Shown: one piece after another, positions 1 to 64,000 of the stretch
How positions within the stretch are numbered: position 1 is the stretch's first letter
Layout of the letters: every line of letters begins with the position of its first letter
Source of the DNA: Parasedimentitalea maritima
Lineage (GTDB): Bacteria; Pseudomonadota; Alphaproteobacteria; Rhodobacterales; Rhodobacteraceae
DNA length: 64,000 bases
Direction of reading: 5' to 3'
NCBI RefSeq assembly: GCF_005771405.1
Contig: NZ_VAUA01000003.1
Location: 186,001 to 250,000, forward strand
The notes under the pieces: model-generated
The model's database searches: none
What the model saw: the letters and a program-made list of their open reading frames with translations, nothing else
Told to the model about the DNA's origin: nothing
Position numbers and translations under genes: made by a program

Positions 1-182
1 TCGAACCAGTCCACCATGCCGCTTGCATCATCTAAGCCCTTCAGGTGATTTCCGATTTTCGAACTTATGGAGACATCCTTGGCCTTTAGCCCAAACGCAT
101 CGTTATCCAAAATTTGTTTGATGCAGTTGTCATAGCCGGTCAGCGCCCGCACCCATTGTTTTTGAAAATCAGTTTTGGGCAA
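1..182 (-). CDS. Partial hypothetical protein, 3' end outside window
   Basis: An open frame of 60 codons runs off the left edge on the minus strand. The likely start is a TTG at 182, with AGGAAGAG about 8 nt upstream and an in-frame TAG just before that. The visible peptide begins LPKTDFQKQWVRALTGYD and is hydrophilic, with no signal peptide or membrane segment. I do not recognise the family. It could also be a remnant, because the frame is short and only its beginning is visible. Confidence 0.35.
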   Translation of the reverse strand, partial: MPKTDFQKQWVRALTGYDNCIKQILDNDAFGLKAKDVSISSKIGNHLKGLDDASGMVDWF

Positions 183-485
183 TTTAAAACTCTCTTCCTA
201 CCGTATTGCGAGATATCCTTAGAAAATCCGAAACTGACGGACAATGCTCCTCAGCTTCCTTAACAAGGTTACGTTGCAGAGGTTTTACGTCCCGATCAAG
301 TTTTGTTTGACCACCCTGCAAAGAATACAACGTCCATTGAGCGACTTTGTTGAGCTGTGAATGGTTATCTTCTCACCCATGAGAAGATGCATATCTAAGC
401 GCCGCGGTTGCTGCCCCCATCGACGTGCCTACCGACGGAGGGGGCAGCCCTTGCTTAACTTGGTGTACAAGCTCTTTCGCTCAGA
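183..485. other. Non-coding stretch with two hairpins
   Basis: I see no convincing gene here. Two perfect inverted repeats are visible: ATCTTCTC/GAGAAGAT (367-374 and 381-388, 6-nt loop) and GCTGCCCCC/GGGGGCAGC (410-418 and 440-448, 21-nt loop). They lie just downstream of the pseudoazurin stop and may end its transcript, but neither is followed by a clear U run. Confidence 0.5.
410..448 (-). terminator. Possible terminator hairpin after pseudoazurin
   Basis: Nine-base perfect arms GCTGCCCCC and GGGGGCAGC enclose 21 nt, about 40 nt beyond the pseudoazurin stop codon in its direction of transcription. The stem is GC-rich, but no T run follows. Calling it a terminator rests on position only. 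Confidence 0.35.
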
Positions 486-932
486 CTAGTCAATCGCAAG
501 CTTTGACAGTTGTTCAGTAAAGCGTTGAACGGCCTTTTTGGGAATGCGACCTTCCAGAAATCCTTCGGGGGCTTGCAGGGTTTCGGCCCCAACCGCGACA
601 GTCATCACCATGCCCATGTTGTAATGCGGTTTGCATTTTACGCCGTAAAAACCTTCTGCCTGAAAAACGAATTCAACCTCTTCGTTAATGGCACCTTTGA
701 AGCCCTCCACGCCCGCGGGGACCATCGTCTTCACTGTTTCCGCATTATGTCCCTTGTCCGTCACGAGAAAGCGAACGGTGTCACCCGCATCTACCCTTAA
801 GAACGAAGGTTCAAAAACCATGCGCCCTTCTTCTGATCGGTTCATCATGCGAACCTCATGGATTTCCGCACTCGAAACCGTCGCAAGTCCAGCCAATACA
901 ACTGCAATCGCTGTGGTAACAAACTTTGCCAT
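486..932 (-). CDS. Pseudoazurin (type 1 blue copper protein)
   Basis: Periplasmic one-electron carrier of the cupredoxin fold; pseudoazurins donate electrons to nitrite or nitrous oxide reductases and to other terminal reductases. The 148-residue precursor starts at ATG 932 (GGAG about 7 nt upstream) rather than at a longer in-frame start further upstream. Residues 1-22 form a Sec signal ending VSSA. The copper ligands are all present: His62, Cys100, His103 and Met108, which are His40, Cys78, His81 and Met86 of the mature numbering used for this family. It is transcribed divergently from the globin/cbb3 operon across a shared promoter region with an NsrR-like palindrome. It is a plausible electron donor for the CuA reductase or cbb3 oxidase encoded nearby (inference). 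Confidence 0.93.
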   Translation of the reverse strand: MAKFVTTAIAVVLAGLATVSSAEIHEVRMMNRSEEGRMVFEPSFLRVDAGDTVRFLVTDKGHNAETVKTMVPAGVEGFKGAINEEVEFVFQAEGFYGVKCKPHYNMGMVMTVAVGAETLQAPEGFLEGRIPKKAVQRFTEQLSKLAID

Positions 933-983
933 ATCATTCTCCAATCTGAGCATTTTTGCCGCACCATCACTTACGATCTTAAA

Positions 984-1002
984 TAGGTATTTACAATGCC
1001 AA
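984..1002. promoter_or_regulatory. NsrR-like operator palindrome (site A)
   Basis: TAGGTATTTACAATGCCAA lies between the divergent pseudoazurin and globin starts. Its core GGTATT-N3-AATGCC is an imperfect palindrome. It agrees at about 15 of 19 positions with the stronger palindrome at 13224-13242 beside the Rrf2 regulator gene. Spacing and form fit Rrf2/NsrR operators (family knowledge); the assignment to the local regulator is inference. Confidence 0.6.
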
Positions 1003-1045
1003 TTTAAAAAACTACACCAGCCTTGAACAAAATCGGGGTTGGCTG

Positions 1046-1501
1046 ATGACGAAAACTGCACATAGAACTGCCCTACTAAGGCGCACTGAGGTTCAAAGGC
1101 GCGCCGCTGAGATGGGCTTCAACACCGAGTCCATTCGGCTGGTCATAACTGTCTTCTACAGCAAGGTGCGCCAACATCAGGTTCTGGGCCCCCTCTTCCA
1201 TGCCTCGGTTGCAGACTGGGGCGAACACCTTACAAAAATGGAGCGGTTCTGGCGTGGGGTCCTGTTAAACAGCGGCGAATATTCAGGCAAACCGGTGCAG
1301 ATACACGCAGGCTTACCCACCCTGGAACCCGATCATTTTCCGATCTGGCTTGCACTTTTCTCCCAAACGCTATCCGAAGTCAGCCCGAATCCAGACTTTA
1401 CAGTACACATGATGCGGCGCGCGGAAAACATTGCCGTCAGTCTTGTTCGGGGGCTGGGTGGCACTGGCAACGGCGCGGCTTCAACTGAGGTGACGTCATG
1501 A
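1046..1501 (+). CDS. Group III truncated hemoglobin (first copy)
   Basis: A 2/2 globin of the group III (P) type, a heme protein usually linked to oxygen or NO chemistry. Of 151 residues, about 23-140 match the family: the B-helix-like FYSKVR, then LGPLF, W..HL.KM..FW, and the proximal-histidine region QIHAGL (His87) followed by P.HFPIWL.LF. The ATG at 1046 follows GGGG; a shorter start at Met23 (1112) is possible because the first 22 residues are basic and not conserved. The stop overlaps the next start by 4 nt. It opens the operon that runs into ccoNOQP, and a second globin of the same group follows at 1976. Confidence 0.85.
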   Translation: MTKTAHRTALLRRTEVQRRAAEMGFNTESIRLVITVFYSKVRQHQVLGPLFHASVADWGEHLTKMERFWRGVLLNSGEYSGKPVQIHAGLPTLEPDHFPIWLALFSQTLSEVSPNPDFTVHMMRRAENIAVSLVRGLGGTGNGAASTEVTS

Positions 1502-1989
1502 CACCCAAATTTACATCTGCGGTTTTCTTTATTTGGGCTGGTCTGTCTGTAGGTGGCAACATCCTTGCCGCAGCCGCAAAATTTCAGGTTTCAACACTCA
1601 CCACGGCGGAGCTGTTGTTGGTGGGCCGTGCTCAGTTCGCTTGGTTGGGGAACGCGGAATGGATCCTCTGTGCGACAGTTCTTTTGCTTTTGGCAGCAGG
1701 ACGGCAACGTCCAACGCCCGCTCACTGTCTGATCATACTTCTACTGGTGTTACAGCAACATTGGTTGACCCCTTTGCTGCAACTCCGCACCGATATGATC
1801 ATCGCCGGCAACGTGCCCGATGGCCCTGCATTGCATTTTCTTTTCGTCGGGGCCGAAGTCGCAAAACTTACCCTCCTGATGTTCGCCGGGCTTTTGCAAC
1901 CTGACACTCAAAGAAAGGCACAGCGTCTGACATGGCAGTTGCCCCGTCACCCTCTCAACTTGAAAGGCTGTTCCGTTGAAAAACTTTGA
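1498..1989 (+). CDS. Small integral membrane protein, unknown function
   Basis: A 163-residue protein with about four hydrophobic segments (roughly residues 8-28, 52-68, 75-92 and 112-133) and a basic C-terminal tail. A conserved-looking stretch, LLQQHWLTPLLQLR, sits at the end of the third segment. I do not recognise a named family. It overlaps both neighbours (4 nt with the first globin, 14 nt with the second), so translation is probably coupled, and it sits between two globins of a putative NO-response operon. A role in handling NO or heme at the membrane would be a guess from context only. Confidence 0.7.
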   Translation: MTPKFTSAVFFIWAGLSVGGNILAAAAKFQVSTLTTAELLLVGRAQFAWLGNAEWILCATVLLLLAAGRQRPTPAHCLIILLLVLQQHWLTPLLQLRTDMIIAGNVPDGPALHFLFVGAEVAKLTLLMFAGLLQPDTQRKAQRLTWQLPRHPLNLKGCSVEKL

Positions 1990-2380
1990 TATTTCCGGTG
2001 ATCAAATCGACCTTGTAGTGGCTGCCTTTTATGCGCGCGTACGCAAGGATCCACAGCTCGGACCAATCTTTGCCGCAGCGGTCGGCACTTCGCACGAGCA
2101 CTGGCGGCACCACGAGACCAAAATCGCAAGTTTTTGGCGCAACGCGGTAGGTTTGGATCGAAGTTACACTGGGAGCCCGATGATGGTTCATGTGGAAAAC
2201 ATGGACATTGAACCCCGGCATTTTGCACATTGGCTGACCCTGTTCCGGCAGACAGCATTAGAGGTCCTGCCTCCTGCAACTGCGGATGGGTTGGCCAACT
2301 TGGCCGACAAAATTGGCCGAAGTCTGTCTTTTGGCATCCTGCAATACCGCCAACGCGCGGATTCTCCACCGCTTTTCTAA
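1976..2380 (+). CDS. Group III truncated hemoglobin (second copy)
   Basis: Second 2/2 globin, 134 residues, starting at TTG 1976 inside the end of the membrane-protein gene (GAAAGG about 8 nt upstream). The motifs AAFYARVR, LGPIF, W..HE.KIASFWRN, the proximal-histidine segment MMVHVE (His72) and RHFAHWLTLF are those of group III truncated globins. It is clearly paralogous to the first copy but divergent, so the two may differ in ligand or partner. Two such globins in one operon with an NO-type regulator suggests NO scavenging or dioxygenation (inference). Confidence 0.87.
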   Translation: MKNFDISGDQIDLVVAAFYARVRKDPQLGPIFAAAVGTSHEHWRHHETKIASFWRNAVGLDRSYTGSPMMVHVENMDIEPRHFAHWLTLFRQTALEVLPPATADGLANLADKIGRSLSFGILQYRQRADSPPLF

Positions 2381-2455
2381 ACGAAGCAACCAACTACCCT
2401 TTGAATTTCACGGGGCTAGTTGCAAGGCAAGCGACACTTAAAATGAGTAAATGAG

Positions 2456-3217
2456 ATGCATCATTCAAACCAAACGGTCACCTCTAGACGCAAGGCACGC
2501 ATTCTCGACCAACCTGTTTGGCCAACCGTAAAGCTCTGGCTTGCCTTGGGAGCAGCTGACTTTCGCAATCACCTTGGACATTCAATTCTGTATGGCCTCG
2601 GCCTGGTGAGTGTAATCTGGCTAACCCTACTAGCGCTTGGCTACTTCAGGTTGGGCTGGATGATCCTGCCGATGATTTCGGGTGCTATGCTATTGGGTCC
2701 GCTGACAACGGTAGGGCTATACCGCATCAGTCGCCGGGCTCAGGGATTGGGGGGGCAAGGTGTCGCCGCACCCGGCCAGATCTTTCTGGTCAGCGTTGTC
2801 ATGATGGTCTTGATCTTGTCGTGGGTGCGGGCAGCTGTGCTGTTGTTTGCGGTTTTCTTCGGCCTTCGTCCATTTGTCGGCTTTTGGGAAACACTGCAAA
2901 CATTGTTCACCACACCTCAGGGCATTCTGCTGTTTGTGACCGGATCAATCACCGGTGGCCTGTTTGCAGCGCTTGGTTTTGCAATCTCTGTGTTTTCTTT
3001 TCCAATGCTGGTTCAGCGCGACATCGACGGGTTTTCTGCGATGGGTCTCAGCTTTAATGCAACCACCCAAAATTTTCGACTGATGCTGACCTGGGCCACC
3101 TGCGTGACTGCCTTGTCAGCCATCGCTGTCCTAACTGGCCTGTTGGCCTTGATCCCTCTCTTTCCAATCCTCGGCTTTGCCACCTGGCATGCCTACGCCG
3201 ACCTCTTTCAGGACTAA
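2456..3217 (+). CDS. DUF2189 family membrane protein
   Basis: A 253-residue integral membrane protein with about six transmembrane helices. Near residues 72-95 it carries the family's characteristic MISGAMLLGPLTTVGLY segment followed by ISRR, which leads me to call DUF2189. The function of the family is unknown; members are often found beside cytochrome oxidase genes (family knowledge). It starts at ATG 2456 after GATGAG-type sequence, 75 nt beyond the second globin, and ends 4 nt before the DUF1971 start, so it belongs to the same operon. Confidence 0.8.
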   Translation: MHHSNQTVTSRRKARILDQPVWPTVKLWLALGAADFRNHLGHSILYGLGLVSVIWLTLLALGYFRLGWMILPMISGAMLLGPLTTVGLYRISRRAQGLGGQGVAAPGQIFLVSVVMMVLILSWVRAAVLLFAVFFGLRPFVGFWETLQTLFTTPQGILLFVTGSITGGLFAALGFAISVFSFPMLVQRDIDGFSAMGLSFNATTQNFRLMLTWATCVTALSAIAVLTGLLALIPLFPILGFATWHAYADLFQD

Positions 3218-3221
3218 AACC

Positions 3222-3521
3222 ATGACCCAAACCCTACCAGAAAATGCCGTAAAGTATTCGGAAACTCCACTGTTTACCCAAGACACCATTCCGGAAGCGT
3301 TACGCCGAGATCACAACACAAAGCCCGGTGTCTGGGGGCAGATCGTCGTCACTGAAGGTACTTTGAATTACCTGCGTGAAAACCTGCCGGCCCAACAAAT
3401 CCCAGCTGGGGAAACCGCCGTAATCTGGCCTCAGGAACTGCACAAGGTTGCACCAATAGGTTCGGTTGCTTTCAAAGTCGAATTCTATCGCATCCCGGAT
3501 GCGGGGGAGGACCAGACATGA
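3222..3521 (+). CDS. DUF1971 (YeaR-like) small protein
   Basis: A 99-residue soluble cupin-like protein. The pattern LPENA.KYSETP.FTQDTIPEALRRDHNTK.GVWG...V..G.L.Y is that of DUF1971, the family of E. coli YeaR and the N-terminal part of some TehB proteins. E. coli yeaR is induced by nitrate and NO through NarL and NsrR (known), which fits its place beside an NsrR-like regulon. The start was set at ATG 3222, because upstream in-frame ATGs lie inside the DUF2189 gene. The stop overlaps ccoN by 4 nt. The biochemical role is unknown. Confidence 0.83.
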   Translation: MTQTLPENAVKYSETPLFTQDTIPEALRRDHNTKPGVWGQIVVTEGTLNYLRENLPAQQIPAGETAVIWPQELHKVAPIGSVAFKVEFYRIPDAGEDQT

Positions 3522-5134
3522 CACGACAATCTGAGATTCTGCTCACTCTGACCGCTGTGTTGTGCGTTCTAGTGCTGGGCATTGCCATCTTGGGATGGGG
3601 GGTCGACACCGGCTATGTCCTACATGGCTGGATCATCGCCATCGCAGCCGGCTGGGGTGCGATGTATCTCATAAACCGCCTGACCGATCCCTCTCCGGAT
3701 ATCCCGCTAGAATACAAGGACGACGTAATTAAGTGGGGTGTTCTGGCCTGCTTCGTCTGGGGTGTAATCGGGTTTACAATCGGAGACCTTCTAGCCTGGC
3801 AACTCGCATTCCCGTCACTGAACGGTGACATGTCCTGGAGTAACTTTGGCCGCATTCGACCAATTCACACAACTTCGGTGATCTTTGGATTTGGTGGTAA
3901 TGCATTGCTCGCCACTTCGTTTTATGTTGTTCAACGCACCTCGCGGGCTCGACTGTCCAGTGAAACACTGCCTTGGTTAGTGTTTGGAGGCTACAACCTC
4001 TTTGTTGTGCTTGCTGTCACTGGCTATCCGCTGGGGATTACCCAATCCAAAGAATATGCCGAACCAGAGTGGTACGCAGACCTGATCCTGCTGTTCACAT
4101 GGGTGGCTTATCTGCTGCTCTATATGCGGACGCTTGCCCGCAGAGCCGAACCGCATATCTATGTAGCCAACTGGTACTACCTTGGGTTCATTGTGGTGAT
4201 TGCAATGTTGCATGTGGTCAACAATTTGTCGGTGCCGGTCTCGATTTCCTACGCCAAAAGCTATCCCCTGTTTGCGGGCGTTCAGGACGCAATGACACAG
4301 TGGTGGTATGGCCATAATGCGGTTGGGTTTCTTCTGACTGCGGGCTTCCTTGGGATGATGTACTATTTCCTGCCCAAGGCAGTTGGCCGACCAATTTACA
4401 GCTATCGCATGTCAATTCTGGGGTTCTGGGGGATTACTTTCCTGTACCTCTGGGCCGGATCACATCACCTGCATTACACCGCCCTGCCAGATTGGGTTCA
4501 GTATCTGGGAATGACCATGTCGATCATTCTGCTGGTGCCCAGCTGGGGATCTGTGTTCAACGGAATTCTCACCCTCAATGGGGCCTGGGACAAAGTACGC
4601 ACCGACCCTGCGGTACGCTTCATGATGGTGGCAGTTCTGTTCTACGGGCTCACCACGTTTGAAGGTTCGTTTATGGCTATTCGTCCCGTCAATACGTTGA
4701 GCCACTATACCGACTGGACCGTTGGTCATGTTCACGCTGGGGCCCTCGGCTGGGTTGCCTTCATCACATTTGGGGCAATGTACAAAATGGTTCCATGGCT
4801 CTGGAAACGCGAGAGCATGTACTCGCTGCGGCTCGAAGCCTGGCACTTCTGGCTCGCGCTGACTGGGACCCTGATCTACGTGGGCGCCATGTGGAACAGT
4901 GGCATCACCCAGTCCCTGATGTGGCAGACTTACGATCCAAACGGGGCCTTCACCTATGCCTTTATCGACACTGTGGATGCGATGCGCCCCTATTACATAG
5001 CTCGCGCGATTGGTGGGCTTCTCTATCTGATCGGGGCGTTGATTGGGTCTTACAATATCTACATGACCGTCGCTGGCCCCCGGCTTCGCGGTGCTGACAA
5101 ACTTGCGTTGCCCTTGGCGCGACCTGCGGAGTGA
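3518..5134 (+). CDS. ccoN: cbb3-type cytochrome c oxidase subunit I
   Basis: Catalytic subunit of the high-affinity cbb3 oxidase (C-type heme-copper oxidase), 538 residues with about 12-14 membrane helices. Heme and CuB ligands are visible as RPIHTTSVIFGFG (low-spin heme), WWYGHNAVGF (CuB), AGSHHLHYTALPDW (two CuB histidines) and DWTVGHVHAGALGW (high- and low-spin heme histidines). Length is somewhat above the roughly 480-residue minimum but normal for this family. The order ccoN-O-Q-P follows. Position behind globins and DUF1971, rather than behind an FNR-controlled promoter, suggests this is an extra cbb3 operon dedicated to NO or low-oxygen conditions (inference). Confidence 0.97.
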   Translation: MTRQSEILLTLTAVLCVLVLGIAILGWGVDTGYVLHGWIIAIAAGWGAMYLINRLTDPSPDIPLEYKDDVIKWGVLACFVWGVIGFTIGDLLAWQLAFPSLNGDMSWSNFGRIRPIHTTSVIFGFGGNALLATSFYVVQRTSRARLSSETLPWLVFGGYNLFVVLAVTGYPLGITQSKEYAEPEWYADLILLFTWVAYLLLYMRTLARRAEPHIYVANWYYLGFIVVIAMLHVVNNLSVPVSISYAKSYPLFAGVQDAMTQWWYGHNAVGFLLTAGFLGMMYYFLPKAVGRPIYSYRMSILGFWGITFLYLWAGSHHLHYTALPDWVQYLGMTMSIILLVPSWGSVFNGILTLNGAWDKVRTDPAVRFMMVAVLFYGLTTFEGSFMAIRPVNTLSHYTDWTVGHVHAGALGWVAFITFGAMYKMVPWLWKRESMYSLRLEAWHFWLALTGTLIYVGAMWNSGITQSLMWQTYDPNGAFTYAFIDTVDAMRPYYIARAIGGLLYLIGALIGSYNIYMTVAGPRLRGADKLALPLARPAE

Positions 5135-5139
5135 ATTCA

Positions 5140-5871
5140 ATGGACACCAAACACGCAAAACTTGAACGCCACAGCATGGCCTTTGCCACGGCTATTCTTT
5201 TTGTGGCCTCTTTGGGCGGTCTCTTTGAAATCGCGCCTTTGTTCACCATCGAAAACACCGTGGAAAAGGTTGACGGCATTCGCCCCTACACCCCGCTTGA
5301 GCTGGCCGGGTTCGACATCTACGTGCGCGAGGGATGCTATGCATGTCATAGCCAGATGATCCGCACCTTGAAGTCAGATGTCGATCGTTATGGCCCCTAT
5401 AGCCTGGCGGCGGAATCGATGTATGACCACCCTCACCAATGGGGGTCCAAACGCACAGGACCAGATTTGGCGCGGATTGGAGGCAAATACTCAGACGACT
5501 GGCATGTTGCCCACCTCTCGGCCCCGCGCGCAGTTGTCGAAGGGTCCGTGATGCCCGGATATGCTTTCCTGTCGGATGTGTCTCTGGACACTGCACGCCT
5601 GCCCTCTTCTCTTATCGCACTGTCGCGCACTGGTGTTCCCTATACTGACATTCAGATCGAGAATGCTCAGCTAGACGCTAGCTATCAGGGAGATCAGGAC
5701 GCCGATTATGAAGACGATCTGATCGAACGCTACGGCCCAAACGTTCAGGTGCGCGATTTTGATGGCAATCCAGACCGTCTAACCGAAATGGACGCATTGG
5801 TCGCATATCTTCAGATGCTCGGCACCTTGGTGGATTTCGACACCCTGAACCACGAGGAGATCGCACGATGA
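5140..5871 (+). CDS. ccoO: cbb3-type cytochrome c oxidase subunit II (monoheme c)
   Basis: Membrane-anchored c-type cytochrome that passes electrons to CcoN. It has an N-terminal anchor (about residues 14-35), the heme motif CYACH at 66-70 within GCYACHSQMIR, and the distal methionine region VVEGSVMPGYAFL. At 243 residues it is family length. ATG 5140 was preferred over GTG 5131 because GGAG lies 8 nt before it; GTG 5131 would overlap the ccoN stop. The stop codon overlaps the ccoQ start (ATGA). Confidence 0.96.
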   Translation: MDTKHAKLERHSMAFATAILFVASLGGLFEIAPLFTIENTVEKVDGIRPYTPLELAGFDIYVREGCYACHSQMIRTLKSDVDRYGPYSLAAESMYDHPHQWGSKRTGPDLARIGGKYSDDWHVAHLSAPRAVVEGSVMPGYAFLSDVSLDTARLPSSLIALSRTGVPYTDIQIENAQLDASYQGDQDADYEDDLIERYGPNVQVRDFDGNPDRLTEMDALVAYLQMLGTLVDFDTLNHEEIAR

Positions 5872-6041
5872 CTGGTGATGCTGTACATGACGCCGTTCTT
5901 GTTTTTTCAAAAACCTGGGGGGCAATTTATCTGCTGGTTGTTTTCCTCTTGGCCGCGCTCTGGACCTATTGGCCGGGTCGAAAATCAATCTACGAGGCGG
6001 CAGCACAAAGCCCGCTTACTGATGAGGAAATCAAACAATGA
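5868..6041 (+). CDS. ccoQ: cbb3 oxidase small subunit CcoQ/FixQ
   Basis: A 57-residue single-helix subunit that links CcoP to the CcoNO core. The peptide has one hydrophobic segment (about residues 15-34, with WGAIYLLVVFLLAALWTY) followed by WPGRKSIYEAAAQ, matching the usual CcoQ layout of one helix then a short charged tail. It overlaps ccoO and ccoP by 4 nt each (ATGA junctions). It is below the size often used for automated gene finding. Confidence 0.9.
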   Translation: MTGDAVHDAVLVFSKTWGAIYLLVVFLLAALWTYWPGRKSIYEAAAQSPLTDEEIKQ

Positions 6042-6910
6042 CTCCGGAACGCGATGAGGTCAGCGGCGAATTGACCACTGGCCATGAATGGAATGGCATC
6101 AAGGAGCTGAACACCCCCATTCCCAAGGTCTTTCGCATTTGGCTATGGGGATCCATTGCAATCTGCGTAGTATATTGGTTGTTGTATCCCGCCTGGCCCT
6201 TTGTGTCAGATTATACCAAGGGCGTGTTGGGCTATTCGTCCCGGCTAGACGTACAGGAAAAAGTCGCTGATGGGCGGGCATTCCGCGCTGAATCCTTTGC
6301 TCCATTCGAAACAACTGATGTCACAACCCTATCTGAGGACCCGGATCTGCAGGCGCGTTATGAACCCGCAGCGCAGGTTCTCTACCGTGACAATTGTTCT
6401 GTTTGCCACGGTCGGGATTTGCAAGGGCAAGAGAGTTTTCCAAACCTGACCGATGGGCACTGGCTTTGGTCAAGCACCCCGGAGGAGATTGAATACACCC
6501 TGCAAGTTGGCATCAACACAACGCACCAAGACACCCGTTATGCCGAGATGCCCGCCTTTGGTCGGGATGAAATGCTGGCTGCTGCGGAAATTTCAGATGT
6601 CACCGACTATGTTCTCCAGATCTCAGGCCAACCCCACGACGCCACTGCCGCCGCACGTGGCGAGGACCTCTTTGCAGAGAATTGTTCCGGGTGCCACAAC
6701 GATGGTGGCGTTGGGGGGCTGGAAAGCGGTGCCCCAAGCCTGACCGATGAGGCCTGGATTTATGGGAAAGGTCCTGACGCCATACTGGAGACACTAAAAA
6801 ATGGTCGCGCCGGGGTTATGCCATCGTGGTCCACACGGCTTAGTCCTGCTGAGATCAAGTTGCTGACACTTTATGTGCTCTGGGCAGGAGAGGGTGATGC
6901 GAAACAGTGA
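6038..6910 (+). CDS. ccoP: cbb3-type cytochrome c oxidase subunit III (diheme c)
   Basis: Membrane-anchored diheme cytochrome c that accepts electrons from soluble cytochromes or cupredoxins. The 290 residues begin with a cytoplasmic segment containing DGIKEL-like HEWNGIKELNTPIP, then one helix (about 33-50) and two cytochrome c domains with CSVCH at 120-124 and CSGCH at 216-220. Both hemes and later methionine-containing motifs (PAFG, MPSW) are present. Its end overlaps the next small gene by 14 nt. Confidence 0.96.
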   Translation: MTPERDEVSGELTTGHEWNGIKELNTPIPKVFRIWLWGSIAICVVYWLLYPAWPFVSDYTKGVLGYSSRLDVQEKVADGRAFRAESFAPFETTDVTTLSEDPDLQARYEPAAQVLYRDNCSVCHGRDLQGQESFPNLTDGHWLWSSTPEEIEYTLQVGINTTHQDTRYAEMPAFGRDEMLAAAEISDVTDYVLQISGQPHDATAAARGEDLFAENCSGCHNDGGVGGLESGAPSLTDEAWIYGKGPDAILETLKNGRAGVMPSWSTRLSPAEIKLLTLYVLWAGEGDAKQ

Positions 6911-7061
6911 TCGGGAACGCAAAACCCAACGCCTGTTCTATGCACTGATCTTGGGACTGCTGGTGGCCTACGCCGGTTTGAAATACCGGCACATCTCGCT
7001 CGCGTTTACCGCCTACGAAGGTCAGGTTTTGAAATCCAATACATCCGGAGCCGCAAAATGA
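6897..7061 (+). CDS. Small single-helix membrane protein between ccoP and ccoI
   Basis: A 54-residue protein with a basic N-terminus (RNSDRERKTQR), one hydrophobic helix (about 12-28, FYALILGLLVAYAGL) and a short tail. The start ATG 6897 has AGGAG 6 nt upstream; it overlaps ccoP by 14 nt and ccoI by 4 nt, so it is translationally coupled to both. The usual ccoG and ccoH genes that precede ccoI are absent here, and this tiny protein occupies the ccoH position. Homology to CcoH is not evident. I do not recognise a named family. Confidence 0.72.
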   Translation: MRNSDRERKTQRLFYALILGLLVAYAGLKYRHISLAFTAYEGQVLKSNTSGAAK

Positions 7062-9148
7062 GCACCGCAACCCAAACCTTCGCATTACAAGGGGTTCGCT
7101 GCGCCGGCTGTGTCCTGAAAATTGAACGCAGCCTGCAAGCCCTGCCCGGAGTTCAATTCGCACGCGGCAATGCCACACAAAAGCGTTTGCGTCTTATCTG
7201 GGACGAGGACGAACATAGTTTGGATGGGCTGACCAAATCCATCCAGGATCTGGGGTACGAGGCCAGCGTTTTATCTGGCGATACAAAAGGCCATCAGGAA
7301 CCTTCATTATTGCCCAGGCTTGCCGCAGCAGCGATTGGCATGATGAACATCATGGCTTTCTCTATCTCGGTCTGGTCCGGGTTGGTGACTGATATGGCTG
7401 CCGGGACAATGCAGTTCATGCACTGGCTGTCTGCTGCGGTGGCCCTGCCTGTTGTACTTTATTCGGGGTCCGTTTTTCATACCCCTGCCCTGCGGGCATT
7501 GCGGGTGGGACGCATGACCATGGACACCCCTATTACCCTGGCCATCTGGATTACTTTTGCTGCCAGTCTGTTTGAAACCTGGCGCGGTTCTGATCACGTC
7601 TACTATGATGCTGTCGTATCGCTGATCTTTTTCTTGTTGATTGGCCGAGTGTTGGAACAATCGTTGCGGCGGCGTTCAGGGGATGCTGCTGGAAACTTAC
7701 GAACACTGATGGAGATCACTGCCCATCGCATGGAACCAGACAACACCACTGTCGACATTCCCGCAGACTCATTACGCTCTGGCGACAGAGTTCTTGTTGC
7801 GTCCGGGGAACGCGTGCCCGCTGACGGTATCCTTTTAAGTCAACAAGTAGAGTTGGATGAAAGCATCCTTACCGGTGAGACTCTGCCGCGCTGCGCCATC
7901 AAAGGATCTGAAATAGCAGCCGGTGCAGTGCTGCACACCGGACCCGCCGAAATACAGGTGACCCGAGTCGGTGACGCGGCCCATATCGGGCAGATGGCGC
8001 AGCTGGTTGATGATGTTGTGGCACACAAGGGTGCCATGCAAAATCTGTCGGACCGTTTCGCCGCCGGATACATTCCACTTGTGTTGGGTGGCGGCGGGAT
8101 TGGTTTTCTACTGTGGTATTTTGTGCTGGGTGCCAGCTTTGCCGATGCGCTAATGATTGCTGTCGCCGTATTGGTTGTGACATGCCCATGTGCCGCAGGA
8201 CTGGCAACCCCGGCGGTAACAACCCGTGCTGTCAATTTGCTGTTGCGGGCGGGTGTTGTGGTGAAATCAGGCGAGGCGCTGGAAACCCTTGGTTCAATTG
8301 ATCATATTTTCCTCGACAAAACCGGGACTGCGTCGGAACCAACCCTGACAGTTACTTCAGCCATGGACCGGGCAGTTCTAGACAATGCGCGCAGCCTGGC
8401 TGCCACTAGCCGACATCCCTTGGCCCAGGCTCTGGTAGGCCAACGCACTATATCTTCGGTCACTGGCGCAGTTGAATTTCAGGGGCGGGGCGTCGAGGCG
8501 CCAAACGGTGCCCGTCTTGGTTCCGCAGAATTTGTCGGAGCGCTAACTAAAGAACAAGACAAACCATCTCTTTGGTACCGCACTCCTTTGGGGGACATTC
8601 ATCAAATCATCTTTGACGAAGCCCCGCGCGCAGATCTTGGAGCATTCCTAGCACAGACCAACAAGCGATCCTTGCCCGTTACACTATTGTCAGGTGATAC
8701 CAATCTGGCTGTAAAACGTTTCGCCCAAGAACAGGGATTCTCGGACTGGCTGGGTGAACAAAAACCAAAAGACAAGCTGCAGGTTATTCGAGCCATGCAA
8801 TCCAAAGGTATCGCAACTCTGATGGTGGGCGATGGTATCAACGATAGCGCAGCCTTGGCTGGGGCCTCTGTCTCGGCATCATTCTCGGGTGCCACTCAAA
8901 TTGCGCAGGTCGCCGCAGATATCCTGTTACTGCAAACCCGTCTTTGCCTGATCACCGACGCCATAATGCTGGCGCGTCAGGCCCGTCACCTGATCAAACA
9001 GAACCTTTGGTTTGCAACGGTCTATAATATCATCACCGTTCCACTGGCTCTGTGTGGAATGCTCAATCCCTTGATCGCGGCTTTGCTAATGTCCTCTTCG
9101 TCGCTGATTGTACTCGCCAACGGGCTGCGTCTGAAAGGTCAAAAATGA
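7058..9148 (+). CDS. ccoI: Copper-exporting P1B-type ATPase for cbb3 assembly
   Basis: CcoI/FixI-type P-type ATPase that moves copper across the inner membrane for CuB insertion into cbb3 oxidase. Of 696 residues, the N-terminus is an HMA domain with CAGC at 15-18. The metal-transport motif CPC appears in TCPCAAGLATP, the phosphorylated aspartate in FLDKTGTAS, the actuator loop as TGET, and the hinge as GDGINDSAALAGA. It overlaps the small membrane-protein gene and ccoS by 4 nt each. All catalytic motifs look intact. Confidence 0.95.
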   Translation: MSTATQTFALQGVRCAGCVLKIERSLQALPGVQFARGNATQKRLRLIWDEDEHSLDGLTKSIQDLGYEASVLSGDTKGHQEPSLLPRLAAAAIGMMNIMAFSISVWSGLVTDMAAGTMQFMHWLSAAVALPVVLYSGSVFHTPALRALRVGRMTMDTPITLAIWITFAASLFETWRGSDHVYYDAVVSLIFFLLIGRVLEQSLRRRSGDAAGNLRTLMEITAHRMEPDNTTVDIPADSLRSGDRVLVASGERVPADGILLSQQVELDESILTGETLPRCAIKGSEIAAGAVLHTGPAEIQVTRVGDAAHIGQMAQLVDDVVAHKGAMQNLSDRFAAGYIPLVLGGGGIGFLLWYFVLGASFADALMIAVAVLVVTCPCAAGLATPAVTTRAVNLLLRAGVVVKSGEALETLGSIDHIFLDKTGTASEPTLTVTSAMDRAVLDNARSLAATSRHPLAQALVGQRTISSVTGAVEFQGRGVEAPNGARLGSAEFVGALTKEQDKPSLWYRTPLGDIHQIIFDEAPRADLGAFLAQTNKRSLPVTLLSGDTNLAVKRFAQEQGFSDWLGEQKPKDKLQVIRAMQSKGIATLMVGDGINDSAALAGASVSASFSGATQIAQVAADILLLQTRLCLITDAIMLARQARHLIKQNLWFATVYNIITVPLALCGMLNPLIAALLMSSSSLIVLANGLRLKGQK

Positions 9149-9324
9149 TAGCAATCACCTATCTCATCCCGCTCTCTATTGTCTTGGCAGTTATAACGTT
9201 TGCAGGGTTTCTGTGGACGGTTCGTACCGATCAATATGCTGATCCCGAAGGCGATGCAGCCCGAATGCTCGAGACCGAAGATGTCCCGCTCTCATCACAA
9301 GAACGGGACAACCTGCGCGGTTAG
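9145..9324 (+). CDS. ccoS: cbb3 oxidase maturation protein CcoS
   Basis: A 59-residue single-helix protein needed for cofactor insertion into cbb3 oxidase in organisms where it was tested. The peptide has a hydrophobic segment (about 4-25) followed by RTDQYADPEGDAARML, close to the family signature FWAVRSGQFDDLEGPAHRIL. The start is ATG 9145, overlapping the ccoI stop. Its TAG stop (9322-9324) overlaps the TAA stop of the convergent gene, so the two operons meet with no spacer. Confidence 0.92.
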   Translation: MIAITYLIPLSIVLAVITFAGFLWTVRTDQYADPEGDAARMLETEDVPLSSQERDNLRG

Positions 9325-10100
9325 GCGCTTTTGGGTCGACCTGCAGCGACCCAATAACCGCCGCCCATAAAAATAGCCCCAGCCACCGCATTTCCTGCAC
9401 TAACAAAGGCTAGATTTCTCAACGCGCCTGCCAGCGACACATGTTCTGAATGTTTAGACAGCAGGGCAATTGCAAAGACCGTCATATTGGCAACCGAGTG
9501 CTCAAACCCTGCAGCGATAAAGGCGTAGAGGCAGAACCAGATGAGGGCGATTTTGGCCATGTCATTCGACGTGCGCGCGCCAGTCCAGATTGCCAGGCAA
9601 ACCAGCCAATTGCAGAGCATCCCTTTCAAAAACAACCCAAGGCCATCGCCTTTTATTTTCTTCTCGGCGATCTGATGTAACAGGCTATTTTCTTCGGCTC
9701 CCAATATCAGACCACCACCTCCGTAAACGAACACCACTGCAAGTAAGCTCGCGCCGAGCAAGTTACCTGACCAGCTTGCCAACCAACACCGGATCAGGTC
9801 ACCTAAGCCCGTGCGTCCAGTTAACAGCCCCAGTGTCATGTACATTGTATGGCCGGTGAAGAGTTCTGAACCTGCGTAGATCACCAACATCAGCGCAATG
9901 CCAAAACTTGCCCCCATCACTACCGGGCGAATACCCGGATCAACCCCCTGACCGACTGAGAAAATCAGCAAGATACCCAGCCCAACATAAGCGCCAGCCA
10001 TCATCGACAGAACAAAGAAACCCAATGGGTCCTTCCGCAGGTGTTTGCGCTTTTTCACCGCGAGATCAGCGAAGTTCGATACCGTGTCGTGAAACGTCAT
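9321..10100 (-). CDS. Formate/nitrite transporter (FNT) family channel
   Basis: Pentameric inner-membrane channel family for small monovalent anions (formate, nitrite, hydrosulfide). The 259-residue protein has six hydrophobic segments and FNT-type features: GAYVGLGILL in helix 1, GSELFTGHTMYM at helix 2, WSGNLLGA, KGMLCNWLVCLAIW around the re-entrant loop, and GFEHSVANM. Nitrite is a reasonable cargo given the NO-related neighbours (inference). ATG 10100 was chosen; an in-frame TTG at 10136 would give 12 more residues. The start lies inside the upstream gene and the stop codon overlaps ccoS. Confidence 0.9.
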   Translation of the reverse strand: MTFHDTVSNFADLAVKKRKHLRKDPLGFFVLSMMAGAYVGLGILLIFSVGQGVDPGIRPVVMGASFGIALMLVIYAGSELFTGHTMYMTLGLLTGRTGLGDLIRCWLASWSGNLLGASLLAVVFVYGGGGLILGAEENSLLHQIAEKKIKGDGLGLFLKGMLCNWLVCLAIWTGARTSNDMAKIALIWFCLYAFIAAGFEHSVANMTVFAIALLSKHSEHVSLAGALRNLAFVSAGNAVAGAIFMGGGYWVAAGRPKSA

Positions 10101-10641
10101 TGTCGTCGTCTTTCTTATTTGATGAGATATGTCCAAAGAGCACCGGGATGATCCACCAGAGGATCAACGCGCAGGCGACGTAAACAAATCCGAGCCCCAG
10201 ACGTTGCTGGTCATCCACCAGGTACGAATTGCAAAGTCGCATCGGAGCATGTGTGTAGAGGAAGCCAAGGAACAGCAGCATTGAAATGGCCTGTGCTTTC
10301 AGGAACCCGCGCAGTACAGAACCAACGTGAGACAAGGCGGCAGCAAGTGGCAGACCAACGCAAAGTGGGAGCGTTACAAATTTGGCCGCCATCCAAACCG
10401 GATCCAACAAAGCGGCATCCAAGGAACGGGGCAGCATCCAGATCGCCAGAGACACAAGTGCCAAAACCAATGCGGGGCCCGAGAAGTGTTGTGGCAATCG
10501 AAACCGCCCCCCCAACAGGGCCCCCGCAAGGATCAAGGCAGGAAACTGCGCCAAAACATGGATCACAGGGTCCTGTCCAACCAAAGGCTGCAGGCTACAA
10601 GCAATTGAAAAAGCAGTACCAGCCATGACAATTCGGATCAC
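10066..10641 (-). CDS. Integral membrane protein, possibly oxidase-assembly related
   Basis: A 191-residue protein with about six hydrophobic helices and a charged C-terminal tail. The start is GTG 10641, overlapping the Sco stop (GTGA) with GAGG 7 nt upstream. I do not recognise it firmly. The last helix region, VDDQQRLGLGFVYVACA, recalls the DQQLGG-containing final helix of CtaG-type CuB assembly proteins, which would fit a gene between sco and other reductase genes; that similarity is weak and unverified. Its 3' end overlaps the FNT gene by 35 nt. Confidence 0.7.
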   Translation of the reverse strand: MIRIVMAGTAFSIACSLQPLVGQDPVIHVLAQFPALILAGALLGGRFRLPQHFSGPALVLALVSLAIWMLPRSLDAALLDPVWMAAKFVTLPLCVGLPLAAALSHVGSVLRGFLKAQAISMLLFLGFLYTHAPMRLCNSYLVDDQQRLGLGFVYVACALILWWIIPVLFGHISSNKKDDDNDVSRHGIELR

Positions 10642-11228
10642 AGCATTGCCTCAACTGCTGAACGGATGTCTTCGAACGCCCGTGTATCGTATGCGCCTGC
10701 GAACTCTCCGTTTGGATTTATGACCAAAACTGCGATGTTGTGCTTATAGCCACCCCAACCGTCCGGTATGACAGTGACGCGGAACAAATCTAACAGCCCT
10801 GCCACTACGTCTATTTCCGGTCTCGCGATGGTCCAGGGGTGACCAGATGCGCCATGAGCTTCGCCATATGACTGCAGTTCCGGCAAGCCATCTGCGACTG
10901 GATCAAAGCTGACAGAATACATCGGCACATCCAGCCCCTCGTCCGTCAAATGATCCCGCAACTCAGCAAAGTCACCGCCTGATGTCTGACAGATTGTTGG
11001 ACAGGTGGTGTAAATGAACTCCAGCAGGATGGGTTGCCCCTGCGCGGGCCACATTTGCAGACTGCCATCCATTGTCTCCAGCGAAACGGGCGGAACATGT
11101 ACTGGATTTTCAGCTATCTGGACACGCCGTGCCCCCTCGGCGGTCACCGCCCGCCCCCCGTCTGTAGCTTGCCAGATCGCAGCACAGCCCAACAGGGCTG
11201 CGCTAAGGGTGAAAGTCACCTGTTTCAT
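10638..11228 (-). CDS. Sco1/SenC family copper chaperone
   Basis: Thioredoxin-fold, membrane-anchored periplasmic copper chaperone that loads CuA sites. The 196-residue protein starts at ATG 11228, overlapping the subunit I stop. It has an N-terminal anchor (about 5-19), the copper motif CPTIC at 76-80 and a downstream histidine in GGYKHNIAVLVIN. The CuA subunit II in the same operon is the obvious client (inference from context). Confidence 0.93.
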   Translation of the reverse strand: MKQVTFTLSAALLGCAAIWQATDGGRAVTAEGARRVQIAENPVHVPPVSLETMDGSLQMWPAQGQPILLEFIYTTCPTICQTSGGDFAELRDHLTDEGLDVPMYSVSFDPVADGLPELQSYGEAHGASGHPWTIARPEIDVVAGLLDLFRVTVIPDGWGGYKHNIAVLVINPNGEFAGAYDTRAFEDIRSAVEAML

Positions 11229-12679
11229 TGTGACCGCCTCGCCAGACCCGCCACATACCGCACAACCAATACCAAGGTTGCCAACACCACTATCAGGGCA
11301 AAGCCGCTCGCCAACTGGCTTTGCAACTGCCATTGTTCATAATGCACCGCCCAGCGACGTGGAATGGAACTGGCTCCAGACCACAGGAAGATCAAAACAA
11401 ATCCTGCTCCGCCAAACACGTAGGCGCGAAACACCAGACGATCCAGGTTGGATAGTATGGTGACGGCTTTGTCCCGAACCAGCCAAGCTGCAAAACCAAA
11501 AGCCATGGCGACTTCACCCAGCAACAGGTAGGTATGAAAATGGCCGGGGACCCATTGTGTATTATGCATTAGCTTGTTCACCGAGACCATGCCATCAACC
11601 ATCGCCGGAATGGATCCCAGCCCCCAGCCGACAACACCCAATGTCAGCAAACTGATGGGGAGATCCCACTTCAGCCCTGACCCCTTGATGTAAACCGCTA
11701 GGGAAAACACCGTGACACCAATCAATGGCACGCCTGAGGCGTATGAGACGATCTGGCCCACTGCCATAGTCCAAGCCGGCATGTTTACGTCTTGCAGCAG
11801 GTGGTGGAAGTACACCGCCTGAACAAACACCACGACAGCGGCCCAGGCCCCGATAAACAGCTTGGTCGATTTCCAAGGGCGCCCGGTATAGTCCGGCAGG
11901 ATCTCGTAAACCGCTGTGATTGCCATGTAGATCGTCGCATTGATGAAAACATGCCCAAAGAAGTAAATCGCATTCTTAGCCAACAGCGGATCAACCTCAA
12001 AACTGGGGAGCAGCAGATTAACGATGCTCGCTGCCAATACGGCTGCCCCAAATACAATCCCAATCGTATTGAAAACCAACACACTGGATGCGGCCACAAT
12101 GGTTGGAGGCGGAACATCAGTGCTGTTGTTGGCAAAAAGGTAACGCCAGCCCAAACCACCCAGAAGACCGTTGTAACGACTGGCAATTTTCAACCCCAGT
12201 TCAAGGTAATACAACAGGAATCCAACGCCAATCAGCAAATAGCCAACGCAGAACATAACACCGGCCCAGGCCTCCCATAAACCACCAGACATGGCTGGCA
12301 GTGGGAACAAGAACGTCCATGCCCCACCATATCCGCCGATAAAGATAGACCCAAGGATCAACACCACCCCCGCCAGAAACAGGCCCAAAAACGCGATGTA
12401 GATGCTGGATCTCAGGTTCAAATGGCGCGCAGAGAAGAACCAAAGGATCGCTGCACCGGACAATGCGGCGGATCCGACCATCCCCGCTCCATGAGCCGTC
12501 AGCAACAGATAGAATATCTCGGGATCCAGAGAAATCAGATCCCCCTGCGCGACCCGCATAATCAACCCAAAAACCATCATGAGCAGGAACACCACACCTC
12601 CCAAAAGCATGGTGAATTTCACCAAGGCCTCTTGTGGGTTTGGTCCGCTCTCAGCGGAATGCACATCAGTTGCAGACAT
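11225..12679 (-). CDS. Heme-copper reductase subunit I lacking the oxidase tyrosine (candidate NO reductase)
   Basis: A 484-residue heme-copper superfamily subunit I with about 12 helices. All six metal ligands are visible: His63 and His382 (low-spin heme), His380 (high-spin heme), and His243, His292, His293 (CuB). In A- and B-type oxidases the CuB histidine of helix VI is followed four residues later by the cross-linked tyrosine (HPEVY-type motif); here the motif is GHVFIN with Asn247 in that place. Absence of this tyrosine is typical of NO reductases. Unlike cNOR (Glu at the same position), the subunit pairs with a CuA subunit II. I infer an atypical CuA-dependent NO reductase, related to the less-studied NOR groups of the superfamily. 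Substrate is not proven; a divergent oxygen reductase is the alternative. Confidence 0.85.
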   Translation of the reverse strand: MSATDVHSAESGPNPQEALVKFTMLLGGVVFLLMMVFGLIMRVAQGDLISLDPEIFYLLLTAHGAGMVGSAALSGAAILWFFSARHLNLRSSIYIAFLGLFLAGVVLILGSIFIGGYGGAWTFLFPLPAMSGGLWEAWAGVMFCVGYLLIGVGFLLYYLELGLKIASRYNGLLGGLGWRYLFANNSTDVPPPTIVAASSVLVFNTIGIVFGAAVLAASIVNLLLPSFEVDPLLAKNAIYFFGHVFINATIYMAITAVYEILPDYTGRPWKSTKLFIGAWAAVVVFVQAVYFHHLLQDVNMPAWTMAVGQIVSYASGVPLIGVTVFSLAVYIKGSGLKWDLPISLLTLGVVGWGLGSIPAMVDGMVSVNKLMHNTQWVPGHFHTYLLLGEVAMAFGFAAWLVRDKAVTILSNLDRLVFRAYVFGGAGFVLIFLWSGASSIPRRWAVHYEQWQLQSQLASGFALIVVLATLVLVVRYVAGLARRSQ

Positions 12680-13182
12680 CAGTTTTGCTCCAGTACTTCA
12701 AAGTCATAAGTCATGTCGTGGTGCGCGATGCCGCATAATTCCATACAAAGGATCTGGTATTGCCCGGCCTTGTCAAAGGTGTGGACAACCTTGTTTGTAT
12801 AGGTCGGCATTGCCTGAACCTGCACCACCAGGTTCATGTCCGGGTCATAGATGCCCAATCCGTGGTTGACGTCCTCGGTTGTGACCCGGAACTCCACTTG
12901 CTGCCCAAGAGGAATTTCCGTGGTGTCGGTTTCCCACCACCACTGACCGCTGGTAATATTCACGATCAGTGCATCGTCAGCAGCGGATGTGTGCGGCCAT
13001 TCCCGTAGTGATCCAACCGAAATGACAACCCCAACGGCTATCATCCCCCACAGAAAGCAGGATCGGGTTCGGTTAATGGTTTTGGGTGCCGAGGGACCCT
13101 CTGTGGCCCAGACCGCACGCAGGATCAGCCACCCTGCCACGCCCATCAAACCCAGAGTTATAAGAAGAATCGAAAGCTGCAT
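12679..13182 (-). CDS. CuA-containing heme-copper reductase subunit II
   Basis: Electron-entry subunit, 167 residues, with two N-terminal membrane helices (about 4-24 and 43-60) and a periplasmic cupredoxin domain. All CuA ligands are present: His107, Cys146, Glu148, Cys150, His154 and Met157 (CMELCGIAHHDM). The aromatic patch QWWWE for electron entry is also there. It is short compared with A-type subunit II and lacks a fused cytochrome c. It overlaps subunit I by one start/stop junction (ATGA). It heads the five-gene minus-strand operon, with promoter motifs shared with the divergent Rrf2 regulator. Confidence 0.92.
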   Translation of the reverse strand: MQLSILLITLGLMGVAGWLILRAVWATEGPSAPKTINRTRSCFLWGMIAVGVVISVGSLREWPHTSAADDALIVNITSGQWWWETDTTEIPLGQQVEFRVTTEDVNHGLGIYDPDMNLVVQVQAMPTYTNKVVHTFDKAGQYQILCMELCGIAHHDMTYDFEVLEQN

Positions 13183-13223
13183 ATTGGCCTCACTTTAGTT
13201 GTGCTTCTCGTTCTGGGTACAAA

Positions 13224-13242
13224 TTGGTATTTCAAATGTCAA
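13224..13242. promoter_or_regulatory. NsrR-like operator palindrome (site B)
   Basis: TTGGTATTTCAAATGTCAA is a near-perfect 19-bp palindrome: outer TTG/CAA, ATTT/AAAT inner arms, with compensating purine/pyrimidine changes. It lies between the divergent CuA-reductase operon and the rrf2 gene, and resembles the site at 984-1002 between pseudoazurin and the globin operon. The form fits NsrR-type operators; binding by the adjacent regulator is inference. Confidence 0.65.
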
Positions 13243-13249
13243 TTTTAAT

Positions 13250-13266
13250 TTGCACTTTGAATACCA
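13250..13266. promoter_or_regulatory. Degenerate second NsrR-like half-site (site C)
   Basis: TTGCACTTTGAATACCA, starting 8 nt after the site at 13224-13242, matches the reverse complement of that palindrome apart from a one-base gap, and keeps the TTTGAATACCA half well. It may be a second, weaker site that serves autoregulation of the regulator gene starting at 13291. Confidence 0.45.
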
Positions 13267-13290
13267 GATATAGGATGCTACCAGTGTCCT

Positions 13291-13740
13291 ATGCAGTTAT
13301 CGAAATTTTCAGACTACGCCCTTCGCATATTGATCCATCTGGCAGCTTCGCCTGACCAGTTGCTGTCAACCCGGCAAATTGCTGAGTTGCATGATGCAAA
13401 ATACAATCACCTCGCCAAGATCACTGGCTGGTTGGTCAACGAAGGCTATGCCATCTCATCTCGTGGCCGTGGCGGCGGGCTGAAACTGGCAAAGCATCCT
13501 GACGAGATAAACCTCGGCAAAGTTTTTCGCGCCCTCGAAGCAGACAAACCTTTGGTCGAATGTATGTCGTCTGACGGCGGCAACTGTAGGTTCTCACCTG
13601 CGTGCGGATTGTCGGTTATTCTCGACACCGCACAAGAAGCTTTTTTTCAAAGTTTAGAACAGTTTACCCTGTCTGATCTTCCCCGGATGTCCCCCGGGAT
13701 GAACAAATTGCTAGACATGGTGAACTCTGAAATCGCTTAG
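13291..13740 (+). CDS. Rrf2 family regulator, NsrR-like (Fe-S NO sensor)
   Basis: A 149-residue winged-helix repressor. The N-terminus MQLSKFSDYALRILIHLA and the recognition region YNHLAKITGWL are close to NsrR. Three cysteines for the Fe-S cluster are Cys91, Cys99 and Cys105, ending in FSPACGL as in NsrR's TPACRL. NsrR loses DNA binding when its cluster reacts with NO (known). The first cysteine gap is seven residues here instead of four in E. coli NsrR, an insertion of SSDGG type. Divergent to the CuA reductase operon with palindromes in between, it most likely controls the whole 0.5-13 kb island. Confidence 0.87.
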   Translation: MQLSKFSDYALRILIHLAASPDQLLSTRQIAELHDAKYNHLAKITGWLVNEGYAISSRGRGGGLKLAKHPDEINLGKVFRALEADKPLVECMSSDGGNCRFSPACGLSVILDTAQEAFFQSLEQFTLSDLPRMSPGMNKLLDMVNSEIA

Positions 13741-13769
13741 ATTACTCTAGCCGCGTCGCACTGCCTTAA

Positions 13770-13802
13770 GGCCGGTGCTATCCGCTGCTGGATACACCGG
13801 CC
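13770..13802 (+). terminator. Strong hairpin after the nsrR-like gene
   Basis: GGCCGGTG-(C)-TATCC pairs with GGATA-CACCGGCC around a 6-nt loop, about 30 nt past the regulator's stop codon: a 13-bp stem with one bulge. There is no T run, so it may be a factor-assisted terminator or RNA-stabilising end. It also separates the island from a decayed NmrA gene on the other strand. Confidence 0.5.
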
Positions 13803-13933
13803 CCTGTAGTCCCTAGTGTGGCATGGCGAATGGCGATACCGACAAATTCAGCTCGAGCTTGGATAAACGCCATGATGCACGTGAAGACCACACCTCTGGC
13901 GACCTGAAAGCACCATCTTCGGTCAAGCGTTGG

Positions 13934-14797
13934 TCAAAACGACCCTGCAACCTCTGCTGCGAAGGTGTTGATGTCAGTTGCCCGTTCTCCTGTGATTTTC
14001 TCATAATCACTGGTAGTCGGTTGGTCCTCACCTTCCGACCAGCGCTTGAACAGACTCATGACCGTTTGAACAATCATGTCAGGGGTTCCATAGGCCTCGA
14101 GCCCGGCTTTCTGATCCTCATAAGTTAAGTTCACGTAGATGATATCTTTACCAAGTGGCTTTGAAAATGCCTTGGCAACATCGTCAAAGCTGATCGACTG
14201 CGGGCCGGTTATGTAATGAATTTTGCCATTGAATGCATCCGAGGTCAGCCCAGCCAAGGCGGCCTTAGCAATATCGCGCGCGTCGACCATCGGAATGCGC
14301 GTGTCACCCATGTATTGTGCAAACATCTGGCTGTCTTTCATGAAAGACGCGTGCATCTGTGGGATGTTCTGCATGAAGTAATGGGGTCTCAGAATGACTT
14401 AGTCCAGCCCACTCGCCACCAGATAGTCATCAACCTCAGCATGCTGCTCATACATCGGAAGGCCTTTACTATACTTGGCAGGCTCCGCTGAAAGCCGCAC
14501 AATTTTGCGGACATCTGCTGATTTGGCGCGATCAATCAGCCCCGTATGCAAGTCGGACATGACTGGCGACGGGGCGCTAAGAAGAAATATGGTATCCACG
14601 CCTTCCAGGGCGGCCTCAACACTTCGCCAATCTCCCAACTCAGCGCGGACAGTAGGAATACCCTCCGACGTCATCTTGGCCTCGTTTTCGTCGCTGCGCA
14701 CCATAACGCGATAGCTTTGATCGCTACCTTTCAGAAGCTCGACCAACGGGGTGCCGATGTTGCCAGTGCCGCCTATGATAAGAATTTGATTTTCCAC
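13934..14797 (-). pseudogene. NmrA-like NAD(P)-binding protein, interrupted by an in-frame TAA
   Basis: SDR-type atypical NAD(P)-binding protein of the NmrA/quinone-reductase-like group. Reading starts at GTG 14797 (AGGAG 8 nt upstream) with the nucleotide-binding motif ILIIGGTGNIG, and runs to SGLD at 14402. A TAA at 14399-14401 then stops it. The same frame continues at once with VILRPHYFMQNIPQ, the usual continuation in this family (SGLD-Y/W-ILRP), to a stop at 13934. One base change from a tyrosine codon explains it. The C-terminal half is otherwise intact, so the mutation is recent or a sequencing artefact. Confidence 0.82.
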
Positions 14798-14955
14798 CTT
14801 CTGATCTCCTGTGTGCCCGCTAGTGGGGCGATGTTGCGTTTGCACTTGGAGATAGCAGGTGCAAATACGGTGAAGAACTAGCTATAATCAGGATGTGTCG
14901 TTCCGTCTTTGCACCGATCGACCAGTTCACCGCCACCAATTAGAAAGATCTCGAT

Positions 14956-15852
14956 GAAGGTTTTGAATGGGATGACCTGCGATTTTTTCTGGCCATCCTT
15001 CGTGGGCGGTCAGTGCGTGCCGCAGCCAAGCAGCTAAATGTCAGCCATTCGACGGTGTCGCGTAGGTTGCAGGCGATGGAAGATCAGCTGGGTATCAAGT
15101 TGTTTATACGTCAGCCCGATGGGTTTGTTTTGACTGATGTCGGAGAGGCCCTAGTTGAGCGCGCCGAACGGGTAGAAAGCGAGATCCTGAGTATGGAACG
15201 CGAGGTGTTTGGCCGTGATGCCCGCCTGGCAGGGTTGGTGCGCATATCAACGCCCCCGCTCTTGGCGCAGGACTTACTGATGCCTATTCTAGCAGAGTTT
15301 ACAAAGAGCTACCCACAGATTGAGATCGAGGTGGATGCCACCTTTGACGTGGCCGATCTGCGACGACGCAATGCCGATATTGCCATTCGGTTTCAAGTAC
15401 AGCCCGACGACGGTCTGGTCTCACATCGACTACCTGATTTTGCCAATACGGTCTATGCCACGCAGGACTATATCGACGGGCACAGCTTTACCGGAGGCGC
15501 TCCAACTGCCAAATGGGTTGCCCTAGGCGGCAAAGGTGTTCTGGCGCACTGGCGCGATGCTTCACCGTATTCAGGCTGCAAAGTGGCCCATGTCGTCTCT
15601 GACATGCGGGCACAGCAAAGTGCGATTAGGTCGGGAATGGGGTTTGGATACCTAAACTGCTTTGCCGCAGATCCCGACCCTGCATTGGTCCGCCTGGCCC
15701 CCCCAAAAAGCGCACACGCCCTGCCGACTTGGGCACTGACACATCCAGATCTGGTCGCAACCGAACGGGTGCGGATCTGTGTTCGTTTTTTGGTGGATAC
15801 AATTTTCACACGTAAACATCAGATCCAAGGAACCGCAACTAACTCGCTCTGA
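14956..15852 (+). pseudogene. LysR family regulator lacking a usable start codon
   Basis: LysR-type transcriptional regulator with HTH (SVRAAAKQLNVSHSTVSRRLQAMEDQLGIKLF) and substrate-binding domain, about 290 residues. Homology begins at about 14956 with EGFEWDDLRFFLAIL, the normal LysR N-terminus. However, between the in-frame TAG at 14941 and that point there is no ATG, GTG or TTG; the next is GTG 15013, which would remove the first helix of the DNA-binding domain. An in-frame ATG at 14893 is cut off by the TAG. Either the start was lost or a rare codon is used. It is divergent from the broken NmrA gene, its likely target. Confidence 0.7.
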
Positions 15853-15902
15853 CGAAGCACGACCGCCGATGCAGTCGTAACGTACCTCAAAAAACAGCAT
15901 GT

Positions 15903-16090
15903 TCACTTGTCGTAGTTTTCCTGCCGTTTTGTTTTCCGAAATTGGTTGGGTGTCATCCCAAATTGCGACTTGAAAAATCGCGTGAAATTAGCAGGTTCAA
16001 AATACCCGATCTGCGCAGCTATATCAGCGATGGGAGTATACTGCAGCTGGCAGGCCATGCGATGTTGCCATTTGAGTGAATGTGTCAGAT
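15903..16090 (-). pseudogene. C-terminal fragment of an AraC family regulator
   Basis: About 60 codons encode the second HTH of an AraC-type regulator: TPIADIAAQIGYFEPANFTR, then FFKSQFGMTPNQFRK, ending at a TGA at 15903. The first HTH and the whole effector domain are missing, and the upstream sequence belongs to an unrelated ABC binding-protein remnant. There is no sensible start codon. It is a deletion remnant. Confidence 0.72.
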
Positions 16091-16458
16091 CGGGTCTCCA
16101 AAAAAGGGGATGACCCGAGATATATCAGCTTTACACCGTCGACCTTCGTCTGGGCGATGCCCATTGCCATCTGCTCCAGTTTGTCCGGATCGTCGCCGTG
16201 CACAGGCACTGTGCTAAGCTGGAAGTTTTCCTCTTCTGACAACGCTCGGACTTCCTCGAATTTTCTCAACGAGTTGTCTGCCTGAGGTTCGTAGATGAGA
16301 CCCAAGTGATTGAAGTCCGGCATAACCCATCTAAGACCATTGAGACTGACAACTTTCGGCATCCGGTTTCGGGTACCCATGACTTGGGTACTGCCCGTCG
16401 CAATGTAACTGTCCACAATAACGGAGGCCACGAGATCGGACACTGCGGTATCAGGCCA
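16024..16458 (-). pseudogene. Fragment of an ABC_sub_bind-type periplasmic binding protein
   Basis: The reading frame contains HLGLIYEPQADNSLRKFEEV and KVDGVKLIYLGSSPFLETR, typical of the middle part of ABC transporter substrate-binding proteins of the ABC_sub_bind type. No signal peptide or N-terminal lobe is present, the C-terminal lobe is cut, and the 3' side runs straight into the AraC fragment. The flanking TetR gene overlaps the 5' side. I regard it as a remnant left by a deletion that fused two genes. Confidence 0.62.
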
Positions 16459-16459
16459 A

Positions 16460-17089
16460 TCATCCGGGTGCCCCCTCACGATGACGACTTAAAAAGTCGT
16501 CGATCTCCTGCTGGGTGGGCGGTTCGCCAGCAAACACCTCTACGTAATGGCACCCAGCAAGTGCACGATCCAATCGAGCCTCGATGACAGGCTTCGAATA
16601 ATACCCGCTTTGCGTCAGGATCGTCGTCAATGCCCGATAGTGAGCTGCGTCCGGCGTCACACCAAATCGTAGAAACACTGCCCGAACCGCCTCCAATCGG
16701 GCTGCATCCGAGGCCTCCACTAATTTTTGCAATTTACTATCGTTGCGGGCCCAATTGTGGATTGCCAAGTCAAGTGGCGCATCAAAAAGATCAGGATCAA
16801 TCCAACAATCAGTTAGGTTGAATAAAGCGGAACACAGACTATCCGCAGGAGCAGCGCAGCGTTCAAGTATGATGCCGGTGTTGCGAGCTTGCCAAATATC
16901 GACAAGCGCGTCGTGCAACTCGGCCAGATCTTTGAAATGCCAGTAAAATCCGGTCCTGGTTAGATTCAACTTCTTCGCAAGTGGCATGATTTTGACGGCT
17001 TCGATACCGTCCTGCACAAACAGGTCATATGCAGCGTCAAGCCAAATGCTTCGGGTTGCGCGTGCGCGGGGCTGTGGTGCGGTTTCCAT
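16460..17089 (-). CDS. TetR family transcriptional repressor
   Basis: A 209-residue regulator with the TetR HTH at about residues 12-58 (IWLDAAYDLFVQDGIEAVKI, LAKKLNLTRTGFYWHFKD) and a helical ligand domain. It starts at ATG 17089 and is divergent from the N-methylproline demethylase-type gene, with two related palindromes in the 100-bp space between them. It therefore most likely represses that gene and itself, released by the substrate (inference). Confidence 0.92.
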   Translation of the reverse strand: METAPQPRARATRSIWLDAAYDLFVQDGIEAVKIMPLAKKLNLTRTGFYWHFKDLAELHDALVDIWQARNTGIILERCAAPADSLCSALFNLTDCWIDPDLFDAPLDLAIHNWARNDSKLQKLVEASDAARLEAVRAVFLRFGVTPDAAHYRALTTILTQSGYYSKPVIEARLDRALAGCHYVEVFAGEPPTQQEIDDFLSRHREGAPG

Positions 17090-17107
17090 AGCGTGACTCT
17101 ATTGCAC

Positions 17108-17123
17108 TTGACACAAGTGTCAA
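17108..17123. promoter_or_regulatory. TetR operator 1 (perfect palindrome)
   Basis: TTGACACAAGTGTCAA has perfect 7-bp arms around a 2-bp centre. It lies in the divergent promoter between the TetR gene and the flavin oxidoreductase, 32 bp centre-to-centre (three helical turns) from the second operator. Confidence 0.75.
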
Positions 17124-17139
17124 TTCCAGAAAACATGAA

Positions 17140-17155
17140 CTGACACATATGTCAG
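17140..17155. promoter_or_regulatory. TetR operator 2
   Basis: CTGACACATATGTCAG repeats the TGACAC..TGTCA pattern of the first site with 6-bp perfect arms. It sits 36 bp before the chosen start of the flavin oxidoreductase. Two sites on the same helix face suggest cooperative repression. Confidence 0.72.
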
Positions 17156-17190
17156 GTTCTGTGTTTCTGATAACGTCCCAAGGATGCCCT

Positions 17191-19236
17191 ATGTCAAATG
17201 ACCCTTTGCTTCAGCCATTCCAACTCAAGCACCTAACGCTACGCAACCGGATCATGACAACCAGCCATGAACCTGCTTACCCAGAAGATGGAATGCCCAA
17301 AGAACGCTATGCGGCCTATCATGCGGAACGCGCCAAAGCTGGTGTGGCTATGGTGATGACTGCAGGATCAGCTGCGGTAAGCAAAGACAGCCCACCGGTA
17401 TTTAACAATATCCTTGCCTATCGCGACGATGTCGTTCCATGGATCCAAAACCTGACGGATGCGGTGCATGAACACGGCTGCGCCGCAATGATACAACTGA
17501 CCCATCTTGGACGACGCACAACCTGGAACAAAGGGCACTGGCTGCCCTCTGTATCCTCCTCCAAACATCGTGAACCTGCCCATCGTGCCTTTCCAAAGCT
17601 CATCGAAGACTGGGATATCGAACGGATCATTTCTGACTTTGCTGATGCAGCAGAGCGCATGCAGGCAGGCGGAATGGACGGCATTGAATTGCAGGTCTAC
17701 GGTCACCTGCTGGATCAGTTCTGGTCGCCTCTGACCAACGACTTGACAGGTCCCTATGGCGCCGACACTCTGGAAAACCGCATGCGGTTCCCGATGGATG
17801 TTTTAGACGCAATTCGCAAGCGCGTGGGAGCTGAGTTCATCGTGGGCCTGCGCTACACGGCCGATGAAGCGCAAAAGGGCGGCATTTCCCCTGAAGAAGG
17901 ATTGGAGATTTCCAAACGGCTGGCCGCCACCGGTAAGATTGACTTTCTCAATGTGATCCGGGGCCGCATCCACACCGATCCCGCAATGACCGATGTGATC
18001 CCGGTGCAAGGTATGAAAAACGCGCCCCATCTGGATTTTGCCGGCGACGTGAAGAAGGCAACTGGTATGCCAACGTTTCATGCTGCCAAGATCCCCGATG
18101 TTGCCACTGCCCGTCATGCGGTGCAGGCCGGGCTGTTGGATATGGTTGGAATGACCCGCGCACATATGGCCGACCCTCATATCGTGCATAAAATTACTGA
18201 GGGCCGTGAGGACGACATCCGACCCTGTGTTGGCGCCACTTATTGTCTTGATCGGATCTATCAGGCTGGCGACGCTCTTTGCATCCACAACGCAGCCACC
18301 GGTCGCGAGCTATCCATGCCGCATGAGATCGCGCAGGCCGATAAAAAGAAAAAGGTTGTGATTGTTGGTGCGGGTCCAGCCGGATTGGAGGCGGCACGCG
18401 TCGCATCAGAACGTGGGCATGATGTTACGGTGTTTGAGGCCGCTGCTGACCCTGGAGGACAAATTCGTCTGACTGCGCAAAACCCACGGCGGCGTGAAAT
18501 GATGTCGATCATCGACTGGCGCATGTCACAGTGTGCCGCCCGCGATGTTACATTTCAGTTTAACACCTGGGCCGAACTTGAAGACGTCACTTCGCTTGAT
18601 CCCGATGTAGTGATTGTAGCGACGGGGGGGATGCCCAACATCGCACTGTTTGAACAATCCGACGAACAGCCCAATGTGGTGACAACCTGGGATATCATTT
18701 CGGGCGATGTGAAACCTGCAGGTACCGTCCTGATCTATGACGAAAGCGGTGACCACCCGGCATTGCAGGCAGCGGAGGTAGCGGCAAAGGCTGGGGCCGC
18801 CGTTGAAATTATGACACCTGATCGCACCTTTGCACCTGACGTAATGGCAATGAACCTCGTGCCCTACATGCGATCACTCCAAGACAAGGACGTGAGTTTC
18901 ACCCTCGCCCGCCGCCTGCTCGGCGTGAAACGCGAAGGCAATAAACTGACTGCAACAGTTGGCACAGACTACAGTGATCACACCTACAAGGCTGAGTATG
19001 AACAGGTTATCGTCAATTGCGGCACCTTGCCGTTAGACGACCTCTACTTTGATCTCAAACCTTTGTCTTCAAATCAGGGGGCTGTGGATCACGAAGCGCT
19101 CATCGCGGGCAATTCCCAGACCGTCACCCGTAACACAACTGGGCAGTTCCAGCTGTTCCGCATTGGCGATGCCGTTTCCGCCCGCAATACACATGCTGCG
19201 ATCTATGACGCGTTGCGTCTGATGAAGGATATCTGA
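17191..19236 (+). CDS. Flavin/iron-sulfur oxidoreductase, N-methylproline demethylase type
   Basis: A 681-residue two-part enzyme: an Old-Yellow-Enzyme TIM barrel (about 1-340, FMN) and an FAD/NAD(P)-binding domain (VVIVGAGPAGLEAARV near 400). The layout is that of trimethylamine dehydrogenase and 2,4-dienoyl-CoA reductase. Overall sequence resembles rhizobial and roseobacter N-methylproline demethylases of stachydrine (proline betaine) degradation; substrate assignment is by resemblance. The cluster motif reads Cys346-x2-Ala349-x2-Cys352-x11-Cys364, so one of four usual [4Fe-4S] cysteines is replaced by alanine. ATG 17191 has AAGGA 8 nt upstream and is preferred to ATG 17149. Confidence 0.82.
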   Translation: MSNDPLLQPFQLKHLTLRNRIMTTSHEPAYPEDGMPKERYAAYHAERAKAGVAMVMTAGSAAVSKDSPPVFNNILAYRDDVVPWIQNLTDAVHEHGCAAMIQLTHLGRRTTWNKGHWLPSVSSSKHREPAHRAFPKLIEDWDIERIISDFADAAERMQAGGMDGIELQVYGHLLDQFWSPLTNDLTGPYGADTLENRMRFPMDVLDAIRKRVGAEFIVGLRYTADEAQKGGISPEEGLEISKRLAATGKIDFLNVIRGRIHTDPAMTDVIPVQGMKNAPHLDFAGDVKKATGMPTFHAAKIPDVATARHAVQAGLLDMVGMTRAHMADPHIVHKITEGREDDIRPCVGATYCLDRIYQAGDALCIHNAATGRELSMPHEIAQADKKKKVVIVGAGPAGLEAARVASERGHDVTVFEAAADPGGQIRLTAQNPRRREMMSIIDWRMSQCAARDVTFQFNTWAELEDVTSLDPDVVIVATGGMPNIALFEQSDEQPNVVTTWDIISGDVKPAGTVLIYDESGDHPALQAAEVAAKAGAAVEIMTPDRTFAPDVMAMNLVPYMRSLQDKDVSFTLARRLLGVKREGNKLTATVGTDYSDHTYKAEYEQVIVNCGTLPLDDLYFDLKPLSSNQGAVDHEALIAGNSQTVTRNTTGQFQLFRIGDAVSARNTHAAIYDALRLMKDI

Positions 19237-19329
19237 ACCGCAAAGCTGCAAAATACCCTTTTTGACAGGTCATCAAATGCAGTATGACGCGGCCCCTGCC
19301 CGCCTGCCTTGAACTGACAGACACACATT

Positions 19330-19356
19330 GGCACGCGACGCCGCACGCCGCGTGCC
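19330..19356. terminator. Bidirectional terminator-like hairpin
   Basis: GGCACGCG and CGCGTGCC form a perfect 8-bp stem with an 11-nt loop, followed on the plus strand by CTTTCC. It lies between two converging genes (stops at 19236 and 19389) and probably serves both. Confidence 0.5.
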
Positions 19357-19388
19357 TTTCCATGATCGTTTCACAATGCAAAAAAATA

Positions 19389-20060
19389 TTAGCGCAACTG
19401 CACCGCTGCAAAGCTGCTCTGGTCCGCGATGAATTGCCGTAGCATCACGTCGAATTGGTCTGGCACAGCACTGACAACCGACGAACGATTTGCCAACACA
19501 TGGCTCCACCGTCTCAGCCTTGGACAGGCTACGAGCAAGTCCATCGGTGCAAGGAGACTCAAAGCAGGAAGGAAACGGAACACCGTTGCGTAGACCGCAT
19601 CTATGAGTTGGAATTGGCTTCCCGCAAAATAGGGGCCTTCACTCACTTGTTTGTCGAGTATTGCAAACATTCCAGCAATCTTGCCAAAAGCCTCGACCTG
19701 TTCAGTTTCAGTCTGTGTGAGGTAGATAATGTTGGCGATGACATCCAGAATTTGGTCACCATATGCAATCCACGCCCTATGCAATCCGCGGTCTAATGCA
19801 TCGCTCGGATGAAAGGCCTGTGCACTGATCTCCTGCAAGTACTCAGAAATCACAGTGGATTCGAACATCGTGGTGGTTTGATCCACGATCAAGACGGGAA
19901 CTTTTCCTGTTGGAGAAAGCTCGGAAAGCCAGGCAGGCTTTTTGTTCAGTTCGATGTCGGTCCGGTCAAAGGGAATGTCCAGCTCCAGCATGGTGATAAC
20001 TGCACGCTGGACATATGGGCAAAGTTTATGACCTATGATGTGAAACTGTGATGTCGTCAT
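19389..20060 (-). CDS. Glutathione S-transferase family protein
   Basis: A 223-residue cytosolic GST-type protein. The N-terminal thioredoxin-like domain (about 5-80) has CPYVQRAVITML with a cysteine at the usual active-site position, the cis-proline in GKVPVLIV and the ES motif MFESTVISEYL. A helical C-terminal domain follows. Start ATG 20060 overlaps the stop of the VOC gene (ATGA), so the two act as a pair. Conjugation or isomerisation of an electrophile such as a glyoxal adduct would fit (inference). Confidence 0.9.
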   Translation of the reverse strand: MTTSQFHIIGHKLCPYVQRAVITMLELDIPFDRTDIELNKKPAWLSELSPTGKVPVLIVDQTTTMFESTVISEYLQEISAQAFHPSDALDRGLHRAWIAYGDQILDVIANIIYLTQTETEQVEAFGKIAGMFAILDKQVSEGPYFAGSQFQLIDAVYATVFRFLPALSLLAPMDLLVACPRLRRWSHVLANRSSVVSAVPDQFDVMLRQFIADQSSFAAVQLR

Positions 20061-20443
20061 CAGGTTGTGCCCGTCATGCAATGAAGGTTGAGCTTGTTGC
20101 CATCCGGATCTCGGAAATAGGCTGCAAAAAATCCGCTGTCACCATGGCGCGGTCCCGGTGCGCCACAGTCCTCACTGCCAAGTTCGATTGCCTTGGCATG
20201 GACTGCGGTCACCGTTTCTGGATTTTCAGCATGCAGCGCGATCATCATTCCATTGCCCGCGGTTGCTGCGGCTTTGTTTTCTGGAACGTGGACAGAGAAA
20301 TTCGTCGTCCCGTTCTTGGTGCCCCAAACAATGAAGTCGTCCATTTCCATGATGCGAGACGCGCCCAGCATCCCCAAAACGGTATCGTAATAGGCCGAGC
20401 TGCGCGCGAGGTCATTGGTTCCAACTGAGATGTAGCCAATCAT
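20060..20443 (-). CDS. VOC (glyoxalase/dioxygenase-fold) family protein
   Basis: A 127-residue vicinal-oxygen-chelate protein, one domain. It opens with MIGYISVGTNDLARSSAYYD and closes with AYFRDPDGNKLNLHC, typical of the glyoxalase-like subgroup that works as homodimers. It precedes the GST gene in a two-gene operon and faces a divergent LysR regulator. The exact substrate is unknown. Confidence 0.9.
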   Translation of the reverse strand: MIGYISVGTNDLARSSAYYDTVLGMLGASRIMEMDDFIVWGTKNGTTNFSVHVPENKAAATAGNGMMIALHAENPETVTAVHAKAIELGSEDCGAPGPRHGDSGFFAAYFRDPDGNKLNLHCMTGTT

Positions 20444-20536
20444 TGATTAGTCCTTATTTTAGATTGCCTCTCTGATTAAGAGATTGCGCAGATGCACGAA
20501 ATGAGCGATTTTGAACTTTTATTTTTCAAATTTGAA

Positions 20537-21433
20537 ATGGCACAAATGGACTGGAACGACCTCAAAATTTTCCACACTGTCGCCGAACAACGAAATCTCA
20601 CAACCGCGGCGGATGTCCTTGGGATGAGCCACACAACGGTGTTTCGCCGTTTAAAGGTATTTGAAAGCAGTATCGGCTCCCGGCTTTTTGACCGCATTCA
20701 GGGGCGCTACGAGCTAACAGAAACAGGCCTGCGCCTGCTTGGCAAAGTACGTATCATGTCCGGTATCGCCGAAGACGCGGCACGTGAAATCGTTGGTGAC
20801 GACCGAACCCCCGGGGGCGATGTCATCGTGACTGCTCCCAGTAGCTTTGCTCAGCATTTTTTGCCAAGTTATTTACTGGAGCTTTCAACGCTCTACCCGG
20901 ACATTGCTGTCACGCTCCTGGTGACCAACGATGAGTTGAACATGTCGACCCGGCAGGCGGACGTAGCCCTGCGCGTCGCGAAATCTCCGCCTGATCATCT
21001 GGTGGGCCGCAAGCTGATGTCAATCAGGTGGGGGATGTATGGTGCGCCCAGCTATTTTGAGCGACTTGGAAAACCCGAATCCAGTCAGGACCTAGCAGGT
21101 CACACCTTCATTGGCGCAAGCGGGCGCTTGACGACACTTGAGGGCTACACTTGGCTCGAGCGGCAAAATGATCTTCTGTCGCGCACGCATACGGACGATC
21201 TGTCCACCATGTCATCCCTTGCGGCAGCGGGTCATGGTCTTGCTCTGTTACCGGACGACCTGTCCCGTGATGACCTAGAGCGATGTTTCACGCTTGAGCT
21301 GGCTGGCAAAAACAGCCTTTGGATCCTGACACATCCTGACCTGAGACGTGTCGAGCGCATAAATATCGTCATGCGGTTCTTAGGCGAAAAATTCAAAACT
21401 GAGCCGCGCCTGCATCAGCGAGGATGTGATTGA
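20537..21433 (+). CDS. LysR family transcriptional regulator
   Basis: A regulator of about 298 residues with the LysR HTH at its N-terminus (MDWNDLKIFHTVAEQRNL, then MSHTTVFRRLKVFESSIGSR) and a LysR substrate-binding domain. The start is uncertain: ATG 20537 and ATG 20546 (MDWND) are both possible and neither has a clear Shine-Dalgarno. An earlier ATG at 20492 adds 15 unusual residues. It is divergent from the VOC-GST pair, which it probably controls. Confidence 0.88.
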   Translation: MAQMDWNDLKIFHTVAEQRNLTTAADVLGMSHTTVFRRLKVFESSIGSRLFDRIQGRYELTETGLRLLGKVRIMSGIAEDAAREIVGDDRTPGGDVIVTAPSSFAQHFLPSYLLELSTLYPDIAVTLLVTNDELNMSTRQADVALRVAKSPPDHLVGRKLMSIRWGMYGAPSYFERLGKPESSQDLAGHTFIGASGRLTTLEGYTWLERQNDLLSRTHTDDLSTMSSLAAAGHGLALLPDDLSRDDLERCFTLELAGKNSLWILTHPDLRRVERINIVMRFLGEKFKTEPRLHQRGCD

Positions 21434-21535
21434 CCACACAAGTTGTCCTCGAACACCTACGGGACGCAATACCTCGAAAGGGCCTAGGTCAATTGGTCTT
21501 GTTACGCGAAGATAGCAACCAGCACCGAAGGAAAA

Positions 21536-21553
21536 ACCCAAACAACTTTGGGT
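21536..21553. terminator. Small hairpin downstream of the LysR gene
   Basis: ACCCAAA and TTTGGGT pair over a 4-nt loop about 100 nt after the LysR stop. The stem is only 7 bp and no T run follows, so this is a weak candidate. Confidence 0.3.
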
Positions 21554-21698
21554 ACAACTGATTGTTCCTGTCATTTCGCAACGCCGACTTTATTGCTGCC
21601 CTCAGGAACGTTTGTCGAAATTAACAGCGCTGACAAACCTGTGGTTGATGCTTGGACTGTCACAACTACAATGGAGAAGCATTTTGGAGGGCTGCCAG

Positions 21699-22337
21699 TT
21701 GAGCGATAGAGACATTACAGATCTGGCGTTGCAGACACAGGTGACTTATCAGCGCAACGCTCGCAGATTTGCCGATGAACGCCCAAAGTCGTTGGTTGAG
21801 AAATCATGGCTTGACCGGTTTCTGAAATGGATACCAGAAGGTGGTAAAATTCTGGATTTGGGTTGTGGCGCTGGAGAGCCGATCGCCTCGTATCTCATAG
21901 GGCATGGTCATACGATTGTCGGGCTGGATGCATCATCAAACATGATTGACATGGCCCGTGCAAACATCCCAAGCGGAGATTGGAGACTTGGGGACATGCG
22001 CTCGTTTGAGTTCTCCGAACGGTTTCACGGTATCATCGGTTGGAACAGCTTTTTCCACTTAACACGTGACGAACAACGAAGTGTGCTTCCCTGTATCGCC
22101 AACCACCTTCACCCGGATGGTGTTTTATTGCTTACAGTCGGCCCGCTTGATGGTGAGGTCGCAGGATGTGTTGGGGATGATCCAATCTATCATGCAAGTT
22201 TGTCTCCAGACGAATACGACAGCATCCTTTCAAGCCTAAACATCCAAATACGGCAATTCGTACCTGAAGACCCTGAATGTTATGGCATGACAATTCTTCT
22301 TGCCCAGAAGTCCAAAGAAGCACCAATTACTGCATAA
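21699..22337 (+). CDS. Class I SAM-dependent methyltransferase
   Basis: A 212-residue methyltransferase with the SAM-binding motif ILDLGCGAGEPIASYL, the acidic ribose-binding strand IVGLDASSNMI, and WRLGDMRSFEF. A TTG at 21699 has GGAGG 8 nt upstream, a far better site than the TTG at 21612 or ATG at 21648 that would add residues without family similarity. The substrate cannot be inferred. It stands alone between the LysR gene and the binding-protein/kinase pair. Confidence 0.8.
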   Translation: MSDRDITDLALQTQVTYQRNARRFADERPKSLVEKSWLDRFLKWIPEGGKILDLGCGAGEPIASYLIGHGHTIVGLDASSNMIDMARANIPSGDWRLGDMRSFEFSERFHGIIGWNSFFHLTRDEQRSVLPCIANHLHPDGVLLLTVGPLDGEVAGCVGDDPIYHASLSPDEYDSILSSLNIQIRQFVPEDPECYGMTILLAQKSKEAPITA

Positions 22338-22557
22338 TTATTCAGTGTTCTGGAGCGAAGGCCCTCTCAATTACGCAATTCAGCTTTAGCAGCCGTGGCG
22401 ACACACCGTCATCAGCTGTTTGGCGACCAGATCGCAAGCTGAGAACTCAATCTATGAGGCGCAGACTTGATTCCAATATCAAATGGTCACAACATGTAAG
22501 GAACAATAATTGCTCGGCGAACTACAAATTGCACAGACGTAAGAAAAGTGAGGGCAA

Positions 22558-23307
22558 ATGAACGTCGCTAAATCGATGGCAACATGCCTTAGTATGCTCA
22601 GTCTGGCCCTTTTCGCCAAACCCGTTTTTGCAGAGGGCTTAAGCTTTGCAACTGTGGATCTCGTTCCCTATGTCCTCCATGATGACCCCGGCGGTCGCCT
22701 CGGCTTAATGGTCGATATAGACACCGCTATTGCCGAACGGATGGGCATTCCTGTTGCAGATGAAGTACTTCCTATGGCGCGGGCCATTAAAAACCTGGAG
22801 CGTGGTCTCACAGATTGCGTTGTCATTGCGCTTACCCCCTGGAGCGAAAGTAAGTTCCAGCCAGTAGCCAAAATTCTCAATCGATTTGATGCAGCTATTA
22901 TTACGCGTGAAGGTGTCCCAATCACGCGGATTGAAGATATACATGGCCTGCGTCTGGCAATAACACGAGGTAGCTTCGCAGATTCCCCGATATCGTCAGA
23001 CCCCAATATCACGCAGGTTCCAACAAATGGGTATGAGCAAAGTGTGCGCCTGTTCAAAGCGGGCCGGGTTGACGCCGTTGCCGGGTCTGAACTCAGCATC
23101 TTCTACTATTTTGCCGCCGAGCAAATTAGTCGCAAAGATATTGGGGGTATCTTACCAATCATTCACGCATCGTTATGGTTACATTGCGCCAAAGGTCAGG
23201 TGCCGGATGATGTAATACTACGGCTGCAAGAGACTACAAACGAACTCCGAGCAGAAGGCGTATTCACCAGGCTTCTCAAACGCTATATTCCAGACGATTT
23301 CAGCTAA
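22558..23307 (+). CDS. Periplasmic solute-binding protein (SBP_bac_3-like)
   Basis: A 249-residue exported protein. The signal peptide runs to about residue 25 (LFAKPVFA|EGL). The rest follows the amino-acid-type binding fold: LVPYVLHDD near the start, GLMVDIDTAIAERMG, TPWSESKF, IHGLRLAITRGSF, and FKAGRVDAVAGS. No ABC permease or ATPase is nearby. Instead a membrane hybrid kinase starts 7 nt after its stop, so it may be the kinase's ligand-sensing partner rather than a transport component (inference). Confidence 0.85.
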   Translation: MNVAKSMATCLSMLSLALFAKPVFAEGLSFATVDLVPYVLHDDPGGRLGLMVDIDTAIAERMGIPVADEVLPMARAIKNLERGLTDCVVIALTPWSESKFQPVAKILNRFDAAIITREGVPITRIEDIHGLRLAITRGSFADSPISSDPNITQVPTNGYEQSVRLFKAGRVDAVAGSELSIFYYFAAEQISRKDIGGILPIIHASLWLHCAKGQVPDDVILRLQETTNELRAEGVFTRLLKRYIPDDFS

Positions 23308-23314
23308 GTCGAGG

Positions 23315-26023
23315 ATGGAAACTTCGTTGCCCAAAAAGTTCACGAAAAGCCTATCTTTCAAACAAGCGCGTGCAGCCGTCACCACTGGGTTTGTGTTGGG
23401 AATTGGGTTTGGTGCCCTTCAGATTGCCGCAGATTTGCGGAGTGAAATTGACCAAACTAATAAGACATTCAAGCAATCCCTTAGAGCATTTGAGCAGACT
23501 GCGTTTCAAGCCGCCTATGGTCTGGATAAAGAGTTGGCGCAGACGGTGGTCAACGGCCTTTTTCAACAGCCTGCTGTCGTGGAAGCGAAGATCATCGATA
23601 GCTACAACGACACCATGTACTTTAAGAGTCGACCTCACCTAAAGAACTCATTTTCCTGGTTGGCCGAAGGCATATTTGGCGAAGCAAAGTCATTTTCGAC
23701 CCGACTAACAGACAAGCAGACAGGTTTTCATGCTGGCGATCTAAGTATCAGCGTAGACACAAATGTAATCGCACAAGCATTTTTTCAACGCTCGGGTTTG
23801 ATCCTCAGTTTTGGAATTTTGAGGAATGTTATACTGGCAATTATACTCACTGTTCTATTCCACAACATGTTAACCAGACCACTTCGAAAACTCGCGGGCT
23901 TGATCCATGATGGGGCACAAGAACTGCCTGTCTCTGCCTCTCACAAAAACGACGAACTGGGCGCAATCGCCCTTGAGTACAATCAGCTTTCGCGCGATCG
24001 ATCTGAGGCAATTGCACGTCTTCTACAGGAAGAAGTTCGTTTTCGACGGCTCTTCGAAAACAGTGAAGTCTCTCTTTCAAACGCCGACTATTCTAATGTC
24101 TACAAAACTCTAAATCAGTTACGAGAGGAAGGAGTAACTGACTTACGCCAGTACCTCGACAACAATGAGAATGCTACCTGGGATATTTTTACGACGATCA
24201 ACATTCTCAGCGCAAACCTTGCAACACTTAGAATATTTAATGCCTCTTCAGAAGCCGATCTGCTTGAACATAGCAACAAGACTTTCAACCAATTAACGTT
24301 GGAAATGTTTAAGGATCAGCTTTGCGCAATCTGGGCTAAGCACAGCACATTCAGGGCGGAGACCACCTTCAAAACTCTCGATGGAGTCGAGATTGTTGGT
24401 ATAATTTCACTTCCCCTTCCTGAGACAGAAGATGGGTTCCGAAGCATTCCCGTCAGCATTTTGGACATAACCGAATTTAAAAAAGCAGAAACCGAACTCA
24501 CATTTCGTGGCGAAATCATTGAAGGAATGAGCGAAGGTGTTCAGGCTTCTCGTATCTCGGACGGGATTATTATCTACACAAATGCGATGCACGATACCAT
24601 GTTTGGCTATGAAGAAGGTGAACTCATAGGTGAGTTTGTTGGAACAACCAGTGCTGAAACAGACAAGACACCCGAGCAGACCACCGCACATATACATGGT
24701 GAAATTGAAGCCAATGGAAGTTGGGTAGGAGAAATTCGAAGTATCAAAAAGGATGGAACTGTCTTCTGGTGTGAAGTCTCAGCGACCAAATTTGAGCATC
24801 CGTTGCATGGCAGTTTATCAATTGCCGTCCAATCCGACGTAACAGAGAAAAAGATAACGGAAGAAAAACTCAGACAATCCCAACGGTTAGAGGCCGTCGG
24901 CCAGCTAACAGGTGGTGTAGCCCACGATTTCAACAATCTTCTTGCGGTTATCATGGGAAACCAAGAACTGCTTCGCGATGAAATCACCGATCCCGAGAAC
25001 TTGAAATTCATTGATGCCAGCATTGGCGCGACCCGACGTGGTGCAGATTTGACCAAAAGCATGCTGGCCTTTGCACGCCGTTCACAATTGGCCCCAGAAA
25101 GCACCGACTTGAATGCACTTGTTCTGGATACCAAAAATTGGATCCACCGAGCCCTCCCAGAATACATCGATTTTGTAACGGTGCTCGAGTCCAATTTGTG
25201 GGCCGTTGAAATAGACCGGAGCGCTGCGGAAAGTGCAGTGCTAAATTTGATCGTAAACGCCCGAGACGCCATGCCTGATGGAGGCGAGTTGTCCATCGCA
25301 ACAGCGAATGTCACAATTGATGAAACATCAAAACCCTACCAGGCTAATGAACTAAAGGCGGGGCGGTATGTAACTGTTGCAGTCAGCGACAGCGGGCACG
25401 GGATTTCGCAAGAGATTATTGCCAAAATTTTCGAACCCTTTTTCACCACGAAACCAATTGGATCAGGTTCAGGGCTTGGCCTATCGATGATTCAAGGGTT
25501 CATGCGGCAATCCAGAGGCACTGTCCGCGTCACTACTGAACTCGGCGTAGGAACGACATTCACGCTCTATTTCGATGCAGGATCAGGTACGCCTGTCAGA
25601 CCAAAAAAAGAACTGGAACTTGCAGCTATCGCAACAACTACGGGGGCGCGAATTCTAGTAGTTGAAGATCAACAAGACGTCCTGGACATCATCAAATTGA
25701 TCTTGACACGTGCTGGCTATATTGTGTCATCCGCCAACTCGGGTGATGCAGCCAAGGCTCTGTTTGACGATGGTCCTGAATTTGATTTGCTTATCACCGA
25801 TCTTGTTATGCCCGGAGAGACCCAGGGGGCTGAATTGGCGCGCTACGTTTCCCAAATATGCCCCGGTTTACCAGTTGTCATCATGTCCGGCTATGTTGGA
25901 AATGACGCTCCACAAGATAACCAAACCCAACAACTGGGACCTCAATCGTTTCAACTGACTAAGCCAATCCGACGTAACGAACTTCTTTTAGTGATCGAAG
26001 CCGCTCTTCAACACTCGGCCTGA
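23315..26023 (+). CDS. Membrane hybrid histidine kinase/response regulator
   Basis: A 902-residue sensor. Helix 1 (about 20-40) and helix 2 (about 161-185) enclose a periplasmic domain of about 120 residues; a HAMP-like linker follows (about 185-235). Two PAS-type regions come next (about 242-390, atypical; about 395-510, with NAMHDTMFGYEEGELIG). The H-box is LTGGVAHDFNNLL with His537, the N-box NLIVNARDAM, and the G-boxes DSGHGIS and GSGLGLS. A C-terminal receiver has Asp829 in ITDLVMPG. No separate output protein is encoded alongside. The gene follows the binding-protein gene by 7 nt. Confidence 0.92.
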   Translation: METSLPKKFTKSLSFKQARAAVTTGFVLGIGFGALQIAADLRSEIDQTNKTFKQSLRAFEQTAFQAAYGLDKELAQTVVNGLFQQPAVVEAKIIDSYNDTMYFKSRPHLKNSFSWLAEGIFGEAKSFSTRLTDKQTGFHAGDLSISVDTNVIAQAFFQRSGLILSFGILRNVILAIILTVLFHNMLTRPLRKLAGLIHDGAQELPVSASHKNDELGAIALEYNQLSRDRSEAIARLLQEEVRFRRLFENSEVSLSNADYSNVYKTLNQLREEGVTDLRQYLDNNENATWDIFTTINILSANLATLRIFNASSEADLLEHSNKTFNQLTLEMFKDQLCAIWAKHSTFRAETTFKTLDGVEIVGIISLPLPETEDGFRSIPVSILDITEFKKAETELTFRGEIIEGMSEGVQASRISDGIIIYTNAMHDTMFGYEEGELIGEFVGTTSAETDKTPEQTTAHIHGEIEANGSWVGEIRSIKKDGTVFWCEVSATKFEHPLHGSLSIAVQSDVTEKKITEEKLRQSQRLEAVGQLTGGVAHDFNNLLAVIMGNQELLRDEITDPENLKFIDASIGATRRGADLTKSMLAFARRSQLAPESTDLNALVLDTKNWIHRALPEYIDFVTVLESNLWAVEIDRSAAESAVLNLIVNARDAMPDGGELSIATANVTIDETSKPYQANELKAGRYVTVAVSDSGHGISQEIIAKIFEPFFTTKPIGSGSGLGLSMIQGFMRQSRGTVRVTTELGVGTTFTLYFDAGSGTPVRPKKELELAAIATTTGARILVVEDQQDVLDIIKLILTRAGYIVSSANSGDAAKALFDDGPEFDLLITDLVMPGETQGAELARYVSQICPGLPVVIMSGYVGNDAPQDNQTQQLGPQSFQLTKPIRRNELLLVIEAALQHSA

Positions 26024-26113
26024 TTATTGAAGCCATTTTTGCGATGTGGACCAAAGTTCTCTTGTCTTTTGATACCACGACGAAGGCAACCCACATCCCA
26101 AAGCCGCAACGAG

Positions 26114-27019
26114 TTAGTGAGTTTTCGTAGACTGCCTACTTTGCTGAACGATGTGTAAAACCACTGCAATGAAAACAATGGCGCCGCCAGTCAGTGTTTC
26201 TGCACTTGGAATTTCGGCAAAGCACAGCCACACCCAAATGGGAGCGAGAGGTGCGTCTAGTGCACCAATCAGAGCAGTTTCGATAGCAGGGATCATCCTC
26301 GATCCAACGGTAAAAAGCGCAAGGCCAATTGCAGAGTTTACAAGGCCAAACAAAGCAAGAAGGCTCATTTCATAGCCACTAACAAAAAGACCATTGCTGA
26401 ATGGGAAAGCCGCAACGCTACTCAAAAGCGCGGAAACACAGGCGGCGGGCAGGATTGGGATATCTTGATAGCGGCGCGAAATTACCATCATCACCGCAAG
26501 TGAAAAGGTCATTCCAAATGCCAAAACATTGCCGGCAAGATTTCCTTCGGCACCAAGCCCAACAATAATACTGACACCAAAAAGCGAAAAGACACTTGCT
26601 ACAACAGCGCTGCGCGCAGGCTTTTCACCAATTAGAAGCCAGGCCAGCGCAGCAGCAACCAATGGCACCGTCGCATAAATAATTGAAACATGTGCTACGG
26701 TTGTCATGCGCAACGATGTGATAAAGCACAGCATTCCAACGGCTGAAATCATTGCAAACGACCATCCCGGCCATCCCATTTTACGGAACTCACGGATTGC
26801 CGTGCGCCCTTGCATCGCGAATGCCAGTGCAAGAATTCCAATCGTTCCAAACACGCCCCGCCACACCAGAATGGTCCCGGTATCAAGCGGTATCAGACGT
26901 GTAAACAAGCCGGCTGTGCTCCAGGCTACTGCAGAAACGGCCACGAGGAGTAAACCCAACTGGTGACCGTTTCGTTGGGCAAAAAGAGCCTCACTCACTT
27001 GCTGTTTTCCAATCGCCAC
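26114..27019 (-). CDS. EamA/DMT family transporter
   Basis: A 301-residue inner-membrane protein with ten predicted helices in two EamA repeats (about 20-155 and 165-295). Family features include WSTAGLFTRLI, LRMTTVAHVSIIYATVPL with the end-of-repeat glutamate in IGEKPA, and ALDAPLAPIWVWL. DMT exporters commonly move amino acids or metabolites out of the cell; the substrate is unknown. The start at 27019 overlaps the upstream gene by 29 nt, so a two-gene operon is likely. Confidence 0.9.
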   Translation of the reverse strand: MAIGKQQVSEALFAQRNGHQLGLLLVAVSAVAWSTAGLFTRLIPLDTGTILVWRGVFGTIGILALAFAMQGRTAIREFRKMGWPGWSFAMISAVGMLCFITSLRMTTVAHVSIIYATVPLVAAALAWLLIGEKPARSAVVASVFSLFGVSIIVGLGAEGNLAGNVLAFGMTFSLAVMMVISRRYQDIPILPAACVSALLSSVAAFPFSNGLFVSGYEMSLLALFGLVNSAIGLALFTVGSRMIPAIETALIGALDAPLAPIWVWLCFAEIPSAETLTGGAIVFIAVVLHIVQQSRQSTKTH

Positions 27020-27443
27020 CTTTGTTCCACCAGCGATGAGGATTGGCTTGGTCGTCTAGTCCTTTGCAGGTGCTCCGCAGGACCTCCTGAACGGTAATGA
27101 CTGGTTCGTAATAGCTGTGCACCTCATAGATCGCCTCGATGATCTGATCGAGCGCGTCAGTCTCACGTGGGATGAAAAACCGCATTTCACCTACGTCAGG
27201 ACGGCGCCGTACTTCATCTTCCGCGCCAGTTGGTGTTCCTTCTAGCGGGCGATAGTATTCCACCCCGCCCGGCGCGAGGTATCCGTTGCAATCCGTCTTA
27301 CCCTGTTGCAACGAAACGATTTTTAAAACCTCATCGAATACTCGATCAACATCTGCTGATGGGGCCTGATACTGAACCAGCCAAAGCGGTTCCATGGTGA
27401 TTGGTCTGGTGTCAAAACCGGCCTGAATAATGCTTTGTGTCAC
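26991..27443 (-). CDS. Small protein with NIF3/YqfO insert-like (CutA-type) domain
   Basis: A 150-residue soluble protein. The core GGVEYYRPLEGTPTGAEDEV and later IIEAIYEVHSYYEPVITVQEV resemble the CutA-like insert domain of YqfO/NIF3 proteins (FRPLEG, then HPYEEP.Y.V). The function is unknown. It is the first gene of a pair with the EamA transporter and is divergent from the WYL-domain regulator, which suggests common control through the palindrome at 27490-27517. Confidence 0.6.
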   Translation of the reverse strand: MTQSIIQAGFDTRPITMEPLWLVQYQAPSADVDRVFDEVLKIVSLQQGKTDCNGYLAPGGVEYYRPLEGTPTGAEDEVRRRPDVGEMRFFIPRETDALDQIIEAIYEVHSYYEPVITVQEVLRSTCKGLDDQANPHRWWNKGGDWKTASE

Positions 27444-27489
27444 GTGTGATTTCCCGTTTCTGAATTGCGTTATCAGTTTGCTATCGGAT

Positions 27490-27517
27490 CACTGCTGACA
27501 TGTATCTGTCAGCAGTG
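27490..27517. promoter_or_regulatory. Perfect 11-bp-arm palindrome, candidate operator of the WYL regulator
   Basis: CACTGCTGACA and TGTCAGCAGTG are perfect inverted arms around the 6-nt centre TGTATC. It lies in the 115-bp space between the divergent NIF3-like/EamA pair and the WYL regulator, 42 bp before the regulator start. It is the most perfect operator-like palindrome in the window. Confidence 0.72.
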
Positions 27518-27558
27518 ATGTGCTATCTGCAGGAATGTTCTAACCAAGGGGAAACGGG

Positions 27559-28221
27559 ATGCGGTCTGCTCGTATGTTCGAGATTATTCAACTGCTTCGA
27601 AGCGCCAATGGTCCACGTACCGCCCAGAACATTGCTGACATTCTGGAGGTGACAAAGCGTACAATCTACCGCGACATCGCATCGCTTCAGTCGATGAGGG
27701 TCCCAATCGAAGGCGAGGCAGGCATCGGATATGTCATGCGACCCGGGTACAATCTACCGCCTGTGAATTTTGACATAGAAGAAGCAGAGGCCATTTCAGT
27801 TGGGCTTAGCATGATCTCCAGAACTGGCGACAAGAGCCTGGAGAAAGCCGCGCTGCGCGCGATGAGGAAACTTTCCGAAGCCACCCAACTCAGTGAGAAC
27901 CTATTCTCATCCAGTTGGGGCGCAAAAATTCCCGGCCATATTGACCTTGCTGAAATTCGAAATGCTATCCGGCAAGAGACCAAACTTGGCCTGCTCTACC
28001 AAGATGTTGAACACAAATCGACCAAACGCAAAATACGACCCATTGCATTGGTCTACTATGCTGAGGCCGTTGTGATCGCCGCCTGGTGCGAGCTGCGCAA
28101 TGATTTTCGCCACTTCAGATCCGATCGCATACTCTCATGTGACCTGATGACCGAGGGGTTTGAGGGAGAAGGAGTTGAACTGAGGCGCAAATGGGCTGAG
28201 GTGCAGGATACCGATTTTTAG
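27559..28221 (+). CDS. YafY/DeoR-type HTH regulator with WYL domain
   Basis: A 220-residue regulator. The N-terminal HTH_11 domain (TAQNIADILEVTKRTIYRDI) is followed by the linker IEGEAGIGYVMRPGYNLPP, which is diagnostic of YafY-type proteins, and by a WYL domain in which the name motif appears as ALVYYAEAVVIAAWCELR. WYL domains bind small ligands or nucleic acids (family knowledge). AAGGGGAAAC precedes the start. It most likely controls itself and the divergent pair. Confidence 0.9.
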   Translation: MRSARMFEIIQLLRSANGPRTAQNIADILEVTKRTIYRDIASLQSMRVPIEGEAGIGYVMRPGYNLPPVNFDIEEAEAISVGLSMISRTGDKSLEKAALRAMRKLSEATQLSENLFSSSWGAKIPGHIDLAEIRNAIRQETKLGLLYQDVEHKSTKRKIRPIALVYYAEAVVIAAWCELRNDFRHFRSDRILSCDLMTEGFEGEGVELRRKWAEVQDTDF

Positions 28222-28261
28222 CCTTGGAGAGGCAATACAGCATTGCCGTGCCCGGACTCGA

Positions 28262-29119
28262 TCAGACCCGATCAAAATCCAGACCCAGATCAATTGTAGG
28301 GGCAGAGTGCGTCAGGGCGCCTGACGAGATGTAGTCCACTCCGGTTGAGGCAATCGAAGCAATGCGATCGAGTTTCACGTTACCGCTGGCTTCGGTCTTC
28401 ATTCGTCCAGCCACCAGCTTCACGGCCTCGCCCAACATGGCGTCATCCATGTTATCAAGCAACACCACCGAGGCCCCGCCGACATCAAGAACCTCTGCCA
28501 GTTGGTCCAACCTGTCTACCTCAATCTCGACAGCGACCATGTGACTGGCGGTTGCCTTGGTTGCTTCCAGAACTTGCCGGATACCCCCTGCCGCCGCGAT
28601 ATGGTTATCTTTGATCATGATGGCGTCTGACAGGGAAAACCGATGATTAAACCCGCCGCCATGCAGTACGGCGAGTTTTTCGACCAGCCGCAGACCCGGC
28701 GTGGTTTTGCGCGTACAGGTCACACGTGTCTTAGAGCCCTTAGTTTCGGCCACAAAAGCAGCCGTCAAGGTCGCAATTCCAGTGAGACGTCCAGCAAAAT
28801 TCAGTGCCACACGCTCGCCCGACAAGATCGACGCTGCTGACCCTTTAATCGTCATCAGCGTATCCCCTTTCTGGCAGCATTGCCCATCAGGAATTTGGAT
28901 TGCAACTTCCAGTGACGGGTCCACCAATCGAAACGCGATGGCAGCCACCTGCATACCAGAAACCACGGCCTCTTCGCGGGCATTAATTGCAGCTTCATAG
29001 ACTGTATCGGCTGCGATAACGGTTCGGGTGGTAATGTCCCCATAACTGCCAAGATCCTCCATCAAGGCATTGCGGATCATAGGTTCCAAAACTAGGTCGT
29101 GAACAGTGGCAAAACTCAT
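28262..29119 (-). CDS. nadC: Nicotinate-nucleotide diphosphorylase (carboxylating)
   Basis: Quinolinate phosphoribosyltransferase, the last step of de novo NAD synthesis from aspartate: quinolinate plus PRPP to nicotinate mononucleotide. The 285 residues are family length. Motifs include DLGSYGDITT, the TRKTTPGLRLVEKLAVLHGG stretch, the SDAIMIKDNH loop, EIEVDRLDQL and SGALTHSAPTIDLGL. It overlaps the nadB stop (ATGA) as the last gene of nadABC. Confidence 0.97.
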   Translation of the reverse strand: MSFATVHDLVLEPMIRNALMEDLGSYGDITTRTVIAADTVYEAAINAREEAVVSGMQVAAIAFRLVDPSLEVAIQIPDGQCCQKGDTLMTIKGSAASILSGERVALNFAGRLTGIATLTAAFVAETKGSKTRVTCTRKTTPGLRLVEKLAVLHGGGFNHRFSLSDAIMIKDNHIAAAGGIRQVLEATKATASHMVAVEIEVDRLDQLAEVLDVGGASVVLLDNMDDAMLGEAVKLVAGRMKTEASGNVKLDRIASIASTGVDYISSGALTHSAPTIDLGLDFDRV

Positions 29120-30681
29120 GCTTTTTCCTCACATGCCTGCGCCCGAATGGCGAGCGCTTCGGCGAATAACATTTGTGATCGTTGTGCAAGCTTCTCTGAG
29201 GTGTCAGGGAAGTCGGAACGTTCATGCGCGCCGCGACTTTCCTGTCGCACAAAAGCAGACGCAGCGATCAGTGTGGCGGTCGCGCACATGTTTAGAAATG
29301 ACGCGCTATCGCGCTGGCTCGCTTCTAGCGTAGCGATCTTGCGAAGGGCTGTTGTTAATCCCTCGGCATCGCGTACCACACCAACACATTGGGTCATCGT
29401 CTGGCGCAGTTCAGCCACGGCCTTGGGATCAGCCGGAGCGCCGCAGGCTTCGAACTGGATGTCAATTGGATTGGCAATTTTCACTTCGCCCAAATAGGCG
29501 GCAATGCTCAGCGCACAAATACGTGCGTAGACCAACGCCTCTAATAGCCCGTTTGACGCAAGCCGATTGGCCCCATGCAGGCCGGTCGAGGACGCTTCCC
29601 CACAGACCCACAAGCCTTGCAAGCTGGCGCGACCATCTGTACCTGTTTTGACACCACCCATGTGGTAGTGCGCCGCCGGGGCGACAGGGATCGGATCATT
29701 CACCGGATCGATCCCATTTCGAATGCAGTGTTCAACAACCGAAGGGAACAGCGCGGTGATATGCGCGCCGATATCTTTGCGGGTATCAAGAACCGGGCAG
29801 TTCCCCACTTGCACTTGAGCAAATATCTCACGAGCCACTACATCCCGTGGGGCAAGCTCGGCATCAGGGTGAACTGCTTGCATGAAGCGTTCACTATGGC
29901 GATTGACCAGGATTGCTCCCTCACCGCGCAGTGCTTCTGTTGCAAGTGGCGCCGGGTCTTCACCAACGTCCATAGCGGTTGGGTGAAACTGTACGAATTC
30001 GGCATCCGCGATCAGCGCACCAGCGCGCGCTGCCAGCCCAATCACCTGCCCGCGTATACGAGGCGGATTCGTGGTAAGCGCATACAACCCGCCTGAACCA
30101 CCTCCGGCCAAAAGAACCCCGGTTCCGCGCAGCATAACAGGTGCCGAGCCTTCATCTGCATCCTGGATCTCGATCCCAGTCACACGGCCATCATCGACGT
30201 CCAGCGCCACCGCCATTATACCTTCAAGAACTTGGATCGAAGGCGTTGCCCTAACCTGTTCAATCAGCGCGGCCATGATCCCTGCCCCGGCCTGATCACC
30301 CTTGACGCGTACAACCCGAGCAAACCCATGCGCGGCTTCACGCGACAAGACATATCCGCCATCTGTGGTGCGATCAAAAGGCGTGCCCATAGAGGTCAGA
30401 TCAAGGATATAGTCCCGAGCCTCTTGAGTCACCAACTCAGCCACTTTGGCATCTACCACACCTGCCCCGGCGTTAACCGTGTCACGGGCATGGTCCTTAG
30501 GGCTGTCTGCCGGGTCCATGGCCGCAGCCACACCACCCTGAGCCCAAGATGAACTTGCCCCTTTGCCCAAACTTTCGGGTGAAACGACGACCACCGGATG
30601 CGGAGCCAACTTTAGCGCAGCATATAATGCACCCAGTCCAGCACCAACAATCACGATGCGGTCAGTGAAAACCTCGTTCAT
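29116..30681 (-). CDS. nadB: L-aspartate oxidase
   Basis: FAD-dependent oxidation of L-aspartate to iminoaspartate, substrate for NadA. Of 521 residues, the N-terminal FAD motif is IVIVGAGLGALYAAL, then SSSWAQGGVAAAMDPADSP, the catalytic-region arginine in HYHMGGVKTGTDGRA, and GLWVCGEASSTGLHGANRLASNGLLEALVY. It starts 7 nt after the nadA stop and overlaps nadC by 4 nt. Confidence 0.97.
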   Translation of the reverse strand: MNEVFTDRIVIVGAGLGALYAALKLAPHPVVVVSPESLGKGASSSWAQGGVAAAMDPADSPKDHARDTVNAGAGVVDAKVAELVTQEARDYILDLTSMGTPFDRTTDGGYVLSREAAHGFARVVRVKGDQAGAGIMAALIEQVRATPSIQVLEGIMAVALDVDDGRVTGIEIQDADEGSAPVMLRGTGVLLAGGGSGGLYALTTNPPRIRGQVIGLAARAGALIADAEFVQFHPTAMDVGEDPAPLATEALRGEGAILVNRHSERFMQAVHPDAELAPRDVVAREIFAQVQVGNCPVLDTRKDIGAHITALFPSVVEHCIRNGIDPVNDPIPVAPAAHYHMGGVKTGTDGRASLQGLWVCGEASSTGLHGANRLASNGLLEALVYARICALSIAAYLGEVKIANPIDIQFEACGAPADPKAVAELRQTMTQCVGVVRDAEGLTTALRKIATLEASQRDSASFLNMCATATLIAASAFVRQESRGAHERSDFPDTSEKLAQRSQMLFAEALAIRAQACEEKA

Positions 30682-30688
30682 CGAAGCG

Positions 30689-31753
30689 TCACAGGCCCAG
30701 TTTACGAGAGAGGTCGATCATCGCCTGTACGGACTGGCGCGCCTTGTCTGCAACCTGAACATCCACCTCAACCTGCCCCTCCATCGTGTGCAAGACATAT
30801 AGGATTTTCTCGAGCGTGATTTTCTTCATGTAAGGACACATGTTGCAAGGGCCGATGAAATCTACTTCGGGCAATTCATCAGCAATGTTCGACGCCATCG
30901 AACACTCGGTGATCAGCATTGCCTGTTTTGGTTTTTCCTCGTGGACATATTTGAGGATACCACTGGTAGAACCACTAAAATCGGCCTCTGCCACGACATT
31001 GGGCGGGCATTCCGGGTGAGCGATCAGGCGAACATCAGGGTTCCACTGGCGAAAATCTCGCAGATCTTGTGGAGTATATTGCTCGTGCACGATGCAAGAG
31101 CCAGGCCAGAACACCACATTCTTGTGGCTTTCATTTGCCACGTTCTGTGCCAGGTATTGGTCCGGCGTCATGATGACCGTGTCGCTCTCCATCGCGTTCA
31201 CAATCTGGACTGCATTGGAAGACGTACAGCAAATATCTGATGCGGCCTTCACCTCTGCCGTGGTGTTCACATAGGAAACAACCGGCGCGCCTGGGTACTT
31301 GGCGCGCATTTCCTCAACACCTTCTGCGGTAATCGACTCAGCCAGCGAACAACCCGCACCCATGTCCGGCATCAATACTGTCTTTTCCGGGCTAAGGATT
31401 TTCGAAGTCTCAGCCATGAAATGAACGCCTGCTTGTACAATGACATCCGCTTCAACTTCACCCGCCTTTATGGCCAGCTGCAAGCTGTCGCCAACGAAGT
31501 CAGACACACCATGGAAAATTTCCGGGGTCATATAATTATGACCTAAAATCACCGCATTACGCTCTTTCTTCAGCGCATTGATTGCCCTCACGTAAGGCGC
31601 ATATACAGCCCAGTCGGGCGGTGTAACGACACGTTCCATCTTAGCGTAAGTGTCCGACATCGACGCAGCAAGCTCAGCCGAAGGGGTCAGGTCATAGAAT
31701 TCGGAAAGGACAGTGTGAACATGTGAAAGATCTAGCAACGGGCTTGTCTCCAT
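30689..31753 (-). CDS. nadA: Quinolinate synthase
   Basis: Condenses iminoaspartate with dihydroxyacetone phosphate to quinolinate; a [4Fe-4S] enzyme. The start was set at ATG 31753 (350 residues) because residues added from ATG 31804 are unlike the family and lack a ribosome site. Cluster cysteines lie in MGAGCSLAES (Cys135), HPECPPNVV and GPCNMCPYM. The GHNYMTPEIFHGVSDFVGDS region binds substrate. It is the first gene of the nadABC operon. Confidence 0.95.
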   Translation of the reverse strand: METSPLLDLSHVHTVLSEFYDLTPSAELAASMSDTYAKMERVVTPPDWAVYAPYVRAINALKKERNAVILGHNYMTPEIFHGVSDFVGDSLQLAIKAGEVEADVIVQAGVHFMAETSKILSPEKTVLMPDMGAGCSLAESITAEGVEEMRAKYPGAPVVSYVNTTAEVKAASDICCTSSNAVQIVNAMESDTVIMTPDQYLAQNVANESHKNVVFWPGSCIVHEQYTPQDLRDFRQWNPDVRLIAHPECPPNVVAEADFSGSTSGILKYVHEEKPKQAMLITECSMASNIADELPEVDFIGPCNMCPYMKKITLEKILYVLHTMEGQVEVDVQVADKARQSVQAMIDLSRKLGL

Positions 31754-31992
31754 TTTCTCTGAGGCCTTGCTGATACACGCCCTCTGACCGGATGCCCACA
31801 TCATATCTTATGGCAGATAGCCCGGGAAGATGAGCTGAAAGAGACCACCCCGTCAGACTGTTCTCACTCAACTCTTTCGATGATGAAATTGTTCCAACTC
31901 CAATCCAAACAAACCAATAGTATGCCAAGATGCCTTGAAATCCGGCAGTATTTCCTTACCATCAATAACTGTTGGCCCTGTTCTAATGTGTA

Positions 31993-33975
31993 ATGAGTGA
32001 ACAACTTCACGTATTGCGGAGATGCGACGCCGTGGACCAAAACCAAGATGATCCAGTATTTCAAAAGATAACTGAATTGGTGCCACAAGAGTTTACGAAA
32101 GCTCTGACTGACGCCGGGATCGGGTTATGGTTATGGGATGTGAAAGCAGACCAGCTAGACGTCAGCCGCGGGATGGTACAGTTGACTGGCCTGAAGCAGC
32201 TTTACAGAGGTAGTCGTCTTGATGTGCTGCGTGACCTAATCCACCCTGAAGACGTCGAGACAATCCAAGCCTCTACTCGCCGTCTTTTTGAGGATGGCCT
32301 CCCTTATGAAACTCTCTGCCGGATGCGACATAGCTCAGGTCACTTCGTGTGGGCCAATACCTATGGATCATTGGTCCGCGATGAAAATGGTGAACCCCAG
32401 AAAATGATCGGCATCGTCCGGGTCATGGACGAATTGACACGGACAAAACGTGACCTGCTACATGCTGAAGAAATGGCACGCCTTGGAAATTGGACTGTTG
32501 ATCTAGCCACGGACGAGCTCATTTGGTCGCAAGGAGTCTATAAGATCCTTGGGTATGAGCCATTTAGCTTCCAACCCACTTTGGAATTTGCCCGCAAGCT
32601 TCGAGCAGAAGAAGATCGTGCCATGATCGAAGGTCTGATCGACGAAGCTGTAAAGAAAAGTGGCGCTTTCGAATACCGGACGCGTGTTCCCCATACCAGC
32701 GGCAAAGAAGTCCATATTAAGGTGAATGGCGCAATCGAAACTGGCATAACCGGTGCCCCGGTTTCTTACTATGGAACGATGCAGAACATCACAGCCGAAA
32801 TCCAGCGTGATGAACAAATTAGGCAATCTCAGAAGCTGGAAACCATTGGCAAACTGACAGGCGGCGTTGCGCATGATTTCAACAACTTGCTTGCGGTGAT
32901 CCTTGGTAGCCTTGAGCTTGCTCAGGACGACATAGAAGACAGCGGCGTCAACGAGTTGATACAGATGGCAATTCAGGCAACGATGCGAGGGGTTGAGCTG
33001 ACCGGAAGCATGCTGAGTTTCGCCCGACAGGCAAAATTGAAACCTCAAATTCTTGATCTTCACTCCGTTGTCGAACAGACCAATAGCTGGATTGCCCGTA
33101 CTCTGCCCGAGAATATCAGTATTGAAACCTCGCTGCCGACTGATCTATGGCCAATTTCCGCAGATCCGGGCTCAACTGAAAATGCCCTGCTCAATTTGAT
33201 CCTAAATGCGCGGGATGCGATGGCTAAAGGGGGCGAGCTGACCATAGAGGCCGCTAACGTCATAATTGATAGCGACTTTAGTTTTCAGCGGAATGATGAA
33301 GTTTCACCCGGTCAATATGTGATGTTGGCCATTAGTGACACTGGCGAAGGTATACCCGCGAACATCCTAAAAGAAATCTATGAACCCTTTTTCACAACAA
33401 AAGCACCAGGTGCAGGATCTGGATTGGGCCTGTCTATGGTGCAGGGGTTCATGCACCAATCGGGTGGCACCGTGCAGGTGTATTCTGAACCCGGTGTCGG
33501 TACCACATTCAAATTATACTTCAAAGCTCTGAGCAGAAAAATTGAGACGCCCACTATCGAGGCGGCGAAAACAAAAACTGCAAATGGCGCGGGTTTCAAG
33601 ATTCTTGTTGCAGAAGACGAAAAGGAAGTTTTGGAGATCTTACTCGCAACACTCCGTCAGGCTGGGTATGCGGTCACCGCAGCACGGTCGGGCGATGAAG
33701 CACGGGAGATATTTGAAGCAGACCCGTCTTTTGATCTGTTGTTAACTGACATCGTGATGCCTGGCTCTCTCCAAGGCACCACGCTCGCACAGCTGTTGCG
33801 GAAACAAGCAAAGGATCTCCCGGTAGTCTTTTTGTCAGGTTACGCCAGCGAAGCAACCGTCCGCAGAAATGAAGTAAGATCTGAAGACATTCGCCTAACA
33901 AAACCTGTCCGGCGCATAGAATTGCTGGAAGCATTGGAAAAAACGCTAGCCTCAAGGGTCGAACCAAAACTGTAG
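31993..33975 (+). CDS. Cytosolic hybrid histidine kinase/response regulator with two PAS domains
   Basis: A 660-residue sensor without membrane helices. Two PAS_3-type domains (about 35-150 and 160-270; WLWDVKADQLDVSRG, GNWTVDLATDELIWSQGVYK) precede the H-box LTGGVAHDFNNLL (His294), N-box NLILNARDAM, G-boxes DTGEGIP and GSGLGLS, and a receiver with Asp586 in LTDIVMPG. From the H-box on it is strikingly similar to the kinase at 23315-26023, so the two are paralogues with different sensors. It is divergent from nadA; no separate response regulator is adjacent. Confidence 0.92.
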   Translation: MSEQLHVLRRCDAVDQNQDDPVFQKITELVPQEFTKALTDAGIGLWLWDVKADQLDVSRGMVQLTGLKQLYRGSRLDVLRDLIHPEDVETIQASTRRLFEDGLPYETLCRMRHSSGHFVWANTYGSLVRDENGEPQKMIGIVRVMDELTRTKRDLLHAEEMARLGNWTVDLATDELIWSQGVYKILGYEPFSFQPTLEFARKLRAEEDRAMIEGLIDEAVKKSGAFEYRTRVPHTSGKEVHIKVNGAIETGITGAPVSYYGTMQNITAEIQRDEQIRQSQKLETIGKLTGGVAHDFNNLLAVILGSLELAQDDIEDSGVNELIQMAIQATMRGVELTGSMLSFARQAKLKPQILDLHSVVEQTNSWIARTLPENISIETSLPTDLWPISADPGSTENALLNLILNARDAMAKGGELTIEAANVIIDSDFSFQRNDEVSPGQYVMLAISDTGEGIPANILKEIYEPFFTTKAPGAGSGLGLSMVQGFMHQSGGTVQVYSEPGVGTTFKLYFKALSRKIETPTIEAAKTKTANGAGFKILVAEDEKEVLEILLATLRQAGYAVTAARSGDEAREIFEADPSFDLLLTDIVMPGSLQGTTLAQLLRKQAKDLPVVFLSGYASEATVRRNEVRSEDIRLTKPVRRIELLEALEKTLASRVEPKL

Positions 33976-34087
33976 AAGTCATTCTGATCAGCGCGAAACT
34001 GAGGAACAGTATATGGCTTAAATAACTGGTTCCTACTGTAACCAGACCACTAACTGCTAGCCTCAAGTTCGCTGCAAAACCTCGGAA

Positions 34088-34798
34088 TCAATTTTTGCCT
34101 GACATCTGATTAACCATCTCTCGCACCGTCGCTTCTGACGTTTCGAAGCGTCCACTGGACGGATCGAAATCCGAAAATGCCAAATCGCCTGCCACCCGGA
34201 CATTGCAAGAGGCGTGAACCTCTTCCACACCCGTGGCTGCAATCACTTCAGCAACATTGTCAGCCGTCAGCCCGCAGCCTGGCATAATTGAAATACGCCC
34301 AGCAGCTTGCGTTACCATCTGCGCAATCAACTTTGTGCCGTCTTGCGCAAATGGTTCAGCTCCAGAGGTCAGAACCCGCTCAAACCCTAGATCAATCGCC
34401 TGACTAAGCGCGACAAGTGGCTCTGGTACAACGTCGATGACCCTGTGCAGGGTTTTCCCCAACTCGCCGGCAGCTGCCATCAATGTTGCCAACATTGGTA
34501 CATTTAGACCGCGGGCAGCATTCTGCGCACCCAACACCACGCCTGATAGCCCGGCCTCACGTGCCATCGCGATATCAGCCAACATGACACTGGCCTCAGC
34601 ATCAGAAAACTCAAACAAGCCACTGCGCGGGCGGATCATTGCATAACACGGCACGGGGAGCGCGGCTGCGGCATGCATTAGACCCGCAGATGGCGTCAGC
34701 CCGCCCTCAGAGAGCGATGAACACAGCTCTACCCGTCCTGCCCCACCATTCATTGCAGCAATCACGCCGTCGATCGTATCAACACAGACTTCCAGCAT
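34088..34798 (-). CDS. cutC: CutC family protein
   Basis: A 236-residue TIM-barrel protein of the CutC family, named for copper homeostasis though its direct role in copper is disputed. It begins MLEVCVDTIDGVIAAMNGGA with RVELCSSLSEGGLTPSAGLM, then MIRPRSGLF and VLTSGAEPFAQDG, and ends with the HASC motif region EEVHASCNVR. ATG 34798 has GAAGGGA 7 nt upstream. It stands alone. Confidence 0.93.
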   Translation of the reverse strand: MLEVCVDTIDGVIAAMNGGAGRVELCSSLSEGGLTPSAGLMHAAAALPVPCYAMIRPRSGLFEFSDAEASVMLADIAMAREAGLSGVVLGAQNAARGLNVPMLATLMAAAGELGKTLHRVIDVVPEPLVALSQAIDLGFERVLTSGAEPFAQDGTKLIAQMVTQAAGRISIMPGCGLTADNVAEVIAATGVEEVHASCNVRVAGDLAFSDFDPSSGRFETSEATVREMVNQMSGKN

Positions 34799-34866
34799 GT
34801 TGCGTCCCTTCGTATATTTTCGGGGCCAACAACCCACCAGATGCGCCCATGATTGTCAGACTTTAA

Positions 34867-34893
34867 GTCACTTGAACACTCCTTTGAAGTGAC
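34867..34893. terminator. Weak inverted repeat between cutC and methyltransferase
   Basis: GTCACTT and AAGTGAC pair over 13 nt, upstream of cutC and downstream of the methyltransferase that ends the siderophore operon. It may end that operon's transcript or be an operator for cutC; the sequence cannot decide. Confidence 0.3.
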
Positions 34894-34989
34894 CGGACTA
34901 TCTCACCAAGAGTGCTGATATGGCATGCAGAACCTGTGTGGCTTTTCGGTCTCGGCGGTTGCACATGGCTGGAACGCATTTTCAACCAT

Positions 34990-35778
34990 TCAAGGCGCGG
35001 TGCAGACCAGCGCAAACCGGTTTTCACTGCTTTGTCGCAGTCGCACAGGAAGAGGCCAGGCTTTCATTCCCTGCCCATAAAGTGCGGATACACTAACCTT
35101 CTGCACGGATACAAACCCCGCTTGAACCAAATCATGGCGAAGGTGTTCCAGAGTGAGCCCGTTTCGGTATGGCAGTTGCTTGCGGATCCATTGATCTTTG
35201 GCCGTCTCTTTGGGAGACTTTGCCGGGAGCGGAGAAAGGAAGTCAGCAAACTGGCGCCGCAACCGATACAAAAACGAATGGCCCTGTTCCCAGTTGCCAT
35301 CAACGAGCAACAGACGCCCTCCTGGCTTTAAAACACGACGCCATTCCGCATATGCTTTCTCTGGCTTGGTGAGTGTCCAAGCGAGGTGTCGTGTTACAGC
35401 AAAGTCAAACGCATCGTCGACAACACCCAACAGATTTTCTGCGTCACACAGCAACGGGCTCCACGACTTCCCCATGAGCTTTTCTTTTGCTCTGGCGTGC
35501 ATTTTTTCCGAGAAATCCAGCCCCACAACCTCAGCACCAAGACTGCACAACACCCGGCTGATCTCACCTGTGCCGCATGCAATATCAAGCACCTGTTTTC
35601 CGATCAGCATTTGGTCCGGACCAAGCTCAAATGACCGACATATGAAATCCTGCCATGCGGATAATCCGTATTGGTTTTCAATAAGATGCGAAGGGCTGTC
35701 ATCAAACGTGGCTGCACGATCCGACCAATAACTCCTGATTTCTTCTTTCAGGTCAAAATTCTGCCCACGAAGATCCAT
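34990..35778 (-). CDS. Class I SAM-dependent methyltransferase in siderophore operon
   Basis: A 262-residue methyltransferase with SAM motif VLDIACGTGEISRVL, the acidic strand VVGLDFSEKM, and post-motifs FDFAVTRHLAWTL and LKPGGRLLLVDGNW. Start ATG 35778 overlaps the stop of the ABC ATPase gene, so it is translated with a siderophore-type importer. Such couplings suggest modification of the imported ligand or its chelator, but no substrate can be read from sequence. Confidence 0.85.
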   Translation of the reverse strand: MDLRGQNFDLKEEIRSYWSDRAATFDDSPSHLIENQYGLSAWQDFICRSFELGPDQMLIGKQVLDIACGTGEISRVLCSLGAEVVGLDFSEKMHARAKEKLMGKSWSPLLCDAENLLGVVDDAFDFAVTRHLAWTLTKPEKAYAEWRRVLKPGGRLLLVDGNWEQGHSFLYRLRRQFADFLSPLPAKSPKETAKDQWIRKQLPYRNGLTLEHLRHDLVQAGFVSVQKVSVSALYGQGMKAWPLPVRLRQSSENRFALVCTAP

Positions 35779-36551
35779 CACGCTGAAAGACGTGCATCAA
35801 CGTAGAGCGCACCTCGTGTGGTTCGTTCCAAATCCGTTTCCACCTTATAGGTTTCGCCAATTTCTGACAGTGCAAGAATGGTCTCGGGCGTCCCATCCGC
35901 CAGAATTTTCCCGTCTCGCAACAGGATCAGCCGGTCGCAAAACTTGGCCGCTAGGTTCAAATCATGCAGGGCCGCAATGACCACCGGCCTATGCCGTCTG
36001 ACCTCGGTTTTAATCGATGTCATGATCGACAACTGGTGGTGCAAGTCCAGGGCACTGGTAGGTTCATCCAGCAAAATCACATCGGGGGCGCGGACCAGCG
36101 TTTGGGCCACTGCCACCATCTGCGCCTGCCCGCCGCTAAGATCGGCAATGCCACGGTTGGATAGATGCGCCAAATCTAAGGCTGCCAGGATATCAGAGAC
36201 TTGATCAAGGTTTTCTTCCTCAACCCGCCAACCGGAGGTCTGTTTCAACGCCAATAGCACACTTTCGAACACCGTCAGCAACGCATTGCAACCAAAGGCC
36301 TGTGGCATGTAGCCAACCCGCTGTGCCCGATCCCTGCGACGCATATGCGTAACATCATCATCATTCAGGCGGATCATCCCTCCACGTGCCGGGATAAGCC
36401 CCGCCAAAGTTTTGAACAAAGTGGATTTACCCGACGCATTGGGCCCGATGAGTCCCACAAATGCCCCGTCTTCAATTTCTGGTACTGAGATATCGCTCAG
36501 AACGGTACGGTTGCCATACCCGGCCGCCAAATGCTTGATCGTTAGGGTCAT
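35778..36551 (-). CDS. ABC transporter ATPase (iron-siderophore/cobalamin type)
   Basis: A 257-residue FepC-type ATPase. Walker A is GPNASGKST, the signature is DLSGGQAQ (instead of LSGGQRQ), Walker B is VILLDEPTSALD, and the switch is ALHDLNLA. The start is ATG 36551 overlapping the permease stop; a much longer in-frame extension upstream overlaps the permease gene and is not real. It powers the importer made with the permease and binding protein upstream. Confidence 0.94.
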   Translation of the reverse strand: MTLTIKHLAAGYGNRTVLSDISVPEIEDGAFVGLIGPNASGKSTLFKTLAGLIPARGGMIRLNDDDVTHMRRRDRAQRVGYMPQAFGCNALLTVFESVLLALKQTSGWRVEEENLDQVSDILAALDLAHLSNRGIADLSGGQAQMVAVAQTLVRAPDVILLDEPTSALDLHHQLSIMTSIKTEVRRHRPVVIAALHDLNLAAKFCDRLILLRDGKILADGTPETILALSEIGETYKVETDLERTTRGALYVDARLSA

Positions 36552-37609
36552 GATAACTTCTCCCGTCGTGAACTGAGGATGATGGAAATGAAGACCGGAA
36601 CACCAATCAGCGACGTAATAATGCCGATCGGGTAAATGATCCCGGGTGTGATGGATTTCGAAATCAACGAGGTCAGCGAGAGCACCAATGCCCCGACCAG
36701 CGCTGAAAGTGGGACAAAGAACCGTTGATCCTCGCCCACCAACAGGCGCGCAATATGAGGCCCAACAAGACCAATGAAACCAACGGTTCCGACAAAAGAC
36801 ACTGCCGTTGCTGCCAGCAGCGAAATGCAAATCAGCATCTCGACCCGAAGACGCGCTACATCAACACCCAGACTTTCTGCCGTTGCCTCGCCCATGCGCA
36901 GCGCCGTCATTGGCCAGGTTCTTAGTAAGCTGAAGGGGATCGCGACCCCAAGCAGCAACGTGCCAAGTGAGATTTTTTCCCAACTTGCCCGGCTTAATGA
37001 GCCCATCATCCAGAACACGATCCGCGCGATCTGGTCCTCCGACGCCATGTACTGCATCAGGGCCAACAAGGCAGAAAACGTAAAAAAGATCGCAATCCCA
37101 AACAGGATCATGGTTTCTGATCCGACACCTTTTAGGCGGGTCGCAAACAGGATGAACCCGCAGGTCAACAGCGCAAAGAAAAAGGCATTTGTGGTGACCA
37201 AAAGCCCGCCCACCGCAGGGACGATGCTAAATCCCAGAACGATGGCCAGCGATGCGCCAAAACTGGCCGCAGCTGACACACCAAGGGTAAAGGGTTCAGC
37301 CAAGGGGTTGTTCAGGATCGTCTGCATCTGCGCACCGGCCACAGCCAGCAACGCGCCGACCAGCACAGCAGTCACAGCCACTGGCAAACGATAGTCCCAT
37401 ACAATCACCTTGAGACGCACGCCGTGCGACATTGGGTCTGCAAAGACTTCGAGGACGGTAGACAACTGGTAGTGACCAGGGCCTGTAGCTACGTCGAGGA
37501 CGAAGCTGAGAAGGAGAAGGCCTGCCACGCAGGCAATCATCACATAGCGCCGCATCACTTGGGATGCATAGGCCTGCCGCATCTCTGCGGGGCTCACATT
37601 AATTGACAT
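36548..37609 (-). CDS. FecCD-type ABC permease
   Basis: A 353-residue inner-membrane permease with about ten helices, of the FecCD/BtuC family that moves iron-siderophore, heme or cobalamin. Markers are YRLPVAVTAVLVGALLAVAGAQMQ, NPLAEPFTLGVSAAASFGAS, and the final GFIGLVGPHIARLLVGEDQR loop that contacts the ATPase. It lies 62 nt behind the binding-protein gene, with a hairpin in the gap. Confidence 0.95.
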   Translation of the reverse strand: MSINVSPAEMRQAYASQVMRRYVMIACVAGLLLLSFVLDVATGPGHYQLSTVLEVFADPMSHGVRLKVIVWDYRLPVAVTAVLVGALLAVAGAQMQTILNNPLAEPFTLGVSAAASFGASLAIVLGFSIVPAVGGLLVTTNAFFFALLTCGFILFATRLKGVGSETMILFGIAIFFTFSALLALMQYMASEDQIARIVFWMMGSLSRASWEKISLGTLLLGVAIPFSLLRTWPMTALRMGEATAESLGVDVARLRVEMLICISLLAATAVSFVGTVGFIGLVGPHIARLLVGEDQRFFVPLSALVGALVLSLTSLISKSITPGIIYPIGIITSLIGVPVFISIILSSRREKLS

Positions 37610-37634
37610 ATTGAAGATCTCTAATTGGATGAAT

Positions 37635-37656
37635 GGTCCCGCCCAAAGGCGGAACC
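37635..37656 (-). promoter_or_regulatory. Intra-operon hairpin between binding protein and permease
   Basis: GGTCCCGCC and GGCGGAACC pair (8 of 9) over a 4-nt loop, in the only sizeable gap of this importer operon. Hairpins after a binding-protein gene commonly protect its mRNA or attenuate downstream genes so that the binding protein is made in excess; that role is inference. Confidence 0.5.
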
Positions 37657-37671
37657 AAAAGACCTAAGGGC

Positions 37672-38826
37672 TCAACCGCCAGCTGATAGGCTGCCCCAGA
37701 AAACGCCGGAGTAATCGATTGGCAGGAACTTCTCATGCAGTTCAATCATCGTGGCTTCTGGATCCAGATCCGCGAACAGATCAGGATGCAACCATTTGGC
37801 AAAAGCCTGCATCGCTACAAAGTGGTAAGGACTGTTGTAGAACTGGTGATAGATTGAGTGGAAATTACCATTCTTGACCGCCGACAGATCTGACCAGCCT
37901 TCACGGGCAGCCAGTGCGCCAAGACGCTCTTGAACCATGTCTTCGCTGGCTTCATAGCCGAACAAAACCGCGGCGGTTGCCGGGTTTGCCTCTGCCCAGT
38001 TTGCACCAGTTCCAATGATCACTTCAGGGTCGTCGGCAAAAATAGCTTCCAGGCTCACAGCGGTTTTGAACCCAGGGAATTTAAGCGAACCCCAGTTGCG
38101 CCCCCCGGCCAGATCAACCAGACGTCCCAAATTTGCAGCCCCAAATGTACCGCAACACTTGGCCGGATTATAGCCAGCGGCGCGCTCGATAAACACAATT
38201 GGGCGATCTTCTGCGGGGATGGATTCAACGCGGCTGTAGATCTTCTTCATCTGCGCCTGATAATAGTCGGTAAAGGTATCTGCCTCGTCCCGCTTATCAA
38301 AGATCCGTCCTAACAACTGGATACTGGGCACTGTATTCTGAGTAGGGTCCTGCCGGAAATCCACAAAAACAGTGGCAACACCAGCCTCTTCCAGCTTTTC
38401 AATGATACCGCTTTCCTGGGCCTTCATCAGGTTGCCAAGGTTCATCAACACCACTTCGGTGCCCAGTGAAATCACCGACTCGAGGTTCCATTCGTCAGCA
38501 TATGGGCTGCCAAAACTCGGAATGTCAGCGGCTTCTGGGAAGACGGCCTGATACTTGCGGTAAGCATCCGGGTCATATTTGACCATGTCGTCTTTCCAAC
38601 CGACGATACGCTGGAATGGGTTGTCACTGTCCAACAGCGCGATCGAATAAATCATTCGACCTTCGCCCAGAACAACTTTTTGTGGGTTCTTTTCGACTTC
38701 GACCGTACGGCCGGCGATATCAGTTATAGTTACGGTCTCGGCCAAAGCGAACGTGGCGGATGCGAAAGAAATCGCAGTAGCTGCGGCAGCGGAGCAAAGA
38801 CCCCGTGTCAGAAGACTGACTGTCAT
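37672..38826 (-). CDS. Periplasmic siderophore-binding protein (Peripla_BP_2 type)
   Basis: A 384-residue class III binding protein. A Sec signal ends near residue 29 (FALA|ETVTITD), followed by DIAGRTVEVEKNPQKVVL, typical of iron/cobalamin binding proteins, and PSFGSPYADEWNLESVISL. The start ATG 38826 has GGAGAG 5 nt upstream. It leads the importer operon; an 18-bp perfect palindrome lies 23 nt upstream of the start. The ligand (ferric siderophore, heme or other) cannot be fixed from sequence. Confidence 0.9.
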   Translation of the reverse strand: MTVSLLTRGLCSAAAATAISFASATFALAETVTITDIAGRTVEVEKNPQKVVLGEGRMIYSIALLDSDNPFQRIVGWKDDMVKYDPDAYRKYQAVFPEAADIPSFGSPYADEWNLESVISLGTEVVLMNLGNLMKAQESGIIEKLEEAGVATVFVDFRQDPTQNTVPSIQLLGRIFDKRDEADTFTDYYQAQMKKIYSRVESIPAEDRPIVFIERAAGYNPAKCCGTFGAANLGRLVDLAGGRNWGSLKFPGFKTAVSLEAIFADDPEVIIGTGANWAEANPATAAVLFGYEASEDMVQERLGALAAREGWSDLSAVKNGNFHSIYHQFYNSPYHFVAMQAFAKWLHPDLFADLDPEATMIELHEKFLPIDYSGVFWGSLSAGG

Positions 38827-38848
38827 GGGTCTCTCCAAATTATTAGGC

Positions 38849-38866
38849 TAACGGATGCATCCGTTA
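38849..38866. promoter_or_regulatory. 18-bp perfect palindrome in the importer promoter
   Basis: TAACGGATGCATCCGTTA is perfectly self-complementary. On the minus strand a TTGACA-like -35 (about 38894-38899) and a TAGCAT-like -10 precede it, so it covers the expected transcription start, the classic position of a repressor operator. It does not resemble the Fur/RirA/Irr boxes I know. Confidence 0.62.
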
Positions 38867-38999
38867 ACCAGAGGAATGCTATTAACCCAGTTAAATTGTC
38901 AAGATATTTATTCAACCAAATTACAAGGCTTTGACCTGCAACCGAACCCAAACACTCGCATTGTCAGGGTCCGGTCTTCAGGCTTTAGCTCACCATCTT

Positions 39000-39398
39000 T
39001 TAGTCCAACGGTTTATAAACCATCGCGTCGATCTCAACTTTGGCATCAACCATGATCTGCGAGCGCACTGTGGATCGGGCTGGGCCACCATTGGGGAAAT
39101 AACTCGCGTAGACCCGGTTGAAGGTCCAGAAGTCACGCGGATCATCCAACCAAACGCCAACCTTGGCGATGTCCTCCAATGTGCAATCAGCCAGCGCCAA
39201 AGCAGCGATCAGGTTCTCCATCGTTTTGCGGGTCTGGCTTTCGATGCCACCGGCTTCGATTTCGCCGTTTTCCTTCATGGCCACCTGACCGGAAATAAAG
39301 ACAAAATCACCGGCACGAACCGCTGGTGCAAATGGCAGGGCCTGGCCACCTGCCCCGGTACGATCATCGCCTAAACGCACGATTTTCTTGCTACTCAT
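39000..39398 (-). CDS. RidA (YjgF/YER057c/UK114) family protein
   Basis: A 132-residue Rid-family protein; archetypal RidA hydrolyses reactive enamine/imine products of PLP-dependent dehydratases to the ketoacid and ammonia. Features are GDFVFISGQVAM, TMENLIAALALADCTLEDIAKV and the C-terminal PARSTVRSQIMVDAKVEIDAMV, containing the arginine that in active RidA binds the carboxylate (R in ARSTV). As the last gene of an operon with a D-threonine-aldolase-fold PLP enzyme, it fits a detoxifying partner role (inference). Confidence 0.9.
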   Translation of the reverse strand: MSSKKIVRLGDDRTGAGGQALPFAPAVRAGDFVFISGQVAMKENGEIEAGGIESQTRKTMENLIAALALADCTLEDIAKVGVWLDDPRDFWTFNRVYASYFPNGGPARSTVRSQIMVDAKVEIDAMVYKPLD

Positions 39399-39419
39399 TT
39401 CAGATAGTCCTTTTAAAGT

Positions 39420-40310
39420 TTAGAGAGTGTGATTGAAGGGGATTGGATCAACCGCGCCATAGCCAGTAGTGGACAAGGCTGCTCCGCTGTTGGCGATTTT
39501 TGCAGCGTTCAGGATATCGCCGTCACGCAGATAATTCGCCAGAAAGAGCCCATTGAAACAGTCGCCTGCTCCGGTTGCGTCTTTGGCCTGCATTTGGGTT
39601 CCGGGAATGGTAACAACATCAGCGCCGTCAGAAACGGACACACCATCCGCACCCAGTGTCAGGGCAACAATTTTGGCCCCCAGATTATGGTAGAATGCGA
39701 TGATGTCCTCGGGGCTGTGCAAGCCGGTCAACTGGCGCGCGTCATCCAACCCTGGCAAGGCAATATCGCAGCATTGCATTAGATTATGTGTCACCGAACG
39801 TGCCTGTTCCAGTGACCACAGCGCGGTGCGCAAGTTCGGATCGAATGCCACCGCCACGTTGTTCTTCCGCGCAATTCCCACCGCCTGAAAGGTCGCGTCA
39901 CGAAGGCTGCTACTAACCCCAAGACCTATGCCTGACGAATAGAACATACGAGCCTTTGCAATCGCGGCGTCAGGCAGAATATCTGTGGTCATCTCGCTGG
40001 CGGCAGAGCCCTTACGCCGGTAGACAAAGTGATGCCCCTCCGCGTCATGAAACACGAAGTAGATCCCAGTTTCCTGCCCCGGCACCACCTCAACATGATC
40101 TGTCGAAACTCCTTCACGCTGCCATAGCTGACAAAGGTCACGACCAAATGGATCATCACCGACCCGCGAAATCAGACCAACGTCCACACCCTGTCTTGCG
40201 GCTGCAATGGCAACGTTGGACACATCCCCGCCAAAGCCCGCCCGAAAAGAGCCATCAGGCTGAGCATTCAATTCACAAAGTGGTTCGCCAAGACATATGA
40301 GCGCACTCAT
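39420..40310 (-). CDS. PfkB family sugar kinase, 2-keto-3-deoxygluconate kinase-like
   Basis: A 296-residue ribokinase-fold kinase. Markers are the start CLGEPLCELNAQPDGSFRAGFGGDVSNVAIAAARQG, typical of KDG/sugar-acid kinases, and the C-terminal PfkB signature KDATGAGDCFNGLFLANYL with the catalytic aspartate. KDG kinase makes KDPG for the Entner-Doudoroff pathway. Assignment to KDG rests on the N-terminal pattern and on operon context; another 2-keto sugar acid is possible. The gene sits 4 nt behind the PLP enzyme gene. Confidence 0.87.
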   Translation of the reverse strand: MSALICLGEPLCELNAQPDGSFRAGFGGDVSNVAIAAARQGVDVGLISRVGDDPFGRDLCQLWQREGVSTDHVEVVPGQETGIYFVFHDAEGHHFVYRRKGSAASEMTTDILPDAAIAKARMFYSSGIGLGVSSSLRDATFQAVGIARKNNVAVAFDPNLRTALWSLEQARSVTHNLMQCCDIALPGLDDARQLTGLHSPEDIIAFYHNLGAKIVALTLGADGVSVSDGADVVTIPGTQMQAKDATGAGDCFNGLFLANYLRDGDILNAAKIANSGAALSTTGYGAVDPIPFNHTL

Positions 40311-40314
40311 CTAA

Positions 40315-41370
40315 TCACCACACCTTGCCCCGAGCGACCACTGGACTTGCACCCAGAGCTGTTTCTCCTCGGATCAACTGAACCTCATCCAGCATGTTGC
40401 TGACCACACAGACGTGGTTTGGAACAATGCGAAGGCGGTCGCCGACGTTTAAGTTGATATCATCCGCTGTCAGCACGCCATGTTCTTCGGACAGGCCAGC
40501 CACTTTGATGTCGGGGCGACCTAAGACATGACCATGCCCATCCAGCCCTAACAGATCCGAAGTCAAAACCTTGGTTCCAGCGTCCACAACGGCGCGCCCT
40601 GCAGATGGGACGGAAATAACAGTGACCAAGACACTAAGGGCGCAATCATCCCAAGTACAAACGCCACGATCCTGCAGTGAACGATCGTTATAAACATAGG
40701 TCCCAATCCGGTATTCGGTGGCTACCGGTACTTCTTGTGCTTGCCACATGCCGGGAGACCCACCGTTTGAAATTATCGGAACCGGTACCCCCGAAGCCTC
40801 AATCATCTTTTTCGCTTTGGTCAGCCAGTCCTGAACTTCAGGTTCTTGGCCCGTCGGCGGGTAGGTCATTAACCCGCCAAACATCAGTCCGGTTTGGCCA
40901 TCAATGTAGGTGGCCAATTCAGCGGCAGCCTCACAAGTGGTCACCCCGCAACGCGCACCTCCCGTGTCACATTCGACAAGAACAGTAAGCGGTACATCCG
41001 CGTCACAAAAGGTCCCAGCCAGCCCGTCAATTGTGGCGACGTTGTCGGCCACAACACTGAGACGAACCTTTTGAGCCAGCTTTTTCAGCCGGGACAGTTT
41101 GTCTGCGCCAAAAATGTTGAAAGTGATCAGCACATCATCGATGCCACCTTCAGAAATCATTGCTTCGGCTTCGCTGACCTTTTGGCATGTGATGCCAATC
41201 GCCCCGGCCTGTATCTGCCGTTGCGCCAATCTCGGCAATTTGTGAGTTTTAATATGTGGGCGCAGCTTCAGGCCATATTCATCACAATGGGCTTGAAATC
41301 GGTCGATGTTTGCCTCGGCAATGTCCAGATCAACCAGCACCGCAGGCGTGTCAATATCGGGAAAGGTCAT
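40315..41370 (-). CDS. D-threonine aldolase/D-hydroxyaspartate dehydratase-fold PLP enzyme
   Basis: A 351-residue fold-type III PLP enzyme of the alanine-racemase-like D-TA family. The PLP lysine lies in LRPHIKTHKLPRLA, and the C-terminal metal site is VPNHVCVVSN (His-x-Cys). Members act on D-threonine, D-threo-3-hydroxyaspartate or D-glucosaminate (known activities in this fold, metal dependent). With a KDG-type kinase and RidA next to it, a dehydratase giving a 2-keto-3-deoxy acid is the attractive reading (inference). Start ATG 41370 overlaps the upstream stop. Confidence 0.88.
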   Translation of the reverse strand: MTFPDIDTPAVLVDLDIAEANIDRFQAHCDEYGLKLRPHIKTHKLPRLAQRQIQAGAIGITCQKVSEAEAMISEGGIDDVLITFNIFGADKLSRLKKLAQKVRLSVVADNVATIDGLAGTFCDADVPLTVLVECDTGGARCGVTTCEAAAELATYIDGQTGLMFGGLMTYPPTGQEPEVQDWLTKAKKMIEASGVPVPIISNGGSPGMWQAQEVPVATEYRIGTYVYNDRSLQDRGVCTWDDCALSVLVTVISVPSAGRAVVDAGTKVLTSDLLGLDGHGHVLGRPDIKVAGLSEEHGVLTADDINLNVGDRLRIVPNHVCVVSNMLDEVQLIRGETALGASPVVARGKVW

Positions 41371-42833
41371 GCGTTCTCAACCTCGAATGGATTTGCAGCG
41401 ATCGGCCACAAAGGCCGCGTTAGTCGGGTGTATTTGGTTTGTGTCGGGTCATTGGGATACGGCCCGTTGACCGCGGCGTATAGAATTTCAGAGGCGACCG
41501 AGGCAAAAGCCCCGTGAAAATGATTGGTCGATTTCACAACCAGTATTTTTCGGGACCGGATATCGATCCCAAGGTTGGTGAACAAATCTGGTGAAAAAGC
41601 CTGTGACCGATTGGAGTTCAGTACCACGTCAATACCGTCAATGTGGATGACCGCACAGTCACCCAACGGCACAACAGACGCTCCAAAGCTCTGCACTGCG
41701 TCGTTGGCGATCTTCATCACGGTTACAGTGGCATCTATAGGAGCACCGGCAAAGGCCGAGGTTTTGCCACCAAAGCGCAGGTCGAGTTGTGCACCTTCTC
41801 CTGCGGCATGACACAGTCGCACCGCCATCGGGTCCCAGATTGTCGCCAGCGCCAGAGATTTCAACTTCATGTCAAGCGCGGCGCGGAGCAGGATTGTGGA
41901 ATCCCCGGCAACGCCGCCTCCTGGATTATCCCAGACATCCGCGATCACAACCGGGCCTGTTTTTGCATCATTGGCAGCCGTGAGCGCATCCTCGACAGTC
42001 AAAAATTCCGGCTTGGTTGTTCCACGAAATGAAAACAACTCCATCCCCAGATCATGGGCAAGCTTATCGCCAGCATTTTGGTTGCCGTCCGAAATCACGA
42101 TAATTTTGGCCCCCAAATCCGGCGAGTCCCCGGCCATGAAGCCGTGAATGGTGGATATGGAAAGCGCAGATCCATCCGCCTCTAGGGCTAGCATTTTATC
42201 CACGAACCCGCGCATTGGGGCGCGGCTAGTCGGCAGCACATCAATCATACGCACATCAAACACCGACAAGGTTGGCGTGATTTCTGAACGCGCGGCTCGT
42301 AGGGTCAGATCAACACAGTTTTCACCGGTTTCGGCAAAGTCGGTGTGCGGAAATTCTTTAAATACAGTAATAACATCAGCGTTTTCGACCCGACGTGCGC
42401 TAAGGTGACTGTGCGGATCGAAGGTAACCCCGATCTTGGTCTTGGGACCCGTAATCTGACGTACGGCTTCAATCAGAACACCTTCGCAATCGACGCAGCC
42501 ATCGGCAATCATCGCGCCATGTAAACCCAGTACGACAGCGTCAACCGGAAGCGCAGCGCGCAGCTGGTCCAGCACTTCATCGCGCAGTCGCGCCCAGGTT
42601 CGCGCGTTGACCAAGCCACCGGGTTCAGCCCATGTGGCAGTGCCCTCAACCAACTCAATATCTCCGGCTCGCGCGCGTTTACGGAGGGCCGGAAACACGG
42701 CGCTACAGAGGGTCGGCGTTTCCGGATGGTCCCCCGGAGCCGCATAGAAGCTTTGTTCGAAATCGGTAAAATCGGTGCGTAGAGGCGAAAACGTGTTGGT
42801 TTCGGTAGCAATCGAGGCGCAGAAGACCCGCAT
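41367..42833 (-). CDS. M81 family metallopeptidase (MlrC-like)
   Basis: A 488-residue protein of the MlrC family, zinc enzymes first known from the linearised-microcystin pathway. It begins MRVFCASIATETNTFSP, with the metal-binding HGAM (LGLHGAMIADG), D.HSH (FDPHSHLS) and FKEFPHTDFAETG, and a C-terminal WDNPGGGVAGDST and KSTNHFHGAFA. ATG 42833 has GGA 7 nt upstream. In TRAP/RidA operons such proteins may hydrolyse an amide or D-peptide-like substrate (inference). Confidence 0.92.
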   Translation of the reverse strand: MRVFCASIATETNTFSPLRTDFTDFEQSFYAAPGDHPETPTLCSAVFPALRKRARAGDIELVEGTATWAEPGGLVNARTWARLRDEVLDQLRAALPVDAVVLGLHGAMIADGCVDCEGVLIEAVRQITGPKTKIGVTFDPHSHLSARRVENADVITVFKEFPHTDFAETGENCVDLTLRAARSEITPTLSVFDVRMIDVLPTSRAPMRGFVDKMLALEADGSALSISTIHGFMAGDSPDLGAKIIVISDGNQNAGDKLAHDLGMELFSFRGTTKPEFLTVEDALTAANDAKTGPVVIADVWDNPGGGVAGDSTILLRAALDMKLKSLALATIWDPMAVRLCHAAGEGAQLDLRFGGKTSAFAGAPIDATVTVMKIANDAVQSFGASVVPLGDCAVIHIDGIDVVLNSNRSQAFSPDLFTNLGIDIRSRKILVVKSTNHFHGAFASVASEILYAAVNGPYPNDPTQTKYTRLTRPLWPIAANPFEVENA

Positions 42834-42860
42834 GTTTCGATCCTTTAGTCTGAATAGGTA

Positions 42861-42885
42861 GGCAGGTATCCAGTGGATACCTGCC
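42861..42885 (-). promoter_or_regulatory. Perfect 11-bp intra-operon hairpin
   Basis: GGCAGGTATCC and GGATACCTGCC pair perfectly over a 3-nt loop, in the gap between dctP and the M81 peptidase gene. With the next hairpin (42890-42915) it probably stabilises the upstream dctP mRNA or attenuates the downstream genes. No T run follows. Confidence 0.6.
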
Positions 42886-42889
42886 CGCT

Positions 42890-42915
42890 CCCCACCCACG
42901 TTGCCGCAGGTGGGG
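42890..42915 (-). promoter_or_regulatory. Second GC-rich intra-operon hairpin
   Basis: CCCCACC and GGTGGGG pair over 12 nt directly after the dctP stop codon (42926). Together with the perfect hairpin at 42861-42885 it forms a tandem structure at the 3' end of the binding-protein message. Confidence 0.5.
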
Positions 42916-42925
42916 TGGGAGTGAG

Positions 42926-43966
42926 TTAATTGAGGTAAGCAGCAGCGTTTGCAGCAGCAACTTCAGACTTGAACATGTCCAACAGCTCGCCTGCGCGGGC
43001 ATCCATGTTTTCGGCAACGTGGGCCTCAAAGGCGGGCTGAGCAGCTCCGGCCATGGCGGCACGCTGGTCAGCGGACAAAGCCGTCACTTCGATCTGATCC
43101 ATCAGGCCTGCGAGACCACGATCAGAAGCTTCGATGATGCGCGACAACCCACGACTTGCAGCAACACAGTTTTCAGCTGCGGTATGCAACGTCGCCTGCT
43201 CACTGTCACTCAGACCTTCATAAAACGCGCGGTTGATCATGAAAGTATAAGGCGAGAACAGGTGGTTGGTCAGTGTCATGTACTTTTGTACTTCGGCGAA
43301 GTTTGCAAAAGAGATGATTGGAACCGGATTCATCTGACCGTCGATCACACCAGTTTGCAGACCCGAATATACTTCACCCCAGGACAAAGGATAGGCTTCG
43401 GCACCCAGCGACTGCATGATTTTCTGGTGCGACGGTAGGGTCATTGTACGAATGCGGATACCGTCAAAGTCCTTCAAATCGGCAATGGCGTGTTTGGAGT
43501 TGGTCACTGCAAAGAAGCCACCTGTGTCCGGGAAGCCAAGCACAACCACATCACCCAGTTCGGCTTCAATATCGGCTGCCAGTTCTTTGCCAAATGCACC
43601 GTCAAAAACCTCGTAGGTCGATGCATTGCCGTCGAAAGCAAACGGCAGATTCAGCACGTCAATACGCGGGTAGTAGCTGGCCAGCGCACCTGTGGATGTC
43701 AAGGTTGCCTGAATGATACCATCGCGGACCTGCTGAACGTGCTCAGACGCGGACCCCAATTGGTTGGAGCCAAAGACTTCGACTGAAACAGAGCCGTTGG
43801 TGTCAGCGGTGACAATGTTCGAGAACACAGCGGTACAGGCGTGTGCCGGGTTTTCAAACGGGTCGGTTTTGTTGTCATGGCCGAATTTGATCACGCCACC
43901 TTCAGCATAGGCACTGCCGGCTGTCATCGTCGCGGCAATGGCCAGACCTTTGATAATCGTTTTCAT
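42926..43966 (-). CDS. TRAP transporter solute-binding protein (DctP type)
   Basis: A 346-residue periplasmic receptor of a TRAP transporter, which imports organic acids using an ion gradient. The signal peptide ends about residue 20 (TAGSAYA|EGG). Family motifs are FGSNQLGSASEHVQQVRDG, the FFAVTNSKHAI stretch, LKDFDGIRIRTM with the substrate-binding arginine, and GEVYSGLQTGVIDGQMNPV. ATG 43966 follows a strong GGAGGAAAC; the upstream in-frame extension overlaps dctM and a short AAAACC repeat and is not used. Confidence 0.95.
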   Translation of the reverse strand: MKTIIKGLAIAATMTAGSAYAEGGVIKFGHDNKTDPFENPAHACTAVFSNIVTADTNGSVSVEVFGSNQLGSASEHVQQVRDGIIQATLTSTGALASYYPRIDVLNLPFAFDGNASTYEVFDGAFGKELAADIEAELGDVVVLGFPDTGGFFAVTNSKHAIADLKDFDGIRIRTMTLPSHQKIMQSLGAEAYPLSWGEVYSGLQTGVIDGQMNPVPIISFANFAEVQKYMTLTNHLFSPYTFMINRAFYEGLSDSEQATLHTAAENCVAASRGLSRIIEASDRGLAGLMDQIEVTALSADQRAAMAGAAQPAFEAHVAENMDARAGELLDMFKSEVAAANAAAYLN

Positions 43967-44007
43967 AGTTTCCTCCAGTTGGTTTTGGTTTTGATTTTGG
44001 TTGGTCG

Positions 44008-45291
44008 TTATTGTGCGTAGCCAAGCAGGCGAGGCAGCCAAAGGGCGGCATCCTCCCAAAAGGCAAAGGCAAACAGGATGGCAATTTCAGCGATCAGGAA
44101 CGGCATCAGCTTGATCGAAATGCGTTCCAGTTTTTCACCGGTGACTGACGACAGAACAAACAGGCAGGCCCCAACCGGTGGCGTCATCAGCGAGATATTG
44201 AGCGCCAAGACAAAGATGATACCCGCATGGATCGGCTCGAGCCCGACCTGTTCGGTCAGAGGCACCAGGACCGGAGCCAGAATGATCAGGATCGCGGTGA
44301 TATCCATCACCATGCCAACAACAAGTAGCAGACAAATAATAATCGCGATCACTGCATAGCGATTGTCGGACAGGCCCAACACTGTTTCGGCGATCAACTG
44401 CGGGATACGCTCAAAGCTCATCCACCAGCCAAGAATTCCAGCAAACGCAATGATAACAAAGATCACACCCATGATACGCGCCGTGCGTACCAGCATGCCG
44501 TAGAACCCTTTGAACGTCAGTGTGCGGTAGACAAAGATACCAATGAACAGTGCGTAAGCCACGGCAATGGATGCTGCTTCGGTTGGCGTCACGATGCCAC
44601 CCAGGATACCGCCCAGAATGATCACCGGCATGGCCAGCGCAGTTAAGGACGACACGAATGTATCCCATATCTCACGCGGGCTGGCACCACGAATAGCTTT
44701 CGGCAGGTTTTCGCGTTTACCGCCAATGGCAATCACCGCCATACAGACCAGACAAATCACCAGTCCGGGCAACACCCCTGCAGCAAACAGTCCTGCAATC
44801 GAAACGCCCATCAGCGAACCATAGACAACCATCAACCCCGAAGGCGGAATGGTTGGCCCAATGATCGACCCTGCCGCTGTGACCGCACAGGCATAGTCGC
44901 GATCATAACCTTCTTTGACCATCGCCGGGACCAATGTACGACCAAAGGCAGCAGCATCTGCGGTAGCGGATCCAGTTAACCCAGCAAAGAACACCGACGC
45001 CAGCATATTGGTATGTGCCAGCCCACCTCGAAACCGTCCCACCAACACTTGCGCCAGCTTGACCAAACGGCTCGTGATGCCAATGTCATTCATAATTTCA
45101 CCAGCCAGGATGAAGAACGGCATGGCCAGGAACGGAAAAATATTCAGCCCGTTGAAGATCTTGCTGGGACCGATCTGCAGGAACTGGGTTCCTCCCATAT
45201 CGATCAGGCCAACAACCCCAGCCAGGCCGATAGCAAAACCAATTGGCGTACCAAACAGGACGAGAGTGACAAAACAGACAGCAACAATCAT
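44008..45291 (-). CDS. TRAP transporter large permease (DctM type)
   Basis: A 427-residue inner-membrane protein with about 12 helices. DctM motifs: FGTPIGFAIGLAG, FPFLAMPFFILAGEIM, LASVFFAGLTGSATADAAAFG, AAGSIIGPTIPPSGLMVVYG and GGIVTPTEAASIAVAYA. It overlaps the DctQ stop by 4 nt and is followed, after 41 nt, by dctP. Confidence 0.96.
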   Translation of the reverse strand: MIVAVCFVTLVLFGTPIGFAIGLAGVVGLIDMGGTQFLQIGPSKIFNGLNIFPFLAMPFFILAGEIMNDIGITSRLVKLAQVLVGRFRGGLAHTNMLASVFFAGLTGSATADAAAFGRTLVPAMVKEGYDRDYACAVTAAGSIIGPTIPPSGLMVVYGSLMGVSIAGLFAAGVLPGLVICLVCMAVIAIGGKRENLPKAIRGASPREIWDTFVSSLTALAMPVIILGGILGGIVTPTEAASIAVAYALFIGIFVYRTLTFKGFYGMLVRTARIMGVIFVIIAFAGILGWWMSFERIPQLIAETVLGLSDNRYAVIAIIICLLLVVGMVMDITAILIILAPVLVPLTEQVGLEPIHAGIIFVLALNISLMTPPVGACLFVLSSVTGEKLERISIKLMPFLIAEIAILFAFAFWEDAALWLPRLLGYAQ

Positions 45292-45809
45292 GACAGCTCC
45301 TCCTCCAAGTGATCGGCAAATGGCGGTTCGTCAATGTGTGATCCCAGATCGCGTAATAGAACGAGAACGAGCTGTAAGGAGGACAGGAAAGCCGCTGCTG
45401 GGATTGCTGCGTAGAATGGGGCAAGGCTAGCCCCAAAAATCATCGCATGGCGTGGGGCCCCGCTTTGTGCAAACCCAATGCCAAACCAGGCCACGTATAG
45501 AAACAGCGCAAGAGCGAGCAGATCCATACAGATCAGGAGGGCGCGGCGAAGCTTGAATGGTATGGCCATAATAAACGCTGTCAGACCAATATGGTCCCGC
45601 CGGGCCACACCCGATGACACCGCCAGCATCGCAGCCCAGATCATCAGATAGCGGGCCAGAACCTCGGGCCAGGGCAATTGCCAATGGAAATAATAGCGGT
45701 CCATCACCCCCAGCCAGACGTCAAGAACCAAAGCAAGCATCAAAGCTGCGACAATAGCTTCGACGACAGTGTTGATCCTTGCACTGGTTACCTCTGCCCA
45801 GTTACGCAC
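45288..45809 (-). CDS. TRAP transporter small permease (DctQ type)
   Basis: A 173-residue, four-helix membrane protein that pairs with DctM. The WLGVMDRYYFHWQLPWPEVLARYLMIWAAML region with SSGVARRDHIGLTAF is typical. GTG 45809 has AGGGGGAG 7 nt upstream. It leads the catabolic operon; its promoter faces the RpiR gene. Confidence 0.92.
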   Translation of the reverse strand: MRNWAEVTSARINTVVEAIVAALMLALVLDVWLGVMDRYYFHWQLPWPEVLARYLMIWAAMLAVSSGVARRDHIGLTAFIMAIPFKLRRALLICMDLLALALFLYVAWFGIGFAQSGAPRHAMIFGASLAPFYAAIPAAAFLSSLQLVLVLLRDLGSHIDEPPFADHLEEELS

Positions 45810-45833
45810 CTGCTTCTCCCCCTGAAACGAACG

Positions 45834-45848
45834 TGTAATTTAATTACA
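45834..45848. promoter_or_regulatory. Perfect palindrome in the TRAP/RpiR divergent promoter
   Basis: TGTAATTTAATTACA has perfect 7-bp arms about a single central base. Related half-sites occur nearby (GAGTTACATA at about 45893, TGTGTAATTAGA at about 45938, TTAGTTACAG at about 45963). Together they look like an array for a dimeric regulator such as the RpiR protein encoded at 45997. Confidence 0.65.
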
Positions 45849-45996
45849 TTAAGTCGCGACTCACATCATAAATCAAGCCTGTTTCGTTACGGAGTTACAT
45901 ATTTCGCTCAAACCACGGGAAAACTTGGCTTTTACTTGTGTAATTAGAGTTGATATGTATCTTAGTTACAGCCCGCATGTAGTTTAGGAGAGCACA

Positions 45997-46932
45997 GTGC
46001 CCGCTGATTCCACTGAAACGAACGGCGTTGATCTACCGCCACAAAAAGGCCAGCCTGGTGTCGCGGACGTTATCTCGGCGCTGTATCACCACGATGGCAA
46101 ACTGGCGACCCAAGAGCAAAGAGTAGCGAATTACGTCAAGGACCATCTGGAAGACATCAGCGCGATGACAATTGCCGAGCTGGCAGGTCAGTGCAATGTC
46201 AGCACCCCAACGGTGATCCGGTTCTGCCGGACGCTTGGCTGCGACGGGTACCGTGAATTCAAGCTGAGATTGGCGCAAAACCTTGCGGTGAGCATGCAAT
46301 ATTTGTCGGCGGATCCGAAAGCTGGTCCGACAGCGGGTGACAGCGCCATTGACCAAATCCTCAACGCTATTAACGCGACAGCAAACGTCATGCGCCGCCA
46401 GATCGACCCGCTTGTTCTAGATTGCGCCAAAGCCGCCCTCTTGGACACCCGCCACCTGCTATTTGCCGGGATTGGCGGAGGATCCTCGACCGTAGCACAG
46501 GAAGCGGCCAATCGATTTTTCCGGTTGGGTATTCCATCCATGTCGACCAGCGACAGCTACACCCTGCAAATGCGCGCAGCCACACTAAAGGAAGGCGATG
46601 TTTTATTCCTGGTCTCTGCCAGCGGCGAAGCAGACGCCATTATTGGTGCCGCCAAAATCGCAAACAATTACGGCGCTACGACCATCTGCATTACCAAGCC
46701 TGGAACCAAACTGGCTGATGTCTGTTCGGTCCCGATCCTGGTGGACCTTCCCGAAGACCGAGACATCCACAAACCAACATCTTCGCGCTACATTCACATG
46801 ATCATCGTCGACGCGCTTGCTATGTCTGTTGCCCAAGAGATGGCGCACGAAACAACGGAAAACCTGCGCCGAATCCGGGCTTCCCTCACCGCATACCATG
46901 GCAGAACCGGGCCCCAACCCCTGGGGGATTGA
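45997..46932 (+). CDS. MurR/RpiR family regulator with SIS domain
   Basis: A 311-residue regulator: N-terminal HTH_6 (about 30-105; MTIAELAGQCNVSTPTVIRFCRTLGCDGYREFKLRLA) and C-terminal SIS domain (about 140-280; LFAGIGGGSSTVAQEAANRF, FLVSASGEADAIIGAAKIA) that senses sugar phosphates. The start is GTG 45997 with AGGAG 6 nt upstream. Facing the TRAP operon, it probably responds to a phosphorylated product such as the PfkB kinase product (inference). Confidence 0.92.
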   Translation: MPADSTETNGVDLPPQKGQPGVADVISALYHHDGKLATQEQRVANYVKDHLEDISAMTIAELAGQCNVSTPTVIRFCRTLGCDGYREFKLRLAQNLAVSMQYLSADPKAGPTAGDSAIDQILNAINATANVMRRQIDPLVLDCAKAALLDTRHLLFAGIGGGSSTVAQEAANRFFRLGIPSMSTSDSYTLQMRAATLKEGDVLFLVSASGEADAIIGAAKIANNYGATTICITKPGTKLADVCSVPILVDLPEDRDIHKPTSSRYIHMIIVDALAMSVAQEMAHETTENLRRIRASLTAYHGRTGPQPLGD

Positions 46933-46942
46933 CCCGCGCCAC

Positions 46943-47146
46943 TCAGGCCGCCCCATTGTGCCGCCTCCTAGCTAGAGACGACAAGACCCCATTATTCTGG
47001 ACAATAGCCAGCTCTAGCGCTCCCAGCATCCAGTCGAACACCTCTGTTCCGGCAACTCCCTCTATTGCCCAATTGATCAGATCACCGACCACCCCGTCAT
47101 GATCAACCGCTCGCCTAATTGCGACCAGCTCCCCCCACAGCCAAGT
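46943..47146 (-). pseudogene. Possible 3' remnant of a regulator gene
   Basis: From 47146 down to a TGA at 46943 the frame reads LWGELVAIRRAVDHDGVVGD and continues helical and acidic to ARRRHNGAA. It ends upstream at an in-frame TAA that touches the operator at 47148, with no start codon before an internal GTG. The composition and place beside TetR-type operators suggest the ligand-domain end of a TetR-like regulator whose DNA-binding part was deleted. I cannot confirm the family. Confidence 0.25.
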
Positions 47147-47147
47147 T

Positions 47148-47163
47148 TACTGACCGATCAGTA
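47148..47163. promoter_or_regulatory. TetR-type operator, motif copy 1
   Basis: TACTGACCGATCAGTA has perfect 6-bp arms around CCGA. The string ACCGATC-A-GTACA (47153-47165) recurs at 47314-47326 (ACCGATC-T-GTACA) and, inverted and with one change, at 47278-47292. Such sites are typical of TetR regulators; no intact tetR gene is adjacent. Confidence 0.55.
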
Positions 47164-47277
47164 CACAATATTACATAAATATGTAAGATTTTCCGGCCTT
47201 TTTTCGTGTTTTTGCAAGCAACTTCCACATGGACCGATCGTGATTACGCAAAATCCAGTGAAACCAATTGACTTCAA

Positions 47278-47326
47278 GTACAGATTGGTACATCTAGCTC
47301 AAACCGTAAGATTACCGATCTGTACA
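47278..47326. promoter_or_regulatory. Inverted pair of the same operator motif (copies 2 and 3)
   Basis: GTACAGATTGGTACA (47278-47292) and ACCGATCTGTACA (47314-47326) face each other (11 of 12 matching in inverted alignment), ending 26 nt before the NTF2-like start. Their position near the core promoter suggests repression of the NTF2-like/PNPO-like pair. Confidence 0.55.
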
Positions 47327-47351
47327 CCACTATCTGCATTGGAAAACGCAA

Positions 47352-47816
47352 ATGACCCGCCCGCCTCTCCCTCCATTTGACACGTCGTCTGCCGAGAGTA
47401 AGGTTCGGATGGCTGAAAACGCCTGGAACAGCAGGAACCCGGATGTTGTAACTGCAGCCTATACGGAAACCAGCCAATGGCGGAACCGGTCTGAAATTTT
47501 GTCAGGTCACTCCGAAATTCACGCTTTTCTGACCCGCAAGTGGGCCAGTGAACATCAATACCGGCTTATCAAAGAGCCTTGGGCCACAGCTGGGAACCGC
47601 ATTGCCGTCCGCTTTGCATATGAGAGCTGCGACCTGGCAGGCAACTGGACCCGCTCCTACGGTAACGAAAACTGGGAGTTCGCAGCAGATGGCCGCATGG
47701 CCCGTCGCATCGCCAGCATCAACGATCTGACAATCACTCCAGAACAACGGCTATTTTTTTGGCCTCAAGGCCCCCGACCTGAGGATCACCCCAGCCTGAG
47801 TGACCTTGGTCTTTAA
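47352..47816 (+). CDS. DUF1348 (NTF2-like) family protein
   Basis: A 154-residue SnoaL/NTF2-fold protein. The pattern [56 protein letters not shown] and [19 protein letters not shown] is that of DUF1348. The reaction is unknown. It is followed after 22 nt by the PNPO-like gene, a pairing often seen under TetR control. Confidence 0.9.
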
Positions 47817-47838
47817 AGTTGAAAGAAGGAGAAGAAAG

Positions 47839-48450
47839 ATGCCTCTCGCATTTGCAGATATTGCCTTCACACCAAAAGTTCGCGCCGAACAGGAACGACG
47901 CGGATCCTCCAAGGCATACGGTAAATTCCTGTCGGACGAGCGTTGGGGCGGAGACCGTCTTGGTCCGGAAGAAGCAGCGTTCCTGAGCGAACGTGACGGC
48001 TTTTTTCAGGCCAGTGTCTCGGAAAGCGGCTGGCCCTACGTACAGTTTCGGGGCGGCACACCTGGCTTCATCAAAATTCTGGATGACCAGACGATCGCCT
48101 ACGCTGACTATCGCGGAAACCGCCAATACATCAGCGCAGGTAACCTGGCCCACTCCAGCCGCCTGTCGGTCATTGCAATGGATTATCCAAACCAGCGGCG
48201 CCTAAAACTATGGGGTGAGGTTGAGCTAATCGACCCAGAGACCGACCCGCAACTTCTTGGGCAACTGCACACTGGCAAAGAAACCGTTGAACGCATCGTC
48301 AAAATCCGCCTGTCTGCGTTTGACTGGAACTGCCCACGCCATATCCCGCGCCGCTTCACTCTGGAGGAGTTGGAGCCGGAATTGGCCGTGCTGCGCAAAC
48401 GCCTGTCCGAGCTGGAAGCCGAAAACGCACAACTCAAACGCACGCTATGA
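47839..48450 (+). CDS. Pyridoxamine 5'-phosphate oxidase-like flavoprotein
   Basis: A 203-residue split-barrel FMN-binding-type protein. MPLAFADIAFTPKVRAEQER and the core FFQASVSESGWPYVQFRGG, IAYADYRGNRQYISAGNL fit the PNPO-like group that binds FMN or F420-like cofactors, not true PdxH. The C-terminus (about 175-203) is a short heptad coiled coil, LRKRLSELEAENAQLKRTL, which may mediate dimerisation. ATG 47839 has GGAG upstream. Confidence 0.88.
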   Translation: MPLAFADIAFTPKVRAEQERRGSSKAYGKFLSDERWGGDRLGPEEAAFLSERDGFFQASVSESGWPYVQFRGGTPGFIKILDDQTIAYADYRGNRQYISAGNLAHSSRLSVIAMDYPNQRRLKLWGEVELIDPETDPQLLGQLHTGKETVERIVKIRLSAFDWNCPRHIPRRFTLEELEPELAVLRKRLSELEAENAQLKRTL

Positions 48451-48615
48451 ACACAACTATCCGCCAACAAAGACAGCTTGCGCGAGTTTGAAGACCGGGC
48501 AAAAGCCCAGTGGGCTGACCCATCAGAGGTAAATGGCGATGCACTGAGGGGTTATCTGAAAATGGAAGCTCCAAGCGGCGGTTCAGCGATGAACGCCAAG
48601 ATCAACAACCGCCAA

Positions 48616-49602
48616 TCAGAATGTCCAAACGACAATGGTTGCTCGATCTGTGCCTCCAGCAAGACCCCTTGTCGAGCAATTGAGTTGCATTTGATCGTCA
48701 CTGGCTACTGTATCAGACATAGTATTGTCGGGTTTTGGTACATCATGGATGCAACGCAGGTTGTCACCGAAAATTCGGCTCGCGGCAGCATCCATTCCGG
48801 AAGCGAGTTGCCCATACAGACTTTTCTTGGGGAAATACAGAAACAGCGGTGTGTCGCGATTGACCGATACCCCGTGGAGAACAAGTCGCGCCTGCAATCC
48901 AACTGCCATCGCGTCATACCCAACCGCCAGCAGAGGCTCGCTCATATCCCCTACATAGAACACCGCCGGATCAGCTTCGGCCTGAGCTTGCACAACTCGG
49001 ACGGCGTCGGGAAAATGTCCCAAATGGCAGGCCACCGTAGCCCCAAGTGCGCGCAGTGCATCAATTTTCCATTGTGGAGCAGAGGCAGCCAGATGCACTT
49101 CCACCTGGAACCCCAGAGCGCGTGCAGCCACACCGACGGCCAAGCCTATATTGCTGGGTGCCGCAACACTGATGGTGTGTTGGGAAAACTTTTGGCGGAT
49201 CTGTGTCGAGGTCAATTCCGTTGGGTCACTACCTTCGCGAAACACCCCAAGATCACAGGCCAAAGCCCGTGCATGTTGGAACACTTGGAAAACACCACCT
49301 ATTGCTGGAACTCCACCCGCCACCGGCTGCTCCTCATTTCCGGTTGTGTATAGAGCACCAGCTTCCGTCAGAAAATCAGTGGAGGCTAAATTGGCTGGTA
49401 CCCGAGTTTGTAGCACCAAATCAGAAAAATTGACCCCAAGCACCGGAGCAAGATGCAGCCAATCTCTGCTGATCCAGCTCCCTTGGACGCCAGCGACGGG
49501 ATCCTCGCTCCAGTACGGGTTTTGGATTAGGACCCCGGCTGGCCAATTGATTGCACGCTCAGCGCACATTTCATCCATGTTGGTTCGAATAGCCAAGTTC
49601 AT
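48616..49602 (-). pseudogene. Degenerate D-serine dehydratase relative without catalytic lysine
   Basis: The 328-codon frame follows D-serine dehydratase over most of its length: NPYW near the start, QHTISVAAPSNIGLAVGVAA, VEVHLAASAPQWKIDALRALGATV and DTPLFLYFP, IFGDNLRCIH. The PLP-lysine motif, normally SIKARGG, reads GVPAIGG, so the Schiff-base lysine is gone. The phosphate-binding loop is altered, and about 110 C-terminal residues are missing. The frame nevertheless has no internal stop. It is either a decaying gene or a repurposed pseudoenzyme. Confidence 0.72.
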
Positions 49603-49811
49603 GAGGCAAGCCCTATCCTTCAGGAAAGTTGCACGTTTCAGTCACAAAATTTCCGAGAAGAAACAGTACACAGGCCTGTACAAGCATTCGCAGGCAAACT
49701 CGCAAAATCCGGCAAATAGCCGAACTACTATTAACCTAGTATTAACCTTTCTGCTCGATCACAAGCATTTGATTGACCCTAGGGTGAACTGTGGCAAAAT
49801 AGTCCTACCCG

Positions 49812-51431
49812 TTAAGGTTGCTCCTTCAGAAGAAAACGCTGAATCTTTCCGGTCGCAGTTTTTGGCAACGAAGGCGTAAAGACCAGCGATCGTGGGTACT
49901 TGTAGGGCGCGATCACCGCTTTGACATGGGTTTGCAGCTCTTTAATCATGGCCTCGTCAGCCAACATATCCTGTGCCAGCACCACATGGGCCTGCACAAT
50001 TTCACCTCGCGCCTCGTCCGGTGCCCCAACCACTGCGCATTCCACCACAGCTGCATGACTTAGCAAGGCCGCCTCAACTTCAGGACCGGCGATGTTATAC
50101 CCAGATGAGATGATCATATCGTCATTTCGCGCTGCAAAATGAAGATACCCGTCTTTGTCCATTCTGAAACTGTCGCCGGTAATGTTCCAGCCATCCTTCA
50201 CATAGGCCCCCTGCCGGTCGTCCGCCAAATAGCGACAACCGGTTGGCCCTTTGACGGCCAGTCGCCCAACTTCACCACTCGGCACTTCAACACCATCCTG
50301 GCCCAGAATTTTCACTTGATAGCCAGACACGGGCTTACCTGTGCAGGCCGGGCGGTGGTCCGAGAACCGATTGGTCACAAAGATATGAAGCATCTCAGTG
50401 GCACCGATGCCATCCAGCATCGGCTTGCCAGTTTTCGCCATCCAATCGTCATAGACCGGCGCGGGAAGAGTTTCTCCTGCTGAAACTGCTGCACGCAGAC
50501 TGGAAAGGTCCGCCCCCTCCTCCATCGCCCGCAGCATAACACGGTAGGCTGTGGGGGCGGTAAAGCAGACAGTCGCTTTATATTTCTCAATTATTTCGAT
50601 CAGATTTGGAGGCGAGGCATCTTCAAGTAATGTAGCAGCTGCCCCAAAGCGTAATGGAAAAATTGCCAGTCCACCCAGACCAAAAGTAAAGGCCAAAGGC
50701 GGGGAACCGACAAACACGTCTTCCGGGTTGACGTCCAACACTTCGCGGGCATACCCGTCCGCAATAATCAGTAAATCACGATGAAAATGCATGGTTGCTT
50801 TGGGGGAACCGGTGGTGCCAGATGTGAACCCCAACAGCGCCACATCATCACGCCCCGTAGCCACGGCCTGATAGCTCACCGGCTTTTCAAGCGCCAGGTG
50901 ATCCAGCTCGGCATTGTGATTCTCGGTGCCGTCAAAACCCACAACTGATTTCAGAAATTGTGATCCCTTGGCGCAGATCTCAAGCTCTTCCATCAATCGC
51001 GTATCGCACAGCGCATGACTGATCTCAGCCTTATCAACAATTGCCGACAGTTCTCCTGAACGCAGCATGGGCATGGTATTGGCCACCACAGCGCCGACTT
51101 TGGTCGCCGCCAGCCAACAGGCCACCATCGCCGGATTATTGGCAGATCGGATCAGCACCCGATTTCCGGGCTCAACACCCAGATCTTCGCTCAACACATG
51201 AGCCAACCGGTTGGTCCAATCCGAAAGCTCTTTATAGGTGCGCCGGCGCCCGTTGCCGATCAGGGCGGTATGATCACCAAATCCCTTTGCGACCATTGCG
51301 TCTGTCAGCTCAACCGCTGCATTTAACTGCTCCGGGTAGTCATATCCTTCCAGCAGGAACTCAGGCCACTGATCCACTGGTGGTAGATTATCCCGGGTAA
51401 ATGTATCGATATGTGCACTCACTCCAAGCAT
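49812..51431 (-). CDS. 2-aminobenzoate (anthranilate)-CoA ligase-type AMP-forming enzyme
   Basis: A 539-residue ANL-superfamily acyl-CoA ligase. The P-loop-like motif is LLGFTSGTTGSPKA, followed by the adenylate-binding GIGATEMLHIF, the hinge region and the catalytic lysine motif PKTATGKIQRFLL. The ATEMLHIF segment and overall form resemble benzoate/2-aminobenzoate-CoA ligases. With the ring monooxygenase/reductase in the same operon, anthranilate is the likely substrate. ATG 51431 has GGAGG 6 nt upstream. Confidence 0.88.
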   Translation of the reverse strand: MLGVSAHIDTFTRDNLPPVDQWPEFLLEGYDYPEQLNAAVELTDAMVAKGFGDHTALIGNGRRRTYKELSDWTNRLAHVLSEDLGVEPGNRVLIRSANNPAMVACWLAATKVGAVVANTMPMLRSGELSAIVDKAEISHALCDTRLMEELEICAKGSQFLKSVVGFDGTENHNAELDHLALEKPVSYQAVATGRDDVALLGFTSGTTGSPKATMHFHRDLLIIADGYAREVLDVNPEDVFVGSPPLAFTFGLGGLAIFPLRFGAAATLLEDASPPNLIEIIEKYKATVCFTAPTAYRVMLRAMEEGADLSSLRAAVSAGETLPAPVYDDWMAKTGKPMLDGIGATEMLHIFVTNRFSDHRPACTGKPVSGYQVKILGQDGVEVPSGEVGRLAVKGPTGCRYLADDRQGAYVKDGWNITGDSFRMDKDGYLHFAARNDDMIISSGYNIAGPEVEAALLSHAAVVECAVVGAPDEARGEIVQAHVVLAQDMLADEAMIKELQTHVKAVIAPYKYPRSLVFTPSLPKTATGKIQRFLLKEQP

Positions 51432-52591
51432 CACACTCCTCCCAAATAGGCGGCCATAGCCTGCCGCGCGATCACCACGCGTTGCACGTCCGAAGCACCT
51501 TCGTAGATACGTAAGGCGCGAATATCACGGTATAATTCTTCAACCTTTTGACCATGCCGCACTCCATCACCACCATGCAATTGCACTGCCTTGTCAATCA
51601 CTTGCTGCGCCTGGTCTGTTGAAAACAACTTGGCCATTGCGGCCTCACGCGTGACCCGCGCCGCGCCGCTATCCTTGGCCCAAGCAGCCCTGTAGGTCAG
51701 CAATGCCGCAGCATCCACATCCAGCGCCATGTCAGCAATGTGTCCCTGTACCATCTGCAGGTCAAACAGTGGAGCCCCCTGTACTTGACGCGTTGAAACT
51801 CGGGCCAGTGCCTCATCCAAGGCGCGACGGGCAAACCCCAGCGCCGCTGCCGCAACAGTCGAGCGGAACACATCCAGCACCGACATCGCAATCTTGAAGC
51901 CCGCTCCGGGTTGGCCTAACAAAGCTGTGGCGGGAACGCGGCAATCACTGAACCGCAAGCGCGCCAACGGGTGCGGTGCAATAGTAGTTAAGCGTTCAAC
52001 TACTTCTAGTCCGGGTAAATCTGCGGGAACGACGAAGGCACTCAACCCCTTGGCCCCCGGTGCCTCGCCAGTGCGCGCAATCAGAGTGTAGACATCTGCG
52101 ATGCCGCCGTTAGAGATCCAGGTCTTTTCGCCGTTCAGCACATAGTCGTTGCCATCCTTAACCGCGGTCATGGTGGAATTGGCCACATCCGATCCAGACT
52201 GCGGCTCTGTTAGCGCGAATCCGGCAATGGCCCGTCCCGACCGGGTCAAAGGCAGCCACTGTTCTTGCTGATCCGGGGTGCCGAACAGAGAGATCGCACC
52301 CGTGCCAAGTCCCTGCATAGCAAATGCAAAGTCGGCCAAACCATCATGACGCGCCAATGTTTCACGGATCAGACACAGGCTACGAACATCCAGAACCTCA
52401 CCTGTTCCGGCGCCAGAATGTTGGGTCCAGCCTGCCGCCCCAAGTTCCGCCACCAAGCGACGACAACTTTCATCTACGTTACTATGATCAATTCCTGCCA
52501 GGTTCTTACTTGCCCAATGCTCGAGCTCTTCTGCCAGCGCCTTATGACGATCCTCAAAAAACGGCCAGTTCAAAAATGTCCGGTCTGCCAT
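51431..52591 (-). CDS. Acyl-CoA dehydrogenase
   Basis: A 386-residue flavin acyl-CoA dehydrogenase. FAD/substrate segments [19 protein letters not shown] and [13 protein letters not shown], and the C-terminal [20 protein letters not shown] and [10 protein letters not shown] with the catalytic-base region, are all present. ATG 52591 has GGGGGAGG 7 nt upstream. In the 2-aminobenzoyl-CoA pathway it would act in beta-oxidation-like steps after ring opening (inference). Confidence 0.93.
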
Positions 52592-52683
52592 ATCAAGCCT
52601 CCCCCAGGGTAGTCTTATCTTAACATCCTCCACCGGAGGCGTCTCTTAGGTGCCACTCTCGGCCCCTATCGCTTCAGGCGTAG

Positions 52684-52703
52684 GGTGCGTGCTAGCACGC
52701 ACC
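52684..52703. repeat. 20-bp perfect palindrome, REP-like
   Basis: GGTGCGTGCTAGCACGCACC is self-complementary and is preceded by GTAG. A related element with GTAGGGTG arms occurs at 61967-61993. Both sit just past gene ends, as REP (repetitive extragenic palindromic) elements do. Here it follows the enoyl-CoA hydratase stop by 6 nt and may also stabilise or end mRNA. Confidence 0.6.
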
Positions 52704-52708
52704 ATCCA

Positions 52709-53512
52709 TCAGTCGCCCTCGAACAACGGCTTTTCTTTGTTCACAAAGGCCTCATAGGCGCGGGTGAAATCCGCCGTCTGCATACAAATTGCCTGCGCTT
52801 GCGCCTCTGCCTCAATCGCCTGTTCAATCGACATCGACCACTCCTGCGCCAACATAGTCTTGGTCATCATATGTCCAAAGTTTGGTCCGGCCACGATACG
52901 CACAGCCCAGGCCTGCGCTTCTTCAAGCAGTTTATCCGCAGGCACCACCTTATTGTGAAACCCCCAGTTGGCCCCTTCTTCGGCACTCATCGAGCGGCCG
53001 GTATACAGCAGTTCAGCTGCCCGGCCCTGGCCGATAATCCTCGGCAAAATCGCACAAGCGCCCATATCACATCCGGCCAACCCGACCCTCGTAAACAGAA
53101 ATGCAGTTTTTGCCTCAGGTGTTGCAATACGCAGATCCGAAGCCATGGCGATGATAGCCCCAGCCCCAACACAAACACCATCAATAGCTGCGATGACTGG
53201 CTTGCCACAGTTCACTATGGCTTTAACCAGATCGCCAGTCATGCGGGTAAATTCCAACAGCTCTTTCATACTCATCCGGGTCAATGGTCCGATGATATCA
53301 TGCACATCCCCACCCGAACTGAAATTGCCGCCGTTTGGTGCAAACACCACAGCTTTAACGTCCTCACAATACACCAATGCTCTGAACCAATCCCGCAGTT
53401 CGGCGTAGCTGTCAAAACTCAGGGGATTTTTACGTTCTGGGTGATCCAGCGAGATGGTTGCAACGCCATCGTTGACCGCGCACAAAAAGTGCTTTGGTTC
53501 CATGTTGATCAT
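52709..53512 (-). CDS. Enoyl-CoA hydratase/isomerase family protein
   Basis: A 267-residue crotonase-fold protein. The oxyanion-hole segments [17 protein letters not shown] and [20 protein letters not shown] are clear, as is [27 protein letters not shown]. Start ATG 53512 overlaps the MarR stop (ATGA). It likely hydrates or isomerises a CoA intermediate of anthranilate breakdown. Confidence 0.93.
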
Positions 53513-53982
53513 CGCTCGTCCTTATCGTCTAGTTGTCGTGCAACGGCATCCAGTGCATCTGCAATCGGCACCACCTGCTCGGCTGCAACACCTGCAAACA
53601 TTGTATCAATCCATTGCTCGTGCGCTGCCGCCTGCTTGGCAAATTCGGCGCGCCCCTTCGCGGTCATCTTGACCAGACTAGCGCGCCGGTCGCCGGGCAC
53701 CTTTTCACGGATCACCAAACCATCTTCGACCAACCGCTCAACAATACCGGTGACATTGCCATTCGACACTTTAAGAACCGTCGATAAGCCACTCATCTTC
53801 AGCCCATCATTGTGTTGTGTTAGCGCCGCCATCACATCAAATCGAGGGAGTGTGGATGAAAATTCACGGCGCAGGTTTTCACGCACTTCGTTTTCAACAG
53901 CTCGGGTTGCCTTTAACACCCGCAACCATAACCTCAGTCGATCTTTGGACGTCTGCGTGTCTGCTGCAATTGTCTTGGTCAA
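53509..53982 (-). CDS. MarR family regulator
   Basis: A 157-residue winged-helix regulator: [20 protein letters not shown], then [41 protein letters not shown], the MarR DNA-binding core. MarR proteins embedded in aromatic-CoA operons usually bind the CoA thioester as inducer (known for related systems). The gene is overlapped on both sides (ATGA junctions), so regulator and enzymes are made from one message. The palindrome at 57082-57101 is its likely operator. Confidence 0.92.
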
Positions 53983-54734
53983 ATCTCACCTCCAGTAATC
54001 GGCAACGCGGTCCCATTCACCGAAGCAGCGGCTTCACTTGCCAGCCACAGCGCAGCATCAGCCACTTCACCGGGCTGTATAAACCGGCCCTGTGGATTGC
54101 CGGCGCGAAGTGATTTCGCTGCCTTATCCGCACTCATCCCAGTTTTAGCCACGATGGTCTCAATGGATCTTTGCAGCAATGGTGTTTCAACAAAACCCGG
54201 ACAGATCGCATTCACCGTCACGCCGCTTCGCGCGAGTTCAACTGCTAATGCACGGGTCAGCCCAACAACCCCATGTTTGGCCGCGCAGTACCCCGAGACA
54301 TAGGGGTACCCCTTCAGTCCAGCAGTTGAAGAAATAGCAATGAGCCGCCCCCAACCTTGAGTTTTCATTCCTTCGAGGCACGCCTGCCAGAGGTTGAATA
54401 CTCCAGTCAAATTTACCGAGAGGGCCGACTGAAAATCCTCTTGGCTCATCTTTTCAAATGGCATGCTGGGTGCCGATCCCGCATTTGCAACGGCAATATG
54501 GATCGGCCCATTCAACCCCACAGCCAAGGCCAACCCAGCGTTCAGACCCTCGCGATCGGTCACATCAGAGGCAATGGGCAAGGACCCGCAGCTTTGTGCA
54601 ACTTCATCAAGCGCATCCGCCCGGCGCCCCAGAATGGTCACTTTGGCGTCGTTCTGCGCAAACCGAGCTGCCATTTCTGCACCAACACCGGAGCCTCCGC
54701 CCGAGATCACCACGTGTTTACCCGCCACGCTCAT
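53979..54734 (-). CDS. Short-chain dehydrogenase/reductase
   Basis: A 251-residue SDR. Cofactor motif [20 protein letters not shown], catalytic serine in ISSTAG and YxxxK as YCAAK, then PGFVETPL. It probably oxidises a 3-hydroxyacyl-CoA-type intermediate in the operon's pathway. The start ATG 54734 overlaps the stop of the large monooxygenase/reductase gene. Confidence 0.93.
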
Positions 54735-57025
54735 GCTCGGATCACCTCCGCTTCACGATCTGCCAGTCGCCAAATCTGATCGCGTCCAGGCTGATAAGGC
54801 AGAGGCCAGTTTGCGTGCCGGTCCCCAATCTTTGCAGCCTCGCGTAGGATCCAATAGGGGTCCGCCAAGTGTGGGCGTCCAACACAGACCAGATCAGCTC
54901 GCCCAGCCATCAGAATCGAATTGGCGTGATCCGCCTCATAGATATTGCCGACAGCCATGGTGGCAATGCCAGCCTGATTACGGATCTGGTCGGAAAACGG
55001 GGTTTGGAACATTCGACCATAAACCGGCTGCGCCTCGACCGAAGTCTGACCGGCTGACACATCAATGATGTCTGCACCGGCGGCACTGAACATCGCAGCG
55101 ATCTGCACTGCCTCTGCTGGCATCACACCATCTTGACCCGCCCAATCATTAGCAGAAACCCGCACTGACATAGGCTTATCGCCAGGCCAAACGGCCCGCA
55201 TGGCTTCGAACACCTCCAGTGGGTATCGCATCCGGCTTTCCAAATCCCCGCCATAGTCATCCGACCGCTGGTTCGAAAGTGGCGAGATAAAGGATGAAAT
55301 CAGATATCCATGGGCGGCATGTAGCTCGATCATGTCAAACCCGGCGCGGTTGGCCATCTCGGTGGAGGCGACAAATTCATCCCGGATCACGTCCATTTCT
55401 GCGCGCGTAATCTCTTGTGGGGTGGCATTGTTTTCCGACCACGGGATGGCCGAGGCTGAAACGAGATCCCAGTTTCCATCTGCCAAGGGGGCGTCCATTT
55501 CCTGCCACCCCAACTGGGTCGATCCCTTGCGCCCGGAGTGGCCAATCTGACAGCAGATTTTGCTGGTGGTTTCGCTGTGAACAAAATTGGTCAACCGCTT
55601 CCATCCGGCCTCATGCTCGGGGGCGTACAACCCAGTACACCCCGGTGTAATTCGCCCAGCAGAGCTAACGCAGGTCATCTCTGTATAGACCAATCCAGCC
55701 CCCCCTTTTGCCCGCTCACCATAGTGAATCAAGTGCCAATCATTCGGGCAACCATCCGTCGCTTTGTACTGCGCCATTGGCGACACGACGATACGGTTTT
55801 CCAATTCCATTTCACGCAACTTGAACGGCGCAAACATTGGCGGCCTAACCGGTGCATCCGCAGGTGCCCCCGCGCGGGTCTGAAACCACTTCTCGGCCGA
55901 AGCCACCCAGTCCGGGTCGCGCAAACGCAGATTTTCATGACTGATCCGTTGGGACCGGGTCAACAGCGAGTAGTTGAACGTCACCGGATCCATATCCAGA
56001 TAACGCTCCACATCTTCGAACCATTCCAATGAATTTCGCGCAGCGGATTGCAAACGCAGCACATCTAGCCTGCGTTCTTCCTGATATCGTTCAAAGGCTT
56101 GCGGCAAGCTCGGTTCGGTACAAACAAACTCAGCCAGCGCAATTGCGCTATCAAAAGCGAGGCGCGAACCTGACCCGATTGAAAAGTGCGCAGTGGCAGA
56201 GGCATCGCCCAACAGCACGACATTTTCATGATACCAGGTCTCACAGAGCACACGTGGGAAATTGATCCATACCGCTGATCCGCGCAGATGGTCCGCATTT
56301 GAAATCAGTGAGTGCCCATCCAAATGCCCTGCAAAGATCTGTTCACAGGTACGGATGGTTTCTTCCTTGGACATTGTCTCAAATCCCCAAGCCTCCCAAG
56401 TTTCAGCTGAGCATTCGACAATTACCGTCGCGGTATCATCATCAAATTGATAGGCGTGTATCCAAACCCATCCATGGACGGTTTTTTCAAAAATAAAGGT
56501 GAAGGCGTCATCGAATTTTTGATGTGTCCCAAGCCAAATAAACTTGCAAGGGCGGACATCAATATTGGGCTTAAACTGATCAGTAAACTCAGTACGAACG
56601 GCTGAATTCAACCCGTCACACCCAACCACCAGATCATATTCTTTTTGATATTCTGCAGCAGGCTTGGCAGCGGTTTCAAATTGCAGATCCACCCCAAGTT
56701 CTAGCGCTCGTTGCTGAAGGATCAGCAGCATTTTGTGACGCCCAATCCCGGCAAACCCATGTCCACCCGACACTGTACGCTGGCCGTCGTGTACAACCGC
56801 AATATCGTCCCAGTAGGCAAAGTTCTTCCGGATCTGTTCGGCGCTAACCGGATCATTTACCGTCAGATTGTCCAACGCATCATCGGACAGTACGACACCC
56901 CAGCCAAAAGTGTCATTCGGCTTATTGCGTTCGATCACTGTGACTTCGGTATCAGGTTGGCGAAGCTTCATTGAAATCGCAAAATACAGCCCGGCTGGGC
57001 CTCCTCCAAGACAGGCGATTTTCAT
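54731..57025 (-). CDS. Bifunctional 2-aminobenzoyl-CoA (or salicylyl-CoA) monooxygenase/reductase
   Basis: A 764-residue fusion. The N-terminal half is a class A flavin monooxygenase ([18 protein letters not shown]-binding [14 protein letters not shown]). The C-terminal half (from about 390) is an Old-Yellow-Enzyme reductase ([41 protein letters not shown]). This architecture is known from 2-aminobenzoyl-CoA monooxygenase/reductase of aerobic anthranilate degradation and from salicylyl-CoA 5-hydroxylase fusions; the neighbouring ligase favours the former. ATG 57025 (GGGAG 9 nt upstream) was chosen; GTG 57028 is adjacent. It is the first gene of the operon. Confidence 0.92.
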
Positions 57026-57028
57026 CAC

Positions 57029-57877
57029 TCACACTCCCTGCAAACTGTCATCACTATATGTCAGGATAGGCCGACAGCAGTAAACTTCAAGCTTAAAGTT
57101 TCATGCTTAAAATTTATTCCACATAATTTCACCGCAAGAGGTGCCTAAGCTATGCTAAACCGTCACAATTGGTAATCGAATGTTATCCAAGTAAGGCAAG
57201 CAAACCCCTCATCTATGCTTACGCTAGGCCCTAGATGACCAAACTAGATTTGGGTTTACTTGTTGTTATTCAATTCAGTCGCAGAAAGCCTTAAACTTCT
57301 TGATCTTCAGTTCAACCGTGCATCCTTCATGCTAGCTCACAACCATTGGCCTCGCTCATTGGCCGCGACTTTGTTCGTCCTTTAGCCGCACTGCATTCAT
57401 TTGCAGAAACTTACCAGCTAGCAAAAGCGGCCTCCCCTCTGAACCCAGTTGTCAGCCCAACAAACACTTGGTCAGGGGTTAACCTGATATTAACGTTTGT
57501 TTTCAATTAGCAATGAGACAGACGTAATGTGATTAACTTGTGGACAACATCGGATAACTTCAAGATCACCATTTTGCACCGGAACGTTCCCTACAAAGAA
57601 ACATCGCGCCATAGAAAGGTATCACAGAGCAAACTTATTTCTGTCTTTAACTGAATGCTAGGACTTCAAACACACCTCGAGATAGAAAGTGTTCAATTGT
57701 ACAAAAAGGGATGCAAATCTTCTGATTTATGCACATTTCTAAATCAAAAAGTGGAGAAAGCTGAATTTTACAACCTCCCTTTCGACGCAGAAATGTCCCT
57801 TCACCCCGACTCTCCCCGCCAAAAGGCCGAACAGTCGTATCGGACTTCTTTTGCTTACAAGTACACTGTTGAAGCAA
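57029..57877. other. Long AT-rich non-coding region
   Basis: About 850 bp without a gene I can support. It includes the MarR-type palindrome at 57082-57101 and a GGAACGTTCC palindrome near 57580, then AT-rich sequence up to the ptsP stop. A short plus-strand open frame at 57655-57951 overlaps ptsP and has no family or codon features of a gene. Confidence 0.5.
57082..57101. promoter_or_regulatory. Candidate MarR operator upstream of the anthranilate operon
   Basis: AAACTTCAAGCTTAAAGTTT is a 20-bp palindrome with one mismatch (9 of 10 paired), about 57 bp before the first gene of the operon. A partial copy, ATGCTTAAA, follows at once. AT-rich palindromes of this size are typical MarR-family operators. 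Confidence 0.62.
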
Positions 57878-60118
57878 TCAAAGGTCGCGAAGGTAATCCA
57901 TCACTGCCGGGCGCACTGACTGGTCGCCACGATGGCGGGCATCAGCAATGATTTTACGAAGCGCGCCTAAATCCACCCGCAGTAACAGCGACTTCACCGG
58001 CCCAATTGATGCAGGACGCATCGACAATGTGCGAATGCCGATCGCAGCAAGACACACCGCTTCAATCGGGCGCCCCGCGTCTTCGCCACAAAAGCTGAGA
58101 GGTGTGTTGGTTGAACTACAACGCTCAACGATACGTTCGATCAAACTCAAAAAGCTGACATTCAGTGTATCGTAGCGCTTGCGCACCCGTTCATTTTCAC
58201 GATCGGCTGCGAAAAAGAACTGCTTCAGATCATTGCCACCAATTGACAGAAACCCAACCTCTTCGAAAAACTTCTGCGGCGCAAAAGCCAATGATGGGGT
58301 TTCCAACATGGCCCCAACATCCAAAACCTCTGGCAGCGGGTGGCCCAACTTGCGTTCGAGCTCAAGCGTCTTCTCCACCTCCGCGCGGGCGGCGCGATAC
58401 TCTTCGAACTGCGCAACAAATGGAAACATGATGGTCAGAGGGCGGCCGTCTGCGGCCCGTATCAGCGCCTGGAGCTGCATCCGCATGATCCCAGGCTTGT
58501 CCAGCCCCACCCGGATCGCACGCCAACCCAAGGCCGGATTTGGCTCGTCGGTGGGCTTCATATAGGGCAACACTTTATCTGACCCGATATCCAGTGTGCG
58601 AAAGACCACCCGTTTGCCATGTCCAGCATCCAGAACGCGCTTGTACAGAACCACCAACTCGGATCTTTTGGGCATCTTGTTGCGCACCAAGAACTGCAAT
58701 TCAGTACGAAACAACCCAACACCTTCGGCGCCCGAACTCTCTAACGACGGCAAATCCGCCATGAGCCCCGCGTTCATCAGCAGGTCAACCCGCTTACCAT
58801 CTGCTGTCACCGCGGGTAGATCACGAACCGAACCATATCGTTCCTGCGCATCGGCTTGCATTGCGATCTTGTCACGAAACGCGCTGGAGACAGTGTCCTC
58901 TGGGCGAAGATGAACGAGCCCCTGGTCACCATCAACCATAATGTGATCACCGTTCAGCGCTTCGGTCGTGATGCGTTTGGCATTGACAACCAGCGGAATG
59001 GCCAGTGCACGGGCAACAATTGCCGCATGTGACCCAACAGAGCCCTCTTCCAACACCAACCCGCGCAAGCTGCGCCCATACTCCAACAAATCACCAGGCC
59101 CAATATTGCGAGCAATCAAGATTGGATCGGCGGGTAAATCGGCACTTGATGTCGCCCCCTGTCCAGTCAGAATCCGTAATAGCCGGTTCGACAGGTCGTC
59201 CAGATCACTCAACCGTTCGCGCAAGTAGGCGTCTTGCACCTGGCTCATCCGCGCCCTTGCCTGAGATTGCTCTTTTTCAACCGCAGCCTCGGCGCTTAGC
59301 CCCAATGCGATGTCCTCTTCCATCCGCCGCATCCAGCCCTTGGAGTTCGCGAACATGCGATAAGCCTCAAGCACTTGCACTTGCTCTTTGTCACCATCCA
59401 GTGACATTTCCAGCATTTTATCGACGCCAACCCGCAGCTCGTCCACAGCCTCGTGCAGGCGCTCACGTTCTCGGTGCGGATCATCGGCAATGGGATTGGT
59501 GATCACAACCCTCGGTTCATGCAACCAAACATGCCCCTCAGCAGCGCCTTCTTGGGCCGAAGTTCCGCGCAGAAGCACTGGCTGTTGGTGTAACGGTGAC
59601 AGAGCCGCGCCTTCACCAACAAAAGCACCAAGTTCGGTCATCTCAGCGATGACCATAGCCACCACTTCCAGCGCATAAACCTCGTCAGCAGAGAATTCAC
59701 GCGCATCGAGCGACTGGACAACCAAAACGCCCAGTTTTTCACCCAGACGTTGCACCGGAATACCTAAGAAGGATGAAAACCGCTCTTCGCCGGTCTCGGC
59801 CATATAGCGGAAACCCTTGGCATTGGGTGCATCCGGTGTGTTTACGACTTTGCCGTATTTTGCGACTCGGCCGACCAGCCCCTCGCCTAGCCTCATCCGG
59901 GTTTTGTGAACGGATTCGAGGTTCAAACCCTCAGTAGCGCAGAGTTCCAGCGTTTCGTCATCGCGAAACAGATAGACCGAACACACTTCGGTTCTCATGC
60001 TGTCGGCAATCAAATGGGTGATTTTATCAAGCCTAGTCTGGCCGGCGTCGTCGCCAGCCATCGCTTCTCTCAGTCGCCCCAGTAACTTGCGGCTTTCAGA
60101 TTCTGTACTGTCTGCCAT
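57878..60118 (-). CDS. ptsP: Phosphoenolpyruvate-protein phosphotransferase of the nitrogen PTS (EI-Ntr)
   Basis: First enzyme of the regulatory PTS-Ntr phosphorelay: takes phosphate from PEP and passes it to NPr. The 746 residues hold an N-terminal GAF domain (about 20-165), the phosphohistidine domain (GSVGSHAAIVARALAIPLV, active histidine in GSHAA) and the PEP-binding barrel (GAEGVGLFRTELQFL, FMFPFVAQFEEYRAAR-like, LSIGGNDLKQFFFAADREN). It lies 44 nt downstream of lysC, an order common in Rhodobacterales. Confidence 0.96.
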   Translation of the reverse strand: MADSTESESRKLLGRLREAMAGDDAGQTRLDKITHLIADSMRTEVCSVYLFRDDETLELCATEGLNLESVHKTRMRLGEGLVGRVAKYGKVVNTPDAPNAKGFRYMAETGEERFSSFLGIPVQRLGEKLGVLVVQSLDAREFSADEVYALEVVAMVIAEMTELGAFVGEGAALSPLHQQPVLLRGTSAQEGAAEGHVWLHEPRVVITNPIADDPHRERERLHEAVDELRVGVDKMLEMSLDGDKEQVQVLEAYRMFANSKGWMRRMEEDIALGLSAEAAVEKEQSQARARMSQVQDAYLRERLSDLDDLSNRLLRILTGQGATSSADLPADPILIARNIGPGDLLEYGRSLRGLVLEEGSVGSHAAIVARALAIPLVVNAKRITTEALNGDHIMVDGDQGLVHLRPEDTVSSAFRDKIAMQADAQERYGSVRDLPAVTADGKRVDLLMNAGLMADLPSLESSGAEGVGLFRTELQFLVRNKMPKRSELVVLYKRVLDAGHGKRVVFRTLDIGSDKVLPYMKPTDEPNPALGWRAIRVGLDKPGIMRMQLQALIRAADGRPLTIMFPFVAQFEEYRAARAEVEKTLELERKLGHPLPEVLDVGAMLETPSLAFAPQKFFEEVGFLSIGGNDLKQFFFAADRENERVRKRYDTLNVSFLSLIERIVERCSSTNTPLSFCGEDAGRPIEAVCLAAIGIRTLSMRPASIGPVKSLLLRVDLGALRKIIADARHRGDQSVRPAVMDYLRDL

Positions 60119-60162
60119 AGGCCCTGTTCACGCAATACGGGTGTCAGGTCGCCGAAATAGAG

Positions 60163-61401
60163 TCAGGCAACCTTGTCCAGATCAAAGGCATCATGCAGTG
60201 ATTGGACCGCAAGTTCCATGTATTTCCGATCAATCAGCACGGAAATTTTTATCTCAGAGGTCGTAATCACCTTGATGTTGACGCCTTCATCCGACAGCAC
60301 TTTGAACATCTTAGCGGCCACACCAGACTGCGAGCGCATGCCGATTCCAACAACCGAAACTTTGGCAACATCTTTGTCAGCGACCAGCTCTGCATAGTTC
60401 AATTCACCCGCATTTTTTGTACCAAGCAAAGCCTGTTCAGCGCGCGCCACTTGATCCGTTGGGCAGGAAAACGTCATATCGGTGCGACCATCTTCGCTGA
60501 TGTTCTGCACGATCATGTCGACATTGACGCCGCCCTCGGACAACGAGTTAAAGATGATGGCCGCAATGCCTGGACGGTCAGCAACCGACAACAGGGTCAG
60601 CTTGGCTTCATCGCGGGAATAGGCCACTCCGGCCACTGCATTGGATTCCATGATTTCCTCCTCGGCACAGACTAAGGTCCCAGCCTCATCAGATTGTTCT
60701 TCAAAGCTGCTCAAAACACGTAGTTTAACCTTAAACCGCATTGCCAGCTCAACAGATCGCGTCTGCAACACCTTCGCGCCCAGCGACGCCAGCTCCAACA
60801 TTTCTTCGAAAGAAATCTTATCCAGCTTACGTGCCTTGTCGCAGATCCGCGGGTCGGTTGTGTAGACCCCATCCACATCGGTGTAGATATCGCAGCGCTC
60901 GGCACCAAATGCAGCGGCAAAAGCTACCGCAGTGGTGTCAGATCCACCACGGCCCAACGTGGTAATCCGTCCCTCAGAGCTAACCCCCTGGAACCCGGCA
61001 ACGACTGCCACCTTCATACCTTCGCCGAACTTTTGGTTGATATTGTCGGTGCCGATCTCTTCGATCCGCGCCTGACTGTGCGCACTGGTGGTTTGCAATG
61101 GCACCTGCCAACCTTGCCAGCTCCGCGCCGGAACATCCATTTCCTGCAACGTCAGCGCCATCAACCCGGCTGTAACCGCCTCCCCCGAAGACACCACGGC
61201 GTCATATTCGCGGGCGTCAAACAGTGGCGAGGTTTCTTCAACCCAACCCACCATTTCGTTGGTTTTACCTGACATCGCCGAGACAATGACGATAACGTCA
61301 TAGCCTTTGGCGACTTCCACACCAACACGTTTGGCGGCCCGACGGATCCGGTCCAGGTTGGCGACCGAGGTGCCGCCGAATTTCATCACAAGTACCGGCA
61401 T
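60163..61401 (-). CDS. lysC: Aspartate kinase
   Basis: ATP-dependent phosphorylation of aspartate, first step toward lysine, threonine and methionine. The 412-residue protein begins VLVMKFGGTSVANLDRIRRAA, contains VVAGFQGVSSEGRITTLGRGGSDTTAVA, and has two C-terminal ACT domains (SVADRPGIAAIIFNSLSEGGVNVD; SGVAAKMFKVLSDEGVNIKVI) for feedback control by lysine/threonine. The start was set at ATG 61401 (GGAGAG upstream); a longer upstream frame has no family similarity. Confidence 0.96.
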   Translation of the reverse strand: MPVLVMKFGGTSVANLDRIRRAAKRVGVEVAKGYDVIVIVSAMSGKTNEMVGWVEETSPLFDAREYDAVVSSGEAVTAGLMALTLQEMDVPARSWQGWQVPLQTTSAHSQARIEEIGTDNINQKFGEGMKVAVVAGFQGVSSEGRITTLGRGGSDTTAVAFAAAFGAERCDIYTDVDGVYTTDPRICDKARKLDKISFEEMLELASLGAKVLQTRSVELAMRFKVKLRVLSSFEEQSDEAGTLVCAEEEIMESNAVAGVAYSRDEAKLTLLSVADRPGIAAIIFNSLSEGGVNVDMIVQNISEDGRTDMTFSCPTDQVARAEQALLGTKNAGELNYAELVADKDVAKVSVVGIGMRSQSGVAAKMFKVLSDEGVNIKVITTSEIKISVLIDRKYMELAVQSLHDAFDLDKVA

Positions 61402-61589
61402 GGGGGACACTCTCCGTGCGCTGGCTGTTTTCGATCTCCCGCGTCTTAAGCGAGCTGTGAAATAAGAGCAAGAGCAACGGCACCGTCGCGGTATTGCGAC
61501 GCAGGCCAACATTGCCTCACATCCGGGTTTACAGCCCCGGGTCCCAATGCAAGAGTCCGCGCAACACATTACCGACGAAAGGAATAGTC

Positions 61590-61952
61590 ATGCGGTTTTT
61601 TGCCCTCTTGGCCCTCACCACCCTGTTGCCCCTGCCCGTGCTCGCCAGTGGGACTAACATCGCAGGCACCGACGGTACTCGCTCGATTGGCCATGTTTCC
61701 TGCGCTGCAATGGATGGCCAGCCTTCAACAGACTGTCCGCTTGAAATCCTGCCTAAGGAAGATGGCTCAGTGACCCTGCGTGTTCTGCTTCCTGGCGGCC
61801 AGGTACGCTATCTCTATGTCACTGATGGCAAGATCACCTCCACCGACAGCACAGGTTCACTGGCCTCAAAACGACTGGCAAACACCACCGTGGTTCATAT
61901 CACCCCAGAAGAACGGTTTGAGATTCCCAACGCCCTGCTGGAAGCAAATTAG
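61590..61952 (+). CDS. Small secreted protein, unknown function
   Basis: A 120-residue protein with a Sec signal (RFFALLALTTLLPLPVLASG, cleaved about residue 19) and a beta-rich mature part with two cysteines (SCAAMDGQPSTDC) that may form a disulfide. ATG 61590 follows AAGGAATA. I do not recognise a named family. It is divergent from lysC and convergent with trkH. Confidence 0.75.
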   Translation: MRFFALLALTTLLPLPVLASGTNIAGTDGTRSIGHVSCAAMDGQPSTDCPLEILPKEDGSVTLRVLLPGGQVRYLYVTDGKITSTDSTGSLASKRLANTTVVHITPEERFEIPNALLEAN

Positions 61953-61966
61953 AAGCTAAATCAATG

Positions 61967-61993
61967 TGTAGGGTGTGGCCGGTGCACCCTACA
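61967..61993. repeat. REP-like inverted repeat between two converging genes
   Basis: TGTAGGGTG and CACCCTACA are perfect 9-bp arms around TGGCCGGTG. The GTAGGGTG core recurs at 52682-52689. It lies just after the small secreted-protein gene and before the trkH stop, and could act as a bidirectional terminator. Confidence 0.55.
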
Positions 61994-62045
61994 TTCTGTT
62001 CGTCGGCAGCGCCGGACAATAGTGCCCGATAGTCCAGCGGGCCGG

Positions 62046-63494
62046 TCAGGCTCTCCAGAAACGGACAGTAAAAAGAACATAAACAGCCATCAATTCCAGC
62101 CGACCAATCAACATGGCGGCGATCAGGATCCATTTGGCTGCGTCGTTCAGGCCGCCAAAATTTCCCGCAGGTCCAATACGGTCGCCCAGACCCGGTCCAA
62201 CATTGGCCACCGCAGTAGCCGCCCCTGATACTGCTGTAGTGAAATCCAGCCCCGTCAACGCCAGCGCCCAAGCAACAATGCCAATAGTGACAACGAAAAA
62301 TACAAAGAATGAGATAACCGAGCTAAGCACATCGTTGCCAACTTTGCGACCTTCATAGCGTGGAATAAAAACACCATGAGGCGCACGAATTCTTTGGATC
62401 TGAACTTTGATCGAAGCAAACAGTAACTGATAGCGAAATATCTTTATCGAACAGGCCGTCGATCCAGCGCATCCGCCAACCAGACCGACGAAAAAGAACA
62501 TCATGACTAGAAAACTGCCCCACTTCATATAGTCAACACTGGCGTATCCGGTGCCTGATATGATTGAAGTGATGTTGAACAGAGCCTCACGGACAGCTTG
62601 CTCAATGTGATGCGGGAAAACTGTTGTCAGGATCACTGATGTGACAGCGACCAGTACCGCAATGATCACTAGAAACACATGGATTTGGCTGTCCCGCAGC
62701 AGCGCCTTGCCCTGACCGTTCAGCAGTTGCACGTAGCGCACAAAAGGGAGCGCCGCGAGGATCATAAAAAACACTGCCGCATATTCAGCGGGTCCGGAAA
62801 AGGCACCAAACGACGCGTCATAATTGGAAAACCCACCCGTGGAGACGGTGGTCAACGCGTGCACCAATGCGTCGAAGAATACCATGCCCAAAGCCCCATA
62901 GACCAAGCCGCACAGCAACGTGAGTGCAATGTAGATCATTGATATCTGCCCAGCAATCTCCTGAGCGCGCGGCAGAATTTTACCCATGGTTTCAAATCCT
63001 TCGGATCGGAAAATTTGCATCCCCCCAACCCGAAGTTCCGGTAAAAAGACCATTGCCACCACAATGATGCCGATCCCTCCTAGCCATTGCAGAATGCCGC
63101 GCCATAACAGAATGCCGCGAGGTAGGTCGTCAAGGCCGGACAGAACGGTTGATCCTGTGGTGGTCATCCCAGACATAGCCTCAAAAAAGGCATCCACAAA
63201 TCGTGCTTCTGTGGCCCCCAGGACAAATGGAAGCGCACCAAACAGCGGCAGGGCCAGCCAAACACCCGTGGTAAGCAAAAAGGTCTGCTGAATGGTCAGC
63301 CCTTCGCGCACCCCATTGGCGCAGCTCAACGCAATCAAGCCGCCAGCGAGCACCGTGAAAACAGCACTCTGTAGAAAAACCGGCCATTGGCCATGGTCGT
63401 CGTACAGGTCGACCAACAAAGGAAACAGCATGGTCGCGCCCAGAATGGCGACCAGCAAACCAATGACATATCCAACGGGGCGAAGATCCAACAT
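62046..63494 (-). CDS. TrkH family potassium uptake protein
   Basis: A 482-residue inner-membrane potassium translocation subunit with repeated M1-P-M2-like units. Selectivity-filter-like segments are MTTTGSTVLSGLDDLP, TVSTGGFSNYDASF, TSIISGTGYASVDYMKWG and ANVGPGLGDRIGPAGNF. ATG 63494 was preferred; a TTG at 63524 would add ten residues. No trkA is adjacent here. Confidence 0.94.
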   Translation of the reverse strand: MLDLRPVGYVIGLLVAILGATMLFPLLVDLYDDHGQWPVFLQSAVFTVLAGGLIALSCANGVREGLTIQQTFLLTTGVWLALPLFGALPFVLGATEARFVDAFFEAMSGMTTTGSTVLSGLDDLPRGILLWRGILQWLGGIGIIVVAMVFLPELRVGGMQIFRSEGFETMGKILPRAQEIAGQISMIYIALTLLCGLVYGALGMVFFDALVHALTTVSTGGFSNYDASFGAFSGPAEYAAVFFMILAALPFVRYVQLLNGQGKALLRDSQIHVFLVIIAVLVAVTSVILTTVFPHHIEQAVREALFNITSIISGTGYASVDYMKWGSFLVMMFFFVGLVGGCAGSTACSIKIFRYQLLFASIKVQIQRIRAPHGVFIPRYEGRKVGNDVLSSVISFFVFFVVTIGIVAWALALTGLDFTTAVSGAATAVANVGPGLGDRIGPAGNFGGLNDAAKWILIAAMLIGRLELMAVYVLFTVRFWRA

Positions 63495-63586
63495 AGCGCG
63501 CAGGGTTGGCGCCCAGCGCCCCAACTGTCAAGCAAAAGGCACCCTATTTGCAGCGGTTGGCACTCGTTACAAGTGGTCGAATGCGA

Positions 63587-64000
63587 TCATCCACGATGGA
63601 TCAATGTTGAAAACAACTTGGGGTCCAGACTGCGTGTTACAAAGCTGGGTCCCTGCGTCAGGACACTCACCGCGTCATGACTATGGAGGCTTTCCTGGTG
63701 GCTGGCGACAACCCTGAAATCGGCAATCCGAGGGTCCTGTTGCAAGGCTTCACAAAACAATCGCGCTGCATCCTCAACGAAGATCGGATTGGCTGCATTG
63801 AGCTCCGCAAAGGCCTGCTCATCCTCGCGCTTCACCATGACCTGGGTCTCGGTTGGGACCGCGCGCCGACAGTGATCAATCAGGTCTTCATACCACAGGC
63901 AATTGCTACCAGGTTTGACCTGCACCGAGATTCGCGCCACAGAGCGTTGTGAATGTGGCGTAGCCAGTTGCCCTCGGGCGGTGCGGGCATGTTCGCTGAG
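63587..64000 (-). CDS. folE2: GTP cyclohydrolase FolE2, C-terminal part (continues outside window)
   Basis: GTP cyclohydrolase of the metal-flexible FolE2 (IB) type, first step of folate and queuosine precursor synthesis. The frame is open to the right edge ([20 protein letters not shown], then [10 protein letters not shown]) and continues [41 protein letters not shown] and [17 protein letters not shown], highly characteristic of the family. Only the last 137 codons are in the window. Confidence 0.95.

Follow-up and report, generated by a model that had tools for sequence, protein, structure and literature searches.

An sNOR-type operon beside an NsrR-like regulator gene in Parasedimentitalea maritima

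The locus described here raises the question of what a heme-copper enzyme with a CuA subunit reduces when asparagine stands where oxygen reductases carry a cross-linked tyrosine. It lies in a 64,000-nucleotide stretch of DNA from Parasedimentitalea maritima (the window, by which we mean the whole stretch analysed), and a preliminary description had placed it in one of the little-studied NO reductase groups of the heme-copper superfamily, or else in a new group. Judged from sequence, the operon encodes sNOR (norS-norY-senC-orfH), a known but poorly characterised copper-containing NO reductase, because the active-site asparagine, the gene order and the tree agree; the placement in a little-studied group thus stands, and the new group does not. 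The operon runs on the minus strand from 13182 to 9321, at the positions first given for it, and its features are as follows:

12679..13182, minus strand: norS, CuA subunit II, 167 aa (COX2 Pfam E 3.2e-07)
11225..12679, minus strand: norY, heme-copper subunit I, 484 aa (COX1 Pfam E 3.1e-44)
10638..11333, minus strand: senC/Sco, copper-delivery protein with a CPTIC motif (SCO1-SenC Pfam E 1.3e-12)
10066..10641, minus strand: orfH, orf1/cbaC2-type membrane protein, 191 aa, without a Pfam family
9321..10136, minus strand: FNT channel, NirC type (Form_Nir_trans Pfam E 4.5e-65)
13291..13740, plus strand: NsrR-like Rrf2 repressor, divergent from norS, with Asp8 and three Cys (C-x7-C-x5-C)
13222..13266, no strand assigned: candidate operator between norS and the nsrR-like gene, with an inverted repeat and an NsrR-like site

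The ORF list and matches to the Pfam families COX1, COX2, SCO1-SenC and Form_Nir_trans bear out the gene positions and the earlier naming of a CuA subunit II, a Sco protein and an FNT channel. Adjacent genes do overlap, in line with the tight operon first described: the probable Sco start (ATG 11228) overlaps the norY stop and the GTG start of orfH overlaps the Sco stop, with the probable FNT start at ATG 10100. NorS has two hydrophobic segments at its N-terminus and reads CMELCGIAHHDM, which we take to be a full CuA motif, as belongs to the CuA-type subunit II of sNOR. The order norS-norY-senC-orfH was found in the window, in the named relatives and at nine of ten loci from the ammonia-oxidiser family; among the 68 named loci with enough DNA, a Sco gene follows norY in 67 and orfH is present in 66. 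It is also the order printed for sNOR in the relevant parts of PMC4964001 and PMC4940428, where the ammonia-oxidiser genes appear as norSY-senC-orfH or norSY-senC-orf1.

The product of the fourth gene had been guessed to resemble CtaG. It matched no Pfam family, and profile comparison with CtaG, using a two-sequence profile, gave a probability of 2% (E 0.025), so we rejected CtaG; the predicted product is OrfH instead. A true CtaG gene adjoins the sNOR-like pair of Thermomicrobium roseum.

The active site carries most of the argument. As first reported, NorY aligns with all six histidines expected for two hemes and CuB (H63, H243, H292, H293, H380 and H382) and has Asn247 at the position of the cross-linked tyrosine. 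The 103 homologues contain some near-duplicates as well as copies of a single contig; H63, H243, H292, H293 and N247 are kept in every row, as are H380 and H382 in 102/102 (one row is short). The 247 column holds Tyr in 9/9 A- and B-type oxygen reductases, Glu in 4/4 cNOR and qNOR rows, in agreement with the earlier statement, and Gly in 2/2 cbb3 rows, whose Tyr sits at the column of V286. That second column reads V in 90, A in two and T in one of 93 sNOR rows (a set holding copies of one contig, L017/L030 and L023/L079), and neither known cross-link column has a tyrosine in any of them, which is the sequence-level view of the earlier proviso that a tyrosine might reach CuB from another helix. 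NorY therefore has neither the helix VI tyrosine of A/B-type enzymes, nor the helix VII tyrosine of cbb3 oxidases, nor the glutamate of cNOR and qNOR. Tyr251 falls at the column of the second glutamate of cNOR/qNOR, and the Y258 column also holds Tyr in three B-type (Thermus ba3-type) and two cbb3 rows. Table A4 of PMC8756737 assigns to sNOR an Asn where the active-site Tyr would be, and N247 agrees with that; for eNOR the same source gives Gln at this column, which NorY lacks. The structure model of NorY (pLDDT 86.7, weak at 367-377 beside heme ligands) matched the heme-copper oxidase fold only, with A-type structures first and ba3 lower, and the NCBIfam match of NorY was weak and to an oxidase.

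Placing subunit I in a tree had been proposed as the check, with a firm position among oxygen reductases as the outcome that would count against an NO reductase. sNOR formed one clade both with 60 of 93 sNOR rows, retained after an 82% identity cut (support 100/99), and with 41 of 103 rows, retained after a 70% cut (support 100/100), and in both trees this clade had a long stem and was separate from the oxygen reductases sampled (types A, B and C) and from cNOR/qNOR. An interrupted ba3 oxidase (L115) and a qNOR (L120) had been fetched as references and were left out. The 41-row clade includes three of ten rows from the ammonia-oxidiser family that remained after the 70% cut; AMO is present in two of their genomes (G703 and G753) and was not found in the third (G792). 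Across that family, sNOR occurs in 25 of 120 genomes and AMO in 20 of these 25, and one other member has an AMO that scores above the cut-off for bacterial AmoA. Ammonia-oxidiser sNOR is represented in the tree by rows of this AMO-bearing family.

The window shares with sNOR of ammonia oxidisers the active-site Asn, a CuA subunit II, Sco, OrfH, gene order, clade and an FNT neighbour. Subunit I is 44-46% identical at nine of the ten family loci and 32% at the tenth, but there the FNT belongs to another subfamily (that of L165 matched only as two weak pieces) and, unlike in the window, an Rrf2 gene was not found. Another close parallel is a cluster on the megaplasmid of Ruegeria (Silicibacter) pomeroyi DSS-3 (SPO_RS20765-RS20740), with subunit I 66% identical over 92% of its length, the same gene order, an FNT gene and a divergent Rrf2 gene; both clusters adjoin a cco cluster, a globin gene and a DUF2189 gene. 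R. pomeroyi differs in having a cytochrome c gene after FNT (c-550-like, below cut-off) and genes for HAO and HaoB at a distance of some 13 kb, whereas HAO was not found in the window genome. Compared by description, in the parts of PMC3475470 concerned, the 'qCuANOR type II' of Bacillus azotoformans and Geobacillus likewise has a short subunit I with Asn, a subunit II with two N-terminal TMHs, SenC and a protein of 4-5 TMHs. The bNOR/CuANOR (qCuANOR type I) of Bacillus, again by description and in excerpt (PMC3475470, PMC8756737), shares the CuA subunit and the Asn, but its subunit I gene is longer (1683-1707 bp) and it has a third subunit of 46 aa (PMC3475470). The cNOR and qNOR enzymes are also NO reductases of the heme-copper superfamily but differ in their Glu column and separate clade, and cNOR is not known to have a CuA subunit. 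Thermus ba3-type B-family oxygen reductases share the tyrosine of the Y258 column (3/3) but have Tyr at 247 and lie outside the sNOR clade.

The regulator beside the operon, noted from the start as NsrR-like, is a divergent gene of the Pfam Rrf2 family, whose best equivalog match is NsrR at 95.5 bits (cut-off 182), with RirA nearly equal at 86.9. The three-Cys pattern recurs in 54 of 55 sNOR-linked Rrf2 frames, two of which come from one locus (L059). Of the 62 named loci for which both flanks were available, 44 have an Rrf2 gene close to sNOR and 18 do not; at the ammonia-oxidiser-family loci it was found in 0/10 within the DNA read. Between norS and the regulator gene lies a 20-nt imperfect inverted repeat (13225-13266, arms 75% complementary), overlapped by an NsrR-like site at about 13222-13244. 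For scoring we used a 23-mer consensus, AAGATGCATTTNAAATGCATCTT, our own extension of the printed NsrR motif; the window site agreed at 14/22 positions, which for the window alone is not significant (p=0.119), nor is the site of its 98% relative, L026 (p=0.188). With the norS start set approximately, 172 aa upstream of the stop, 40 of 77 regions including the window reached p<=0.05; after removal of near-duplicates (77 to 52) and addition of two control sets, an NsrR-type site stood upstream of norS in 24/52 relatives, against 0/52 and 2/47 in the controls, and 28/52 regions were without a significant one. The window's site is hence a candidate operator because relatives carry such sites, not through its own p value. 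The sites before norS fit the printed motif gATGyAT-N5-ATrCATc (PMC1274295), and that many relatives are predicted to carry them supports, on independent grounds, NO as the physiological signal. Control by NsrR does not extend to all sNOR loci, given the ten family loci and a table in PMC4940428 that lists NsrR for one of three ammonia oxidisers with norSY.

The FNT scored 286.9 bits with the NirC model, just missing the cut-off of 293, and is 49% identical to an E. coli FNT that lacks annotation and that we take to be NirC, and 26% to E. coli FocA. In an FNT tree of 36 of 56 rows (78% identity cut), genes from two subfamilies adjoin sNOR. About half of the named loci (28/62) have no FNT within 4.5 kb, in a count where the annotated T. 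roseum FNT fell below the score threshold. The recurrence of FNT beside sNOR is unexplained and links NO reduction with nitrite transport in a way that can be tested.

We consider it probable that the operon encodes an NO-reducing sNOR under NsrR-type control, with the FNT channel serving nitrite. Sco would load CuA, and OrfH may be an assembly helper or a third subunit. A periplasmic donor would reduce CuA: a cytochrome c, or perhaps a plastocyanin/azurin-family protein such as that encoded at 486-1061 of the window. The low-spin heme would relay electrons to the heme-CuB site, and there two NO would yield N2O and water in a pocket shaped by Asn247 and Tyr251; the cross-linked tyrosine would be dispensable because NO reduction requires just two electrons and no O-O bond has to be split. 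NO attacks the Fe-S cluster of NsrR and relieves repression, as it would for this operon. The FNT channel could limit NO formed from nitrite by moving nitrite across the membrane, export being a guess at its direction. The genes and control site around sNOR suggest clearing of toxic NO. On paper the host denitrifies (a NirS-type gene, a cNOR-type NorB and NosZ); NirK as an NO source and CopC were not found in its genome.

NO versus O2 as the sNOR substrate is disputed, according to the part of PMC6967387 consulted, and on our sequence evidence NO is favoured. The same excerpt argues that Nitrosomonas europaea sNOR, with its genes up 2.7- to 10.8-fold under O2 limitation, may be a high-affinity terminal oxidase, and also points to indirect evidence that the Nitrococcus mobilis enzyme reduces NO. 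Here such an oxidase would turn O2 into water when O2 is scarce, either tolerating Asn247 or using another residue in the tyrosine's place; Y258, aligned with a tyrosine of B-type and cbb3 enzymes, and the lack of Rrf2 genes at the family loci speak for it. The operon adjoins a cbb3 (cco) cluster, as in R. pomeroyi, which also fits a low-O2 role. Yet neither cross-link column offers a tyrosine, the Asn is invariant, many relatives carry NsrR-type sites and linked Rrf2 regulators, and the host already has four oxygen reductases (two cbb3 and two A-type). These and its cNOR also leave room to doubt that the host needs an sNOR. We regard the oxidase as unlikely.

Other chemistry at this centre seems improbable to us. 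NO might be oxidised to nitrite, with CuA as the exit for the electrons, as the FNT (nitrite/formate) channel genes adjoining sNOR in several lineages and HAO genes near sNOR in R. pomeroyi, and in Nitrosospira according to a portion of PMC4964001, could suggest. But many loci lack FNT, just a minority of ammonia-oxidiser-family genomes carry sNOR, and HAO was found in 0/37 other sNOR-bearing genomes, all three positive controls (R. pomeroyi and two ammonia-oxidiser-family genomes) having matched; we rejected HAO as a general sNOR partner. Just as doubtful is a coupled NO/nitrite clearance by sNOR and FNT, in which NO would be oxidised to nitrite at CuB in the presence of O2, with cytochrome c receiving the electron from CuA and the FNT channel carrying nitrite, and reduced when O2 is low. 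Least credible is an undescribed NO reductase group: the weak NCBIfam match to an oxidase, the long stem and a clade sampled without named Nitrosomonas and Bacillota sequences leave it some room, but active-site residue, gene order and clade are shared with sNOR of the AMO-bearing family, and Silicibacter (now Ruegeria) is already in the sNOR host list of Table A4 (PMC8756737), on which grounds we set a new group aside.

As far as the available text of PMC11388526 goes, sNOR is counted among NO reductases proposed from sequence, not those characterised biochemically. The NO/O2 dispute can be tested in Ruegeria pomeroyi DSS-3, a strain with a published mutant fitness assay (PMC10041152). The record of R. 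pomeroyi labels its sNOR a cbb3-type oxidase, and NO-reducing capacity in such bacteria may therefore be undercounted.

Open reading frames read together with Pfam matches recovered the operon claimed in the preliminary description, five genes with overlapping ends and a divergent Rrf2 gene, alongside the following neighbours.

Features of the window (window positions)
486-1061, plastocyanin/azurin-family copper protein
1046-1501, second globin-looking open reading frame, no Pfam match
1976-2380, bacterial globin
2456-3217, DUF2189 membrane protein
3518-6910, cbb3 oxidase, followed by assembly genes
within 13182-9321, minus strand, CuA subunit II (norS), 167 aa
within 13182-9321, minus strand, heme-copper subunit I (norY), 484 aa
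within 13182-9321, minus strand, Sco protein, third in order
within 13182-9321, minus strand, membrane protein (OrfH), 191 aa
within 13182-9321, minus strand, FNT channel, last of the five
start at 13291, Rrf2 gene, divergent from the sNOR genes

Subunit I could be aligned with structurally solved cytochrome oxidase subunits, and the alignment upheld the earlier observation that all six metal-binding histidines are there while Asn247 occupies the position of the cross-linked tyrosine. When sNOR rows were aligned with 16 reference rows, the 247 column held Tyr in 9/9 A- and B-type oxygen reductases, Glu in 4/4 cNOR/qNOR, Gly in 2/2 cbb3 and Gln in one Defluviimonas plasmid protein. Asn247, Tyr251 and Tyr258 were conserved in 103/103 homologues (a set that includes near-duplicates), and the helix VII column, site of the cbb3 tyrosine, held Tyr in none of the 93 aligned sNOR rows. 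The predicted structure model of subunit I confirms the fold only. The Gln-bearing Defluviimonas subunit (L124:3291-5021) looks like an eNOR; its COX2-type partner upstream scored slightly under the Pfam cut-off, and heme o synthase and SCO genes adjoin.

A first tree, built from 60 of the 93 sNOR rows (82% identity cut) and the 16 references, recovered a single sNOR clade (support 100/99) that excludes all A-, B- and C-type and cNOR/qNOR rows, placing subunit I outside the sampled oxygen reductases. Deeper joins are uncertain because of long stems and long reference branches, and we therefore make no claim as to the oxygen-reductase family from which sNOR arose.

The Ruegeria pomeroyi megaplasmid carries the same five genes and a divergent Rrf2 gene, with a subunit I 66% identical to that of the window; this species was formerly named Silicibacter pomeroyi. 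In PMC8756737, a table based on Hemp and Gennis assigns sNOR an active-site N and lists it from Betaproteobacteria, Silicibacter, Deinococcus and Geobacillus, giving eNOR as Q, cNOR and qNOR as E, and CuANor, in Bacillus, as N. The Bacillus azotoformans ‘type II’ cluster, as described in PMC3475470, is built in the same way (short Asn-bearing subunit I, two-TMH subunit II, SenC and a 4-5 TMH protein). Older NOR names are muddled, since the same paper applies the label sNOR to its own type I, which seems to be the bNOR, formerly CuANOR, of PMC11388526. The window system thus adds one more member to sNOR, which had been reported before from its bacterial group; the proposal of a little-studied NOR group stands on the Asn, gene order and tree, whereas that of a new group does not.

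Matches at E 1e-60 or better occurred in 6/295 genomes of the window’s family, and at 1e-30 in 6/398 genomes of a phylum-wide draw, its own genome included each time. From the 525 relatives that a named-genome scan yielded, the best 80 were retained, spanning Ruegeria, Leisingera, Tritonibacter, Bradyrhizobium, Aromatoleum, Thiohalobacter and others; the closest named record was Zongyanglinia huanghaiensis (98% identity), in a scan that may omit records of the window’s own genome. Neighbours were surveyed at 83 named loci (the best 80 of 525 plus three plasmids). Where enough DNA was present, subunit II lay upstream of subunit I at 70/70 loci, with downstream Sco at 67/68, OrfH at 66/68 and same-strand FNT at 35/68; among the 62 loci with both flanks long enough, FNT lay within 4.5 kb at 34 and an Rrf2 gene at 44. 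Four gammaproteobacterial loci (L086, L098, L100, L102) had FNT upstream on the opposite strand. At the locus of Rhodobacteraceae bacterium HTCC2083 (L033:5477-7461), the norS frame matched only partly and neither OrfH nor FNT was matched, so this cluster may be decaying.

The best equivalog score of the divergent Rrf2 protein was NsrR, below cut-off, with RirA a close second; it has Asp8 and three cysteines, a cysteine pattern found in 54/55 sNOR-linked Rrf2 frames. The norS/Rrf2 intergenic stretch holds a 20-nt imperfect inverted repeat, and in roughly the same place relatives have candidate NsrR-type sites, for example AAGGTGCATTTCAAATACATCTT in L102, that come near the motif gATGyAT-N5-ATrCATc printed in PMC1274295. 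According to that paper, as of 2005 alphaproteobacterial genomes other than R. capsulatus E1F1 had yielded no NsrR orthologue. Leisingera and Ruegeria carry a variant, AATAGGTATTTnAAATACCTATT, downstream of a TTGACA box. Against dinucleotide shuffles (p ≤ 0.05), a site was significant in 24/52 deduplicated regions upstream of norS, 21 of them about 25-80 bases ahead of the gene, as against 0/52 stretches within subunit I and 2/47 stretches about 2 kb upstream; the window’s own candidate, tested alone, was not (p = 0.119).

The best reading of the window sNOR, judged from sequence, is a putative NsrR-controlled NO reductase, to which electrons would pass from cytochrome c or a cupredoxin via CuA; absence of the tyrosine radical site fits a reaction with two electrons. 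Less probably it is an oxidase of high affinity, as PMC6967387 argues for the N. europaea sNOR; for Nitrococcus mobilis the same paper cites indirect evidence of NO reductase activity. In lineages bearing them, NsrR-type sites and linked Rrf2 regulators favour NO, the window included by gene order. None of the ten loci read in the ammonia-oxidiser family showed an Rrf2 gene within the DNA read, so NsrR-type control is not common to all sNOR; this adverse result and the Nitrococcus evidence weigh in opposite directions. The context of this sNOR makes the dispute over its function more testable.

The host genome encodes two A-type and two cbb3 oxidases, a cNOR-type NorB with an AAA-type gene, read as norQ, directly after it, a d1-heme gene taken as NirS, and NosZ; NirK was not found there. 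With NirS-type, cNOR and NosZ genes present, sNOR is therefore a putative second NO reductase of a predicted denitrifier. Three cytochrome d1 domain frames lie close together (G000:C6:59393-70208), the 630-aa one being that taken as NirS. The copper protein, globin(s) and DUF2189 gene (window 486-3217) lie upstream of the cco cluster; beside the cco-sNOR cluster of R. pomeroyi, too, there is a globin gene and one for a DUF2189 protein.

In the AMO-bearing ammonia-oxidiser family, 25/120 genomes had sNOR matches (24 at 45-48% identity, one at 34%), and AMO was present in 20 of these; another member had AMO above the bacterial AmoA cut-off. Nine of the ten loci read showed subII-subI-Sco-OrfH with a nearby FNT match (two weak pieces in one), FNT in some being downstream on the opposite strand; the tenth and most distant had the two subunits only. 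The latter (L164:4564-6589, 32% identity) retains Asn at the tyrosine column, with no Sco, OrfH or FNT match around it. In a second tree, the three family rows remaining after a 70% cut fell inside the sNOR clade of 41 rows (100/100, bootstrap not fully settled); one came from a genome in which AMO was not found.

An FNT tree (36/56 rows; several long branches, with long-branch warnings) split 100/100 into a NirC-side group of Alpha- and Gammaproteobacteria and a group of the ammonia-oxidiser family with Thermomicrobium roseum; at least two FNT subfamilies therefore came to adjoin sNOR. A nitrite transporter neighbour in ammonia oxidisers is reported in PMC4964001; a literature search of open-licence papers, a small part of it directed at nitrite transporters, found no report of wider FNT-sNOR adjacency. 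The T. roseum plasmid (L108:5336-9130), with no annotated Sco or OrfH, bears a distant sNOR-like pair (subunit I, 35.5% identity) followed by FNT and a true CtaG. About 13 kb from its sNOR genes, R. pomeroyi DSS-3 carries an HaoB gene and a multiheme cytochrome (L174:719-3343; megaplasmid 211718-214342); an HAO-like gene was found in 0/37 other sNOR-bearing genomes, and this cytochrome shares 54-55% identity with HAO-like genes from genomes of the ammonia-oxidiser family.
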